Source: Cyanobium sp. ATX 6F1 (GTDB lineage Bacteria; Cyanobacteriota; Cyanobacteriia; PCC-6307; Cyanobiaceae). From it: a stretch of DNA of 50,492 nt. Below are positions 1-50,492 of the stretch, one piece after another. The notes beneath the pieces are model-generated. The model saw only the letters and a list, made by a program, of their open reading frames with translations. It had not been told where the DNA came from and made no database searches. Both the position numbers and the translations under genes were made by a program. Position 1 is the first letter of the stretch. Each line of letters starts with the position of its first letter. Where the stretch lies: positions 1-50,492 of the forward strand of contig NZ_JAGQCS010000014.1 in assembly GCF_024346315.1 (NCBI RefSeq), read 5' to 3'.

Positions 1-208
1 AGGGCTCACCACCGGTGAGTCGCAGGGTGTGCACCCCAAGGGATACGGCCGTCTCCACGAGCTGAACGCGCTCGCCCTGGCTGAGCAGCTCAGGTGGATC
101 TTCCCCCTCCGGGCAGCAGTAGGGGCAAGCCAGGTTGCAGCGGGCTGTGAGCGACAGGCGCAGCACCCCCAGGGGCCGGCCGAGCTGATCCAGGGGACCT
201 TGCGCCAT
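1..208 (-). CDS. moaA: GTP 3',8-cyclase MoaA, N-terminal part (truncated by window edge)
   Basis: First step of molybdopterin biosynthesis: radical-SAM rearrangement of GTP. Reading the minus strand from the ATG at 208 gives about 69 residues, including the radical SAM [4Fe-4S] cysteine motif CNLACPYC at roughly residues 24-31 and a TGGEP-type SAM-binding stretch near the window edge. Both are characteristic of MoaA. The rest of the gene lies outside the window. It follows mobA by 9 bases in the same direction, so the two probably form an operon supplying Mo cofactor to NarB. The family call rests on the cysteine motif, the TGGEP stretch and the context. Confidence 0.9.
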   Translation of the reverse strand, partial: MAQGPLDQLGRPLGVLRLSLTARCNLACPYCCPEGEDPPELLSQGERVQLVETAVSLGVHTLRLTGGEP

Positions 209-217
209 GGGCGCACG

Positions 218-814
218 CTAGGGCCAGAGCGCGGCGGCGGCGGCGGGGTCGTTGGCGTTGCGCAGGGGGGCGGCCGGCAGGGGCACGCTGCGGGCGCCCA
301 CCGCCTCCAGCCAGCCCTGCAGGCTGCGGCGGCCCAGGGCGAGGTGCGCCTGAAGCGAGGCCCGCTGCTGTCGATCGGCGGGGTAGATCCCCAGCAGCGG
401 CTGCAGGCGTTCGCCATCGTGGGCCACCAGCACCTGCCCGGGGTCGCGATGCGCTTCCTGGCAGAGGATGTCGAGGCTGTCGCCATCCAGCCAGGGCATG
501 TCGACGGGGCAGAGCAGCAACAAGGCACCTGGGTGGTGCTCCATCAGCCGGGCCAGGGCCCGCAGGGGCCCCTCCCAGGGGGCCGGTTCTTCGAGGATCT
601 CCAGGGGCACCGCCAGGGAGGGGGCGATGGCCCGGGCCAGATCGAGGTGGCTGGGGTGCCGGCTGAGCACAGTGATCGGGGCGCCAGCCAGGGCCAGCAA
701 GCGCAGGCTGCGCTCCAGCCAGCTGCCCCCTTCCGGGTGGGGCAGCAGGGCCTTGTCGCGGCCCATGCGGCGGCTCTCGCCGCCACTGAGCAGGCAGGTC
801 CGCAGGGGGGGCAT
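218..814 (-). CDS. mobA: Molybdenum cofactor guanylyltransferase MobA
   Basis: Attaches GMP to molybdopterin to make the MGD form of Mo cofactor used by bacterial nitrate reductases. The N terminus carries the nucleotidyltransferase signature LSGGESRRMGRDK (about residues 8-20), and CPVDMPWL matches the metal- and nucleotide-binding region of the family. The length (198 aa) is typical. I prefer the ATG at 814 over a TTG at 835 because the signature normally lies within the first ten to twenty residues. It is divergent from cynS-narB and upstream of moaA, so cofactor synthesis sits beside the enzyme that needs it. Confidence 0.88.
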   Translation of the reverse strand: MPPLRTCLLSGGESRRMGRDKALLPHPEGGSWLERSLRLLALAGAPITVLSRHPSHLDLARAIAPSLAVPLEILEEPAPWEGPLRALARLMEHHPGALLLLCPVDMPWLDGDSLDILCQEAHRDPGQVLVAHDGERLQPLLGIYPADRQQRASLQAHLALGRRSLQGWLEAVGARSVPLPAAPLRNANDPAAAAALWP

Positions 815-898
815 GGTCCGCGGGTCCAAGGCCAACGGCGGCAGCGGCTCACCCTATGGCGCCCCCATTCCGGGGGCAGCGCTGAGCCCATCAATTCC

Positions 899-940
899 GT
901 AGCGGTTGCTACCGGAGCGGCCCTGGGCGCTCCGTAGGGT
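899..940 (+). promoter_or_regulatory. NtcA-activated class II promoter of cynS-narB
   Basis: GTAGCGGTTGCTAC at 899-912 is a perfect GTA-N8-TAC NtcA box and a near-perfect palindrome. Exactly 22 bases later, TAGGGT (935-940) fits the TAN3T -10 element of NtcA-activated promoters. Predicted transcription starts near 947, 16 bases before the cynS ATG. No TAN3T lies at the matching distance on the mobA side, so activation is predicted only toward cynS-narB. The site and spacing are seen directly; NtcA dependence is inference from the known promoter architecture. Confidence 0.85.
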
Positions 941-962
941 CCGGCCACCGTTCCCACCAGCC

Positions 963-1418
963 ATGGCCGCCGCTTCGGTCCCTTCCGAGCTCACCACCAC
1001 GCTGCTGGCGGCCAAGCGTCGGCTTGGTTTGAGCTTCGCTGATCTGGGCGCTCTGATCGGCACCGATGAGGTCTGGGTGGCGAGCCTGCTGCATGGCCAG
1101 GCGATGGCGACCGCCCAGGAGGCCTCCACGTTGCTGACGGCTCTGCAGCTCGAGGCCTCCCTGCTCGAAGAGCTCACCGCCTACCCGCTCAAGGGTGCCC
1201 TCAATCCGGTGATTCCCACCGATCCGCTGCTCTACCGCTTCTTTGAAATCCTGCAGGTCTATGGGTTGCCGCTCAAGGACGTGATCCAGGAAAAGTTCGG
1301 CGACGGCATCATGTCGGCGATCGACTTCACCCTCCATGTCGATCGGGTGGAGGACCCCAAGGGCGATCGGGTGAAGGTGACAATGAATGGCAAGTTCCTG
1401 CCCTACCGCAAGTGGTGA
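963..1418 (+). CDS. cynS: Cyanate hydratase (cyanase)
   Basis: Converts cyanate plus bicarbonate to ammonia and CO2, releasing usable nitrogen. The 151-aa product has the family length, a helical N-terminal domain and the conserved C-terminal block. The catalytic Arg and Glu lie in [11 protein letters not shown] and the catalytic Ser in [10 protein letters not shown]; the protein ends FLPYRKW. The ATG at 963 is chosen because the upstream TTG at 906 lies inside the NtcA box and ahead of the predicted transcription start. The stop overlaps the narB start (GTGA at 1415), implying coupled translation. Confidence 0.95.
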
Positions 1419-3550
1419 GTGGCGCCGAGTCCGGCAACGCCCGCGCCCAGTGTCCCTATTGCGGTGTGGGTTGCGGCCTCGATCTCAAACCCCCGGCCGA
1501 ACCGGATGGCAGCTGGACGGCCCGGGGTGATCGCCAGCACCCCTCCTCCCTGGGGCAGGTGTGCATCAAGGGGGCCACCGTTGGTGAAACGCTCGACCGC
1601 GGCCGCCTCACCACGCCCCTGTACCGCGAGCGCACCGATCAGCCCTTCACCCCGATCGACTGGGAGACGGCTTTCCAAATTCTGGTGCGGCAGATCCAGA
1701 AGGTGCGCGCTGAGCTGGGGCCGCAGGGCCTGGCGATGTATGGATCGGGTCAGTTCCTCACCGAGGACTACTACCTGGCCCAGAAGCTGTTCAAGGGGGC
1801 CCTGGGCAGCAACAACTTCGATGCCAACTCCCGCCTGTGCATGAGCTCAGCGGTGTCGGGCTACGCCCGCAGCCTGGGCTCCGATGGCCCCCCCTGCTGC
1901 TACGACGATCTCGATCTGGCCGACACGGTGTTCGTCATCGGCGCCAACATCGCCGAGTGCCATCCGGTTCTGTTCCAGCGGCTCGTCAAGCGCCATCGCA
2001 AGCGCCAGGATCCCGATGAGCTTCGGGTGGTGGTCGTCGATCCGCGCGAAACCGCCACCATCGGCATCGCCGACCACTACCTCGCCATCCACCCCGGCAC
2101 CGATCTGGTGCTGCTGCATGGCATCGGCCATCTGCTGCTGAAGCAGGCGGCGATCGACCACAGCTTCATCGAGGAAGCGACCGAGGGCTTCAGTGCCTGC
2201 GCCGCGCTGCTCCAGGAGTGGACGCCGTCCCGGGTCGCCCAGCTCTGCGGCATCAGCGAAGAGCAGCTCCAGGAGCTGGCCCAGCTCTGGGGACGCAGCC
2301 GCGCGGTGCTGAGTCTGTGGTCGATGGGAGTCAATCAGTCGGCGGAGGGCTCGGCGACCGTCAGCGGGATCATCAACCTGCATCTGCTCACCGGCCAGAT
2401 CGGGCGGCCGGGGGCGGGGCCCTTTTCACTCACCGGCCAGCCCAACGCCATGGGCGGCCGTGAGGCGGGGGGCCTGGCCCAGTTGCTGCCCGGGTACCGC
2501 GCTGTGGCCGAGCCGACGCACCGGGCCGAGTTGGAGCGCCACTGGGGCCTGGCCCCGGGCGCCATCTCCGCCGAACCGGGGCTGGATGTGTGGCGGCAGA
2601 TCGAGGCGATGGAGCGCGATCAGCTGGGGCTGTGGTGGGTGGCGGCCACCAACCCGCTGGTGAGTCTGCCCTCCCTCGATCGGGTGCGCGCCGCCGTCGC
2701 CCGCTGCCCGTTGGTGGTGCTGTCGGAGGCCTACGTGGGCACCGAAACCGAAGCCGTGGCGCACCTGGTGTTGCCGGCGGCCCAGTGGAGTGAGAAGGCG
2801 GGGGTGATGACCAACTCCGAGCGCCGCGTCACCCTTTGCTCCGCCTTCCGAGCGCCCCCCGGTGAAGCCCGCCCCGACTGGGCCGTGTTCGCCGAGCTGG
2901 GCCGCCGCCTGGGGTTCGTCGAGCTGTTCAGCTACGGCTCCAGCGCCGAGGTCTACGACGAGTTCACCGCCTGCACCCGCGGTCGGCTCTGCGACCAGGG
3001 CGGCTTGAGCCACCAGTTGCTGGCCGAGCACGGCCCCCAGCAGTGGCCGTTCCCCCTGGGCACCCCTCCCGGTGGTGGTGTGAGCCGCCTGTACACCGAG
3101 GGCCGCTTCCCCACCCCCAGCGGCCGGGCACGTTTTCTGGCCGATCAACCCCTTGGCCTGGCTGAGCCCCCCGACGACGACTACCCCCTGGTGCTCACCG
3201 TGGGCCGCCATCTCAGCCAGTGGCACACGATGACGCGCACCGGCAAGGTGGAGCGTCTGCTGGCGATGGAACCGGAGCCGCTGCTGGAGGTCCATCCCGA
3301 CGATGCCGAGCTCGCCGGCCTCCGTGAGGGTGGCCTGGCCCTGATCAGCTCCCGGCGGGGCAGCCTCACGGCCACGGTGACGATCACCAGGCGCATCCGC
3401 CCGGGCACGGTCTTCCTGCCGATGCACTGGGGGGCAGCCCAGGCGACTCCCTGTGAGGCCAATCGCCTGATGCACGAGCTCGGTTGCCCGATTTCCAAGC
3501 AGCCCGAGCTCAAGGCGGCGGCGGTGTGCCTCGAGCCGGTGGACGCTTAG
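1415..3550 (+). CDS. narB: Ferredoxin-dependent assimilatory nitrate reductase
   Basis: Reduces nitrate to nitrite with electrons from photosynthetically reduced ferredoxin, using Mo-bis-MGD and one [4Fe-4S] cluster. The cluster cysteines are Cys13, Cys16 and Cys20 (QCPYCGVGC) and Cys50 (QVCIKG). The Mo-cofactor oxidoreductase core and a C-terminal dinucleotide-binding domain fill the remaining approximately 711 residues, the usual length for cyanobacterial NarB. GTG at 1415 overlaps the cynS stop; an in-frame GTG at 1412 is an alternative. It ends tail to tail with the CRP-family gene, overlapping it by four bases (3547-3550). Confidence 0.96.
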
Positions 3551-4146
3551 GCCACTAGGCGCTCCGACTCAATCAAGGCCGGCGCCAGGCGCAGCCCCGT
3601 GCTGCCGCCATCGCCGTACTCCACCAGGTCGGTCTCCCGCCACCGCGACATCATCTTGGTGACCGTGACGCGGGTGCTACCCATCAGTTCAGCGAGGCGT
3701 TCGTGGGTCAGGCGCATGGGCAGTTCGTACCAGGCACCGTTGCGTCGGCCCAACCGCAGCACCAACAGGGTCAGCAGAGCCTGGAGGCGCTGCTCGCATT
3801 GGTTGAGGTGACGGATCAGCAGCAATTCCAGCATCCAGTCGCCCACGCCCTCGCCCGCCTTCGGGAGCGGATCGGCCGGTGTCAGGGTGGAGAGCGTGGC
3901 CGGACAGAGCGCCTCCAGCCCCACCCAGTCACGGAGCACGGTCTCCGGGTTGAGGCCCTCTCCGCTCTGCAGGAAGCCGATCGTGATCTCCACCCCTTCG
4001 GGGCTGGGCAGGTAGAGCCGTACCAATCCAGCTTGCACCCGCAGGCCTTGGCTCAGCAGGGGCGAGTTGGCATCCAACAGAACGGATTGACCCTGCTCCA
4101 GCTTGAGCCCTGAGCGGGCGGGTCTGAGCAGGGAGGCCCGGTTCAT
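3547..4146 (-). CDS. CRP/FNR-family transcription regulator, last gene of the nrt operon
   Basis: A 199-aa protein with a short cyclic-nucleotide-binding-like N-terminal sensor domain and a C-terminal CRP winged helix-turn-helix (LTHERLAELMGSTRVTVTKM, about residues 143-162). The GSTRVTVT part of the recognition helix matches the one I recall for NtcA, yet the sensor half is shorter and different, so this is a paralogue rather than NtcA. Its ATG overlaps the nrtD stop (ATGA), so it is translated with the nitrate transporter. A role as local nitrogen regulator is inferred from that coupling and the helix. Confidence 0.85.
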   Translation of the reverse strand: MNRASLLRPARSGLKLEQGQSVLLDANSPLLSQGLRVQAGLVRLYLPSPEGVEITIGFLQSGEGLNPETVLRDWVGLEALCPATLSTLTPADPLPKAGEGVGDWMLELLLIRHLNQCEQRLQALLTLLVLRLGRRNGAWYELPMRLTHERLAELMGSTRVTVTKMMSRWRETDLVEYGDGGSTGLRLAPALIESERLVA

Positions 4147-4976
4147 TCGTCGTCGTGGGCGTAGCGGCGGTAGAGGAAATCAAGGGCGCGATTGCGCAGA
4201 TCGAAGTATTCCGGCTGCTCCATCAAGCGGGCTCGATCCCGTGGGCGCGCAAACGGCAGCTCCAGCACCTCGCCGATCGTGGCGGCTGGGCCGTTGGTCA
4301 TCATCACGATCCGGTCGGCCAGAAACAGGGCTTCATCGATGTCGTGGGTGATCATCAGCACCGTCACCTTGTGGTCGGCCCAGATGCGCAGCAGCTCCTC
4401 CTGCAGTTCCTCCCGGGTGATCGGATCGAGGGCGCCGAACGGCTCATCGAGCACCAGAACCTTGGGCTTCAACGCCAGGGCCCGGGCAATCGAAACCCGC
4501 TGCTTCATGCCCCCCGAGAGGCTTGCCGGCTTCTTGTCGGCCGCTTCGGTGAGTCCCACCATGGCCAGGCTCTGCTCAACCAGCTCCCGGGCCTGGCCAT
4601 TGCGCTTCAGCTCCGGGAACACATGGTTCACCGCAAGGGCGATGTTGTCGTAAGCACTCAGCCAGGGCAGCAGCGAGTAGTTCTGGAACACCACCATCCG
4701 TTCTGGCCCCGGCTCCTGGATCGTCTGGGATTCCAGCCGCACCTCACCCTCGGTGGGCTGGCGGAATCCCGACACCATGTCGAGCAGGGTGGACTTGCCA
4801 CAACCGGAATGGCCGATCAGACAGACGAACTCACACTCGGCAACGCTGAGTTGAATGTTGTCGAGAACGGGAAAGAGCCCTGTCTTGGTGGGGTACACCT
4901 TCGAGACGCCATCGATCACCAGGAAGGCCTCCCGGGTCTGTTCGGCCAGCGGCGCCGTGACGGTTTCGGTCTGCAT
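4143..4976 (-). CDS. nrtD: Nitrate ABC transporter ATP-binding protein NrtD
   Basis: One of the two cytoplasmic ATPases energising nitrate/nitrite import. Walker A GHSGCGKST, signature SLSGGMKQRVSIARAL, Walker B VLVLDEPFGALD and the H-loop MITHDIDEA are all present in a 277-aa protein of family length. It has no C-terminal substrate-binding-like domain, which distinguishes NrtD from NrtC. It starts 12 bases after nrtC and overlaps the CRP-family gene at its stop. The related cyanate importer ATPase CynD is an alternative by sequence, but the order A-B-C-D points to Nrt. Confidence 0.92.
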   Translation of the reverse strand: MQTETVTAPLAEQTREAFLVIDGVSKVYPTKTGLFPVLDNIQLSVAECEFVCLIGHSGCGKSTLLDMVSGFRQPTEGEVRLESQTIQEPGPERMVVFQNYSLLPWLSAYDNIALAVNHVFPELKRNGQARELVEQSLAMVGLTEAADKKPASLSGGMKQRVSIARALALKPKVLVLDEPFGALDPITREELQEELLRIWADHKVTVLMITHDIDEALFLADRIVMMTNGPAATIGEVLELPFARPRDRARLMEQPEYFDLRNRALDFLYRRYAHDDE

Positions 4977-4988
4977 GGGCTTGGCGAT

Positions 4989-7013
4989 TCAGCGAAGAGT
5001 GGACGGGGAGACGGGGATCGGGCCGGGTCTGGGCGGCAAGACAACCGTTTCGCGGCTGATCGCGCCGTTGGCGCCGAGCGCCTCGAGGTAGCCCAGCGGG
5101 TCGTCTGGGTCGAGCCTTGGCGCTCCGAACGGCTGCAGCGCTGTAGACGCCCGACTCTCGAGCGGCAGACCCAGCGACTCGGCGGCGGCGGCGTAGAGGT
5201 CGGGACGCTGCACCCGCTCGATCACCTCCTCCCAGTTGAGCGGGAAGGGGCTGATGCCCCAGCGCGCCAGCTGGGTGAGAATCCAGGCCGCATCGCTGGG
5301 GTCGGGCGGGTTGATCTGGGCCCCGTAGAAGCGGAAGAACTCCGGCATCGGCTGCGGCTCGCCCAGCCCCCGGTCGAAAGGACCGATCAGGCCTGGGCGC
5401 AGCAGGGCCCCATCGGCGCCCACATACTCCCTGCGGGCCAGCAGCTCGCTGAGATCGGCGCGGTTGGCGGGATCGTCGCAATAGCGGCAGGCTTCGATCA
5501 GGGCCTTGATCAGGGCCTGGTGGGTGAGCGGGTGGGCGGCGGCCCAGTCTTCACGGACGCCCAGCACCTTTTCGCAATGGCCGTTCCAGAGCTCCCCATC
5601 GGTGGCGATCACCGTGCCCAGACCCTCCTGCACGGCGCGGCTGTTCCATGGCTCCCCAACACAGAAGCCATCGATGCTGCCGGCCTTGAGCGTGGCCACC
5701 ATCTGGGGGGGCGGGATCACGATCAGCTCCACATCCCGACCGGGTTCCATGCCGCCGGAGGCCAGCCAGGCCCGCAGGATCAGGTTGTGCATCGAGGCGG
5801 GATGCACCATCGCCAGCACAGGCTTGCGGCCAGGGTTGGCAACGGTCCAGGCCTTCAGGTCGGCCAGGCTGTGCACCCCGGCCTCGGCAAAACGGCGATG
5901 CAAGGTGATCGCATTGCCGTTACGTGAGAGGGTGAGCGCCGAGATCACCGGCGTGGGTGGCTGTCCGCCGCCCCCAAGGGTCATGGCGAAGGGCATCCCC
6001 GCCACCATCTGGCCCGCATCCAGCACCTTCTGGCGCACATTGGCTTCGAGGGTCTTCCAGTTCGTCTCGCGTCGCAACGTCACCTGCTCCAGGCCGTACT
6101 TGGCGAAGAAGCCCCGCTCCTGGGCCACGACCAGGGGGGCGCAATCCGTGAGCGGGATGAAACCGATGTCCAGATTCACCTTTTCGAGCGTATTGGCGGC
6201 GATGGCGGTGGCTGGATTGAGACGCTGGAGCCGGGCCAGTCGCTGCTGATTGAGGAACTGAACCACCTCCCCCCGCTGGGAGTAGTAGGTGGGATGCGCC
6301 GCCGCGGACAGGTGGGTGCGGGGCCGGGGCAGGTCGACCTCCATGATCTGGCCGATGTAGGCCTCCGGGCCATTGGTCATCAGCACGATGCGATCGGAGA
6401 GCAGCAACGCCTCATCAACATCGTGGGTGACCATCACCGTGGTGACCTTGGCCTCTTCGCAGATGCGCATCAACTGCTCCTGAAGATTGCCCCGAGTGAG
6501 GGCATCAAGAGCGCCGAAGGGTTCATCAAGCAGCAACAGCTTGGGACGCAAGGCCAGGGCCCGGGCGATCGCCACCCGCTGCTTCATCCCACCTGAAATT
6601 TCGTGGGGATACTTTTCGGCCGCCGCCTTGAGCCCCACCAGCTTGATGTGGTGATCAATGATCGATTCCCGTTCGGCCTTGCTGCTGGAAGCCATCACGT
6701 TGTCGACGGCCAGGGCGATGTTCTGATGCACCGTTTTCCAGGGCAGCAGCGAATAGTTCTGAAACACCACCATCCGGTCAGGGCCTGGATCGGTAACCTC
6801 ACGCCCCTCCATCAAGATGCCTCCCTCCGTGGCCTGGGTGAGACCGGCCAACAGGTTGAGCAGCGTTGACTTACCACAGCCCGAGTGGCCTACCAGGGAG
6901 ACGAACTCGCCCTCGGCGATGTCGAGAAAAACATCCTTCAGGGCGTTGTAGTGCCCCCCTCCTTTGAGCGCAAAGCACTGGGTGATGTTGTCGACCGTGA
7001 ACAGGGCAGGCAT
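4989..7013 (-). CDS. nrtC: Nitrate ABC transporter ATPase with NrtA-like regulatory domain, NrtC
   Basis: A 674-aa fusion. Residues 1 to about 260 form an ABC ATPase (GHSGCGKST, EISGGMKQRVAIARAL, LLLLDEPFGALD, VTHDVDEAL). From about residue 285 the protein is homologous to the solute-binding protein NrtA (GFIPLTDCAPLVVAQERG versus GFIALTDAAPLIIAKEKG in NrtA here). In characterised cyanobacteria this C-terminal domain senses nitrogen status and mediates ammonium inhibition of uptake. The length matches the family. It lies four bases after nrtB in the nrtABCD operon. Confidence 0.95.
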   Translation of the reverse strand: MPALFTVDNITQCFALKGGGHYNALKDVFLDIAEGEFVSLVGHSGCGKSTLLNLLAGLTQATEGGILMEGREVTDPGPDRMVVFQNYSLLPWKTVHQNIALAVDNVMASSSKAERESIIDHHIKLVGLKAAAEKYPHEISGGMKQRVAIARALALRPKLLLLDEPFGALDALTRGNLQEQLMRICEEAKVTTVMVTHDVDEALLLSDRIVLMTNGPEAYIGQIMEVDLPRPRTHLSAAAHPTYYSQRGEVVQFLNQQRLARLQRLNPATAIAANTLEKVNLDIGFIPLTDCAPLVVAQERGFFAKYGLEQVTLRRETNWKTLEANVRQKVLDAGQMVAGMPFAMTLGGGGQPPTPVISALTLSRNGNAITLHRRFAEAGVHSLADLKAWTVANPGRKPVLAMVHPASMHNLILRAWLASGGMEPGRDVELIVIPPPQMVATLKAGSIDGFCVGEPWNSRAVQEGLGTVIATDGELWNGHCEKVLGVREDWAAAHPLTHQALIKALIEACRYCDDPANRADLSELLARREYVGADGALLRPGLIGPFDRGLGEPQPMPEFFRFYGAQINPPDPSDAAWILTQLARWGISPFPLNWEEVIERVQRPDLYAAAAESLGLPLESRASTALQPFGAPRLDPDDPLGYLEALGANGAISRETVVLPPRPGPIPVSPSTLR

Positions 7014-7017
7014 GGTT

Positions 7018-7884
7018 TCAGTGGGCTCCGGTGTTCAGGCGGCTACCGACGTAGGCGATGAGCCGATCGAGAATCAGGCCCACGATGCCCACGTAGACGA
7101 TGGCCAGGATGATCTGGCTGGTGCTGCTGTCGCCGCCGGCGTTGTAGGCATCCCAGATGAAGTAGCCGATGCCACCATCAGCCTTGAGCATCTCAGCAGC
7201 CACGATCGCCAGCCAGGCCAGGCCGATGGCAATGCGCAGGCCCGTGAACACGTAGGGAACGGTGGAGGGAATGACGATTTCTCGGATGTAGGCACGTTTG
7301 CTCAGCCTCAGCACCCGGGCGACATTGGTGTAGTCCTGTGGGATCTCCTGGATGCCCACGGCGGTGTTGATCACGATCGGCCACACGGCCGTGATGAAGA
7401 TCACGAAGATCGCCGCAATGTCCGCCTGCTGGAACAGCAACAGCGAGATCGGCAGCCAGGCCAGGGGCGGCACCGTGCGCAGCACCTGGATCATTGGATC
7501 GAACCCCTTGCGGATGAAACCGTTGAGACCCAGGGCCATGCCCGCGGCGATGCCGACCACCGCCGCCAGGCTGTAACCGATCGCCACCCGTTGCAGGGAG
7601 ATCAGGATCTGCCAGCCCATGCCCTTGGCGGTGCCGCCGTCGTCGTAGAAAGGCTTGCTGATGTAGGGGTTCCAGGTCTGGGTGACCACCTGGATCGGCC
7701 CGGGAAAGGCGGTGCCGCTGATTGTGCAGGCAAGTTGCCACACCAGCAGGGTCAACCCGATGCAGATCACCGGAGCCTTGATCTGCCGGGCCAGAGGGCT
7801 GCTCAGCCAGGTGAGCGCAGGAGCCCGGGGGGGGCGACCGCGGGTCGGACCGGCGGCGCGACGGGGGGCAGAGGCCGTGATCAT
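7018..7884 (-). CDS. nrtB: Nitrate ABC transporter permease NrtB
   Basis: Inner-membrane channel of the nitrate importer. The roughly 288-aa protein has about six hydrophobic segments and the binding-protein-dependent permease loop (about GLRIAIGLAWLAIVAAEML near residues 215-235) that contacts the ATPases. ATG at 7884 is chosen over a TTG at 7911 because the latter lies close to the intercistronic hairpin and lacks support. The start is separated from nrtA by about 85 bases holding that hairpin, while nrtC follows after only four. Confidence 0.93.
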   Translation of the reverse strand: MITASAPRRAAGPTRGRPPRAPALTWLSSPLARQIKAPVICIGLTLLVWQLACTISGTAFPGPIQVVTQTWNPYISKPFYDDGGTAKGMGWQILISLQRVAIGYSLAAVVGIAAGMALGLNGFIRKGFDPMIQVLRTVPPLAWLPISLLLFQQADIAAIFVIFITAVWPIVINTAVGIQEIPQDYTNVARVLRLSKRAYIREIVIPSTVPYVFTGLRIAIGLAWLAIVAAEMLKADGGIGYFIWDAYNAGGDSSTSQIILAIVYVGIVGLILDRLIAYVGSRLNTGAH

Positions 7885-7916
7885 CGGGACCGGTGCGAGT
7901 GGAGAGAACAAAGAAG

Positions 7917-7946
7917 GCTCCGGAGGCCCAGGGACGCCTCCGGAGC
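7917..7946 (-). terminator. Intercistronic hairpin between nrtA and nrtB
   Basis: Two perfectly complementary 11-base arms (7917-7927 and 7936-7946, core CTCCGGAGGC) enclose an 8-base loop between the nrtA stop and the nrtB start. No U-run follows, so it is more likely a partial terminator or 3' mRNA stabiliser than a full terminator. Such elements raise the amount of binding-protein message relative to permease message in ABC operons. The structure is seen in the sequence; the function is inference. Confidence 0.75.
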
Positions 7947-7968
7947 GGAGCCATGGGCCCAGGCAGGC

Positions 7969-9315
7969 CTACTTGAGGGCCTTGATCTTCAGGCCCTTGA
8001 GGTAGGCCTGGGGGTTGGCGGCATCAAACTTGACGCCGTCGAAGAAGACCTCCACACCACGGGAATCGCCGCTGGGGATCTCCTTGTAGCCGTTGGCCTT
8101 GGCCGCCTCACGCCAGAGGTCGGAGCGGTTCACCTTCGCCACCAGGCCCTTGATGTTGGTGCCCTTGGGCAGGTAGCCCCAGCGGATGTCCTCGGTCACG
8201 AACCAGGTGTCGTGGCTCTTGTAGGGGAAGGAGGCGTTGTTGGCCCAGAACTTCATCTTCAAAGGGCTGTTCTTAACCACCTTGCCGGTGCCGTAGTCGA
8301 TGTCCCCCCTGAGCCGGGGCAGCAGGTCGTCCACGGTCGCTTTGACGTACTTGTCCTGGGCCAGGATCGTGGCCAGTTCCTTGGTGTTGGAGGGGTTGTC
8401 GGCCCACTTCTGGGCCTGTTGCACCGCCATCAGCAGCCTCAGCGAAGCGTTGGGGTTCTTCTTGACCCAGTCGGCCCGAAGGGCGAAGGCCTTCTCGGGA
8501 TGGTCTTTCCAGAGCTCGCCGGTGATCAGGGCGGAATAGCCGAGTTTCTTGTTCACCAGGCGCTCGTTCCAGGGTTCACCCACGCAGAAGGTGTCCATGG
8601 TTCCCGACTGCATGTTGGCGACCATCTGCGGCGGTGGGATCACCACCAGGTCGGCATTCTTGTTGGGATCGACGCCGTTGGCGGCCAGCCAGTAGCGCAT
8701 CCAGAGGTCGTGGGTGCCGCCCGGGAAGGTGACGGCGGCCTTGAACTTGTCACCCGTGGCGTTCTTCGTGGCCACAGCCTTGCTCAGGCCTGGAGACTTG
8801 ACTGTGAACTTGTCTTTGAGGAACGCATTCGAGAGCGAAATGCCTTGGCCATTCACGTTCAGGCGGGCGAGGATGTTCATCGGCACCGGTTGCTTGCTCT
8901 TGGCGATCGCCCCGGTGGTGAGCAGGTAGGCCATCGGGGTGAGCAGGTGGGCGCCGTCGATGCCGCCTTTGCTGCTGCCGAGCTCCAGGTTGTCGCGGGT
9001 CACGGCCCAGGAGGTCTGCTTCTTGAGCGTCACTCCGGGCATCCCCTGCTTGGCGAAGAAGCCCTTCTCCTTGGCGATGATCAAAGGTGCCGCATCGGTG
9101 AGGGCGATGAAGCCCAGCTCCACCTCGGTGGTTTCCGGTTTGCCGGGGGCCGCCTGGGCCGCCAGGGGCGCCAGCAGGCCGGTGCCGGCCATCCCAAGCG
9201 TGAGGCCCAGGCAGGCGGTGGAAAGGCTGGTGCGAATCAGAAAGGATCGACGGGAGAGAGGCGGCATGGAGGCGGCAGGCACGGAGGCAGGCGAAACAGC
9301 AGTGGTGGGCGGCAT
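7969..9315 (-). CDS. nrtA: Nitrate/nitrite-binding protein NrtA
   Basis: Periplasmic substrate-binding subunit of the nitrate importer, 448 aa. The N terminus has a twin-arginine motif SRRSFLIR followed by a hydrophobic stretch ending near AAQAA, suggesting Tat export or Tat-lipoprotein handling. The mature part carries the nitrate-binding family blocks GFIALTDAAPLIIAKEKGFF and CVGEPWN. ATG at 9315 has AAGGGA as a ribosome binding site; an internal ATG at 9267 would leave the RR motif at residue 6-7. It heads the nrt operon, with a candidate NtcA site about 150 bases upstream. Confidence 0.95.
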   Translation of the reverse strand: MPPTTAVSPASVPAASMPPLSRRSFLIRTSLSTACLGLTLGMAGTGLLAPLAAQAAPGKPETTEVELGFIALTDAAPLIIAKEKGFFAKQGMPGVTLKKQTSWAVTRDNLELGSSKGGIDGAHLLTPMAYLLTTGAIAKSKQPVPMNILARLNVNGQGISLSNAFLKDKFTVKSPGLSKAVATKNATGDKFKAAVTFPGGTHDLWMRYWLAANGVDPNKNADLVVIPPPQMVANMQSGTMDTFCVGEPWNERLVNKKLGYSALITGELWKDHPEKAFALRADWVKKNPNASLRLLMAVQQAQKWADNPSNTKELATILAQDKYVKATVDDLLPRLRGDIDYGTGKVVKNSPLKMKFWANNASFPYKSHDTWFVTEDIRWGYLPKGTNIKGLVAKVNRSDLWREAAKANGYKEIPSGDSRGVEVFFDGVKFDAANPQAYLKGLKIKALK

Positions 9316-9461
9316 GACTTTCCCTTGACGGCCAGGGCCGGAAGGGTGCGCATGATCGGACTGGCTTCAGAACGCGGCGACCAGTGCCGATGGATCAAGG
9401 ATCGTGTTGGCGCTGAAGCTGACCAACGCACTAACAACACCACGCCGAGCCACCCCCCCCG

Positions 9462-9475
9462 GTGACGATTGTTAC
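9462..9475 (-). promoter_or_regulatory. Candidate NtcA site upstream of nrtA (one mismatch)
   Basis: On the minus strand the sequence reads GTAACAATCGTCAC, which is GTA-N8-CAC, one base from the NtcA consensus. It overlaps the last codons of the nitrate-reductase-associated gene and precedes the nrtA leader. The position 22 bases downstream holds TGTTGT, only a weak match to TAN3T. A role in nrtA activation is plausible from the operon's function but not proven by the sequence. Confidence 0.45.
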
Positions 9476-9957
9476 AAACGCTCCGCTTCTGTCAGGAACT
9501 CAGCAAGGGCGTGGGCCAGGTTGCGGTGCTCGTGCCCTGGTTGGCTGAGCTTCACCAGCACGAACCGCTGCAGTTCATCGAGCCCCGCCCAGTCGACGTC
9601 ATCGAGCTGCAGCCCCAGGGGGGCGCAAGCCGCCAACACGGCCTCGGGCACGCTGCCCCATTGCTGCCAGGGCTCCTCGCTGGCGGGGGGCAGGGGGCGG
9701 GCGGGCCCGTCCGCCAGGGCGGCCGTGCGAGCCAGCAGATGCCGGCGCAGATCTGTGATCGAGCCGGGGTCGTCGTGCCACTCCACCAGGGTTTGCCGTT
9801 CCGGCTCCGGCAGCGCCAGCCAATGGCTGAGCTTCAGCTTCACCCCGGCCAGATCGAGCTTGCGCCGCACCGCCATCGGGATGCAGCGCAGGTTCGAGGC
9901 GAAGTCGGCCTCGAAGGCGAAATCGCGTGCATGCAGCCCCTCAGCCCCCGGTGCCAT
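9472..9957 (-). CDS. Nitrate reductase associated protein
   Basis: A 161-aa cytoplasmic protein matching the small cyanobacterial family found beside narB. Conserved blocks are FAFEADFASNLRCIPM (about residues 13-28) and RRKLDLAGVKLKLSHW just after. Its biochemical role is unknown; linkage to nitrate assimilation is consistent. The start ATG directly abuts the stop of the TrpD-like gene (TGAATG), so the two are co-translated. The family name is recalled from the conserved blocks; no function beyond that association is claimed. Confidence 0.85.
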   Translation of the reverse strand: MAPGAEGLHARDFAFEADFASNLRCIPMAVRRKLDLAGVKLKLSHWLALPEPERQTLVEWHDDPGSITDLRRHLLARTAALADGPARPLPPASEEPWQQWGSVPEAVLAACAPLGLQLDDVDWAGLDELQRFVLVKLSQPGHEHRNLAHALAEFLTEAERL

Positions 9958-11058
9958 TCAGTGCGCCTCCGCCAGAGCGGCCCGCAGGCGCTCACCGGCC
10001 CGGGCCGCCAGCAGGGCCCTGGCCTGCTGCACCCCTTCCTCCAGGCCTGAGCAGACCTCCGAGAGCCACAGCAGCGCCCCCAGGTTCCAGACCAGGGCCT
10101 CCGCCAGGGGCCCTTTCCCCGCCAGGGCCTGGAGGGCCTGGGAGCCCCAGGTCTCGAGCGACTCCCAGCGCACCTCCTCGCTGGCGATGCCGTGGTCGCG
10201 GGGGTGCAGGATCAGCCGTTCCACCACCCCCTGGCGCACCCGGGCGGTGATGCCGGCGCGGGTGGTGGGCAGATCGGTGGAGCCCTCAAGCCCCTTGATG
10301 GTGAGCAGGTCGGATTCGCCCGCGGCGGCGAGGGCTTCCCAGGCCCGGCTCTCGGTGGGGGGGTGAACGAAACCACTCACCAGCAGGTGCTCGCCTTGAT
10401 GGGGTGTCCACAGCAGCTCCAGGCTGGCCACCGGCGGACGCTTGCCGATCGCGTCGCGCACCGGCCGGAGGCGATCGGCGGCGACGAAGTGCAGGGGCTG
10501 GTGGGTGAGGGCAAGGTTGTGATCATCGAGCCGCGCCTGCACCGCCGCAAGCGTCAGACCCCGCCACTCGATCCCCAGCACCGCAAAAAGCTCGGCAAGG
10601 GTGACTCCGTACTTCACCGGCATCGGATCGCCGCCGTGGAGCACCACCGGCTGGCCGCTGGCCGCCAGCAACAGCGCCACCAGGGGCACCAGGGGCGCCG
10701 TGCGGCTGCGTCCGTCGTAGGGCACCCCGAAGCAGAGCGGCCTGCGGCCAGGACTGCGCAACACCGGGCCATGGGCGCGGTAACTGTCGAGCATGCCGGT
10801 GAGCTCGATCGGCGAAGGGCGCCGGATCCGATGGGCGATCAGGAAGGCGCCAAGCTGGGCTTCCCCCACCTCGCCGGCCAGCATCAGGTCCATCGCCTCA
10901 CGGGCCTCGCCCCGGCTCAGGCCCGTGCTGGTGTGCTCGCCACTGCCCACTTTGGCAAGCAACTCACGGAAGCGCAGGCCATGGGCTGCCATCGCCGGCC
11001 GTCGCTCCAGCTCAGAAGGGTGGCTCCCCTTGAAGGCCTTGAGTGATGGTTGCGACAA
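9958..11058 (-). CDS. Anthranilate phosphoribosyltransferase-like (TrpD2-type) protein
   Basis: About 366 aa with the glycosyltransferase family 3 fold: helical N-terminal part (KVGSGEHTSTGLSRGEA, LGAFLIAHRIRRPSP) and a phosphoribosyl-binding-like core (VVLHGGDPMPVKYGVTLAEL) where true TrpD has a GTGGD-type motif. The altered motif suggests a TrpD-like protein outside tryptophan synthesis; similar genes sit beside nitrate genes in cyanobacteria. The frame opens with TTG at 11058. An ATG at 10992 (344 aa) just before the conserved start of the domain is the main alternative and would widen the nirA promoter region. Confidence 0.8.
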   Translation of the reverse strand: MSQPSLKAFKGSHPSELERRPAMAAHGLRFRELLAKVGSGEHTSTGLSRGEAREAMDLMLAGEVGEAQLGAFLIAHRIRRPSPIELTGMLDSYRAHGPVLRSPGRRPLCFGVPYDGRSRTAPLVPLVALLLAASGQPVVLHGGDPMPVKYGVTLAELFAVLGIEWRGLTLAAVQARLDDHNLALTHQPLHFVAADRLRPVRDAIGKRPPVASLELLWTPHQGEHLLVSGFVHPPTESRAWEALAAAGESDLLTIKGLEGSTDLPTTRAGITARVRQGVVERLILHPRDHGIASEEVRWESLETWGSQALQALAGKGPLAEALVWNLGALLWLSEVCSGLEEGVQQARALLAARAGERLRAALAEAH

Positions 11059-11117
11059 GTGCTGGGCGCGTCCCCTGAAACATTGTCCCTAAGAATGACT
11101 GACCCCAGCGCCGCTCC

Positions 11118-12683
11118 GTGACAACCCCCACCACCGCTCCTTCCCCCGGCACTCCGGCCAAGCGCAACAAAGTGGAGCAGGCCAAGGCCGACTTCTGCGG
11201 CCTTGATCTCCAGCCCCGGCTGGCCGAGCTTGGTCAAGCCGGCTGGGAATCCCTCGACGAAGCCACCCTCACCATCCATCTGAAGTGGCTGGGGATCTTC
11301 TTTCGGCCAGTGACCCCCGGTCGGTTCATGGTGCGGCTGCGGCTCCCCAATGGGCTGATCCAGGCGAGCCAGCTTGAGGTGCTGGCCGAGGTGTTGGACC
11401 GCTGCGGCGACCATGGCAGTGCCGACATCACCACCCGCCAGAACCTGCAGCTGCGGGGCTTGCTGCTCGAAGACATGGCGCCCCTGGTGGCGGCGATGGA
11501 GGCCGTGGGCCTGACCAGCCGGCAGTCCGGCCACGACAACCCCCGCAACGTCACCGGCAATCCCCTGGCGGGGATCGACCCGGAGGAGTTCGTCGACACC
11601 CGGCCGCTTGTGGAGGCGATTCAGGAACGGCTGCTCGGTCCGGAGGGTCCGAAGAATCTGCCGCGCAAGTTCAACGTGGCCGTGGGCGGCGCGCCCGACA
11701 GCTTCTTGCTCCACAACGATCTGGCCTTCCTGCCGGCCCGTCACGGCGACAAACTCGGCTTCACCGTGATGGTGGGGGGCTTCTTCTCGGCCCAGCGCAA
11801 CGAGCTGGCCATGCCCCTGGGGCTGTGGCTGCGAGGCGATCAGTTGCCTGAGTTCAGCCTCGCGCTGCTGCGTCACTACGAGCGCCAGGGAGATCGCACC
11901 AACCGCAACAAGACCCGGTTGATGTATCTGATCGATGCCCTCGGCCTCGAGCGCTATCGCAGCGAGGTGCTTGACACCTACGGCGAGTTAGCCGGTGCGG
12001 CGGCAGCGGCGGCGGTGCCACGCCACGATGGCTCCCACCTGGTGGACCGTGCCCCGCGGGACATCTGTGGGGTCCATGGGCAGAAGCAGGAGGGCCTCTA
12101 CTGGGTCGGCCTGCACGTGCCGATGGGCCGGCTGGAGGCCGAAAGCATGGTGGAGCTCGCCCGCCTGGCCCGGGAGTACGGCACGGGTGAACTGCGGTTG
12201 AGCGAAAGCCAGAATGTCCTGATCGCCCATGTGCCCCAGGGCCGGCTGGAGGCCCTGCTGGAGGAGCCCCTGCTGGAACGCTTCCAGGTGACCCCGGGGC
12301 CCCTGCAGGCCGAAGCGGTGAGCTGCACCGGCAACCGTTATTGCAGCTTCGCGCTCATCCCCACCAAGAGCACGGCCCAGGCGGTGGTCGATGAGCTGGA
12401 GCAGCGGCTGGAGCTGCCCCATGGGGTGCGCACCCACTGGACCGGCTGCCCCAACGCCTGCGGCCAGCCCTACATGGGCGAAATCGGTCTGATGGGTGCC
12501 AAAGCCCGCCTGGATGGCCAGATGGTGGAAGCGGTCAAGATCTTCCTGGACGGCTCCATGGCGGGGGATCCCCGCCTGGGCGAATTGCACGAAACGCCCG
12601 TACCGCTCAGCCAGCTGCCCGATGTGCTTGAGGCGCTGCTGGTGGAGCGTTTCGGGGCCCGGCGGCGAACGCAGCCCCTTTGA
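11118..12683 (+). CDS. nirA: Ferredoxin-nitrite reductase
   Basis: Six-electron reduction of nitrite to ammonium with siroheme and a [4Fe-4S] cluster, electrons from ferredoxin. The cluster/siroheme cysteines are Cys403 and Cys409 (SCTGNRYCSFA) and Cys444 and Cys448 (TGCPNACGQP). The 521-aa length is typical. The start is GTG at 11118. An Ala-rich linker (about residues 293-301) separates the two pseudo-symmetric halves. Unlike cynS, the short upstream region shows no perfect GTA-N8-TAC box. Its 3' end overlaps the convergent small gene on the minus strand. Confidence 0.96.
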   Translation: MTTPTTAPSPGTPAKRNKVEQAKADFCGLDLQPRLAELGQAGWESLDEATLTIHLKWLGIFFRPVTPGRFMVRLRLPNGLIQASQLEVLAEVLDRCGDHGSADITTRQNLQLRGLLLEDMAPLVAAMEAVGLTSRQSGHDNPRNVTGNPLAGIDPEEFVDTRPLVEAIQERLLGPEGPKNLPRKFNVAVGGAPDSFLLHNDLAFLPARHGDKLGFTVMVGGFFSAQRNELAMPLGLWLRGDQLPEFSLALLRHYERQGDRTNRNKTRLMYLIDALGLERYRSEVLDTYGELAGAAAAAAVPRHDGSHLVDRAPRDICGVHGQKQEGLYWVGLHVPMGRLEAESMVELARLAREYGTGELRLSESQNVLIAHVPQGRLEALLEEPLLERFQVTPGPLQAEAVSCTGNRYCSFALIPTKSTAQAVVDELEQRLELPHGVRTHWTGCPNACGQPYMGEIGLMGAKARLDGQMVEAVKIFLDGSMAGDPRLGELHETPVPLSQLPDVLEALLVERFGARRRTQPL

Positions 12684-13029
12684 GGGAGCGGCCTGGGCGC
12701 CCCGGGAGCCAGCCCCGTGGCCCGCGCCTGCTGCTGAGCTTGGGGCGGCACCTCTGGCTGAAGCTGCGGTCCAGCTCTTCGAGCGCCCCCTGGTCGCCCA
12801 GGTCGTGGCCGCCGTAGAGCAGGGCACAGATGCGCTCGGGATCGATCCCAAGGGCCGCCACCTCCTGCCAGAGCCGTTGGCTGAGGGCGGCATCAGCCCG
12901 CTCGAACTGCACATGGCCCAGTTGCCGCACCAGCAGCCACACCAACTGCCGTTCCTTCAAGTCCGTGAAGCTGAGCTGGGGGCAGGCCCTCGATCCTGTG
13001 GTCCCAACAACGGTTTGGTTCCCAGCCAT
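12607..13029 (-). CDS. Hypothetical protein, 140 aa
   Basis: Not recognised. From ATG at 13029 the first roughly 90 residues look like a genuine helical domain (FTDLKERQLVWLLVRQLG, then WQEVAALGIDPERICALLY). The last 45 residues are Arg/Pro/Gly-rich and overlap the 3' end of nirA, so the natural C terminus may be shorter and the present tail could follow a frameshift. It is convergent to nirA and divergent from the siroheme genes. Position suggests, but does not show, a link to nitrite reduction. Confidence 0.6.
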   Translation of the reverse strand: MAGNQTVVGTTGSRACPQLSFTDLKERQLVWLLVRQLGHVQFERADAALSQRLWQEVAALGIDPERICALLYGGHDLGDQGALEELDRSFSQRCRPKLSSRRGPRGWLPGRPGRSLKGAAFAAGPRNAPPAAPQAHRAAG

Positions 13030-13112
13030 GGCGCCCGTCCAGCTCAGTCCTGCCCCCTTGCTACTCACGCCGCCGCCGGGGTCCAGGCCCCATCGCCACC
13101 AGCACATGAAAC

Positions 13113-13126
13113 GTAGCGATGGCTAC
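13113..13126. promoter_or_regulatory. Perfect GTA-N8-TAC NtcA-type site
   Basis: GTAGCGATGGCTAC is a palindromic NtcA consensus differing from the cynS-narB box at two central positions. It lies between the small minus-strand gene and the siroheme genes. Neither side has a TAN3T box 22 bases away, and on the plus side it sits only two bases before the ATG at 13129. It may act with a downstream start codon, as a repressor site, or be a chance match. Confidence 0.45.
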
Positions 13127-13128
13127 CA

Positions 13129-14619
13129 ATGAGGCGCCATGGGTCAACGGGCCCCCTGGCCTTCGATGCAGCCCCCGCCAAGGAACCAGCGCTGGCGCTG
13201 GAGGGGTGCCAAGGTGTGGGCCTTGCTGGCTGGGGGTGGGCAATTCCTGAGCGCGTGCACAGCTTCTTGAACGGCGCCCCCGCGGATCCGCCGCTCCCCG
13301 CCCTCCTGCCGCCCCCCGGCGATGGCGGCCGCTGGCCGTTGCTGCAGCAGCTGCGGCGCCTGGAGCCCAGCGAGCTGGAGCCCTGGCTGCGGGCGCTGGA
13401 GGCGGGATCCCTCGCTTCCGAGACTGACCTGCTGGCGGTGCTGGCCGACCGGCTGGAGGGGGCCGATGCCGCGCGACTGCTGGTGTGCTGGCTCAACGAC
13501 CATGGCCCCGGCGGGTCCCGCTTCGGGGCGCCCGGAGAGGCGGAGCAGCTGGCCCTGATCGGCCGCCGGCGCCACCCCGCCTGCGCCAGGGCCCTGCGCC
13601 AGGCGGTGGAGGAGTTGGAGCGCGCTGACCTTCCCCTGTCGGCGGCCCTGCTGCCGCCCCTGGGTCTGCAGCGGGATGGCGACGATTTCCCTTTACTGGC
13701 GCGGCTGGCCGGTGATCCAGGGTCGAGGGCCCTGCGCCGGGGAGCGCTCGAAGGGCTGGCGGTGGGGTTGAGCGCCTGGCCCCTCGCCCCCCTGCGTCAG
13801 CTCCTGGAGCGGCTGGCCGAGGATCTCGACGGCATCCTGGCCGCCCAGGCCGTGGATCTGCTGGCCCGTCTTCCCGCTGGCCGCGCCGGCCTGGCGCGTC
13901 TGGCCCGCCGCCCCCTGGATCCCGCCGTGGGCGCTCGCCTGCACAGGCGTCTGGCGGCAGCGGCGGCCAGCCCCCTGTTGCTGGTGGTGCACGGGCGCTC
14001 GGAAGGGGTGATTCCGCCGGAGCTGCTGGAACTGGCCGAGACCCTGGAGCGCCGCCGTGGGGCCCCGGTGCGCTTCCAGGCGCTCACGGCAGCAACGGCA
14101 GTGGCAGCACCGGCGGGCACGGCGATGGGGAACCGCCCCCCTTGGTTGCTGGTGCCGCTGTTGCTGCTCCCCGGCGGCCATGTGCGCCACGACGTGCCGG
14201 CGATCGCCACCGCCTGGCGCCAGGCGGGGCCGCTGCGGCGGCTGCCGTTTCTGGGGGCCTGGCCCGCCTGGCAGCGGGCCCTCAGGGCTGAACTGGCTGA
14301 ACGGGCCGAGCAGGTCCAGGTGACCTCGGTGTCCAATGGCCTGGAGTCGCCCCGGTTGCTGCATCACCCCGTCGAGGGCGAACTGGGGCAGCGCTACCTG
14401 CGCCATCTGAGCAAGGTCACCGGGGCGATCTGCGTGGCCAGTCCATACAGTGCGGCAGATCTGGAGGCGTTGACGCTGGCGATCCCCACAGGCGCCCTGC
14501 CCCTCACCCTGGCGGCCAACCGACTCACCGACAGCCTGGGCGCTCTGCTCGGGCCGCCCCTGCTGCAGCGCCCCCGTTTCCGCGCGCTGCTGCTGGAGTT
14601 GTTGGGCGAGTTGCCATGA
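13129..14619 (+). CDS. CbiX-like sirohydrochlorin chelatase domain protein with long helical N-terminal extension
   Basis: A protein of up to 496 aa. Residues about 1-280 are helix-rich, with repeated Leu/Ala/Arg HEAT-like pairs (LLARLAGDP, LLERLAEDL). From about residue 283 a CbiX-type chelatase domain follows: LLLVVHGRSEG holds the first metal-binding His and LLPGGHVRHDVPAI the second. Such enzymes insert Fe or Co into sirohydrochlorin; next to cobA and nirA, siroheme synthesis is the likely role. It overlaps cobA by four bases (ATGA). ATG at 13129 abuts an NtcA-type box, so a later start is possible. Confidence 0.78.
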   Translation: MRRHGSTGPLAFDAAPAKEPALALEGCQGVGLAGWGWAIPERVHSFLNGAPADPPLPALLPPPGDGGRWPLLQQLRRLEPSELEPWLRALEAGSLASETDLLAVLADRLEGADAARLLVCWLNDHGPGGSRFGAPGEAEQLALIGRRRHPACARALRQAVEELERADLPLSAALLPPLGLQRDGDDFPLLARLAGDPGSRALRRGALEGLAVGLSAWPLAPLRQLLERLAEDLDGILAAQAVDLLARLPAGRAGLARLARRPLDPAVGARLHRRLAAAAASPLLLVVHGRSEGVIPPELLELAETLERRRGAPVRFQALTAATAVAAPAGTAMGNRPPWLLVPLLLLPGGHVRHDVPAIATAWRQAGPLRRLPFLGAWPAWQRALRAELAERAEQVQVTSVSNGLESPRLLHHPVEGELGQRYLRHLSKVTGAICVASPYSAADLEALTLAIPTGALPLTLAANRLTDSLGALLGPPLLQRPRFRALLLELLGELP

Positions 14620-15401
14620 GTGAGCCGATCCCAGGCAAGGTGTACCTGGTGGGGGCGGGCCCGGGGGATCCGGAGCTGCTCACGCTCAAAGCCCATCGGC
14701 TCCTGCGCGCGTGCGATGCCCTCGTCTACGACTCCCTGGTGCCGCAGGAGCTGCTGGAACTCACGCCGGAGCATTGCGAGCGCCACTTCGTGGGCAAGCG
14801 CCGCGGCCACCATTCCGTGCCCCAGCCCAGCACCAACGCCGTGCTGGTGGAGCTGGCCCAGCGCCACCGCTGCGTGGTGCGGCTCAAAGGGGGCGACCCG
14901 TTCCTGTTCGGCCGCGGTGGCGAAGAGGCGGCCCACCTGGCCCGCCACGGGGTGCCGGTGGAGGTGGTGCCGGGTGTGACCGCCGGCATCGCGGCGCCCG
15001 CCTATGTGGGCATCCCGGTCACCCACCGCCGGGCGGGCTCGTCGGTCACCTTCGTGACCGGTCACGAGGAGATCGACAAGGGCCGGCCAGGGGTCGACTG
15101 GCGCGGTCTGGCCCGCTGCAGCGACGGGCTGGTGATCTACATGGGCCTGCACAACCTGCGCCGGATCTGCGAGGAACTGATGGCGGGAGGCCTGGGGGCC
15201 ACCACGCCGGCGGCGGTGATCCAGCAGGGAACCGTGAACGGCCAGCGGGAGCTGGTCACGGAGCTGGCCCAGCTGGCCGACCGGGTGGAGGCGGAGGGTT
15301 TTGAGTCCCCCTCGATCGTGGTGATCGGCCAGGTGGTGGAGGAGCGGGTGCCGTCCTGCGCCCCCGCCCCCGCGGATGTGGAGCTGCCGATCCCCTTCTG
15401 A
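14616..15401 (+). CDS. cobA: Uroporphyrinogen-III C-methyltransferase
   Basis: SAM-dependent double methylation of uroporphyrinogen III to precorrin-2, the branch point to siroheme and cobalamin. The 261-aa protein has the family hallmarks KVYLVGAGPGDPELLTLKA (about residues 6-24), VRLKGGDPFLFGRGGEEA and the VVPGVTAG motif. There is no CysG-type dehydrogenase/chelatase fusion, consistent with a separate chelatase encoded directly upstream and translationally coupled to it. In this context it supplies siroheme for NirA. Confidence 0.95.
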   Translation: MSEPIPGKVYLVGAGPGDPELLTLKAHRLLRACDALVYDSLVPQELLELTPEHCERHFVGKRRGHHSVPQPSTNAVLVELAQRHRCVVRLKGGDPFLFGRGGEEAAHLARHGVPVEVVPGVTAGIAAPAYVGIPVTHRRAGSSVTFVTGHEEIDKGRPGVDWRGLARCSDGLVIYMGLHNLRRICEELMAGGLGATTPAAVIQQGTVNGQRELVTELAQLADRVEAEGFESPSIVVIGQVVEERVPSCAPAPADVELPIPF

Positions 15402-15785
15402 GTTCACCCCAGAGACTCCCGTTGTCAGCTGCTGAAGTGTGGGGGACGCCTGTTAGTAATCGCCACCAAGATCACCTCAATCCTTGGGAAAAGTTGGCAT
15501 CTCGGCCAGTCCCTCAAGTCGGGGAATGTGTACCACATATACGCCTACCTCCGGTCACAGGCGGGCCATGGGCTTGCAGCTGCTGATCGGGCCGGAAGCC
15601 TGCTGCTTCGCCCCGCCATCGACGGCGAGGTCGATAAACCATCACGATCTAGGGCCACGCGATTCGCTTCGCGACGGTGGAACTCAGCGGCTCACATCAG
15701 CAGAGTCGGGAGCGACTCCTGGCTTTGATCGAGGGTTGAATAAGGGCTTTCAGCATCTGCTTCCAGGATTGATCAATGTATTTCT

Positions 15786-15980
15786 CTACAGATTCAGATC
15801 CGCCGCCTGCCGCGCCTCGCTGAGCACCTGGAACAGAACCCTGGGTGATTCCTGCAGCAGCTCAATCCAGTGGCCCAGATAGGCGGCATGGCTCTCGATC
15901 TCGCTGCCGATCTCCAGCCGATCACCCAGCAGCACCGCCCCGAGCTCAGCGACCAGCGCCTCTCGGGCGTAGTGACCTAG
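15786..15980 (-). pseudogene. ArdC-like antirestriction peptidase, C-terminal fragment
   Basis: The minus strand reads ALVAELGAVLLGDRLEIGSE and on to a stop after QAADLNL. This resembles the C-terminal end of the zincin-like peptidase domain of ArdC-type antirestriction proteins (VAELGA, then a helix with HAAYLGHWIELL). The upstream HE-x-x-H part is absent, and the reading upstream of about 15980 no longer resembles the family. A gapless homologous block occurs at 32855-33007. ArdC proteins travel on plasmids and integrative elements, which fits the island. Confidence 0.6.
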
Positions 15981-16228
15981 TGAAAAATTCGACGATGTCG
16001 ACGGGGAGCCGTGTCGCCAGCAGTGACGAACTTCACCAACCGGAAAACTCCCGCTCCTTCCTTGCCCCTGCCTCTTGAGCATTGACCCGTGCATGGCATC
16101 GCAAATGCCGAGATGTAGCTGGTTCAAGTTGCAGGGAGTCGGTTCCAGAGGCCCGTTCCGCAGACGCGAAATCTTCCCGATGGAGACGCCGCAGCCTTGC
16201 AACGTCAGCGCCCGGGCCTGATCAAATG

Positions 16229-16253
16229 AACCCCAGCGGTGAAGCTGGGGGTT
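16229..16253. other. Isolated hairpin AACCCCAGC / GCTGGGGGTT
   Basis: A strong stem with GGTGAA loop, one G bulged. C-rich hairpins like this occur at ends of IS200/IS605 and TnpB-type elements and as terminators, but no transposase reading frame is recognisable beside it and no clear U-run follows on the plus strand. On the minus strand it lies just downstream of the 102-aa gene at 16268 and could be its terminator. Confidence 0.4.
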
Positions 16254-16267
16254 TCCACCGAGGCTGT

Positions 16268-16576
16268 CTACGCCTTCACGCCCTGACGGGTCCCGCGCAG
16301 CTTCCACATCTGCGGGTGGGAGTCGAAATATTTCGCACGATGCCGCTGCAGGAGTGCCTGGCACATCGACCGTTCGTCAAGGAAGTGGAGGCGCAGCCGC
16401 CTGCCGTCCGGGTGTATGGCCAGCGCCGACTTTGCCAGCGCCGTCTTCGGCAGGTTGGGCCGCTCTAACAGCAGGCGATGGAACTCTTCGACAAAGGCTG
16501 TTGAGAGAACGGAAGCCCGGCGTGAGGCCGGACGGCTAAGGCGACTTGGTGTCATGACGAAAGTGCGACCACCCAT
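16268..16576 (-). CDS. Hypothetical protein, 102 aa
   Basis: Not recognised. From ATG at 16576 (a second ATG is at residue 8) the product has a basic N terminus, then a protein-like stretch with FVEEFHRLLLERPNLP and KYFDSHPQMWKLRG near the C terminus. The mix of aromatic, acidic and basic residues is unlike the Arg/Pro/Gly-rich shadow frames around it. It ends 15 bases before a strong hairpin. It could be an accessory gene of the decayed island. Confidence 0.45.
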   Translation of the reverse strand: MGGRTFVMTPSRLSRPASRRASVLSTAFVEEFHRLLLERPNLPKTALAKSALAIHPDGRRLRLHFLDERSMCQALLQRHRAKYFDSHPQMWKLRGTRQGVKA

Positions 16577-16636
16577 TCTACGGGGGCCTGCAGGGACTCG
16601 ATATGGCCCTGGCAGATAACACCCCCCGTCAGGAAC

Positions 16637-16796
16637 TCAACCTGCTCCAAACTCACATTCAAGACCCAAGTTGACGACGTGGTCGTCCATGCCCAGGGCC
16701 CTACGTAGGAGCTGGAACGCGCAGACGTCGGTCGGCTCGCTCCATTCGGACCTTGTCGACGATCTCCAGGAGTCGGATCTGGTAGTCGCTCAGAGT
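16637..16796 (-). pseudogene. Decayed copy of the small DYQIRLLEIVDKVR gene
   Basis: This is the first unit of the tandem duplication. Compared with the copy at 16790-17080, the start ATG has become ACT (16794-16796), and one extra base in the Ser-Glu-Pro region (CATTCGG versus CAGCGG on the plus strand) breaks the frame. After the shift, reading resumes as SEPTDVCAFQLLRRALGMDD and ends at TGA 16637. The parallel EPTDV-x-x-FQL-x-R pattern in both copies suggests this was once a coding unit. Confidence 0.45.
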
Positions 16797-17228
16797 CGGG
16801 GGGTTGTCCCTGGGGCCTGAGGCTTCCCGATCGGGGGCCAGGCGCCCCAGGAAGCTCGGTCAGGGGTCGGACAGGTGGAACGTATCGGTCGGGGTCGGTT
16901 CAGGCCCCTTCTCGGGGCTTCTGGAGCTGAACAGCCTCTCGGCGTCCGCTCATGGTTGCTCCAGAGATCTACCCGTGTCCAGACGCTCCGCACCAGCTGG
17001 AAGTCGTAGACGTCGGTCGGCTCGCTCCAGCGGACCTTGTCGACGATCTCCAGGAGTCGGATCTGGTAGTCGGTCAGCATCGGGGGTCGTCCCTGGGGCC
17101 TGAGGCTTCCCGATCGGGGCCCAGGCGCCCCAGGAAGCTCGGTCAGGGGGCGGACAGATGGAACGTATCGGTCGGGGTCGGTCGAGGGCCCTTCTCGGGG
17201 CTTCTGGGGACGAGCAGCCTCTCGGCGG
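16710..17228. repeat. Tandem direct duplication, unit 284-285 bp
   Basis: Unit 1 (16710 to about 16945) and unit 2 (16995 to about 17228) align with an offset of 285 falling to 283 by small indels. Shared landmarks are GACGTCGGTCGGCTCGCTCC at 16724 and 17009, the TTGTCGACGATCTCCAGGAG block, and CAGCCTCTCGGCG at 16932 and 17215. Divergence between units is modest, so the duplication is not very recent. Each unit contains the start region of the same small minus-strand frame. Confidence 0.85.
16790..17080 (-). CDS. Small hypothetical protein, N-terminal region conserved in the tandem repeat
   Basis: From ATG at 17080 the protein begins MLTDYQIRLLEIVDKVR and continues SEPTDVYDFQLVR, about 34 residues of convincing amphipathic sequence. 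The remainder (to 96 aa) turns Arg/Pro/Gly-rich and looks like readthrough of non-coding repeat. The true product may be only 40-50 residues, or the gene may be truncated. A broken second copy lies in the neighbouring repeat unit. Function unknown. Confidence 0.4.
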   Translation of the reverse strand: MLTDYQIRLLEIVDKVRWSEPTDVYDFQLVRSVWTRVDLWSNHERTPRGCSAPEAPRRGLNRPRPIRSTCPTPDRASWGAWPPIGKPQAPGTTPRL

Positions 17229-17397
17229 TCAGAGACGAGGGTTCTCGGATCTGTCCCCTCTGCTTCCCAGGTGGACGCTTGCGGAGTCCCGATCGGGACG
17301 GAGTCTCGATCGGGATGGAGCGATGGTCGTCTCTTCTCTTTCTCGTTCTCGTTCTCAGAGTAGAAGAAGACCTATAGAGAGGATCCGTCGAAACGTG

Positions 17398-17453
17398 TCA
17401 AGTTGACTGTCAGGTTGCTGTCAAGTTGACAGCAGGTTGACAGCAGGTTGACA
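17398..17453. repeat. Five iteron-like 11-12 bp direct repeats
   Basis: Five consecutive units with consensus (T/G)CARGTTGACAG: the first is 12 bp, then four of 11 bp, the last two being identical GCAGGTTGACA. The 11-bp spacing puts each unit on nearly the same helical face, as in plasmid iterons or multi-site operators. They lie about 85 bases from the 3' end of the 76-aa gene and within the island, so a replication or regulatory origin from a mobile element is possible. Confidence 0.7.
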
Positions 17454-17539
17454 GCAGCCCCCTACCAGCGGTGCCCCTCGGCCAGCCTCTCGGCCATGTC
17501 CTCGATCGTCGCTGGAGGCTCCAGGCTCTCGGGTCCGAA

Positions 17540-17770
17540 TCAGTACCACCACTTCCGCTCGGCCTCGGGCAGGCGGTAGTCGAAGTCGGTCCCCTCGGCC
17601 GACCAGGAGGCCCTTGCGCGAACCCGGCCGGGCACGGCATAGATCGGGCGCTCCGGCAGGAGGGCATGGCGGAGTTCTACCTGCTGCTCGCGGGGGAGCA
17701 CAAAGCTCAGGCCGTACCCGAGGTAGAGGTGCTCGAAGCGGGCCAAGCGACTCGATCTCCGCACAGGCAA
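17540..17770 (-). CDS. Hypothetical protein, 76 aa
   Basis: Not recognised. ATG at 17770 gives a compact soluble protein with FEHLYLGYGLSFVLPREQQ, PERPIYAVPGRVRARASW and a C terminus ending AERKWWY, a composition typical of a real small protein. It lies beside the tRNA-Lys fragment at the island edge and is transcribed away from it. Its position is where integrative elements often carry excision or regulatory genes, but no helix-turn-helix is visible. Confidence 0.5.
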   Translation of the reverse strand: MPVRRSSRLARFEHLYLGYGLSFVLPREQQVELRHALLPERPIYAVPGRVRARASWSAEGTDFDYRLPEAERKWWY

Positions 17771-17859
17771 GTCGAATCAGCGACCACCATGTTTGTCAAA
17801 AGATCTGTCACTTCATGAACAAGAGCCAGTCATGCCAAGCACACTGAAGCCAAACCACC

Positions 17860-17904
17860 CGGCTTTTAACCGATTGGTCCTGAGTTCGAATCTCAGGCGA
17901 CCCA
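17860..17904 (+). repeat. 3' fragment of tRNA-Lys(UUU): integration scar (att-like site)
   Basis: The sequence contains the anticodon loop CTTTTAA with UUU anticodon (17865-17867), the variable region, a complete T arm (CTGAG-TTCGAAT-CTCAG, 17880-17896), the acceptor 3' strand GCGACCC and the discriminator A at 17904. The 5' half (GGGTCGC, D arm) is missing upstream. Isolated tRNA 3' halves are the typical trace of tyrosine-recombinase integration, so this marks one end of the island to its left. No intact tRNA-Lys or integrase is in the window. Confidence 0.85.
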
Positions 17905-18040
17905 TCTCAACCAGGGCAGGCAATCACCGGCCCCTGGGCGAACCATCCTCTGGGAGATCGCCGCCGGGTTGGCCCATGGGGGCACCGATGGCCAACGCTC
18001 GAAGGCCCGCGGCTGATCGTTCTGAGACATCGACGCGGCC

Positions 18041-18595
18041 ATGGCACCTCCGCTGCAGATCCGCCCTTTTGAGCCGGCCGACTGGCCGGGGGTGTGGCGC
18101 CTGCTGGAGCCGGTGTTGCGCGCCGGCGAAACCTTTCCCCACGACCCGGCGATCAGCGAAACCGAGGCGAGGGGCCTGTGGGTGGAGCAGAGCCAGGCGG
18201 TGATGGTGGCGCTCGATGCCACCGGGGCCCTGGTGGGCACCTACTACCTCAGGCCCAATTCCCTGTGCCTGGGTGCCCACGTGGCCAATGCCGGCTATGT
18301 GGTGGCGGAGCCGTGCCGGGGGCAAGGCCTCGGCAGCTGCCTCTGCCAGCACTCGCTCCAGGCTGCCCGGCAGCTCGGGTTTCGGGCGATGCAGTTCAAC
18401 CTGGTGGTGAGCACCAACACCGCCGGCCTGCGCTGCTGGGAGCGCAACGGCTTCCGCACCGTCGGCGTGCTGCCCGGGGCATTTCGCCACAAACAACGGG
18501 GCTATGTGGATGCCCTGGTGATGGTTCAGGCGCTGGTGGAGGCTCAGGCTCAGCCCAGGGAACATCCACCTACCGCCCTAGCCTCAAAGCCCTGA
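18041..18595 (+). CDS. GNAT-family N-acetyltransferase
   Basis: A 184-aa acetyl-CoA-dependent acetyltransferase of unknown substrate. The acetyl-CoA pyrophosphate-binding motif A is VVAEPCRGQGLGSCLCQHSL (about residues 86-105), followed by the motif-B helix region NLVVSTNTAGLRCWERNGF typical of GNAT enzymes. The C-terminal 15 residues are low-complexity and may be unstructured. It is the first intact gene to the right of the tRNA scar, nine bases upstream of the SemiSWEET gene. Confidence 0.88.
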   Translation: MAPPLQIRPFEPADWPGVWRLLEPVLRAGETFPHDPAISETEARGLWVEQSQAVMVALDATGALVGTYYLRPNSLCLGAHVANAGYVVAEPCRGQGLGSCLCQHSLQAARQLGFRAMQFNLVVSTNTAGLRCWERNGFRTVGVLPGAFRHKQRGYVDALVMVQALVEAQAQPREHPPTALASKP

Positions 18596-18603
18596 CAACC
18601 TCC

Positions 18604-18918
18604 ATGGCTCAACCATCAACAACCATTGACCTGCTGGGCTACGGGGCCGCCACGCTGACCACCCTGAGCTTCATTCCGCAGGCGATCAAGACACTGAGAC
18701 GCGGGGACACCCGTGGCATCTCCCTGAGCATGTACAGCCTGTTCACCAGCGGCATTGCCCTGTGGCTTGTCTACGGCGTGTTGACGCGCAACGGCCCGCT
18801 GATGGTCGCCAATGCCGTCACCGTCGTGCTGGCCGGCCTGATTCTTCAGCACAAGCTGCGCGACCGGTTGAAGGAATGGCGCCAACCTCCCCATCGAGCA
18901 ACAGATCAAGACGACTGA
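18604..18918 (+). CDS. SemiSWEET / PQ-loop sugar transporter
   Basis: A 104-aa membrane protein with three predicted helices, the size of bacterial SemiSWEETs that work as dimers to move sugars across the inner membrane. The PQ-loop motif TTLSFIPQAIKTLRRGDTRG occupies about residues 18-37, followed by the ISLSMYSLFTSGIALWLVYG helix. It starts with ATG at 18604 and is probably co-transcribed with the acetyltransferase. The substrate cannot be read from the sequence. Confidence 0.9.
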   Translation: MAQPSTTIDLLGYGAATLTTLSFIPQAIKTLRRGDTRGISLSMYSLFTSGIALWLVYGVLTRNGPLMVANAVTVVLAGLILQHKLRDRLKEWRQPPHRATDQDD

Positions 18919-18977
18919 GGGAGTCAGGACGGCGGCGAGGGCCTCGCTTCCTTCCGTCGCCCGCTGGCCGTTGCTGA

Positions 18978-19853
18978 TCAAGGTGCCCACTCCAGCTCAG
19001 GCTCCGCCTCCGTCGCCTTGACGCTCACGCTGTAGGTCATCTGCGAGCCCACTCCCGTGCCGCGGTAGGTGCCCGTGACCGGAGCCGCCAGCCGGTGATC
19101 GGGCGCGGCGGCGAGGGCCACATGGCCATCGGCGACGGCGAGGCCGAGGCTGGGGTCGTAGCCGCGCCAGCCGCCGCCCGGCAGGTAGACCTCCGCCCAG
19201 GCATGCAGCTCGTGTTCGCTCACCTCAGGGGGATGGTGCATCGAATAGCCACTCACGAAGCGGGCCGCGAGACCCTGGCTGCGGCAGGCCTCGACGAACA
19301 GGGTGGCCGTGTCGCGGCAGGCACCGCTGCGGGTCTGCAAGGTCTGCTCCGCCGTCATCGGATCGCCATCCAGCCGTCCGACATGGTGAAAGCCCGAGTG
19401 GATCTCGTCGGCCAGCCGCATCAGAAAGGCCGTGGTCGATCGATCAGCCGCCTCGGCCAGGGCCTCCGCCCAGACCCGCACCGATCCTGATGTCGCCGCT
19501 CCCATGGTCGGCGCCAGGGAGTCGGCCGCCTCAATCGGGTAGGCCACGGGGAGCTTCTGGGCCGCCCCATGGGTCTCGATCCAGCCGAAGGGGTTCTCGA
19601 GCAGGGTTTCCACCACCGATTCCATCTCGATCTCCAGTTCCGCCCGCTCCCGGTCGAACCAGACCACGAGCGCATCGGTGCCGTCGGGTTCCACGATCCG
19701 GCTCATGCCGGCGGGCTCCTCCCTCACATGCAAGTGATGCTGCACCAGCCGCTGGTGGCCGTTCTGCTGCGGGGTGAGCCGCACCGTCATCGGCTCCAGG
19801 AACACCGGGCGGTCGTAGACGTAGCGCAGCGCATGTCGGATCTGGAACAGCAT
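18978..19853 (-). CDS. Transglutaminase-like cysteine peptidase family protein
   Basis: 291 aa with an N-terminal beta-rich region (bacterial transglutaminase-like N domain, beginning LFQIRHALRYVYDRPVFLEP) and the catalytic transglutaminase core: Cys in TRSGACRDTATLFVEACRS, His in ELHAWAEVYLPGGGW and Asp in WRGYDPSLGL. These supply a Cys-His-Asp triad. Probably a cytoplasmic peptidase or amidase of unknown substrate. ATG at 19853 is chosen because the frame upstream is Pro/Gly-rich and antisense to the flavin reductase remnant. Confidence 0.92.
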   Translation of the reverse strand: MLFQIRHALRYVYDRPVFLEPMTVRLTPQQNGHQRLVQHHLHVREEPAGMSRIVEPDGTDALVVWFDRERAELEIEMESVVETLLENPFGWIETHGAAQKLPVAYPIEAADSLAPTMGAATSGSVRVWAEALAEAADRSTTAFLMRLADEIHSGFHHVGRLDGDPMTAEQTLQTRSGACRDTATLFVEACRSQGLAARFVSGYSMHHPPEVSEHELHAWAEVYLPGGGWRGYDPSLGLAVADGHVALAAAPDHRLAAPVTGTYRGTGVGSQMTYSVSVKATEAEPELEWAP

Positions 19854-19962
19854 CGTCAGCCCGGGTAAGTCACACCGCCACCCCAAGCCTACGGACAGCT
19901 CACCGCCCTCGGGACTGGGGGGGGTTGCTGCAGCATGGGAGCCCCCTGACTGCGGCCCGTTG

Positions 19963-20477
19963 ATGCCCGGACCCGAGCCGATTCGCTCCATCGACCCCGA
20001 CAGCCTGGATGGGGGGCGCTCTAGCGGCTCTGCACCAGCGTGGTGGTGCCGCGGCCGATTGCCTGGGTCAGCAGCATCAGCGGCGAGGGCCAGCCCAACC
20101 TGGCGCCGTTCAGTTTCTTCAATGCCGTGAGTGATCAGCCGGCGGTGCTGATGGTCTCGATCGGTGCGCGGCCTGATCGGGAGAAGGACACCCTGCGGAA
20201 CATCCGCCAGACCCGTTGCTTTGCGGTGCATGGGGTGGATGAGCGGCTTGCCGGGGCGATGAACATCACCGCCACCGACTTCCCACCCGGCAGCAATGAA
20301 TTCGAAGCCGCCGGACTGATCGCCGTGCCCGGTACCACGTTCACGATGGCGCTGGGCCAGGTGGTGATGGTGCACGTGCAGGAGCGTTGCCTGGGGGACG
20401 TGTTCGAGCTGGTGCGGCCGCGGCTGGGTCTCCCCCATTCGGGGGATGCACAACGGGATGGGCAGAGGAGATCGTGA
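19963..20477 (+). pseudogene. Flavin reductase-like (DIM6/NTAB family) pseudogene
   Basis: VVVPRPIAWVSSISGEGQPN then LAPFSFFNAVSDQP is the FMN-binding flavin-reductase-like domain. In the same frame upstream lie a TAG (20022-20024) where the family has Tyr (L-stop-RL-CTSVVVPRP) and, beyond a G6 run at 20011-20016, a shift into the frame starting ATG 19963 (IRSIDPDSLDGG). The middle also seems shortened, going from EAAGLIAVP directly to a GQVVMVHVQE block, and the C terminus is abnormal. Only a GTG at 20040 could start a truncated product. Confidence 0.75.
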
Positions 20478-20519
20478 AGAGATCAAGGGTGATGAATCCC
20501 ACCAGCACCCCCCTCCACC

Positions 20520-20897
20520 ATGAACCGGCCCTCAACCATTGCCATGACCCTCGGCGGCGGCCTTCTCGCCGGAGCCCTGATCACCTACGGCAACGTCGTC
20601 GCCAACCCCAGGAAGGATCCCCGCTTGGCCGAGCGTGTGGAAGCCCAGGCCCTTGCCGGCCAGGCCCAGGGGGTATCCGCCCCCTCTGCTGTGGTCGAGC
20701 GCTACTCCTGCGAACTGGCCACCAGGTTGCAACTCCGCGAACCGAATTCGTATCAGCCGATCAGCTTTGAGCAGGCGAGCGATGACGCGGCCCTGGTGTT
20801 CCGCAGCCGCGATGGCTCCGGCGGATCCACCCAAGGCAAGGCGGTCTGCACCAACGAAGGCGACGGCGTTCGCTCGAGCCTCGTCGCTCAGCACTGA
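20520..20897 (+). CDS. Hypothetical exported or membrane-anchored protein, 125 aa
   Basis: Not recognised. The N terminus has an uncleaved-looking hydrophobic segment (TIAMTLGGGLLAGALITYGN, about residues 6-25) followed by a charged soluble domain with VVERYSCELATRLQL and a second Cys in GKAVCTNEGDG; the two cysteines could form a disulphide outside the cytoplasm. It is followed 49 bases later by another small membrane-protein gene in the same direction. Confidence 0.65.
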   Translation: MNRPSTIAMTLGGGLLAGALITYGNVVANPRKDPRLAERVEAQALAGQAQGVSAPSAVVERYSCELATRLQLREPNSYQPISFEQASDDAALVFRSRDGSGGSTQGKAVCTNEGDGVRSSLVAQH

Positions 20898-20946
20898 ACA
20901 CCCCGACCCAACTGGCGGCACTGGAAGCCTGACCAACACCATCTCC

Positions 20947-21156
20947 ATGAACACCAAAAACTCCCTCCTGCAACGGCTCCTGACCATCGCCCGGCCCTCC
21001 CCCGGCGAACGCGCCCGGGCTGGTGTGGTCTGCCTGATCGGGGCGGCCTTTGCCTTCATCTCAGCCTTCTTCAGCTACGCCCTGCTCTGGCCCGCACTGC
21101 TGGCGATCTGCGCCTTGAGCATCGCCGGTGCACTGCTGCTCCTCTCCGTGGAGTAG
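20947..21156 (+). CDS. Small two-helix membrane protein, 69 aa
   Basis: ATG at 20947 opens a 69-aa protein: a basic cytoplasmic N terminus (RPSPGERARAG) and two hydrophobic helices (CLIGAAFAFISAFFSYALLW and LLAICALSIAGALLLL) joined by a short turn, ending SVE. Not recognised as a named family. The positive-inside rule places both ends in the cytoplasm. Probably co-transcribed with the preceding gene. Confidence 0.65.
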   Translation: MNTKNSLLQRLLTIARPSPGERARAGVVCLIGAAFAFISAFFSYALLWPALLAICALSIAGALLLLSVE

Positions 21157-21291
21157 CAACGATTGAGCAGCCCATGGCTCCCGGTGGGTAGGAGTCAGCC
21201 GCTGCCCTTGATGCAGGCTTAAGAACACAAGCCGAGAGGCCGTTGCCTTTTACAGCCACTTAGATTCAACCAATCCTGGATTTCAGCTTTC

Positions 21292-21942
21292 GTGGTTTTT
21301 CAGAGATCTGAATTGCTCAGATCCATCGCCCCCCATGTTGTCGCCGCAGCGGGGCTGCTCCTGGCACCGCTCGCCGCAGGCGCCGCACCGAATGGAACAT
21401 GGCTGTCGCAGCCGCAGATCTGGTTTTACACCTCAACCAATGGAATCAGCCAGGTCATGGCTCAGATTCGCGCCGTTCACTACAACGTGGTGTTTCTGGA
21501 TTACCGCAAGGTGTCCGATCCAATGCAACAGCAGGTTGCCCAGGAAGCCCGTCGGCAAGGATTGATGCCTGTGGTCTGGGTGCAATCCCCTCAGTACCGC
21601 TCGCTGACCATCCCAGACCTGCTGCATGAGGCCCGCAACGGTGATGGAATCCAGGTGGATGATCACTTTTTTGCAAACTACAGCCTGGCCGATTTCTATC
21701 GGCTTCGTCAGCTCTACACCAAGCCGATTTTCTGCAGTATCCAGCCCTTCCAGGCTGGACTGGTACCTCCCGGCGGCTGCAATCAGCTCGACGTGCAGTG
21801 CTACACGGCGCAGACATTCCAACAATGTGTCAAAACGGCCGACCGACTGGGGGCGGTGGTCAGCTTGTCGGCGACGCACACCCTTCGCTATCAAACGACG
21901 TTGGGTGCACGTCTGTTCAATACGTTTCTCTGGCCGGGGTGA
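21292..21942 (+). CDS. Secreted protein, possible TIM-barrel glycoside-hydrolase-like domain
   Basis: 216 aa beginning at GTG 21292; TTG at 21313 (LLRSIAPHVV) is an equally good start. A signal peptide ends at AAGAAP. The mature part reads PQIWFYTSTNGISQVMAQIR and VVFLDYRKVSDPMQQQVAQE, then GLMPVVWVQS and GIQVDDHFF, the beta-alpha alternation and strand-end acidic residues of polysaccharide-degrading TIM barrels. It is shorter than typical members. Locally AT-richer than its neighbours, hinting at acquisition. The enzymatic call is tentative. Confidence 0.6.
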   Translation: MVFQRSELLRSIAPHVVAAAGLLLAPLAAGAAPNGTWLSQPQIWFYTSTNGISQVMAQIRAVHYNVVFLDYRKVSDPMQQQVAQEARRQGLMPVVWVQSPQYRSLTIPDLLHEARNGDGIQVDDHFFANYSLADFYRLRQLYTKPIFCSIQPFQAGLVPPGGCNQLDVQCYTAQTFQQCVKTADRLGAVVSLSATHTLRYQTTLGARLFNTFLWPG

Positions 21943-22152
21943 GCAGCGCGGCTGAACGGCTCCAGATGGCTGGCGGCCAGGGGCCTCGACGTTCAACTGG
22001 TTCAGGCTTCAAGGATCAGGGAGATCGCGACTGGGCATGGGTCTCCTGGAGCTGATTCGCCGACCGGAGCTCAGGTCAGCCGCGCTGGCTTCTGCTGAGC
22101 GGGCGCGATCCCCTGTGAGGGGGCCACGGGAGCGTCAGCCACATCCGCAGAG

Positions 22153-22878
22153 TCAAGGATGGCCGGCGTCCTGCTGGCGCATCGCCTCAGCCACCTCAGG
22201 AAAGTGCTTGTCGATGCAGGCCTCACACACCCCATGGGTGAAGGACACATCGGCATGCTGCTTGATGAAGGCCTCCACACTCGACCAGTAGCCCGCGTCG
22301 TTGCGGATCGCCTTGCAATAGGAACAGATCGGGATCAGCCCCTCGATCAGGTTGATTTTCTCCAGGGCCTCAGCCAGCCGGGCGGACACGCGCCGCAGCT
22401 CCAGCTCGGTCACCACCTGGCGGGCGATCCCCTCCAAGGCCCGGATCTGGGCGGCGTTCAGCTCCCTCGGCCTGTGGTCGATCACGCAGAGGGTGCCCAG
22501 GGGCAAGGCCTCCGGCGTCAGCAACGGGACGCCCGCATAGAAACGGATGTTGGGCTCCGAGGTCACCAGGGGATTGGCGGCGAAGCGCGCATCGAGGTGG
22601 GTGTCCTCAATCACCAGGATCTTGTCTTCGAGAATGGCGTGGGCACAGAAGGAGACGTCCCGGCTGGTTTCCGTGGCCTCCAGGCCGAACGTCGATTTGA
22701 ACCACTGACGGTCCGTGTCGACCAGGCTGACCAGGGCGATGGGCACATCGCAGATGTAGGCCGCCAGTGCGGTCAGATCGTCGAAGGCCCGCTCGGGCGC
22801 TGTGTCGAGGATGCGGTAGTCGCGAAGGGCTTCCAGCCGCTCGTTCTCTCGCTCGCTCAGTGGCGCCTTCATGGGCAT
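22153..22878 (-). CDS. GAF-domain sensor protein
   Basis: About 241 aa. A short helix (ERENERLEALRDYRILDTAP) leads into a GAF domain (about residues 35-175) with FDDLTALAAYICDVPIALVS, FCAHAILE and FYAGVPLLTPEALPLGTLCV, the pattern of cyanobacterial small-molecule or redox GAF sensors. The C-terminal module PICSYCKAIRNDAGYWSSVE with a later CEACIDKHF gives a Cys pattern seen after sensor domains in signalling proteins. There is no kinase or cyclase domain, so it probably signals through a partner. Start at ATG 22878 or 22872. Confidence 0.85.
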   Translation of the reverse strand: MPMKAPLSERENERLEALRDYRILDTAPERAFDDLTALAAYICDVPIALVSLVDTDRQWFKSTFGLEATETSRDVSFCAHAILEDKILVIEDTHLDARFAANPLVTSEPNIRFYAGVPLLTPEALPLGTLCVIDHRPRELNAAQIRALEGIARQVVTELELRRVSARLAEALEKINLIEGLIPICSYCKAIRNDAGYWSSVEAFIKQHADVSFTHGVCEACIDKHFPEVAEAMRQQDAGHP

Positions 22879-23001
22879 CAAACCGAAGGATCCTGATGTC
22901 CCTTGGCCCCATTGTCGGGGCCACTCCCCCGGCTCAGCAGCGGCTTCACGTTTCCTCACCGCTCCCCTGCCCCGACCAGGGACTCAGATCAGAGCCTCAG
23001 A

Positions 23002-23433
23002 TCAGAGCCGCTGGTGCAGCTCGATCACGTTGCGGTCGGGATCCCGCAGGAACAAACCGCGGGCCTGGCCGCCGAAGTCCACCGGCCCGGCGCTGGGCTC
23101 CAGGCCCACGGCCCGCAGCTCCTTGATCGCGGTGTCCAGGTCGTTGCAGAGCAGGGCGAAGTGGGTGAGGCCCGCCGGTTTGTCAGGGCCGTCCATCAGC
23201 ACGTTGGCCGCGGTCGCCGTGGGCGCATTGAGGATCAGATTGAGTTCCAGGCCGCTGGGGTGGCTGAGGATCGCCACCGGTTCAAGGCCGATCGGCCCAG
23301 CCACGAACTGAAAACCGAGCCGGGCGTAGAAGGCCGCCGATCGCTCCAGGTCGTGAACGCGGATCCCGATGTGGGCCAAGCCACCGAGGCCGGAGAGCAC
23401 CGTTGGAACGCCAGTCGGAGGCGGGGTCGTCAT
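23002..23433 (-). CDS. VOC-family (glyoxalase/dioxygenase-like) protein
   Basis: 143 aa with two beta-alpha-beta-beta-beta units: LAHIGIRVHDLERSAAFYAR at about residues 19-38 and THFALLCNDLDTAIKELRAV in the second half, ending FLRDPDRNVIELHQRL. Candidate metal ligands are His21, His92 and the Glu of VIELHQ, as in glyoxalase I-like enzymes. Substrate unknown: methylglyoxal conjugate, fosfomycin-like compound or other. A free-standing gene with its own short intergenic regions. Confidence 0.88.
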   Translation of the reverse strand: MTTPPPTGVPTVLSGLGGLAHIGIRVHDLERSAAFYARLGFQFVAGPIGLEPVAILSHPSGLELNLILNAPTATAANVLMDGPDKPAGLTHFALLCNDLDTAIKELRAVGLEPSAGPVDFGGQARGLFLRDPDRNVIELHQRL

Positions 23434-23505
23434 GGCATGCGCTCCCTCAGGGGAGCTCGGTGGACGTCAATGGTGATGATCACACTGGAAGGCCCCGGTG
23501 CGCGC

Positions 23506-24126
23506 TCACACCAGCGCAGGCGCCACCTGGGGCAGGCCGTTGGCGCCATAGACCCGCTCCAGCACCAGCTCCCGGCCGGGCGTGCTCTGCCAGCGGAGCG
23601 TCACCGCCAGGGAGTCGCCGATGCGCCGCTCCAGCGCTGTGGTGAGGGTGAGGTCGGCGCTGAGCTGCCAGGTGCAGGCAGGGCCATCGACCCCCTCCAG
23701 GACCGCCGCCCGCAGGGGCGCCGCCGGAGCCGGATCCGCCAGTCCGGGACGGGCCTCCACCACCACCACCACGCTCTCGAGCCGTTCGGCGCCGTGGCGC
23801 ACCACCACCCGCCGGCGGCGCTCGCCGTCCACCAGGCAGAGCTCCATCACCGCGAACCAGGGACCGGTCCTGTCGGGGCCGAGGCTCCAGTGGCCCTCGG
23901 GGCTGATCGCCATCAGATCCGGCGGCTCGGCGAAGCCCATCGTGGCCACCTTGCCGGTGTTCAGGTAGGTGAGGGCCGCTTCGATCTGGCCGCCGCTCTC
24001 CTGCACCAGCAGACGTGTGCCGAAGCGCTCGCTCTCAACGCCGCGTCCATCCAGACGGATGAAGCAGCCCTCCCAGACGCCGGCGTTGTGGGCCAGCAGG
24101 ACGGATCGGCGATCGAAGCTGGACAC
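23506..24126 (-). CDS. DUF3598-like (lipocalin-fold) hypothetical protein
   Basis: 206 aa, no signal peptide, rich in beta-strand sequence. The N terminus HNAGVWEGCFIRLD, then LVQESGGQIEAALTYLN and RRRVVVRHGAERLESVVVVV, resembles the cyanobacterial DUF3598 family, thought to be lipocalin-like. The match is from memory of the N-terminal N-x-G-x-W-x-G-x-F-x-R pattern. No catalytic motif seen. Monocistronic-looking. Confidence 0.7.
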   Translation of the reverse strand: MSSFDRRSVLLAHNAGVWEGCFIRLDGRGVESERFGTRLLVQESGGQIEAALTYLNTGKVATMGFAEPPDLMAISPEGHWSLGPDRTGPWFAVMELCLVDGERRRRVVVRHGAERLESVVVVVEARPGLADPAPAAPLRAAVLEGVDGPACTWQLSADLTLTTALERRIGDSLAVTLRWQSTPGRELVLERVYGANGLPQVAPALV

Positions 24127-24208
24127 CGGCGGGGGGAGGGGCGAAAGGATCTCGATGGTGGCGGGGATCGTGGTGAACAGCGTTGCTGGGCCGTCACCAG
24201 CACGGAGA

Positions 24209-25012
24209 TCAACGGCGCCCGTTGACGATCACCGGATTGCCGCCCCCAGCCGCCCCCGGCAGGGCGGGCACCACCGAGGTCTGGCCATCCCACTTATCGA
24301 GGAACAGTTTGTAGAGCACCTGGTCATCGAGGCTGGAGTTGAGGGTCTGGTAGCGCTTGGCCTCCTGTTCGGCGATCAGCACCTCGGTCTGGGCCCGCAG
24401 CAGCTGTTGCTCGGCGATCTGCTTCTGCTCGATCGCGGCGCGGTACTCCTCGGCGATCTGCAGGCCGGTCAGATCCAGACCCTGGACGGTCACGTAGTCG
24501 AACTTGCGCAGCTCATCGGCGACCTTCTCCTGCACCAGTTCGGAGATGGAGTTCCACTCCGTGGCGATCGTCACCAGTTCGTACTGGGAGAACACGGACT
24601 TGAGCGCTTTGAGCAGCGAGGGCTGAATCACCCGCGGATAGATCTGCTGGTCGTCCGTGGCGATCGTTTCGTAGACGCGGCCCGCCTCGTCGGGCTTCAT
24701 GGCGTACTTCACCGTGGCGGTGGCCTGGATCACCTGCAGATCCTTGGTGAGGGTGGAGAACTGCTCCGGCTTCACCTGGGTGCGCACATCGAACAGCGAG
24801 GTGTTCTGGGCCAGGGGGATCTTGAAGTTGGCCCCCGGCTGCCTGGGCACTCCGGTGACCTTGCCGAGGGTGGTGACCACCGCGACGGTGCCCGCCGGAA
24901 CGATGAACACCGTCTGGGTCAGCAGCAGCAGGACGACCAGAATCGCCGCAACGGTCAGCTGCCAGAGGCCACCGAAGCCGTTGTCTGCGCCGGAGCGCAT
25001 CGGAGATTGCAT
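24209..25012 (-). CDS. SPFH/prohibitin-family membrane protein
   Basis: About 267 aa. One N-terminal transmembrane helix (LTVAAILVVLLLLTQTVFIV) anchors an SPFH domain (VPAGTVAVVTTLGKVTGVPR, then RVIQPSLLKALKSVFSQYEL), followed by a long coiled coil (EEYRAAIEQKQIAEQQLLRA). Prohibitin-like proteins form ring-shaped membrane assemblies linked to membrane protein quality control. ATG at 25012 is chosen; the longer frame to 25135 adds only low-complexity residues. Monocistronic. Confidence 0.92.
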   Translation of the reverse strand: MQSPMRSGADNGFGGLWQLTVAAILVVLLLLTQTVFIVPAGTVAVVTTLGKVTGVPRQPGANFKIPLAQNTSLFDVRTQVKPEQFSTLTKDLQVIQATATVKYAMKPDEAGRVYETIATDDQQIYPRVIQPSLLKALKSVFSQYELVTIATEWNSISELVQEKVADELRKFDYVTVQGLDLTGLQIAEEYRAAIEQKQIAEQQLLRAQTEVLIAEQEAKRYQTLNSSLDDQVLYKLFLDKWDGQTSVVPALPGAAGGGNPVIVNGRR

Positions 25013-25202
25013 GGGCGGCCTGAATCCTTGGGGGTGCGACGACCCTAGGGGGATGGGCCCGCCGGCGAGCCTCTGGCCGGGGCTTGCTCGCTGCCGCTGG
25101 GGGGATGCGTTCACCTCTGTGACAGGTGCCCTCAAGGCCTCAGGTGCTGTTGGCGTGAGGCATGACGTTCCCTAGCGTTGCTTTCTCTGGTGCAAGGGCA
25201 CG

Positions 25203-25850
25203 GTGCAGGAGAACCATCTCGTCAAGGACTGCCTGCGCCGCCAGAACGGTGCGCTGCTGTTCATGGCACCGGAGTGGAGCGAGGCCCAGCGAGCGGTGCC
25301 CTGCCAGATCGTGGATGTCTTTGCGCTGCAGGTGGTGACGGGTTTCACCCGTGATCCGCAAGGGACGTTGCTGCTGGAGGCCCATCCCTCCGTGGCGGCG
25401 GGCCGCAGCTGGTCGCTGTCCAAGGCCGCTCAGCTGGCGCGGCTTGACGCCAGACCCGAGCGGTGGGTGGTGCTGCAGCGGAACAACAGAGCCTGGGGGC
25501 TGTTCTGGGCAGGTGGCGGACTGCATCGCTGCCGCCAGGAACTGCTGGCCAGCTCGGAATCGCCAGCACTCAGCTCAGCGATCGTTCCGGTCACTCCGGA
25601 GGCCGTGCTGCGGCTGGTCCTCAATCTCGATGTCGACGACACCGCCCCCGCCGCGACGGCTCTTCTGACCCATGCCCCGCTTGCCGTCGTGGGTGGTTCC
25701 GGAGTCCTGAAGGCCGTGCTGTGGACCTCCCTGGCCTGGCTGGCCGTGCTGGCTCTGACCGCGGCCGGCTTCCTGGGAGTACTGCGCGAGCAGGACCGCA
25801 AGCTGGAGCTGCTGCTGGAGCGGCTGCCCGCACCGGCTGCGCATCGCTGA
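25203..25850 (+). CDS. Hypothetical protein with C-terminal membrane anchor, 215 aa
   Basis: Not recognised. GTG start at 25203. Residues 1 to about 165 form a soluble mixed alpha/beta part (LLFMAPEWSEAQRAVPCQIV, ERWVVLQRNNRAWGLFWAGG) and one helix (LWTSLAWLAVLALTAAGFLG, about residues 177-196) precedes a short charged tail (LREQDRKLELLLERLP). It looks like a tail-anchored protein with its bulk in the cytoplasm. Confidence 0.65.
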   Translation: MQENHLVKDCLRRQNGALLFMAPEWSEAQRAVPCQIVDVFALQVVTGFTRDPQGTLLLEAHPSVAAGRSWSLSKAAQLARLDARPERWVVLQRNNRAWGLFWAGGGLHRCRQELLASSESPALSSAIVPVTPEAVLRLVLNLDVDDTAPAATALLTHAPLAVVGGSGVLKAVLWTSLAWLAVLALTAAGFLGVLREQDRKLELLLERLPAPAAHR

Positions 25851-26000
25851 TCTGACCTGCTGAGCTGAATGGCGGAGCTGCCCCGCACGCAGGACCCCAA
25901 AGGCAAGCCGGTGGACGCCGGCCAGTGCCATGGCTGGTTCGCCGAGCGCCTGCGAGCCCCAGGATTGATGGGGTGGGGCCCAGGAGTGAGGTTTGCCGTA

Positions 26001-26029
26001 CTGACACAACGGCCCAACGGATCTATACA
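26001..26029 (+). promoter_or_regulatory. Sigma70-type promoter of a candidate small RNA
   Basis: CTGACA (26001-26006), a 17-base spacer and TATACA (26024-26029) make a near-consensus vegetative promoter in an otherwise GC-rich gap. The predicted start is about 26036. No plausible reading frame follows before a strong terminator at 26084-26110, so the product should be a short RNA. Confidence 0.7.
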
Positions 26030-26035
26030 TGAATC

Positions 26036-26110
26036 AGAGGCCTCGACCAGGGCGGTTCCAACCAGTTCCCTGCAACCGGCCCGAGGGCGCCCGACACGGG
26101 GCGCCCTTTT
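26036..26110 (+). ncRNA. Candidate small RNA, about 75 nt
   Basis: Bounded by a sigma70-like promoter and an intrinsic terminator. The 5' part can fold CAGGG..GGTT-CC-AACC..CCCTG (about 26048-26072) into a hairpin, leaving an unpaired stretch GCAACCGGCCCG before the terminator stem. It does not match the small RNAs I can recall (tmRNA, SRP RNA, 6S, Yfr1). It could be a trans-acting regulator, or a prematurely terminated leader of the DUF427 gene that starts about 190 bases downstream. Confidence 0.55.
26084..26110 (+). terminator. Intrinsic terminator AGGGCGCCC-loop-GGGCGCCCT-TTT
   Basis: Nine-base-pair perfect stem (26084-26092 with 26099-26107), six-base loop and a T-run 26107-26110. It ends the candidate small RNA. 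Confidence 0.85.
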
Positions 26111-26297
26111 CATTGGCTCCAGGAACCCCACCGTCACCTGCCCATGGGCAGCGCCAGCGCCAGCAGCAGCGCCAGCAGCCACCAAGGGATCAGAGCCGTG
26201 ACACCATCGCGGACCAGGGCCCGATCGAGAGGCGGCGATCACCGATCGGAGGGAGGTGGAGCCATGGTGGAGCCATGGCCATCAAGGGAGCGTTCGA

Positions 26298-26777
26298 ATG
26301 GATTCACCAGCCGCGGAGAAAGCCTCCGACTATCCCCGGCCCCCGGCCCTGCGGGTCTGCCACTCCCATGTGCTGGTGCGGGCCCTCGGTGAGCTGCTCT
26401 GCGACACCCGGCAGTCGTTGCAGGTGCTTGAGACCTTCCATCCACCCACCTACTACCTACCACCGGAGTCGATCGCGCTGCAATGGCTTGAGCCGGTGCC
26501 CGGCCGCAGCTTCTGTGAGTGGAAGGGTGTGGCCCATTACTTCGATCTGGTGGTGGGGACGCGGCGGATCGAGCGGGCCCTCTGGCACTACCCCGAGCCG
26601 AGCGCGGCCTTCGCGGCCCTGGCGGGCTGGTTTGCCCTCTATCCAGCCCAGATGGACGGTTGCTGGGTGGATGGGGAACGGGTGCGCCCCCAACAAGGGG
26701 GCTTTTATGGCGGCTGGATCACCAGTGCCGTCAGCGGCCCGTTCAAGGGAGATCCCCTCCACCCGGAGCTGATCTGA
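26298..26777 (+). CDS. DUF427-domain protein
   Basis: About 159 aa from ATG 26298. It matches DUF427: RVCHSHVLVRALGELLCDTR, then TFHPPTYYLPPESIALQWLE with the conserved PP-x-YY-x-PPE motif, and CEWKGVAHYFDLVVG with the conserved Cys and Lys. The C-terminal part (GFYGGWITSAVSGPFKG) is also typical of cyanobacterial members. Biochemical function not established. Preceded by the candidate small RNA, whose terminator might attenuate it. Confidence 0.9.
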   Translation: MDSPAAEKASDYPRPPALRVCHSHVLVRALGELLCDTRQSLQVLETFHPPTYYLPPESIALQWLEPVPGRSFCEWKGVAHYFDLVVGTRRIERALWHYPEPSAAFAALAGWFALYPAQMDGCWVDGERVRPQQGGFYGGWITSAVSGPFKGDPLHPELI

Positions 26778-26934
26778 GGCCACCCTTCCCCGATGGGCAG
26801 CCGCCAGCCCAGGAGCCCTGAACTGGTGCATCAACGGGGCAACCCCTGGCCCTGTGCAGGGTTGATCCCGCCCTGGGAAGGCCAAGATGTTTTGAGCGCA
26901 GATAGGATCGATTCAAGCCACTGTTGCCGCTCAC

Positions 26935-27114
26935 TTGAACAAATTTGCTGGCCCCCTGCGCAGGGCTTTGATCTATGGCCTGATCAGCTATTTAGGGCTT
27001 GTTCTGATCAACAACTCAGAGCTGGATCTCCCCAATATGTGGATAGCTTATCTGCCGATGTTCATCGGCGTCTATGTGATCACGCAATGGCTGGATCGGA
27101 GGTTCGGGGGCTGA
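26935..27114 (+). CDS. Small membrane protein, 59 aa (TTG start)
   Basis: TTG at 26935 opens a 59-residue frame with two hydrophobic helices: ALIYGLISYLGLVLINN and WIAYLPMFIGVYVITQWLD, a basic N terminus (NKFAGPLRR) and a basic C terminus (DRRFGG), giving an N-in/C-in hairpin. Codon and residue use is clearly protein-like and AT-richer than the flanks. An in-frame TGA at 26893 excludes a longer ATG form. Family unknown. Confidence 0.6.
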   Translation: MNKFAGPLRRALIYGLISYLGLVLINNSELDLPNMWIAYLPMFIGVYVITQWLDRRFGG

Positions 27115-27304
27115 GAGCCTCGGCTGTGGACGCGTCTTGATCCATCGAGGACCAGGCGCTGCATGGTCAAACTCCGCCCCGTGGCGCCGCCCCCGCCGAT
27201 CACGGACCGGCCGTGGGGTGCTCGAAGCTGATGGGCTGGGTTGGTCGACCATCACCCAAGGGGATCTGATCCGCCTGGCGGAGCAGGAGCAACAGGCCTT
27301 GCTC

Positions 27305-28114
27305 CTAACGCTGGGGGAACAGGAACTGGATCTGGGCCCGGATCGTCACGTCGCCGAAGAGATCGGGCTTCAGCACGTTGGCGTAGGCCTGCAGGGAGGC
27401 ATTGATCGGCTGGCCACCCAGGCGGAACAGCCGACCCACGCCGCCCCCCACCGGCACGATCCACTACTCGCCACTGGGCGCCTGCCAGTTGGCGGTGATG
27501 ACCGGCGAGGTCACCAGATACCAGCCGTTGGGCAGGTTGTAGTTGATGAACGGCTGCAGCAGAAAGGCGCTCACCGGGACGCGGTCGCTGGCGCCCGCGA
27601 ACGACCAGACGTTGTTCAGGCTGCTGTCGCTGGCCGTGGGCAACACCAGGGTGGGGCCGAATCCGAAGGTCCAGGGCCCCCTGCCCTTGGGCACGAAGAA
27701 GAAGCTGGGGTTGAGATCACCGATGCCGCTTTGGGTGCCCGATGCGGTGGGTTGGCTCAGCAGCGGCAGGATCGTGCGGGTCACCAGGGTGAGGTCCTTG
27801 CTGAGCGCGAAGGGCACCACCGGCTGAATGTTGAGCACATTCAGGCTGTCCGCACCGTTCGGCCCGAGGCCCGGGGTGAGGTTGTACTGAAAGGGAAGGC
27901 TGACCAGGTTGGCGATCGGGTTCTGGGCCGCCGCCGCCAGGCCCTCGCTCTGGGCTGTGGTTTCGGCTGCGCTCGGCGCTTGGCTGGGTGCTTCGGTGGG
28001 GGTTGCTGTCGTCGCAGCGGTGGGCGGATCGGCCTGGGGCGGTTCTGCTGCGGCCGGGAGCATCGGAGCTGGCAGCAGCGTCGCGATGGCCAGAGCGAGC
28101 AGAAGGCGGACCAT
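27305..28114 (-). pseudogene. Porin-like (transporter/MetA-type) outer-membrane protein with in-frame TAG
   Basis: From ATG 28114: signal peptide (LLLALAIATLLPAPMLPAAA), a Pro/Thr/Ala linker, then beta-barrel-like strands (NLVSLPFQYNLTPGLGPNGA, WTFGFGPTLVLPTASDSSLN). At 27464-27466 a TAG interrupts the frame after APSGE, but the same frame continues WIVPVGGGVGRLFRLGGQPI and ends naturally IQFLFPQR at TAG 27305, exactly the family's C-terminal end. A single CAG to TAG change explains it. Either a recent pseudogene, a suppressed stop or a sequencing error. Confidence 0.8.
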
Positions 28115-28307
28115 GCACCAGGGAGGGCAACGTCGGAGGCGGGATCCTAGGCCTGTCGTTCCAGACGATCTTGGAGGCCTGGCCGCTCAGCGCCCCCAGC
28201 CACCCAACAACCCCGATGGGACTGGGAACAACGACAGCAGGGAGCACGATCGCGAGAGCCGTCGTCGTGACCATAGGTTGAAGCCCGATCCGATGGCGAG
28301 GGCCTGG

Positions 28308-28724
28308 CTACGGCACCACCACGCGGGGCGACAGGTTGAGCTGGCGGATGCGCCGGGCAAAACCACGATCATCAAACGAGGCGATCGTCTCGCAGTGGCG
28401 GCAACTGGCGTGATGCAGGGCGTCGGCGAAATCAAGACCGGAGCGCAGGCCGGCCACCGCCTGCTCCTGGTCCGGGCGGTCTTCGATCTCAAGGCAGGGG
28501 TGGCTGAGCAGCTGATCCAACACCTGCAGCACCTGCTCCACCGGGAAGCCGTAGTAGCCCCGCAGCACCCACTCAAGTTCCAGGGTCACGGTCTTGGGCA
28601 GAAACAGATCCTGGCCGGATTCGATCAACTGGCGAGACGCCTGACGCTGGGCTTCGGTGGCGGCATCGCCCCTGGCTTCCTCCACGAAGTAGCGGGCCAG
28701 CACATTGGTGTCCAGCCCGATCAT
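28308..28724 (-). CDS. PIN-domain ribonuclease toxin (VapC-type)
   Basis: 138 aa. Acidic residues of the PIN active site appear in order: Asp in GLDTNVLARYF, Glu in VTLELEWVLRG, Asp in GLDFADALHH and Asp in ASFDDRGF. Presumably a Mg-dependent endoribonuclease held inactive by the AbrB-type partner. Its ATG overlaps the antitoxin stop (ATGA). It is a close paralogue of the PIN protein at 47153-47575 (shared LELEWVLRG-x-Y and GLDF-x-DALHH). Confidence 0.9.
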   Translation of the reverse strand: MIGLDTNVLARYFVEEARGDAATEAQRQASRQLIESGQDLFLPKTVTLELEWVLRGYYGFPVEQVLQVLDQLLSHPCLEIEDRPDQEQAVAGLRSGLDFADALHHASCRHCETIASFDDRGFARRIRQLNLSPRVVVP

Positions 28725-28963
28725 GGCCGCAGCAGGCTGGCGGCATCGAAGTCGACCGGAACGGGCGAGCGCTGGCTTTTGAGCAGTCCGAAGCCGCTGG
28801 CGGGCAGGGGCTGCTGCGGCCGCCAGGGCCGCAGTTCGATGTGGTCGCCCACCAGCTGGAAGCTGACGCAACTGCCCCGGGCCAGACCGAGTTGCTGGCG
28901 CAGGGCACTGGGGATGGTGACCTGCCCCTTGCTGGTCATCGAGCTGGTGCTGGAGGGATCCAC
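28721..28963 (-). CDS. AbrB/SpoVT-type antitoxin
   Basis: 80 aa from GTG 28963 (ATG at 28939 possible). The swapped-hairpin AbrB DNA-binding fold is TSKGQVTIPSALRQQLGLARG at about residues 10-30. The C-terminal tail with FGLLKSQRSPVPVDFDAASL should wrap the PIN toxin. It is the first gene of the two-gene module, with a palindromic promoter-operator 20 bases upstream. Confidence 0.9.
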   Translation of the reverse strand: MDPSSTSSMTSKGQVTIPSALRQQLGLARGSCVSFQLVGDHIELRPWRPQQPLPASGFGLLKSQRSPVPVDFDAASLLRP

Positions 28964-28982
28964 GACCGAACGCCAAGGAGTA

Positions 28983-29000
28983 TTACCAAGTAAGAATAGC
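28983..29000 (-). promoter_or_regulatory. Promoter-operator of the AbrB/PIN module, GCTATTCTTACTTGGTAA
   Basis: On the minus strand the TATTCT is a -10-like hexamer and is directly followed by the palindrome TTAC-TTG-GTAA. The same arrangement occurs upstream of the second AbrB/PIN module at 47871-47889 (GCTATGCTTACTCAGGTAA). The palindrome over the -10 box fits autorepression by the antitoxin. Confidence 0.65.
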
Positions 29001-29223
29001 GGGCCTGCTTACGGCCAACGGCCGCTGGCCTTGGCGATGGCGCCGCTGCAGCTCTCATAGCAAGCCGTTCCCCACAGACGACGACCCAGAGAACAAGCGG
29101 CTGTGGTTGCTTGCCCTGATTGGTGATCTTGTTGAGCGGCCATACACCACCAATGAAGCGGTGCTGGAAAGGGGCTGTGAGCTCGGCGAGGTTGTCGTGG
29201 CTGATCGGGAGCGTGCTCACGAC

Positions 29224-29490
29224 AAAGCCCGGTGACGAGGCCACTGGGCTCTGAAGCAGTTGGGTTGGTGGGGGCGGAGCTGCTGACGCTGGCACCTGAG
29301 GCGAGGCCGTTAACGGTGCAGTGGACGGCGACAACGTCACACGCCGGGGAAGTCAGTGATCCGTCGAGAGTGTTGGAGCAGGGACCGGATCGTCAGCGCG
29401 CTCCTGGCTGATGCTCAGGTGGGGTGTCTTCCATGCTTTGGAGCCTCCCGGTTGTCGATGCACTCACCATCGTCCGGCCCTCTGGCAGGA
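29224..29490 (-). repeat. Diverged intergenic element, copy A
   Basis: Shares four blocks in the same order with 45084-45480: a terminator-like hairpin (29224-29251), a GTTGGG..GGGGGCGGAG block (29259-29279), a 35-base block (29372-29406, GTTGGAGCAGGG then CGTCAGCGCGCTCCTG), and an upstream ATGGTGA region (near 29468). On the minus strand it begins 12 bases after the DUF4236 gene, contains a short peptide frame and ends in the hairpin followed by TTTGT. The rest of 28964-29501 shows no other gene. Confidence 0.7.
29393..29434 (-). CDS. Candidate 13-residue peptide MEDTPPEHQPGAR (copy A)
   Basis: ATG at 29434, stop TGA at 29393, preceded by GGGAGG nine bases upstream, a good Shine-Dalgarno. 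A longer in-frame start gives 25 residues (MVSASTTGRLQS before it). The peptide aligns without gaps to MDDTPPNQMSGAR of copy B; several base differences fall at third codon positions, consistent with selection on the peptide. Function unknown. Confidence 0.45.
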   Translation of the reverse strand: MEDTPPEHQPGAR

Positions 29491-29501
29491 GCCATAGGGG
29501 T

Positions 29502-30032
29502 TTATGCCTGACTCGGCCAGCCCCGGATCCTGGCCTGCCGGTGCGCCTCCTGAACCGCCTCGACGCAGCGCTTGGCCCTGCGCTTCAAGTCGTCCTGGCC
29601 CTGGGCCCGCAGCAGGTAGGCCTCCATCGCCTCGGCGGTTTCGATCACCGTCAGCAGCCCGCTGGTGCGCTCACCGATGGAGGAATCGTTCAACAAACGG
29701 CTCACCAGGTTCAGCTCCCAGAGCTTCGCTCCCATGCCGCCGGGCTGGAACAGCTGCTGGTGCAGCACATTCAGGCAGCTCGCCTTGAGTGCATCCAGCT
29801 GGCCGGGCCTGAGGCGACGGCTGTTGGGCAGGTCTTCTGCGGGGCCAGCCTCGACACTCCAGCTCAGCCCGGTGCCGGGCAACCCCACCGTGGTGCGGGC
29901 GCCGCCGGAGCGCGCTACGGGAATGTTGAAGGAGGCCCCAGGACCACCGAGCGAGATCGAGCTGAGGCCTGTTTTGGCGAAGTTGAAGCGCAACGGGCCC
30001 AGACGGGCGCTGCGGCGGTAGCGGAAGGGCAT
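29502..30032 (-). CDS. DUF4236-domain protein
   Basis: 176 aa. The N terminus FRYRRSARLGPLRFNFAKTG, then SISLGGPGASFNIP and TTVGLPGTGLSWS, is the DUF4236 signature (a short beta-rich module of unknown function). The remaining 110 residues form a helical C-terminal region (SRRLRPGQLDALKASCLNVL, AEAMEAYLLRAQGQDDLKRR). Copy A of the intergenic element follows its stop. Confidence 0.88.
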   Translation of the reverse strand: MPFRYRRSARLGPLRFNFAKTGLSSISLGGPGASFNIPVARSGGARTTVGLPGTGLSWSVEAGPAEDLPNSRRLRPGQLDALKASCLNVLHQQLFQPGGMGAKLWELNLVSRLLNDSSIGERTSGLLTVIETAEAMEAYLLRAQGQDDLKRRAKRCVEAVQEAHRQARIRGWPSQA

Positions 30033-30155
30033 GGGAGCGCACCGACTCAGGGGCCAGGGTGTAGGCCGATCTTGCCGCCCCCTGCCTGGGGTCAGGTGAG
30101 GGCCTTGCGCGCCACCAGCCCGGCCCTCAGCCCATGGGCTCCAGCTGGACCAGCC

Positions 30156-31070
30156 CTAGAGCCTCAGCTGCCGAGCCGTCTCTGCCGCGGCGCGGAACAC
30201 CAGGGAATGGCGCTCGACCAGAGGCTCCAAGGCGTCGTAGCCGCCGCCGATCACCGTGGCCACAGGGATGCGCCGCCTGAGGCAAAGCTCCAGCACCATC
30301 CGGTCGCGCAGCAGCAGACCGGTGTCGCTGAGGGAAAGCCGGCCCAGGCGGTCGTCGCGGTGGGGATCGACGCCGGCGTTGTAGAGCACCAGATCAGGCT
30401 GCACCTGCTCCAGCAGTTCAGGGATCCCTCCCCCTACCGCTGCCAGATAGGCGTCATCGTCCAGCCCATCGGCCAGGGGCAGGTCATGGTCGCTGGTCTG
30501 CTTGTGCAGGGGAAAGTTGCTGGCGGCGTGGGCCGACAACGTGAACACGCGCGGGTCACCGGCAAAGATCGCAGCGGTGCCATCCCCCTGATGCACGTCC
30601 AGGTCAATCACCATCACCTGGCGCACCGCTCCCTCGGCCAGCAGAACCCGTGCGGCCACGGCGACGTCATTGAAAATGCAGAACCCGCTTCCGTAATCCG
30701 GGAAAGCGTGGTGGGTCCCACCAGCCAGATGGCAGGCCAGTCCCTGCTGCAGGGCAAGCCTTGCCGTGAGAAGGGTGCCCCCCACGGCCAGCCAACTACG
30801 CCGCACCAGGGGCCCGGTGGCGGGCAGGCCGATCCGCCGCTGCTCAGCCGGGTTGAGTTGATCGCGGGAGAATGCTTCGTGATACGGCCTGCTGTGAACC
30901 AGCTCGAGCTCCCGGCGGGAGATCGGCATCGGTGCATGGAACTGTTCGGGATGGGCCAGATCGTGCCGGAGCAGATACTCGTTCAACAGCCTGAACTTCG
31001 CCATCGGAAAGCGATGACTGCTCGGCAGTGGCACGGAATAAGCCGGGTGGTACACCAGTGCGGGACGCAT
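30156..31070 (-). CDS. Histone deacetylase-family (class IV-like) deacetylase
   Basis: About 304 aa from ATG 31070 (GTG at 31079 possible). Zn-dependent deacetylase of acetyl-lysine or acetyl-polyamine type. Visible active-site elements: catalytic His pair in LAGGTHHAFPDYGSGFCIFN, Zn ligands Asp and His in MVIDLDVHQGDGTA, second Zn Asp in YNAGVDPHRDD, and the C-terminal GGGYD loop with catalytic Tyr. Bacterial members lack histones as substrate; the natural substrate here is unknown. Confidence 0.93.
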   Translation of the reverse strand: MRPALVYHPAYSVPLPSSHRFPMAKFRLLNEYLLRHDLAHPEQFHAPMPISRRELELVHSRPYHEAFSRDQLNPAEQRRIGLPATGPLVRRSWLAVGGTLLTARLALQQGLACHLAGGTHHAFPDYGSGFCIFNDVAVAARVLLAEGAVRQVMVIDLDVHQGDGTAAIFAGDPRVFTLSAHAASNFPLHKQTSDHDLPLADGLDDDAYLAAVGGGIPELLEQVQPDLVLYNAGVDPHRDDRLGRLSLSDTGLLLRDRMVLELCLRRRIPVATVIGGGYDALEPLVERHSLVFRAAAETARQLRL

Positions 31071-31277
31071 CAGCGGCACGTCTGCATCGATGGCAGGCGC
31101 ACTCGATGAGCGCAGTTTGCTGCCATGCGGACATCACAACCATCACAATAACCAGACATTTTAACAAGCATCGTCCATAGGATTGGTCACTTCGTTTGGG
31201 AGCCTACCGCCGTGGAATTGGTGAGGCTGGAGCCATTGGAATGGATGCTGATCGGGAGCCATCCCATGGGCACGGTG

Positions 31278-32432
31278 CTAGCGCTGGGTCAGTGCCTCAT
31301 GGAGGCCCACACTGAGCACCAGAGCGACCAAGCTGATCAGCACGAACTTTGCAGCAATCGCCAGAGAGAGCGGCACCACAATGAAGGCGACCATCACAAC
31401 CAGAGGTTGGTGAAATAGATAGATGGAAAAGGCCACTCGATTGCCATAGAGCAGGATGGGGTGGCTGCTCGTGCGATAGGGCCGTGCCAGAGAATGCAGG
31501 GCCAGGACCCAGCACCAGCTGTTGAAACCTCGAAAGGCCTGATAGATCATGTAAGGCGCCGAGTAGGCACGCTCCGGCGCCCGCTGGGTGATTTCAAGGG
31601 CCAGCAGGAGCGCCATTCCCAGCCCGGCCGTGGCACAGAGGAGCCACCTGTGCTGATCCAGCACCGACCACAGCCCGGTGCGACAGCAGAACAGATAGCC
31701 ATAGAGAAAGTATAGAAAATAGAGCAGTAGATTAGCCCAGTCGTCGTAGAGGTTCTGAAAGCCGATCCAGTGGGGGCGTAACAGGGCCTCGACCGCCATC
31801 AATGGCACGGCCAGGAGGATCAAGGATCCCACGCCTTGGGTGATTGGATCCAGCGGAAGCCTGACGCTCACCGCGGTGAGCTCGCTGAGCTTCAGCATGA
31901 GCGGAAGGCAAACGATCGAGATCACGAGCAGATAGGCCAGAAACCAGAGATGGGCCCATTCGAACAGACCGGCCGGTCGGATTCCAGCAAAGAAGTGGGG
32001 GTAGAACTCCAGAAAGTTGCCCTTCTCTCGGCCAGCCTGCAGCTCGTGTGCATACACCTGAGGTGGAACAAGCACCAGAATTCCAATCAGCAGGGGCACC
32101 AGAAGCCGCCGCAGACGTTGGCGAAGGTACTCCCCATGGGTGCGGGTCTGAAGGGAATACCAGCTGGCTGCACCGGCCAGAAAGAAAAACAGTGGCATGT
32201 GCCACTGGTACACGAAATGGATGAACACACCCAGGCCGGCACTGCTTTGTGCATTGACCACATAGAAACGGCCCAGTTCCCCTTCGTAGAACACAGCAGC
32301 TGAGTGAAAAGCGATCAGCAGCAAGACAGCCAACAACCGCAGCCAATCCAGATCATGGGAACGGGGCAAGGGGGGCATGGGCGCCTTAAGAGTTCCCTCC
32401 CGCCGCATGTCGCAGTCAGTGACTTCGCCCAT
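31278..32432 (-). CDS. Acyltransferase-3 family membrane protein (OpgC-like)
   Basis: 384 aa with about ten hydrophobic segments. The acyltransferase-3 motif begins SHDLDWLRLLAVLLLIAFHS (catalytic-type His at the end) and continues YQWHMPLFFFLAGAASWYSL. Members O-acylate extracytoplasmic glycans, lipids or glucans. AT-richer than flanking core genes. Start ATG at 32432; ATG codons near residues 9 and 19 are alternatives. It faces the small-repeat region to its right. Confidence 0.9.
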   Translation of the reverse strand: MGEVTDCDMRREGTLKAPMPPLPRSHDLDWLRLLAVLLLIAFHSAAVFYEGELGRFYVVNAQSSAGLGVFIHFVYQWHMPLFFFLAGAASWYSLQTRTHGEYLRQRLRRLLVPLLIGILVLVPPQVYAHELQAGREKGNFLEFYPHFFAGIRPAGLFEWAHLWFLAYLLVISIVCLPLMLKLSELTAVSVRLPLDPITQGVGSLILLAVPLMAVEALLRPHWIGFQNLYDDWANLLLYFLYFLYGYLFCCRTGLWSVLDQHRWLLCATAGLGMALLLALEITQRAPERAYSAPYMIYQAFRGFNSWCWVLALHSLARPYRTSSHPILLYGNRVAFSIYLFHQPLVVMVAFIVVPLSLAIAAKFVLISLVALVLSVGLHEALTQR

Positions 32433-32815
32433 GATTCAGTTTAAGCCCGATGCATCAAGCTGTGCCGGCAGAGGGGGCCGCAGCCCGGCAGCACGGCGAT
32501 TGGTGCTTATGAACGCATGCAGGAGTTGCGGCGCCAAGGTCATACGTCTATGGATGGGAATACTGGTCGCGAAGTGAACACCTGCGCTGAATGGTCGGAC
32601 ACCAGCGCCTTCTTGCTCTGGCTGACCTCAGATTGAACGTCAGGGTCCAGCTGATTGATGCATCACCACCATGGGCCTCACCGGATCTGGTGCGAGCCAG
32701 CAGCTACCAAAGCAGCAAGGAAGGCGGCAGTCAGCACGCACAGCTGTCGGGAGGGCTGGGATTGCAGGATCTCGCCGAAGGATTGGATCGACAGGTGAAC
32801 TTGGCCGACCAGCAG

Positions 32816-33025
32816 CTACTCCACATCCTGAATCGCACCCTTCTCCGGGCAAATCAATTCCGCCGCCTGTCGGACCTCGCTGAGCACCTGAAACAGCACC
32901 TTTGGTGATTCCTTGAGCAGCCCAATCCAGTGGCCCAGAACAGCGGCATGGCTCTCGATCTCGCTACCGATCTCCAGGCGATCACCCACCAGCACAGCCC
33001 CCAGCTCCTCGCGGGATTCAATCGA
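32816..33025 (-). pseudogene. Second ArdC-like peptidase fragment
   Basis: Minus strand reads EELGAVLVGDRLEIGSEIES then HAAVLGHWIGLLKESPKVLF and ends after CPEKGAIQDVE. The block 32855-33007 aligns without gaps to 15795-15947 at clearly over 80 percent identity by eye. The VAELGA motif has lost ten bases at its start (33007 onward), and the catalytic HE-x-x-H half is missing. Two dispersed remnants of one mobile gene. The surrounding 32433-33229 holds no other gene I can support. Confidence 0.6.
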
Positions 33026-33045
33026 TCGCCTGCAGATAGCAGGCC

Positions 33046-33081
33046 CGATCCCCCCGAAGCTCACCGGCACCGGCCAGGCCG
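33046..33081. repeat. 36-bp dispersed direct repeat, copy 1 (copy 2 at 34091-34126)
   Basis: CGATCCCCCCGAAGC then ACCGGCACCGGCCAGGCC occurs at 33046-33081 and 34091-34126 with about two mismatches, and weaker similarity extends about 18 bases to the left. Both copies border the pair of genes at 33230-33981, flanking them in direct orientation. This could be an insertion footprint or the residue of another decayed gene. Confidence 0.65.
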
Positions 33082-33229
33082 CCACCCAGTTGAGATCAGA
33101 GGCGGCTCTGCTGCTTCGGCTCCGCAGCTGCCGTCACCTGTCACGGCCTGGCGCAGGGTTCCCCCAACTACCTTTTGCTGGCACGGCGACTGGGCTACCT
33201 CGCCAGGATTGGGCCATCGCTTCTCTCCA

Positions 33230-33421
33230 ATGCTGCTGCCCAGCCCCTTCTGCCCCCTCACGGCCGCCAAGATCGCCGGCCTGCAGGCCATGGTGCTGCT
33301 GCTGCTCACCCTGCTGATCAAGGCTCGGGTCCAGATCAAGGCCGCCTCGGGCGCCCTGGGTCTGGCGACCCTCGCCGCTGGGGCCTTGGCCCTGAACCGC
33401 CGCCCAGCGCAAGCGGCATGA
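33230..33421 (+). CDS. Small hydrophobic protein, 63 aa
   Basis: ATG at 33230; residues 13-30 and 38-54 are hydrophobic (IAGLQAMVLLLLTLLIKARV, SGALGLATLAAGALAL), with a short basic tail (NRRPAQAA). It overlaps the next gene by ATGA (33418-33421), strong evidence that it is translated. Not recognised as a named family. Confidence 0.6.
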   Translation: MLLPSPFCPLTAAKIAGLQAMVLLLLTLLIKARVQIKAASGALGLATLAAGALALNRRPAQAA

Positions 33422-33981
33422 CGGCGCTGCCGCCATGGCGGCCGCTGCTGCGCGGGGCCCGCGAGCGGGAAGGAAGATCACCAGCGGCCCGCTGGCTGCA
33501 GCTCGCCACTGTGGCCCCCGATGGCACCCCACGGGTGCGCACCCTGGTCTTCCGGGGCTGGGCCGATGGCGCCGCGTTGGATCTGTTCACCGATGGCCGC
33601 AGCGCCAAACCGGCTGAGCTCCGGCAGCAGCCCGCCGTTGAGCTGTGCTGGCTGCTGCCCAAAGCCCGCTGTCAGTTCCGCCTGCGCGGGGACGTTCTGA
33701 CCTTGCCCACTGACCTGGAATGGGATGAGCGTCTTCGGCACTGGCAAGGTCTCACCCCCGCAGGACGCGCGCTCTGGGGCTGGCCCGAACCGGGAGCAGC
33801 GTTCGATGCCTCAGGGGGGTTCCCATCAGAGCTAGCGGACGGCACTCCCTTGCCCGAGCATTTCCAGCTGCTGCGCATCGAACTGGCGCAGGTGGAGTTG
33901 CTGGAGCTACGGGATCATCCGCACCAGCGCCGGCGTTGGCGCCGAGACGACGGCTGGACCGAGGAGCGCCTGAATCCTTGA
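33418..33981 (+). CDS. Pyridoxamine 5'-phosphate oxidase-family FMN-binding protein
   Basis: 187 aa. FMN-binding split-barrel blocks are LQLATVAPDGTPRVRTLVFR (about residues 27-46), LDLFTDGRSAKPAELRQQPA and VELCWLLPKARCQFRLRGDV, as in the alternative PNPOx family of cyanobacteria and plants. The C terminus FQLLRIELAQVELLEL-RD is characteristic of this branch. It differs from the canonical PdxH at 39535 and need not act in vitamin B6 synthesis. Translationally coupled to the small membrane protein upstream. Confidence 0.88.
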   Translation: MTALPPWRPLLRGAREREGRSPAARWLQLATVAPDGTPRVRTLVFRGWADGAALDLFTDGRSAKPAELRQQPAVELCWLLPKARCQFRLRGDVLTLPTDLEWDERLRHWQGLTPAGRALWGWPEPGAAFDASGGFPSELADGTPLPEHFQLLRIELAQVELLELRDHPHQRRRWRRDDGWTEERLNP

Positions 33982-34090
33982 AGGAGGAAGCGGCCGCTGA
34001 GCACCTGAACCAGCAGGCACCCGCGTGAACTCCAGGACCAGCACCCCATGGGCCCAGGTGGCGCAGAACGCCGCTGGCAGTTGGCGGGCG

Positions 34091-34126
34091 CGATCCCCCC
34101 GAAGCGCACCGGCACCGGCCAGGCCC
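34091..34126. repeat. 36-bp dispersed direct repeat, copy 2
   Basis: Partner of 33046-33081, with about two mismatches. It lies in the 230-base gap between the FMN-binding protein and the VapBC-like module. Confidence 0.6.
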
Positions 34127-34180
34127 CCCGCGCAGGCCACGGCAGCCCAAGCGCGAGACGGCCACGGTCGTTCGACTAGA

Positions 34181-34202
34181 GTGTATCCACACACTCGTAC
34201 AC
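34181..34202 (+). promoter_or_regulatory. Inverted repeat GTGTA-N12-TACAC, likely operator of the VapBC-type module
   Basis: Arms at 34181-34185 and 34198-34202, 16 bases before the antitoxin ATG, in an AT-richer patch (TAGAGTGTATCCACACACTC) suited to a promoter. Probable binding site for the AbrB-type antitoxin. Different in sequence from the operators at 28983 and 47871. Confidence 0.5.
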
Positions 34203-34217
34203 ACAAGTCGGCAGCCC

Positions 34218-34472
34218 ATGGACGTGCTTCCCAGCCGGGTGTTCATGAACGGCAACAGCCAGGCCGTGCGCATCCCCGCCGAGTTCCGCCTCACCACCGA
34301 CCGGGTGCAGATCACCCGCAGCCCCAGCGGTGATCTGATCATTCACCCCTGCCCGGCCCAGCGTGGCCAGGCCCTGCTCGACACCCTCGCGGGCTTTGAA
34401 CCCAGCTTCGTGGCCAGCCTGGAAGCGCAGCAGGCAAGTCCGAGCGCGGTGCAGGACCGGGAGACCCTTTGA
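34218..34472 (+). CDS. vapB: AbrB/VagC-type antitoxin (VapB)
   Basis: 84 aa. The N terminus SRVFMNGNSQAVRIPAEFRL is the VapB/VagC DNA-binding motif (MNGNSQAVR-IP). The C-terminal part (LLDTLAGFEPSFVAS) should bind the toxin. It overlaps the toxin gene by four bases (TTGA), standard coupling for these modules. Confidence 0.9.
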   Translation: MDVLPSRVFMNGNSQAVRIPAEFRLTTDRVQITRSPSGDLIIHPCPAQRGQALLDTLAGFEPSFVASLEAQQASPSAVQDRETL

Positions 34473-34882
34473 TCTACCTGCTCGACACCAACATCCTCAT
34501 CGACCTGATCAAGAACCGGCCGCCGCAGGTAGCTGAGCGCATCGATCAGCTCGCCGATGACGACAGCCTGGCGATGTCGTTCATCACCTGGGCCGAACTG
34601 CTGCGCGGTGCCGAGGGCAGCCAGCGCCGCGAAACCACCCTCCTGCAGCTCGAGGCCCTGGCCCGGCAGGTGCCGGTGCTCTATCCCGATGGCCCTGCCA
34701 TCTGCCGCCATTACGCCGTGCAGGCCACCACCCTCAAGCGGCAGGCCACACCCATCGGCGGCAACGATCTCTGGATCGCCTGCCACGCCCTGGCCCTTGG
34801 CGCCACCCTGGTGAGCCACAACGGGCGTGAATTCGCCCGCATCGAGGGGCTGGCCCTGGAAGATTGGGCCGCAGCGGGATAA
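34469..34882 (+). CDS. vapC: VapC-type PIN-domain ribonuclease toxin
   Basis: 137 aa with TTG start overlapping the antitoxin stop. Active-site acids: Asp in YLLDTNILIDLIKNRP, Glu in ITWAELLRGAEGSQRR, Asp in GGNDLWIACHALAL and the C-terminal NGREFARIEGLALEDW. This matches the tRNA(fMet)-cleaving VapC type with NNXREF-like ending. Function as an RNase toxin follows from the family. Confidence 0.92.
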   Translation: MIYLLDTNILIDLIKNRPPQVAERIDQLADDDSLAMSFITWAELLRGAEGSQRRETTLLQLEALARQVPVLYPDGPAICRHYAVQATTLKRQATPIGGNDLWIACHALALGATLVSHNGREFARIEGLALEDWAAAG

Positions 34883-35038
34883 CCGATGGAATGTCGCATG
34901 TCAGGCGACAACGAAGACTGAACCAGATCAATCACGCAGGCGACGATCGTCTCCAGCGGCGCACTTGAGTCAGTGAGGACGTCGGAGCGCCGCAGTCCTA
35001 GCCAACCGTCTAATGTAGTCACAAAAACAGCAGTGCCC

Positions 35039-35335
35039 ATGGCTGATGTGGTCGCAAAGCAGGTGTCGGTGCGGGATCTCAAGACCCACCTCTCTGAGTG
35101 GCTGGCCCGCGCTCAGGCCGGTGAGGTGGTGGAGGTCACCTCCCATCGCAGACCCATTGCCCGCATCACCGCTGTGAAGCAGCCAGATCCATCCTCCTCG
35201 CCGCATCCGCTGCAGAAAGCGATCGATGCCTGCGTCATCACCTGGAGCGGCCAGAAGCCGGTCTTTCCACCGCCGGTGAAGTTGAACGATAGCGGCAAGC
35301 TCGTGAGTGAGATCGTGCTGGAAGACCGGGATTGA
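35039..35335 (+). CDS. Phd/YefM-type antitoxin
   Basis: 98 aa from ATG 35039. KQVSVRDLKTHLSEWLARAQ then GEVVEVTSHRRPIARI is the Phd/YefM DNA-binding fold. The C-terminal extension contains PFPPPVKLN-type and SEIVLEDRD toxin-contact residues. It precedes a PIN toxin by four bases, a combination (Phd with PIN) common in cyanobacteria. Confidence 0.9.
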   Translation: MADVVAKQVSVRDLKTHLSEWLARAQAGEVVEVTSHRRPIARITAVKQPDPSSSPHPLQKAIDACVITWSGQKPVFPPPVKLNDSGKLVSEIVLEDRD

Positions 35336-35339
35336 GCCG

Positions 35340-35765
35340 GTGATCCTGTTCTGTGACACCAGTGCGCTGATCAAGCTGCTGATCAGCGAGCCCGGCTCCG
35401 ATCAGATGCTGCAAGCCAGCATGGAAGCTGAGGCGATTGCGGTGTGCCGGATCACCTGGGCAGAAGTCATGGCGGGCATGGCCCGCCGGCAGCGAGAGGT
35501 GCCCGGCGACGCCGTGATGCTCGAGCAGGCCCGCGAGCAACTGATCCAGAGCTGGCCGCTCTGCACGATCGTCGAGGTCAGCCAGAGCCTCGTCGAGACA
35601 GCCGGGCGGTTTGCTGATGTCTTTGCCTTGCGTGGCTACGACAGCGTGCAGCTGGCAGCAGCCCATGAACTGCAGATCAACAGTGAACAACCGCTGACCT
35701 TTGCCTGCTTCGATCGCCGGCTCAAGCAGGCTGCGGCTCTGCTGAAGATGGACGTTCTTTCGTGA
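35340..35765 (+). CDS. PIN-domain ribonuclease toxin
   Basis: 141 aa from GTG 35340; an earlier GTG at 35307 overlaps the antitoxin. Acidic residues: Asp in LFCDTSALIKLLISEPGSDQ, Glu in ITWAEVMAGMARRQ, Asp in RGYDSVQLAAAHEL and Asp in TFACFDRRLKQAA. The DSVQLA-type motif is typical of PIN toxins paired with Phd/YefM antitoxins. Confidence 0.9.
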   Translation: MILFCDTSALIKLLISEPGSDQMLQASMEAEAIAVCRITWAEVMAGMARRQREVPGDAVMLEQAREQLIQSWPLCTIVEVSQSLVETAGRFADVFALRGYDSVQLAAAHELQINSEQPLTFACFDRRLKQAAALLKMDVLS

Positions 35766-35800
35766 GCAGAGACGCTCCAACCCTTTAGCCGCAGATCTAC

Positions 35801-36361
35801 TCAGGGATGGGCGGGACCGTGCTGGTGGTCAGCTGGCAGGGGCAGACCGGCATCGTCGAGCAGCTCCACGCTTTCCTGCTCGTTTGGGTCGGAGCGGGTG
35901 ACGATGGCGATCGCTGGCTCCGTGGCGCTGAGATTCACCAGTTGATGGGGTAGATCGGCTGGAATGAAGATGAAATCGCCGGCGCGGTTCACCACCCGCT
36001 GGCGCAGGCCGGCGCCATAGCGGGTTTCCACCGTTCCCTGCAGCAGATAGATCGCCGTCTCGTAGTTGCGGTGGCGATGAGCCCTTGCTCTGGCACCGGG
36101 CGGTATGACGATGCGGTTGAGCGAGAGTGTGCGGGCCCCGCTGTTGGCACCGGAGATGCCCACGAATCGCCCCAGACCCTGGCGGCTGTCGTGCTGCGTG
36201 GCTGGCCGCACCGTGATGACCCCGCCGTCGCCAGGACGGCCGATCACCTCGTCGGTGCGGACAGGCGATGCCTGCGCCAGCAGCCCCAGTCCACAGACCA
36301 GAGCCAGTGCACGGCCGTCAGTGACAACACCCACCTCTGCAATGGCCCCAATCTGTTCCAA
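35801..36361 (-). CDS. Cupin-domain protein, probably exported
   Basis: 186 aa. The N terminus has a signal-peptide-like stretch (ALALVCGLGLLAQASP). The cupin barrel has both motifs: G-x5-H-x-H-x3,4-E-x6-G as GARARAHRHRNYETAIYLLQ (about residues 88-107) and G-x5-P-x-G/D-x2-H as AGDFIFIPADLPHQLVNLSA. The His and Glu residues would hold a metal. Substrate unknown. It sits alone between two toxin-antitoxin modules on opposite strands. Confidence 0.85.
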   Translation of the reverse strand: MEQIGAIAEVGVVTDGRALALVCGLGLLAQASPVRTDEVIGRPGDGGVITVRPATQHDSRQGLGRFVGISGANSGARTLSLNRIVIPPGARARAHRHRNYETAIYLLQGTVETRYGAGLRQRVVNRAGDFIFIPADLPHQLVNLSATEPAIAIVTRSDPNEQESVELLDDAGLPLPADHQHGPAHP

Positions 36362-36549
36362 ATCAGGCGCAGACGGCTGGACCGGTCAAGCCCTTTGGGG
36401 GGTTGGTGAACCACCCAGCCAGAACCGCGCCATCGGTCCGGTCTGGCAAGAGCTGTGGAGAGGCAAGAGGTTCGATGGCTGGAGCACGAGAAGCGCTGGC
36501 GGCCCTGCTGATCCGAATCCTGTGGAGGTCAAAGCGCCTGTGCGGCGCC

Positions 36550-36951
36550 TTACGCCGTTGGTGCCCAGTTATCAACATGCAGACCGGGCACTTGGGCAAA
36601 CTCACGGGTGTTGTTGGTGATCAGCGTGGCCTGCAGGCTCAGGGCATGGGCCGCGATCATCGTGTCGAGTGAACCAATCGGTGTACCCCTGCGTTCCAGC
36701 TCCGCACGCAGGTCGCCGTAGGCCCAGGCGGCGCGCTCGTCAAAGGGCAGGATCGTTAGTGGGGCCAGAAACATCTCCAGAGCCTGACGGTTGCGTGCCG
36801 ATCCGCTCTTGGCAACACCAAAGGCCAGCTCGGCAGCTACCACACTGCAGAGGCCAATCTCTCCAAGTCGGTAGTTCTTGAACCGCTCCAGTACAGCTGC
36901 TGGTTTGGCATTGATGATGTAAATGCAGATGTTGGTATCGAGCAAGATCAT
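36550..36951 (-). CDS. vapC: VapC-type PIN-domain ribonuclease toxin
   Basis: 133 aa. LLDTNICIYIINAKP, VAAELAFGVAKSGSARN, GSLDTMIAAHALSLQA and TNNTREFAQVPGLHVDNW give the full set of PIN acids and the C-terminal NNTREF motif of tRNA(fMet)-specific VapC. Its ATG overlaps the antitoxin stop (ATGA). Confidence 0.93.
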   Translation of the reverse strand: MILLDTNICIYIINAKPAAVLERFKNYRLGEIGLCSVVAAELAFGVAKSGSARNRQALEMFLAPLTILPFDERAAWAYGDLRAELERRGTPIGSLDTMIAAHALSLQATLITNNTREFAQVPGLHVDNWAPTA

Positions 36952-37181
36952 GGGCTGATCGCTTCCCGGATCTGCTCCTCGGGTTGCTCGCGCGTGATCA
37001 CGAACCCCGGCTCAAAGGCTGCCAGCCCTGCCTCCAGGGTTTGCCAGGGGTCATCGATCGGCAGCAGCAGCACACCGTTGCCGAAATGCTTCACAACCAC
37101 CTCGTTGCCGCTGAAGCGGTAGTCCTTCGGCAGCCGCACCGCCTGGCTGCGGCCCGACTGAAACAGACGTGCGGTGTCCAT
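36948..37181 (-). CDS. vapB: AbrB-type antitoxin (VapB)
   Basis: 77 aa from ATG 37181: ARLFQSGRSQAVRLPKDYRF matches the VapB DNA-binding motif (G-x-SQAVRLP), followed by a VKHFGNGVLLLP strand and a C-terminal acidic tail. The frame continues upstream to 37427 in low-complexity residues, which I regard as non-coding. It is first of the module. Confidence 0.9.
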   Translation of the reverse strand: MDTARLFQSGRSQAVRLPKDYRFSGNEVVVKHFGNGVLLLPIDDPWQTLEAGLAAFEPGFVITREQPEEQIREAISP

Positions 37182-37286
37182 CGGAGGCCCGGATCCGGTA
37201 GTGACCCATGGTAGCCACCACGGCTGGAACTTGGCCCATGGCGGCAAGCCCCCTGCCAGGCTGGTCGCCAGCTCCGCGCCCACGCC

Positions 37287-37478
37287 TTGCCATCCCTGCC
37301 CCCCGACCAGGATCCCGATGACTGGGCCGTTGATCGCGGCATGCCCCTGGGCCTGCGGCTGCTGGCCTTGGTGGGGGCGCTGTCGTTTGTGATGATCGGG
37401 ATCACAAGCCTGCTGCCGCTGTTTCAACCCCAGAAGCCGCCTTCCCTGCCCGAACCCCCGAAGGCGGCCCTGGGTTGA
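37287..37478 (+). CDS. Small membrane protein, 63 aa
   Basis: TTG start at 37287; an acidic N-terminal half (PDQDPDDWAVD), one transmembrane helix (LRLLALVGALSFVMIGITSL) and a Pro-rich C terminus (PPSLPEPPKAALG). It ends with TGA sharing a base with the NUDIX ATG (TGATG), so the two are translationally coupled. Not recognised. Confidence 0.65.
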   Translation: MPSLPPDQDPDDWAVDRGMPLGLRLLALVGALSFVMIGITSLLPLFQPQKPPSLPEPPKAALG

Positions 37479-37918
37479 TGGAGCCTGCGCCGCTGGGAGT
37501 CGAAGTGGCGATCGCCATGCTCGAACGGCAGGGCCGCTGGCTGCTGCAGCTCCGCGACGACCTCCCGGGCATCGTCGCGCCGGGGCACTGGGGGCTGTTC
37601 GGCGGCCATCTGGATCCGGGCGAAACGCCCGAGCAGGCCCTGCGCCGTGAACTGCTCGAGGAGATCAACTGGCAGGCCGGGGAGCTGCCCTTCTGGTTCC
37701 GCCACAGCAACCCGGCGCGCGTCGCCCATTTCTTTCGCGCCGATCTCACCGTGCCGCTGGAGTCCCTGCAGCTGCTGGAGGGCCAGGACCTGGTGCTCGC
37801 CAGCACCCGGGAACTGAACAGCGGCCGTGTGTGGAGCCCGAAGCTGCGGCAGCACCGGCCCCTGGCCCCCTCGCTGTTGATCGCCGCCAGCGCCCTGGCG
37901 GCGCCCCCGCCACCCTGA
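37478..37918 (+). CDS. NUDIX hydrolase
   Basis: 146 aa. The Nudix box GHLDPGETPEQALRRELLEE (G-x5-E-x7-REUXEE) is complete at about residues 38-57 and binds the catalytic metal. It hydrolyses a nucleoside diphosphate linked to another moiety; the substrate is unknown (NTP cleaning, NDP-sugar or ADP-ribose). Translationally coupled to the small membrane protein. Confidence 0.93.
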   Translation: MEPAPLGVEVAIAMLERQGRWLLQLRDDLPGIVAPGHWGLFGGHLDPGETPEQALRRELLEEINWQAGELPFWFRHSNPARVAHFFRADLTVPLESLQLLEGQDLVLASTRELNSGRVWSPKLRQHRPLAPSLLIAASALAAPPPP

Positions 37919-37920
37919 GC

Positions 37921-38622
37921 TCAGCCGGCGGCACCGAACAGCCGCCCCACCGCGGCCGTGAGCGCCAGGGCGAACGTGCCCCAGAACAGCATCCGCAGGG
38001 AACCGCGCCAGAGGGAGGCGCCGCCGATCGAGGCCGACAGCCCCCCCAGCAGCGCCAGGGCGACGATCGCATTGATCGTCACCAGCTCGGTGATCCGCCC
38101 GGCGGGGGTGAGCTCAAGGGTGAGCAGCGGCAGGCTGGCGCCGATGGCGAAGCTGGCGGCCGATGCCAGCGCGGCCTGGATCGGCCGGGCCCGCAGAATC
38201 TCGTTGAGGCCCAGCTCATCGCGGGCATGGGCGCCCAGGGGGTCATGGAGCGTGAGTTGCTCGGCCACCTGCCGGGCGAGGCCGTGATCGAGGCCCCGCC
38301 GGATGTAGATCTCCGTCAGCTCGGCGAGTTCACCAGCAGGATCGAGGGCCAGTTCCTGGCGCTCCTTGGCCAGGTCGGCCCGCTCGGTGTCGGCCTGGGA
38401 TTGCACCGAGACGTATTCCCCCGCCGCCATCGACAGCGCCCCGGCGACGGTGGCCGCCACCCCCGCCACGAGCACCTGCTCCTTGGCTGCCCCGGAGGCG
38501 GCGATGCCCACCACCAGGCTGGCCACCGAAATGATGCCGTCATTGGCCCCCAGCACCACGGCACGCAGCCATCCGGCGCGGTGGGAGCGGTGCCCCTCGC
38601 TGCGTCCAGCGTCGTGGCTCAT
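37921..38622 (-). CDS. VIT1/CCC1-family Fe(II)/Mn(II) transporter
   Basis: 233 aa with the VIT fold: SEGHRSHRAGWLRAVVLGAN then DGIISVASLVVGIAASGA, a charged cytoplasmic metal-binding segment (SQADTERADLAKERQELALD) and a C-terminal helical hairpin pair. About five transmembrane helices. Likely moves ferrous iron or manganese out of the cytoplasm. Convergent with the NUDIX gene, two bases apart. Confidence 0.92.
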   Translation of the reverse strand: MSHDAGRSEGHRSHRAGWLRAVVLGANDGIISVASLVVGIAASGAAKEQVLVAGVAATVAGALSMAAGEYVSVQSQADTERADLAKERQELALDPAGELAELTEIYIRRGLDHGLARQVAEQLTLHDPLGAHARDELGLNEILRARPIQAALASAASFAIGASLPLLTLELTPAGRITELVTINAIVALALLGGLSASIGGASLWRGSLRMLFWGTFALALTAAVGRLFGAAG

Positions 38623-38666
38623 CGTTCTCTGCGCTTGCCTCGGTGCAGCATGGCGCCTGGGGCCGA

Positions 38667-39302
38667 TCAGTCGTGGCCTGTGCCGTCCTCCTCCGCCGCA
38701 GGCAGGCTGCCGCGGAACTGCTCGGAGAGCAGCGAGCGCTGGTATTCGATCGACAGCGAGGACAGATGGTGCTTGGCCGCCTTGTGCAAGCGGGGGTCGA
38801 TCTGATCGAAGGTGCGACCGCTGGGCACCTGCATCCCGGCCACCAGACGCAACACATCAAAGAGCCGCACCTGGTCGTGCTGCCAGGCCTGGTAGTCGAT
38901 CGCGGCGGCATTGAGATCCTGCTCGGAGACCTTCCCGAGCTCCAGGGCCTGGTGCAGTCCCTGGAGTTGGGCCAGCCGCGCCGAGGTCACCAGGGCATGG
39001 GCCGAGCCAAGGGCCGCCAGGGCATCGGTGGCCTCGCGCTTGAGCACCGAGAGATTGCGGCTCTGGACCGCCCGCTCCATCGACAGCGGCAGGCGCACCC
39101 CCGGCCGCATCGGGATCGGCGCCGCACTGGGGCCGGCGGACTCCAGCGCGCCGGGGAGCGGGTCCGCCATCAAAAGCTGGGCCTGGTCCGTTGGCTGGGC
39201 CTCAGGCTGGGTCTCAGGGGCAGGCTGGGCCTGCAGGGCTGAGCCCCAGCGCACCAGCAGATTTCCAAGTTTGTGGCCGTAGGCCCTGGGCGTCCATTCC
39301 AT
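38667..39302 (-). CDS. Hypothetical protein, 211 aa
   Basis: Not recognised. A Pro/Gln-rich linker (QPAPETQPEAQPTDQAQ) separates a basic N terminus from a helical C-terminal domain (RAVQSRNLSVLKREATDALA, LGKVSEQDLNAAAIDYQAWQ). No signal peptide or membrane segment. GTG at 39311 or ATG at 39302. It shares the direction of the VIT1-like gene, 44 bases upstream of it, and may be co-transcribed with it. Confidence 0.6.
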   Translation of the reverse strand: MEWTPRAYGHKLGNLLVRWGSALQAQPAPETQPEAQPTDQAQLLMADPLPGALESAGPSAAPIPMRPGVRLPLSMERAVQSRNLSVLKREATDALAALGSAHALVTSARLAQLQGLHQALELGKVSEQDLNAAAIDYQAWQHDQVRLFDVLRLVAGMQVPSGRTFDQIDPRLHKAAKHHLSSLSIEYQRSLLSEQFRGSLPAAEEDGTGHD

Positions 39303-39534
39303 CGCATGCACTCACCTAGGGACCAATCTGCAGGCAGAGGGACGCCAGGGGAAGGGGGAAACCCGCGCCGGGGCCGCACGGTTTGCCGCATCGTGCCCAG
39401 CAGCCGCCTGCAACCGCTGATCACCCGGGTGAAAAGCCTTCCACCAACCCGACCACTCCGCCAGCCCCAGGCCGCCTGGCGCCGGCGGAGATCGACCTAC
39501 GGTGGCTGGGGCGATCCAACAGCCACAGCCAACG

Positions 39535-40197
39535 ATGGATCCCGCCGGCACCAGCAGCACTGATGTGGCCTCCCTGCGCCGGGAGTACCGCCTGGCCGGA
39601 CTGCGCCGGGCTGATCTGGCGGCCGATCCCATGGCCCAGTTCCGCCGCTGGCTCGCCGAGGCCAGCGCCGCCGAGCTGCCGGAACCCAACGCGATGGTGC
39701 TCTCCACCAGCGATGGGTCCCGCTGCAGTTCACGCACGGTGCTGCTCAAGGCCTTCGACGGGCGGGGCTTCGTGTTCTTCACCAACTACGGCAGCCGCAA
39801 GGCCACCGACATCGCCGCCTGCCCCCAGGTCAGCCTGCTGTTTCCCTGGTACGCGCTCGAGCGCCAGGTGGGGGTGATCGGCCGCGCCGAGCGCATCAGC
39901 CTGGGTGAATCCCTCGCCTACTTCGCCTCGCGGCCCCACGGCAGCCGACTCGGGGCCTGGGTCTCCCAGCAGAGCGAGGTGATCAACTCGCGCACGATCC
40001 TGGAGCTGAAGTGGGAGGAACTGCGGCGCAAGTTCGCCGGAGGTGAGGTGCCCCTGCCCGATTTCTGGGGCGGCTTCCGGGTGGTTCCCCGTGAACTGGA
40101 GTTCTGGCAGGGAAGGGAGAACCGACTCCATGACCGCTTCCGCTACGGGCGCAGCAACGGCGAGGAGGCCTGGGCGATCGAGCGCCTGGCCCCCTAG
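39535..40197 (+). CDS. pdxH: Pyridoxamine 5'-phosphate oxidase
   Basis: Final step of vitamin B6 salvage and synthesis: oxidises pyridoxine/pyridoxamine phosphate to pyridoxal 5'-phosphate with FMN. 220 aa. [20 protein letters not shown], the FMN site [20 protein letters not shown] and [19 protein letters not shown] and the C-terminal [20 protein letters not shown] (with the conserved Arg-x-N-R-LHDR) are all present. ATG at 39535. Monocistronic. Confidence 0.96.
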
Positions 40198-40220
40198 GGC
40201 CCGCAGGCCAGCCGGGCCGT

Positions 40221-40460
40221 TCAGCCGCCTCGGCGGGCCAGTCCCGTGCGTCTGCGCCAGCGCCGCAGCGCCACCAGCGACCAGATCCCCTCCGCTACCG
40301 CGAACGGCCAGGCACCCGCCAGCAGCCCGTAGACCCCCGAGGCCAGGCAACCGGCGGCGAACACCAGCACCCAGAACGGGGCGCGCTCCTCAAGGGCGTA
40401 GGCGATCAGCATCACGGCCACGGCCACCACGCCGAACAGGGTGAGTGGATCGAGAGCCAT
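40221..40460 (-). CDS. Small membrane protein, 79 aa
   Basis: Three short hydrophobic helices (LTLFGVVAVAVMLIAYALEE, FWVLVFAAGCLASGVYGLLA, GIWSLVALRRW) and a strongly basic C terminus (RRRTGLARRGG). The pattern resembles small CBU_0592-like membrane proteins common in bacteria, but a firm family match cannot be made. Convergent with pdxH. Confidence 0.75.
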   Translation of the reverse strand: MALDPLTLFGVVAVAVMLIAYALEERAPFWVLVFAAGCLASGVYGLLAGAWPFAVAEGIWSLVALRRWRRRTGLARRGG

Positions 40461-40572
40461 GGCGAGCGCAGGGGAAAGGGCTGGTGAGCTTGGCCCGTTG
40501 GCAGAGGAGGCCGTTGTGGTGTGAATCCGCGCCTAGCTTGGCCGCAAAGGGGGCGCCGGGCGGAGCGCAGGG

Positions 40573-41442
40573 ATGGCCTTGACGGTGGGGATCGATGGGA
40601 TGGGTGGGCTGGCGGACATGGCGGACATGGTTTTTTCGATGGGAGTTCAGGGGTTCACACCGCTGATCGACGGGCTGATCGTGTTCGGGTTGATCCTGGC
40701 CCGCTACTTCCTGGTGGCCGGCGGTTCCTACCTGCTGCTCTACCGCCCCGGCGCCACCCCGCAAGCGATCCCCCAGGCGCCACCACAACGACCCTCGGCG
40801 GTCTCGATCCGCCGCGACATCGTCCTCTCGGTGCTCTCGGCCGGGGTGTTCGCCCTGGCCACCCTGGTCCTGCTGGCGGCCCATCGCCACGGGCTGACCC
40901 GCCTCTACACGGAGGTGCCGGAGCCCCTGGGCGGCCTGGCCTACGGCCTGGCGAGCTACCTCCTGGTGCTGCTGTTGCAGGACGCCTGGTTCTATCTGAC
41001 CCACCGGCTCGTCCACCTGAGCGCGCTCTACCCCTGGATGCACCGGGGTCACCACCGCTCCCGCTGCCCCAACCCCTGGACCTCCTTCGCCTTCGATCCC
41101 CCCGAAGCGGCGGTGCAGGCCCTCTTCCTGCTCGCGGTGGTGGCCCTGATCCCGCTGCACCCGATCACCCTGATCGCCGTGCTCACCACCATGACCGTCT
41201 GGGCTGTGGTCAACCACCTGGGCCTGGACCGGCTGCCCACGGCCTTTCCGCACCACTGGCTGGGCCGCTGGTTGATCGGGCCCAGCCACCATGCCCTGCA
41301 CCACAGGCGCCCGGCGGTGCACTTCGGCCTCTACTTCACCCACCTCGATCGCCTGTTCGGCAGCGAGGATCCCGCCTACGTCAGCTCCCTGGGCACCGCT
41401 GCGCTGGGCGAGCCCGCCCTCAGCGACCCACGAGCAACGTGA
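40573..41442 (+). CDS. Fatty acid hydroxylase / sterol desaturase superfamily protein
   Basis: 289 aa, four or more membrane helices and the diiron histidine boxes HRLVH, HRGHH and HHALHHRR in the expected order and spacing (about residues 139-245). Acts on a lipid or terpenoid in the membrane; substrate unknown. The first 20 Gly/Met-rich residues are repetitive (MADMADMVFSMG), so the start may lie further in. The last 23 bases overlap the convergent small membrane-protein gene. Confidence 0.9.
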   Translation: MALTVGIDGMGGLADMADMVFSMGVQGFTPLIDGLIVFGLILARYFLVAGGSYLLLYRPGATPQAIPQAPPQRPSAVSIRRDIVLSVLSAGVFALATLVLLAAHRHGLTRLYTEVPEPLGGLAYGLASYLLVLLLQDAWFYLTHRLVHLSALYPWMHRGHHRSRCPNPWTSFAFDPPEAAVQALFLLAVVALIPLHPITLIAVLTTMTVWAVVNHLGLDRLPTAFPHHWLGRWLIGPSHHALHHRRPAVHFGLYFTHLDRLFGSEDPAYVSSLGTAALGEPALSDPRAT

Positions 41443-41743
41443 TCAGCCCCGAGAGCAGCCCGAGCCCGTGGAGGGCCAGGGGCACGGGCTCGCTGGGCGG
41501 GTAGGACGCCACCAGGCGCCGGCTGCCCAGGTGCTCCTGGGCGAAGTAGAGGGCACAGACCAACGCCCCCGCCACAGCCAGCAGTTGCCAGCCATGTTCG
41601 AAGCTGGCGGCCGCGAAACCCGGCCCGCGCCAGATCAGATGCTGGGCCAGGTGAAACACGCGCAAGGGCAGATCGGCGCTGAGCACGAACACCACGAACA
41701 GGGCCAGGAACTGGCGCAGGCGACGAGCGAACTCCGATCCCAT
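41420..41743 (-). CDS. Hypothetical membrane protein, 107 aa
   Basis: Three hydrophobic helices: FLALFVVFVLSADLPLRVFH, FEHGWQLLAVAGALVCALYF and LALHGLGLLSGLITLLV. Not recognised. ATG at 41743; its C terminus overlaps the hydroxylase gene, tail to tail, by 23 bases. Confidence 0.65.
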   Translation of the reverse strand: MGSEFARRLRQFLALFVVFVLSADLPLRVFHLAQHLIWRGPGFAAASFEHGWQLLAVAGALVCALYFAQEHLGSRRLVASYPPSEPVPLALHGLGLLSGLITLLVGR

Positions 41744-41865
41744 CGATCCCCCCAGCTGAACCCACCCTGGTCAGCCCGGTCACCAATGGCACAGGCCATC
41801 GTCACATCGGTGGGGGCTCCGGGGCGGCAACAGCCAACAATGGGTTCAACTCCTCACCCACGCCC

Positions 41866-42102
41866 ATGCCCCCCCGTTCCAGCCTCGCCCTGTTCCTGGC
41901 CACCGCCGGCCTGGTGGCGGGGGTCAGCGCCTGCGGCAAGACCCCCGAACCGACCATGGCCCCGGAGAACGCCAAACCCGAAGCGACTGCCCCCGATCAG
42001 TCGGCCCCCACGGCCAAGCCCCACGCCGCCAAAACCCCTGGCGCCAAGGCTCACGACGAGGGGAAGGAAGGCGGCGAGGGCGGCGAAGGGGGCGAAGGCT
42101 GA
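41866..42102 (+). CDS. Small lipoprotein, 78 aa
   Basis: Signal peptide with a lipobox VSAC (cleavage before Cys23), a Pro/Ala/Lys-rich mature part and a C-terminal GGEGGEGGEG tail. Such proteins are typically tethered to the membrane; function unknown. Its stop is followed directly by the stop of the MFS gene on the other strand. Confidence 0.7.
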   Translation: MPPRSSLALFLATAGLVAGVSACGKTPEPTMAPENAKPEATAPDQSAPTAKPHAAKTPGAKAHDEGKEGGEGGEGGEG

Positions 42103-43368
42103 TCAGGGCGAGGCCAAGGCGCCTCCGGCGCCTGGTCGGAACCGGGCCAGCAGCAGGGCGGCCGCCAGGGAGCAACTGGCGGATAAGCCGAAGGCCGCCG
42201 CTGGGCTGGCCGCCTGGTAGAGCCAGCCGAACAGGATCGACGCCGGCAGCAGCAGGGCCCCGGTGGTCAGGTTGAACCAGCCGAAGGCGCGGCCCCGCTG
42301 CTCCGGCGGGGCCAGATCCGCCACCAGCGCCTTCTCCACCCCTTCGGTGGCGGCCATGAACAGGCCATAGAACCCGAACAGGGCAAACAGGGCCATGCCC
42401 CCCAGCCTCAAGTTGCCGAGCAGCAGATAGAAGAGTGCGTAGGCGCCGTAGCCGCCCACCAGCAGTTGCCAGCGGCCCACCCGATCCGACCAGCCCGCCA
42501 GCGGGGCCGAAAACAGCATCGCCACCGCTGACACCGCCGCCCAGAGCAGCGGCACCTGGGCGGGGGGCACCCCCAGCTCCTGGGCCCGCAGCAGCAGGAA
42601 CAGGTTGGAGGAGTTGCCCAGGGTGAACAGGGCCACCACCGCCAGGTAGCGGCGCAGCTCAGGCGGCAGGGATCCCACCCGCCAGTCGAAGCGAGCGGCG
42701 GGAGCCGCCGCCGGCGCGGTTCGGGGAGCAGGCCCCGGGCGTTCCCGCAGGCTCAGGGCCAGGGCCACGCACAGGGCCCCGGGCAGGGCGGCCCCGAGGA
42801 TGATCTGGCGCAGGGGCACCTGCTGGGCCAGCAACAGTGCCGCCACCAGCGGACCGATGACGGCGCCGGCGTTGTCCATGGCGCGGTGCACCCCGAAGGC
42901 CAGCCCGCGCTGGTCGGCTCCGACGCAGCCCGCCAGCAGGGCGTCACGGGGGGAGGTGCGCAGGCCCTTGCCGACCCGATCGAGGAAGCGCAGCAGCAGC
43001 AACGCCGGCCAGGAGGCCACCAGGGCGATCAGGGGGCGGGCCAGGGCCGCCAGCCCGTAGCCGCCCACGATCCAGGGCTTGGTCCTGCGGGTGCGATCGA
43101 CCACCACGCCGGAGACGAGCTTGAGCAGGCTGGCGGTGGCCTCCGCCACACCCTCGATCAGCCCCAGGGCCCGGGGCCCCGCCATCAGCACGGAGCTGAG
43201 ATAGAGGGGCAGCAGCGGGTAGATCAGCTCGCTGGCGCCATCGTTGACCAGGCTGATCAGGCCGATCAGCCACACCTCGCGGGGCAGCACCGCCAGTGGT
43301 TGGCGCATCCGGGGCGAGCGACGGGACAAGCGACGCTGGCGAGCCTGGCATGACTCCCCAGCCGGCAT
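42103..43368 (-). CDS. Major facilitator superfamily transporter
   Basis: Up to 421 aa with 12 predicted helices. The MFS motif DRTRRTKPWIVGGYG follows helix 2, DRVGKGLRTSPRDALLA lies after helix 4 and GWSDRVGRWQLLVGG is the second-half repeat. This resembles the arabinose-efflux-like branch whose substrates are mostly unknown. ATG at 43368 or, more conservatively, 43308 (RQPLAVLPREV), since the intervening 20 residues are Arg/Gln-rich. Confidence 0.88.
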   Translation of the reverse strand: MPAGESCQARQRRLSRRSPRMRQPLAVLPREVWLIGLISLVNDGASELIYPLLPLYLSSVLMAGPRALGLIEGVAEATASLLKLVSGVVVDRTRRTKPWIVGGYGLAALARPLIALVASWPALLLLRFLDRVGKGLRTSPRDALLAGCVGADQRGLAFGVHRAMDNAGAVIGPLVAALLLAQQVPLRQIILGAALPGALCVALALSLRERPGPAPRTAPAAAPAARFDWRVGSLPPELRRYLAVVALFTLGNSSNLFLLLRAQELGVPPAQVPLLWAAVSAVAMLFSAPLAGWSDRVGRWQLLVGGYGAYALFYLLLGNLRLGGMALFALFGFYGLFMAATEGVEKALVADLAPPEQRGRAFGWFNLTTGALLLPASILFGWLYQAASPAAAFGLSASCSLAAALLLARFRPGAGGALASP

Positions 43369-43472
43369 GTCCGTCGGTGCTCACCAAGGCAGCGGCGGCC
43401 CGAGGCCAGGGCGACAATCGCCGCAACCGCCGCTCCGCCGTGACGATCGCCCCGACACCCGCCACGGGGCCC

Positions 43473-44174
43473 ATGGAGTCGCCCGCAGGTCAGTCGGCTG
43501 CAGGTCAGTGGGCCACAGGTCAGTCACCCATCGACCAGCCGTCGCTCGAGCCGCAGACCGGCGAGAACCCCTTCTCACCGGATCAGGTTCTTGACGGGCT
43601 GCGGGCGGGTCATCAACGCTTCCTCGATGGTCATTCGCTCCATCCCCACAGCGACCGGCGCCGGATGCTGGAGCTCGAGGAGGCCCAGCACCCGATGGCG
43701 GCGGTGCTGGGCTGCGCCGATTCGCGCGTGCCGGTGGAGCTGCTGTTTGACACCGGCTTCGGCGATCTGTTCGTGGTGCGCAACGCCGGCACCATGTCGT
43801 TCACGGCGGCGATCGCCTCGCTGGAGTTCGCCGTGGGCCACCTGGGGGTGCCCGTGATCGTGGTGCTGGGCCACGACCGCTGCGGGGCGGTGCAGGCGGC
43901 CCTCAACCCGAAGCTCACCCTCACCCCGAACCTGGCCCAGGTGGTGGGGCAACTGCGCATGGAGCTCAACAGCCTGGGGGTGAGCGACGACCTGGAGCAG
44001 GCCTGCCGCCACCACACGCTCAACTCCGCCCGCAACCTGGTGGATTCGAGCGTGCTGCTCACCGACCGCATGCGCGAAGGCAAATTGCAGGTGGAGGCCG
44101 CCTACTACAACCTGCACACCACCTCGATCGACTGGATGGGCACGGTGATGCCGGTGCGGTTCACGACGATCTGA
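43473..44174 (+). CDS. Beta-carbonic anhydrase
   Basis: Zn enzyme interconverting CO2 and bicarbonate, here probably cytoplasmic. 233 aa from ATG 43473. Zn ligands Cys81, His134 and Cys137 and catalytic-dyad Asp83 sit in GCADSRVP and GHDRCGA. The N-terminal 25 residues come from three 15-base repeats (CAGGTCAGT). ATG at 43350 would add 41 Arg/Pro-rich residues overlapping the divergent MFS start, so it is less likely. Confidence 0.93.
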   Translation: MESPAGQSAAGQWATGQSPIDQPSLEPQTGENPFSPDQVLDGLRAGHQRFLDGHSLHPHSDRRRMLELEEAQHPMAAVLGCADSRVPVELLFDTGFGDLFVVRNAGTMSFTAAIASLEFAVGHLGVPVIVVLGHDRCGAVQAALNPKLTLTPNLAQVVGQLRMELNSLGVSDDLEQACRHHTLNSARNLVDSSVLLTDRMREGKLQVEAAYYNLHTTSIDWMGTVMPVRFTTI

Positions 44175-44352
44175 GCCGAGAGCCTGGCCCTGACCCTGGA
44201 GCGTCAGCGGTGCGAACGGCGCCTGTTTCGTCGCGCTGGAAGCAGGACCGGCAGGGTTCCAATGGCCCCATCCCTCACCCGAACTCTGATCACGTTTCAA
44301 GGTCACCTCCTCTGGGCGTGATTACGGTTCTAATAGGCACCGTTCAAGCGCC

Positions 44353-44598
44353 ATGCACTTCTGGGCACCCGAGATCGACCCCGCCCATCCGATGGATTGC
44401 ACGCAGGCGGAGCGCTATGCCGTACAACGGCTGGATACGGGCGTGTATCTCACCGTCGGCGGAGACGATCAACACCTCACCGAGGTCACCTCGAGCAAGG
44501 ACGCCTATCTGTTTCACACCCATGAGGCCGCCCTGCGGGCGGCGCTTGAACTGAACGAAGTGGGACAGGGCCCCCTGGATGTGGTGAAGATCGAGTGA
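44353..44598 (+). CDS. Hypothetical protein, 81 aa
   Basis: Not recognised. A compact acidic protein: HFWAPEIDPAHPMDCTQAER, YLTVGGDDQHLTEVTSSKDA and LRAALELNEVGQGPLDVVKI. Preceded by an AT-richer stretch (TTACGGTTCTAATAGG) that suits a promoter. 37 bases upstream of the J-domain gene. Confidence 0.7.
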   Translation: MHFWAPEIDPAHPMDCTQAERYAVQRLDTGVYLTVGGDDQHLTEVTSSKDAYLFHTHEAALRAALELNEVGQGPLDVVKIE

Positions 44599-44635
44599 CC
44601 TCGCCTGAGCCACCCCAGTGGTTCAGCCGCGGCCC

Positions 44636-45049
44636 ATGGAGGATGCTGGTCCCACGACGATGCAACACCCCATGAGTCCGGCCCTCGTTCGGCAGAAACC
44701 GAAACCGGCAGCCCAGCAGGCCAGCGGCTCCAACGCGGCCAGCACCAGAGGCTTCGGCGGCAAGGCCGCCGCGACACCGAAAGTGGCGGGCGGCAAGGGG
44801 CGGAAGCGCAAGGGAACGGGCCTGACGGCGGCCGATCGCTCGCCCCTGGGCAAGAGTCCGGATCTGGAGGCGATCGAAGCGCGGCACCTGCTGGGCCTGG
44901 CCCTGGCGGGGCGCCTCAGCAGCGACGTGGTCACCCAGGCCTGGAAACGGGCGGCCGGCGAGCACCATCCCGACCGCGGCGGCCAGCACCACACGATGAC
45001 CGCGATCAACGGCGCCCGCGACCTGCTGCTGGGCCGGCGGCTGGACTGA
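44636..45049 (+). CDS. J-domain-like (DnaJ-type) protein
   Basis: About 137 aa. The C-terminal approximately 60 residues form a J domain: ALAGRLSSDVVTQAWKRAAG, the invariant HPD in HHPDRGGQ, and TAINGARDLLL. The N-terminal half is basic and low-complexity (GGKGRKRKGT). It should stimulate an Hsp70 ATPase. Start uncertain among ATG 44636, 44660 and GTG 44618. Followed by an intrinsic terminator. Confidence 0.8.
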   Translation: MEDAGPTTMQHPMSPALVRQKPKPAAQQASGSNAASTRGFGGKAAATPKVAGGKGRKRKGTGLTAADRSPLGKSPDLEAIEARHLLGLALAGRLSSDVVTQAWKRAAGEHHPDRGGQHHTMTAINGARDLLLGRRLD

Positions 45050-45083
45050 GTCCTTCGCTCAGACACCCCAGCCGTCCCACAAC

Positions 45084-45112
45084 AAAGCCCGGTGAGCGGG
45101 TCACCGGGCTTT
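45084..45112. terminator. Bidirectional intrinsic terminator AAAGCCCGGTGA / TCACCGGGCTTT
   Basis: Twelve-base-pair perfect stem (45084-45095 with 45101-45112), five-base loop. A and T runs at both ends let it work for the J-domain gene (+) and for the transcript from the left-moving element copy B (-). Confidence 0.85.
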
Positions 45113-45356
45113 GCCCATTTGGAGGCCCATCGGGGCCAGAGGCTTGAGAGTTGTGCAACGGATCGATGGATCGATCCTCAGGTTGGGCGTAGGGGGCGGA
45201 GTGGCTGGCGCAGGCCCCTGGGGCCATGACGTTCAAGCGGTGGTCGTCCGTTGGACCCGGGGCACCTGGAGCGGTGCGGTGGGTGGCCATTGAGCACAGG
45301 GCTCGGCCGGATGACCCAAGATCCCAATGAGACTGTTGGAGCAGGGGTCCGAAACG

Positions 45357-45398
45357 TCAGCGCGCTCCTGACATCTGGTTAGGCGGCGTGTCGTCCAT
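45357..45398 (-). CDS. Candidate 13-residue peptide MDDTPPNQMSGAR (copy B)
   Basis: ATG at 45398, TGA at 45357, with GGAG nine bases upstream as Shine-Dalgarno. It aligns gaplessly with the copy A peptide. Shared residues are M-D-T-P-P and G-A-R, and the stop lies in the conserved CGTCAGCGCGCTCCTG block. Function unknown. Confidence 0.45.
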   Translation of the reverse strand: MDDTPPNQMSGAR

Positions 45399-45525
45399 GG
45401 AGGTCTCCGAATCACGACTCCGCAGGCTCAGGTGCTGCGGTTGAGATCACCATCGGACGGACGCCACCAGCAGGCAATGGGTCGACTTACCCATTTGCCT
45501 GCGACCGATCGCAGCACGCTGGTCT

Positions 45526-46350
45526 TCAGCTGGAAGCCGAGGTGTAGAAGCGCAGGGCAAAGCCCCAGAACCAGCGGCTGAAGGCCAGCGCCGCCGCCGC
45601 CACGACCAACGAGGCCAGCAGCCAGCGGGCGCTGCCCGTGCCCAGGATCGCCTCGGCGGGCACGGTGGTGAGGAAGGCCACCGGCAGCACCACGGTGAAG
45701 AAGGTGCGCAGGGCCGCCGGATAGGCGCTGATCGGGTAGCGGCCGGCCACCAGAGCCGAACGCAGCACCTCGGTGGCGTTCCAGACCTTCACGAACCAGA
45801 TGCTGGTGGCCGCCAGCACGAACCAGAGCGCATACAGGATCAAGGTGCTGGAGAGCAGCAGCAGGGACACACTCAGCAGCGTGAGCGGATCGGCTCGGGC
45901 GCCGGAGCGCGCCGCGGCCACCACGATCAACGTCAGTCCCAGCACCACCCCCGGCAGTCCCCAGGGCGACACCGTGCGCGCCGAGAGCCAGAACTGGCTG
46001 TCGATCGGTTTGAGCAGCACGAAATCCAGCGTGCCGGTGCGCACGTGGGTGACGATCGTGCTCAGGTTCGGCTGCAGCAGGGTGCTGGTGATCCCATCAA
46101 GCAGGGTGTAGATCCCCAGCACCACCAGCGCCTGCTCCCAGCTCCAGCCCCCCAGGCTGCGGCCATTGGCGAAGAACAGCGAGAGCAGAAAGACACTGCC
46201 CGCCAGGTTGCCGCCCACCGAAAGCAGCTCAATCAGGAAATTCGCCTGATATTCCAGCTCCGCCGTGAGCGAGGTGGCCCAGAAGCGCCGCAGGGTGCGC
46301 CGATAGCGTCTGAACGTCGAGCGCAAGTTCGCCGTTGGTGCTGGCATCAT
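45526..46350 (-). CDS. ABC-2 type transporter permease (second permease)
   Basis: 274 aa, six hydrophobic helices. The N-terminal helix begins TSLTAELEYQANFLIELLSV, then VLLKPIDSQFWL and a helical C-terminal half. It matches the COG3694-like ABC-2 permeases paired with a COG4587-like partner and an ATPase. ATG at 46350 overlaps the preceding permease stop (TGA 46347-46349). The exported substrate is unknown. Confidence 0.88.
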   Translation of the reverse strand: MMPAPTANLRSTFRRYRRTLRRFWATSLTAELEYQANFLIELLSVGGNLAGSVFLLSLFFANGRSLGGWSWEQALVVLGIYTLLDGITSTLLQPNLSTIVTHVRTGTLDFVLLKPIDSQFWLSARTVSPWGLPGVVLGLTLIVVAAARSGARADPLTLLSVSLLLLSSTLILYALWFVLAATSIWFVKVWNATEVLRSALVAGRYPISAYPAALRTFFTVVLPVAFLTTVPAEAILGTGSARWLLASLVVAAAALAFSRWFWGFALRFYTSASS

Positions 46351-47156
46351 GCCCCCATCGCCGAGTAACGGCGCACGCCGGCGCGCCACAGCAGCAGCAC
46401 GAACGGAAACACCAGCAGCGTCCAGCCCAGCAGGGCCCCGAAGCCGAGGGCCAGATTCACCTCCCCACCGCTGAGCAGCTGGGCCGGAAAGCCGATCATC
46501 CAGGGGAACGGCGTGGCGTAGGCGAAGGCGCGCATGCCCTCGGGGAAGGTGTCCAGGGGCGCCACCAGGCCGGAGAGGAACAGGTAGGGGATCATCTGCA
46601 GGCGCTCCAGGGCGGCGGCCCGTTCACTCCAGAAGCAGAGCATCGTGATCAGGCTCTGGATCAAAAAGCGCAGCAGGAACACCATTAAGGTGGCCAGCAC
46701 CGCCAGCAGGAAAGTCGCAGGCGTTGGCAACCAGAAGGTGTGGGGCAGCACCAGGAACACCAGCGCCAGAATCACGACCACGAAGGGCAGCCGGGTGGCC
46801 TGCTCCGCCAGGTGTGCGGCCAGGTAGCGCCACAACGGCGGCAGCGGCTGCAGCAGGTAGGGGGAGAGGCGGCCCTGGAGGTTGTCCTCCTCAAAGGCAT
46901 GGATCACCCAGATGATCGTGAACTGACGCACCACGAAGGCCGCCAGGAAGTAGCGCGTCAGCTGCAGGGGGCTGAAGCCTGAATCAGCGGCGGCCCCCGA
47001 ACCGCTCCAGACCCCGAGCATGATCAGCGGCAACACACCGGAGAGCGCCCATAGGGCGATCTCGGCGCGGTACTCGAGCATCAAGGCGTATTGGCTACCC
47101 AACAGCACCCGGGCCAGACGGAGGGCATGGCGGGCGGCTCGAAGGGTGGCTCTCAC
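46347..47156 (-). CDS. ABC-2 type transporter permease (first permease)
   Basis: 269 aa with about six helices. The N terminus LLGSQYALMLEYRAEIALWA and the motif EEDNLQGRLSPYLLQPLPP (permease cytoplasmic helix-loop) are typical of COG4587. GTG start at 47156 overlaps the PIN toxin stop (GTGA), so its translation depends on the toxin-antitoxin module inserted upstream. Confidence 0.88.
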   Translation of the reverse strand: MRATLRAARHALRLARVLLGSQYALMLEYRAEIALWALSGVLPLIMLGVWSGSGAAADSGFSPLQLTRYFLAAFVVRQFTIIWVIHAFEEDNLQGRLSPYLLQPLPPLWRYLAAHLAEQATRLPFVVVILALVFLVLPHTFWLPTPATFLLAVLATLMVFLLRFLIQSLITMLCFWSERAAALERLQMIPYLFLSGLVAPLDTFPEGMRAFAYATPFPWMIGFPAQLLSGGEVNLALGFGALLGWTLLVFPFVLLLWRAGVRRYSAMGA

Positions 47157-47575
47157 GTAGCGGAGGGGGCTTGGGGACGTTGAACGGGAGGCGCAAGGCT
47201 GAGGTGCCGGGCCTGGCGCACGAAGCTCCGATCAAAGCTCAGCAGCACGGCACAGCTGCCGCTGCCCTGGTGGTGCAGGGCATCAGAGAAATCGAGTCCC
47301 TTGCGATGGAGCTCCAGGGCGCCCCGCACCAGCTCCTCCTGCTCGAAGCGCAGCTGTCGCACGCTGAGCAGTCCAGCGAAGGCGGCCAGCACGGCCTGTT
47401 TGTCGAGCTTGTAGGCCCCCCGCAACACCCACTCCAATTCCAGGGACACCGTGAGCGGCACGAAACAGGCCTCGGAGGCCTCGATCGCCGCCGCCGCGAG
47501 GGCGGCCTGGGCGGGGTCGTCGTTGGTGACCAGGCGCACCAGCAGGTTGGTGTCGAGGGCGACGGGACGTGCCAT
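47153..47575 (-). CDS. PIN-domain ribonuclease toxin inside the ABC operon
   Basis: 140 aa. PIN acids: ALDTNLLVRLVTN, VSLELEWVLRGAYKLD, GLDFSDALHHQGS and LLSFDRSFVRQA. Paralogue of the protein at 28308-28724 (LELEWVLRG-x-Y, GLDF-x-DALHH). Its ATG directly follows the antitoxin stop, and its own stop overlaps the permease start (GTGA). Confidence 0.9.
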   Translation of the reverse strand: MARPVALDTNLLVRLVTNDDPAQAALAAAAIEASEACFVPLTVSLELEWVLRGAYKLDKQAVLAAFAGLLSVRQLRFEQEELVRGALELHRKGLDFSDALHHQGSGSCAVLLSFDRSFVRQARHLSLAPPVQRPQAPSAT

Positions 47576-47857
47576 TCAGGGGCGAACGGCAAAGGCCGCC
47601 GGGTCCATGGCTTCGATCGGCAACGCGGGCCCCCGGTAGCCACTGCAGCCGATCACCTCCGTGGCCCGGTGGGTCCTGGGGGCGGATTCGACCTCCAGCC
47701 GCAACCCTTCCCCCTCCAGGGTCAGAGAGAGCCTGGAGCCGGGACCAAGCCCCAGCCGGCGGCGCAGAGCCGCGGGAATCACCAGCTGCCCCTTGGAGGA
47801 CAGGGTGACCAAGGCGCCCTCCCCGGTGTCGGAATCCTGTGGGGAGAGAACGGCCAC
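47576..47857 (-). CDS. AbrB/SpoVT-type antitoxin
   Basis: 93 aa from GTG 47857. AbrB fold in LSSKGQLVIPAALRRRLGLG (about residues 18-37) followed by LSLTLEGEGLRLEVES; the C-terminal tail should clamp the toxin. First gene of the module, in the gap behind the ABC ATPase. Structurally parallel to the antitoxin at 28721-28963. Confidence 0.9.
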   Translation of the reverse strand: MAVLSPQDSDTGEGALVTLSSKGQLVIPAALRRRLGLGPGSRLSLTLEGEGLRLEVESAPRTHRATEVIGCSGYRGPALPIEAMDPAAFAVRP

Positions 47858-47870
47858 GACGATGAACGTC

Positions 47871-47889
47871 TTACCTGAGTAAGCATAGC
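47871..47889 (-). promoter_or_regulatory. Promoter-operator GCTATGCTTACTCAGGTAA of the second AbrB/PIN module
   Basis: On the minus strand a -10-like TATGCT is directly followed by the palindrome TTAC-TCAG-GTAA. It lies 13 bases before the antitoxin start and nearly matches 28983-29000. It lets the module and the permeases behind it be transcribed independently of the ATPase promoter. Confidence 0.65.
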
Positions 47890-47906
47890 CATCGCTGGTC
47901 AGACGA

Positions 47907-48890
47907 TCACCCCACCGATCCCTGGCGAAACAGCCGCCCGATCAGCTCCTCCACAGGCGGCTCGCTCACCTCCAGATCCACCACCTCAAAGGCCGTGAGC
48001 AGACGACCCACCGTGGCCGTGAGGCCCTCGCGAGGAATCAGCAGTCGCACCTGGTGCCCCTGGCACTCCTCCAGGCTGCCGTAACCGGCGAACGCCTCCC
48101 GTGGCTGGGGCTGCTTCAGCTCCAACCGCACCTGGCGGTGGGGGGCGAGCCGTTCGGTGAGGGCCTCGAGGGAGCCGTCATGGAACAGGTGGCCCTGGTG
48201 GATCAGCAGCACCCGCGGGCAGAGGGCGGTGATGTCGCCCATGTAGTGGCTGGTGAGCAGCACGGTGGCACCCGTGCGGCGGTTGTAGTCAGCGAGGAAA
48301 TCACGCACCCGCACCTGGGCGTTGACATCCAGCCCCAGGGTGGGTTCATCCAGGAACAGCACCGCGGGCTGATGGAGCAGGGCGGCCATCAGCTCGGCCT
48401 TCATGCGCTCGCCCAGGGAGAGCTTGCGCACCGGCCGCGTCAATTCGGGGCCCAGTTCGAGCATCTGCGCCAGCTCGTCGATGCGGCGCTTGGCCACAGC
48501 GTCGGGGATGCCGTAGACGGCCGCATTGACCCGCAGGGAATCGAGCGGTGGCAGGTCCCAGATCAACTGCTGCTTCTGACCCATCACCAGCGTGATCTGG
48601 TTCAGAAAAGCGCCCTGGCGCCGGGCGGGCTCGAAGCCCGCCACCCGCACCGAGCCGCCCGTGGGGTGGATCAGCCCCGAGAGCATCTTGAGGGTGGTGG
48701 TCTTGCCGGCGCCATTGGGGCCCAGAAAGCCCACCACCTCCCCAGGTTCGACCTGGAAACTCACCCCGGTGACCGCCGGCACATCACGGTGGCGGCGCGC
48801 CACGAAATGGCGCAGCGTGCCGCGCAGACCCGGCTGCTTGTCGGCGACCCGGTAGGTCTTGGAGAGGTTGTCGGCGCGGATGATCGGCAT
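47907..48890 (-). CDS. ABC-2 exporter ATP-binding protein
   Basis: 327 aa. Walker A GFLGPNGAGKTTTLKMLSGL (about residues 59-78), signature RKLSLGERMKAELMAALLH (LSLGE form), Walker B VLFLDEPTLGLDVNAQVR and H-loop LLTSHYMGDI. It belongs to the group that energises two ABC-2 permeases; the C-terminal domain (VRLLIPREGLTATVGRLLTA) is regulatory. The permease genes follow, separated by the AbrB/PIN module. Confidence 0.93.
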   Translation of the reverse strand: MPIIRADNLSKTYRVADKQPGLRGTLRHFVARRHRDVPAVTGVSFQVEPGEVVGFLGPNGAGKTTTLKMLSGLIHPTGGSVRVAGFEPARRQGAFLNQITLVMGQKQQLIWDLPPLDSLRVNAAVYGIPDAVAKRRIDELAQMLELGPELTRPVRKLSLGERMKAELMAALLHQPAVLFLDEPTLGLDVNAQVRVRDFLADYNRRTGATVLLTSHYMGDITALCPRVLLIHQGHLFHDGSLEALTERLAPHRQVRLELKQPQPREAFAGYGSLEECQGHQVRLLIPREGLTATVGRLLTAFEVVDLEVSEPPVEELIGRLFRQGSVG

Positions 48891-49021
48891 GGGTGCGCTG
48901 GTTTCCGCCTGGAGTCCAAGCTAGGCAGACCACCTTGGACCCTCGCGCCCAGGCGACGACCCAGCCAGCGCGGCAACTCGGCATCCTTCAGCCTCCGCCA
49001 GCACCCACTAACGTTCGGGCC

Positions 49022-49606
49022 ATGCAGCCGAAGAGGGTGCCGGCAGCCATGACCTCTCCCAGCCAAGAGCCGTTGCCCACCGCTCGGCTCCTAACGGGCC
49101 CGCTGAGCACCGAGGCGGCCCTGGAACTCTTTGATCGGCTGGAGCCGGTGGCGGAGGAGAGCCTGATCGGCGCCTGGCGGGGCAGCAGCTATGCCACCGG
49201 CCATCCCTTCGATGGGCTGCTGGAGAACTGCCACTGGCATGGCAAACGCTTCGAGAGCTCAGAGGTCGTGCACCCGCTGGTGTTCCGCCGCGCCGGCGGA
49301 CAACTGATCAGCCTTGAACCGCGACTGCTGATGCCGGGCCTGGGCGCTCTGGAGCGCATGCCCTGGCTGGGCGCGCCCTGGGTGGGGCGTCTGTTCCAGG
49401 CGCTGATGCCACTGCTGGCGACGGGGCAGTCGCGGGCCCGCCTGCGCCTCACGCGCTACCGGGGTGTGGAGTCGGCCACGATGCTCTACGACCACGCGCC
49501 GATCAACGACGTCTTCCGCCGGATCGACGACGACACCCTGCTGGGGCTGATGGACCTCAAGGGCCAGGAGCGGCCGTTCTTCTTCCTGTTGCGGCGGGAG
49601 AGCTGA
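49022..49606 (+). CDS. DUF4334 (GXWXG) domain protein
   Basis: About 194 aa from ATG 49022 (49049 is also possible). The motif LIGAWRGSSYATGHPFDGLL is the GXWXG N-terminal signature, and the C-terminal part (TRYRGVESATMLYDHAPIND then DRFRRIDDD-type LLGLMDLKG) is the DUF4334 half. Two conserved halves usually act as a small lipocalin-like fold; function unknown. Divergent from the ABC ATPase. Confidence 0.88.
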   Translation: MQPKRVPAAMTSPSQEPLPTARLLTGPLSTEAALELFDRLEPVAEESLIGAWRGSSYATGHPFDGLLENCHWHGKRFESSEVVHPLVFRRAGGQLISLEPRLLMPGLGALERMPWLGAPWVGRLFQALMPLLATGQSRARLRLTRYRGVESATMLYDHAPINDVFRRIDDDTLLGLMDLKGQERPFFFLLRRES

Positions 49607-49641
49607 ACGGCGCCCCGATCAGGGCAGGTTGCCGGCCTGGC

Positions 49642-50337
49642 TCAGGCGGCCAGAAAGCGCCGGTTCACCTCGTTCCAGTTGATCAGATCCCACCAGGCGC
49701 TGATGTAGTCGGGGCGGCGGTTCTGGTACTGGAGGTAGTAGGCGTGCTCCCAGACATCGAGCCCGATCAGGGGGAGACCGCGCTCGAGGCCCGGCAGGTC
49801 CATCAGGGGATTGTCCTGGTTGGCGGTGCTGGTGATCGCCAGCTGGCCATCGCTCCTGCGGATCAACCAGGCCCAGCCCGAGCCAAAGCGGGCGGCGGCC
49901 GCCTGGTTGAACTGCTGCTGCAGGGCCTCCAGGCTGCCGAAGCTCGCGGCGATCGCCTGCTGGAGTTCAGGTGAGGGAGCTCCGCCCTGGCCTGCCGGTG
50001 CCATCACCGCCCAGAACTGACTGTGGTTCCAGTGGCCGCCGCCGTTGTTGCGCACCGCCGCAGGGAAGCGCCCCACCTGGGCCTGCAACGCCTCCAGCGA
50101 CAGATCGCCCAGGCCCGGATTCGCGGCAATCTGGCCGTTGAGGTTGCTCACGTAGGCGGCGTGATGGCGGTCGTGGTGGATCGTCATCGTGGTGGCATCG
50201 ATCGCGGGCTCCAGGGCTGCCGGTGGGAAGGGCAGGGGCGGGAGCTCGAAGGTCGCCCAGGCCGGCAGGGCGGCACCCAGCAACACCAGGGCGCCAAGCG
50301 CTGCCAGCAGGGCCCGCCGAAACCAAAGGAAGCTCAC
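49642..50337 (-). CDS. Mn-type superoxide dismutase with signal peptide
   Basis: Converts superoxide to oxygen and peroxide. 231 aa from GTG 50337: an N-terminal hydrophobic signal (ALLAALGALVLLGAALPAWA) then the Fe/Mn-SOD fold. Metal ligands: His in TIHHDRHHAAYV, His in GGHWNHSQFW, Asp and His in GLDVWEHAYYLQ. The NHSQFW context and GG before His favour Mn over Fe. The signal predicts export to the periplasm or thylakoid lumen, unlike cytoplasmic SodB. The frame to 50466 adds only non-coding-like residues. Confidence 0.92.
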   Translation of the reverse strand: MSFLWFRRALLAALGALVLLGAALPAWATFELPPLPFPPAALEPAIDATTMTIHHDRHHAAYVSNLNGQIAANPGLGDLSLEALQAQVGRFPAAVRNNGGGHWNHSQFWAVMAPAGQGGAPSPELQQAIAASFGSLEALQQQFNQAAAARFGSGWAWLIRRSDGQLAITSTANQDNPLMDLPGLERGLPLIGLDVWEHAYYLQYQNRRPDYISAWWDLINWNEVNRRFLAA

Positions 50338-50492
50338 GATCGGGCCCAGGCAGTTCAGCCCGGTTCTAGGAGTTTGTTGCCAATTGAGCAGCGAACCCCT
50401 GGCCACAGCGGATCGACCCCTGAGCTGAATAGCTGAGACTCCGTCCTTCTGCTGTCCGGGCCCCATCGATGGGCCTCAGTCAGCCGCTGCTA

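Follow-up and report, generated by a model that had tools for sequence, protein, structure and literature searches.

A probable multicopy small-RNA gene with its own promoter and terminator in Cyanobium sp. ATX 6F1 and related picocyanobacteria

Three described systems stand closest to the locus considered here. The Yfr2 family comprises cyanobacterial small RNAs that are multicopy and lie at unconserved loci, picocyanobacteria included, according to a published account (PMC6778093). The Cyano-2 motif (RF01702) is presented as a candidate structured RNA of marine cyanobacteria (PMC2864571), and LhrC of Listeria as a multicopy small RNA (PMC4132741). The stretch of DNA analysed here, hereafter the window, covers 50,492 nt of Cyanobium sp. 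ATX 6F1 (contig NZ_JAGQCS010000014.1, positions 1 to 50,492). Judging from sequence comparison, a region near its middle is probably a complete, independent and lineage-restricted multicopy small-RNA gene that acts in trans. A preliminary description of the window had predicted there an RNA of roughly 75 nt with its own promoter and terminator and had called the pair an orphan. Retention of promoter, body and terminator, together with co-changing paired positions, speaks for such an RNA. The label orphan has to be dropped, as the gene is one of three copies in its own genome and the family occurs in related picocyanobacteria.

The promoter and terminator originally proposed, CTGACA and TATACA separated by 17 nt and a 9-bp GC stem with a T run, can both be read in the window at the expected positions (Table 1). 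The terminator stem is perfect, pairing AGGGCGCCC (26084-26092) with GGGCGCCCT (26099-26107) around the loop GACACG, and the short T run behind it reaches 26110. The -10 hexamer is imperfect relative to the sigma70 consensus, position -7 not being T in the window copy and in most other listed copies. A standard promoter and terminator scan of the window listed neither element, the promoter because TATACA is without the T that the scan requires and the terminator probably because the T tail is short. Under a rule written after the site had been seen (-35 with at least 5/6 matches; -10 with at least 4/6, beginning TA; a perfect stem of 8 bp or more and a T-rich tail, located 20 to 120 nt past the start), both strands of the window, at 67% G+C, hold exactly one promoter-terminator pair, namely the site at 26001-26110. 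No pair arose in 40 first-order Markov simulations of the window, in which promoters alone occurred at 0.9 per simulation. To the left, similarity of the window to the same-genome copies L017 and L027 starts at 25944 and 25949, respectively; the letters matching the remnant at 25944 close an 83-aa DUF1651 gene in L017.

Table 1. Positions of the candidate RNA gene, its predicted helices, its neighbours and related features. Positions are those of the window unless a locus or genome label is given.
Feature	Position	Strand	Remark
Whole RNA-gene unit	about 25985-26117	+	one of three copies in the genome
DUF1651 3'-end remnant and spacer behind it	25944-25984	+	common to same-genome copies L017 and L027
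Conserved TTGCCGTACTGACA (-35 plus 8 conserved bases 5' of it)	25993-26006	+	from per-column information
TTGCCGTA	upstream of -35	+	stretch of the RNA-gene promoter
-35 CTGACA	26001-26006	+	read directly from the window letters
Promoter spacer, 17 nt, less conserved	26007-26023	+	0.82 bits in block -30 to -21
-10-like hexamer TATACA	26024-26029	+	TATCAA or TATTAA common in other copies
Predicted small RNA, about 76 nt	26036-26111	+	start inferred from -10, end from T run
P1 GGCC/GGCC	26039-26042 with 26078-26081	+	98.9% of cells paired in 44 copies; double changes 0
Internal loop, 5+5 nt, unpaired	26043-26047 (UCGAC) and 26073-26077 (CAACC)	+	conserved
P2 CAGGG/CCCUG	26048-26052 with 26068-26072	+	99.1% of cells paired; A-U to C-G in 6/44
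P3, apical hairpin	26055-26056 with 26061-26062	+	U-A versus C-G exchange at one pair
Intrinsic terminator stem	26084-26107	+	99.2% of cells paired; double changes seen at two pairs
Upstream neighbour, window copy	25203-25850		no Pfam match
Downstream neighbour, window copy	26256-26777	+	DUF427 gene, same direction as RNA
Copies with body kept and no recognisable -35	L105:7150-7287; L107:2997-3136; L107:3798-3927; L099:6718-6848
Insertion-bearing rows of alignment A2	L002, L085, L064, L062, L067, L080, L084
Integron integrase	G000:C9:41774-42706 (in L182)		attC-like sites of 85-93 nt in same region
Integron integrase	G001:C6:53506-54441 (in L183)		attC-like sites of 85-93 nt in same region

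Conservation was profiled over 52 rows containing the string CAGAGG and enough flank, with duplicates removed. Columns farther upstream than -50 carry 0.2-0.4 bits of information each; the value is 1.1-1.5 bits at TTGCCGTACTGACA, 0.82 in the spacer and 1.2-1.4 at the -10 and start, peaks at 1.75-1.84 in nt 1-20 of the RNA (a peak to which the alignment string itself contributes) and is below 0.3 past the terminator; columns past +50 are blurred by an insertion of 23-25 nt in some copies. Promoter and RNA are thus retained as two distinct blocks. TTGCCGTACTGACA is nearly private to the family: 17 of the 18 places with at most one mismatch sit at RNA copies, in seven genomes, and 12 of those 18 places are exact matches, the reversed-pattern control giving 10 places in all. 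More than three mismatches to it are found in 6 of 57 copies, four of which have no recognisable -35. The arrangements in L105 and L107 look alike. Some copies are taken to be relics because the terminator is missing (5 of 49 distinct bodies) or TTGCCGTACTGACA is strongly altered (6/57). The outcome named in advance as telling against a small-RNA gene, an unconserved region whose promoter decays freely, is not what the copies display: promoter, body and terminator are kept, and spacer and flanks are not.

In the predicted fold the two GGCC arms are followed inward by the internal loop, the CAGGG/CCCUG helix and a small hairpin, with the terminator as a separate element. At -38.5 kcal/mol (z -1.83; 8 of 200 shuffles fold equally well or better), the fold alone is modestly better than shuffles, and the strong evidence is comparative. 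The structure test (alignment A2) used 44 of the 49 distinct bodies, the terminator-less L020, L089, L090, L103 and L105 being left out. Double changes fall at only 4 of 20 pairs, a number reached by 30 of 500 shuffles, with further pair types reached by 16 of 500; the remaining measures, which kinship among the sequences inflates, are 98.0% of cells in standard pairs against 95.9 in shuffles, 22 double-change cells against 8.2 and a covariation of 0.135 against 0.095, with 0 of 500 shuffles as high for either of the last two. Sliding the pairing partner along the alignment lowers paired cells to 26-62%. Compensatory changes speak for P2 and the terminator and, to a lesser degree, for the apical hairpin. 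Two pairs of the latter were tested across copies; one varies on one side only, and the other has 10 double changes yet is unpaired in 11/44. A hairpin is predicted where GGTT-CC-AACC had been proposed, although the pairing as first written would need a 2-nt loop and the fold gives GGU-UCCA-ACC. The most constant unpaired part of the RNA is the internal loop (consensus WCGAC/CAACC), whose strands have a mean unpaired probability of 0.88-0.98 and whose alignment columns G24, C26, C55 and A56 are identical in 44/44. The apical loop varies, being UCCA, GCGA or other. An insertion of 23-25 nt between body and terminator, TAG-bounded in most cases, is present in 7/44 copies from different genomes.

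It had also been stated that no reading frame fits between promoter and terminator. Open frames do cross the region, so that the statement does not hold to the letter. The region is nevertheless taken to be non-coding, given the lengths of the RNA body, which differ among copies by 1, 2 or 6 nt (40, 45, 46, 47 and 48 nt), and the ATG at 26029, found in just 36/44 copies; a coding reading of that ATG was rejected because the start codon is not conserved.

Within the genome of ATX 6F1 the three copies are that of the window and those termed C2 and C1, which are 95% and 94% identical to it, respectively, over about 170 nt. Beyond these, a lenient search of the same genome gave short chance matches only, the best for the RNA part being 23 nt at 87%, and no extended match to another transcribed stretch, such as a cis-antisense RNA would have, was found. 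A 480-base query matched 16 of 60 genomes, covering the RNA in only five (the own genome, G001, G024, G031 and G036); the other 11 match just in short stretches outside the RNA. A covariance model built from 12 copies (R1) has matches in 97 of the 400 genomes searched from the family (E ≤ 0.1), the highest number per genome being eight. Many of the weaker rows may be terminators alone. As such rows are marginal or extend over just body and terminator, only the best 86 (E ≤ 5e-10) are counted here; these lie in 49 of the 400 genomes, with several in 24 genomes and a maximum of five. In G001:C4:88641-88673 the terminator sequence is identical at 33/33 positions, and the RNA model matches there only weakly. 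In a sample of the class, searched with stricter filters, matches at E ≤ 0.001 occur in 4/291 genomes; all four belong to the window's own family, and three of them match weakly. Of 39 stretches picked up by a pattern scan of named genomes, the profile confirmed 36, every one in a cyanobacterial record (Cyanobium, Synechococcus, WH 5701 included, or cyanobacterial bins). L082, L087 and L092, assigned to Corynebacterium, a Phycisphaerales bacterium and an actinobacterium, are chance pattern matches that the profile did not confirm. To date the family is seen only in picocyanobacteria of the Cyanobium/Synechococcus type. Removal of redundancy took 81 copies to 57, L001, L030, L031 and L040 having first been excluded as duplicates or degenerate. 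Identity is 0.785 within and 0.743 between genomes, a difference too weak to claim concerted evolution of same-genome copies.

Genes around these 57 copies were surveyed up to 1.5 kb per side, less in several. On the left are found a divergent metallothionein gene (PF02069; 20/57), DUF1651 (PF07864; 8/57, at most 45 nt away) and an AbrB-like gene (PF14250; 3/57). On the right are found a nucleotidyltransferase with HepT (PF01909, PF01934; 11/57), a convergent thiamine-binding-like gene (PF01910; 12/57) and a hypothetical gene without Pfam match (15/57). The PF01909 nucleotidyltransferase beside HepT is of the MntA type. Metallothionein is combined with MntA in 5 cases, with the thiamine-binding-like gene in 4 and with the hypothetical gene in 5, so no partner is constant. 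The order is DUF1651-RNA-MntA/HepT at C2 and RNA-MntA/HepT at C1, and the window copy retains on its left only the last DUF1651 codons, from 25944. It could be supposed that promoter and terminator came together by chance or that the region is a leader acting in cis on the gene downstream, and a DUF427 gene does follow the window copy in the same direction. Such a reading is very improbable: the unit is conserved across genera while downstream genes change, no constant same-strand downstream gene as expected of a leader or riboswitch is found across the 57 copies, the terminator closes the unit, and the simulations of the window gave 0 such pairs.

In G031 a relative of the gene at 25203-25850 also lies upstream of an RNA copy, separated from it by AbrB-like and nuclease genes, and the location of the window copy may therefore be old. 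The blocks around the RNA gene are shuffled in G001, and the rearrangement of the neighbourhood between G000 and G001 left empty-site comparison with no insertion to define. The window also contains, at 29223-29403 and 45192-45367, a second repeat, about 180 nt long, with GTTGGAGCAGGG and CGTCAGCGCGCTC blocks at its end, which recurs in L176:4915-5125; in G031 it is directly behind an RNA-gene copy. Window positions 21976-22135 hold two short pieces matching the MntA-HepT region that flanks other RNA copies, possibly a relic, and the minus strand at 28308-28976 holds a gene pair of a MazE-like antitoxin and a PIN-domain protein.

The metallothionein gene, divergent upstream in 20/57 non-redundant copies, raises the question of whether the RNA regulates this head-to-head neighbour, via its mRNA or a common operator. 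At least 24 of the best 49 metallothionein rows (E ≤ 2.9e-18) have a strong divergent RNA row within 200 nt, a lower bound because in G370 the metallothionein piece beside an RNA copy is cut by the contig end. The spacing is exactly 56 nt in 20 of the 24 divergent pairs, a constancy that the readings tested leave unexplained. Duplexes with the metallothionein leader are strong compared with those of shuffled RNAs (mean z -1.95; 17 of 18 loci). Against random genomic segments, however, the median fraction at least as strong is 0.30 over 17 loci and falls to 0.05 or less in just 2/17; the leader is unremarkable by this measure and was therefore rejected as base-pairing target. The common operator was likewise rejected, as the promoter motif travels with the RNA: among 28 metallothionein upstream regions examined of 30 loci, the 14 with the motif at two mismatches or fewer all adjoin an RNA copy, and the remaining 14 have neither motif nor adjacent copy. 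The genome of ATX 6F1 itself has three RNA copies and no metallothionein match at E ≤ 0.001, and of the 49 genomes with strong RNA rows 20 are without a strong metallothionein row, 15 having none at E ≤ 0.001. Regulation of the metallothionein gene is, on balance, improbable.

The exchange of neighbours could also mean that a mobile or recombinogenic repeat, such as an integron attC or a REP-like element, has been taken for a gene. Left modules (metallothionein, DUF1651, AbrB-like) and right modules (MntA/HepT, thiamine-binding-like, hypothetical) combine variously at nearly fixed distances. Neighbouring copies on the same contig within 100 kb are in direct orientation in 11/11 pairs (two of these pairs, from G146, could represent a single stretch that was assembled twice), whereas 3/4 of the more distant same-contig pairs are opposed. 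An integron integrase scores above the NCBIfam cut-off in 8/8 picocyanobacterial genomes tested, that of G031 with one internal stop. Because of the 11/11 direct pairs and the integrase in 8/8 genomes, an integron origin was tested. Sites of attC type have paired RYYYAAC and GTTRRRY boxes. Under this single rule for the boxes, two of the three integrase regions (L182 and L183, not L181) yielded attC-like sites, but none was found in the window, L184 or L185, and L186 has a single match of 151 nt, over 12 kb away from the RNA copies there. The RNA units were thus rejected as integron cassettes or attC sites, such sites being absent there despite the integrases. No match to the RNA unit was found in phages and plasmids (blastn), and no exact match to the RNA pattern in viral contigs. 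A selfish repeat would, moreover, leave unexplained the kept -35 and -10, the freer spacer and the terminator. That the units are repeats of this kind is accordingly improbable.

A trans-acting small-RNA gene remains the preferred reading. Transcription would start from the gene's own promoter (TTGCCGTACTGACA, less conserved spacer, CTATNNATGAAT) and yield an RNA of about 76 nt, in which P1 and P2 enclose the conserved 5+5 internal loop, with the variable small hairpin above and the terminator directly behind. Action in trans is suggested because neither neighbour is constant and no extended match exists elsewhere in the own genome. The contact site would be the conserved unpaired internal loop rather than the apical loop or tail; the loop may contact an mRNA once the weak 4-bp P1 opens, or it may contact a protein. 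This step from RNA to effect is the weakest part of the explanation.

A protein-binding RNA, of which the copies would supply decoy or scaffold and whose putative binding site would be the internal loop in closed helices, is a variant compatible with the preferred reading and a possible, if not the expected, form of it. In its favour, the unpaired bases that vary least are those of a symmetric internal loop flanked by near-invariant helices, while the apical loop varies, and several copies occur in 24/49 genomes; such motifs can, however, be kept by base-pairing RNAs too. More speculatively, and with rather low probability, the 5+5 loop of a hitherto undescribed, lineage-specific multicopy RNA family may bind a dedicated protein or RNA partner while the genes act as fixed reassortment junctions for accessory genes. 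If so, the accessory genes reassorted there would be metallothionein, the HepT/MntA toxin-antitoxin pair and DUF1651, and the changing neighbours offer natural tests of whether RNA genes serve as points of accessory-gene exchange. To our knowledge, few small RNAs of their own are catalogued for Cyanobium and freshwater or brackish Synechococcus. A clean family, with at most five strong copies per genome, its own promoter motif and a defined internal loop, gives a direct experimental handle.

At the Rfam gathering score there is no match to the RNA gene in the window or at the copies in 18 loci; the three matches that these loci did give correspond to one tRNA and to two parts of group II introns. 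At E ≤ 10, sub-threshold matches were dismissed as chance, the best, to a plasmid countertranscribed RNA, reaching 15.8 bits where the cut-off is 50. No earlier description of the RNA family was found in a literature search with limited coverage of subscription journals. The Cyano-2 motif resembles the family in being a candidate structured RNA in cyanobacteria; it differs in that RF01702 has no match in the window or five other loci at E ≤ 10. LhrC is likewise a multicopy small RNA, but its host is unrelated, its regulation has been studied, and the likeness is one of description. With Yfr2 the present family shares its being multicopy at unconserved loci. Yfr2 is reported to occur in all analysed cyanobacteria (PMC6778093), whereas the RNA here is found only in the window's own family and is not present throughout cyanobacteria (4/291 class genomes). 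Multicopy small-RNA genes of picocyanobacteria are already known as a kind through Yfr2, and the family represented at this locus would be a new member of that kind.
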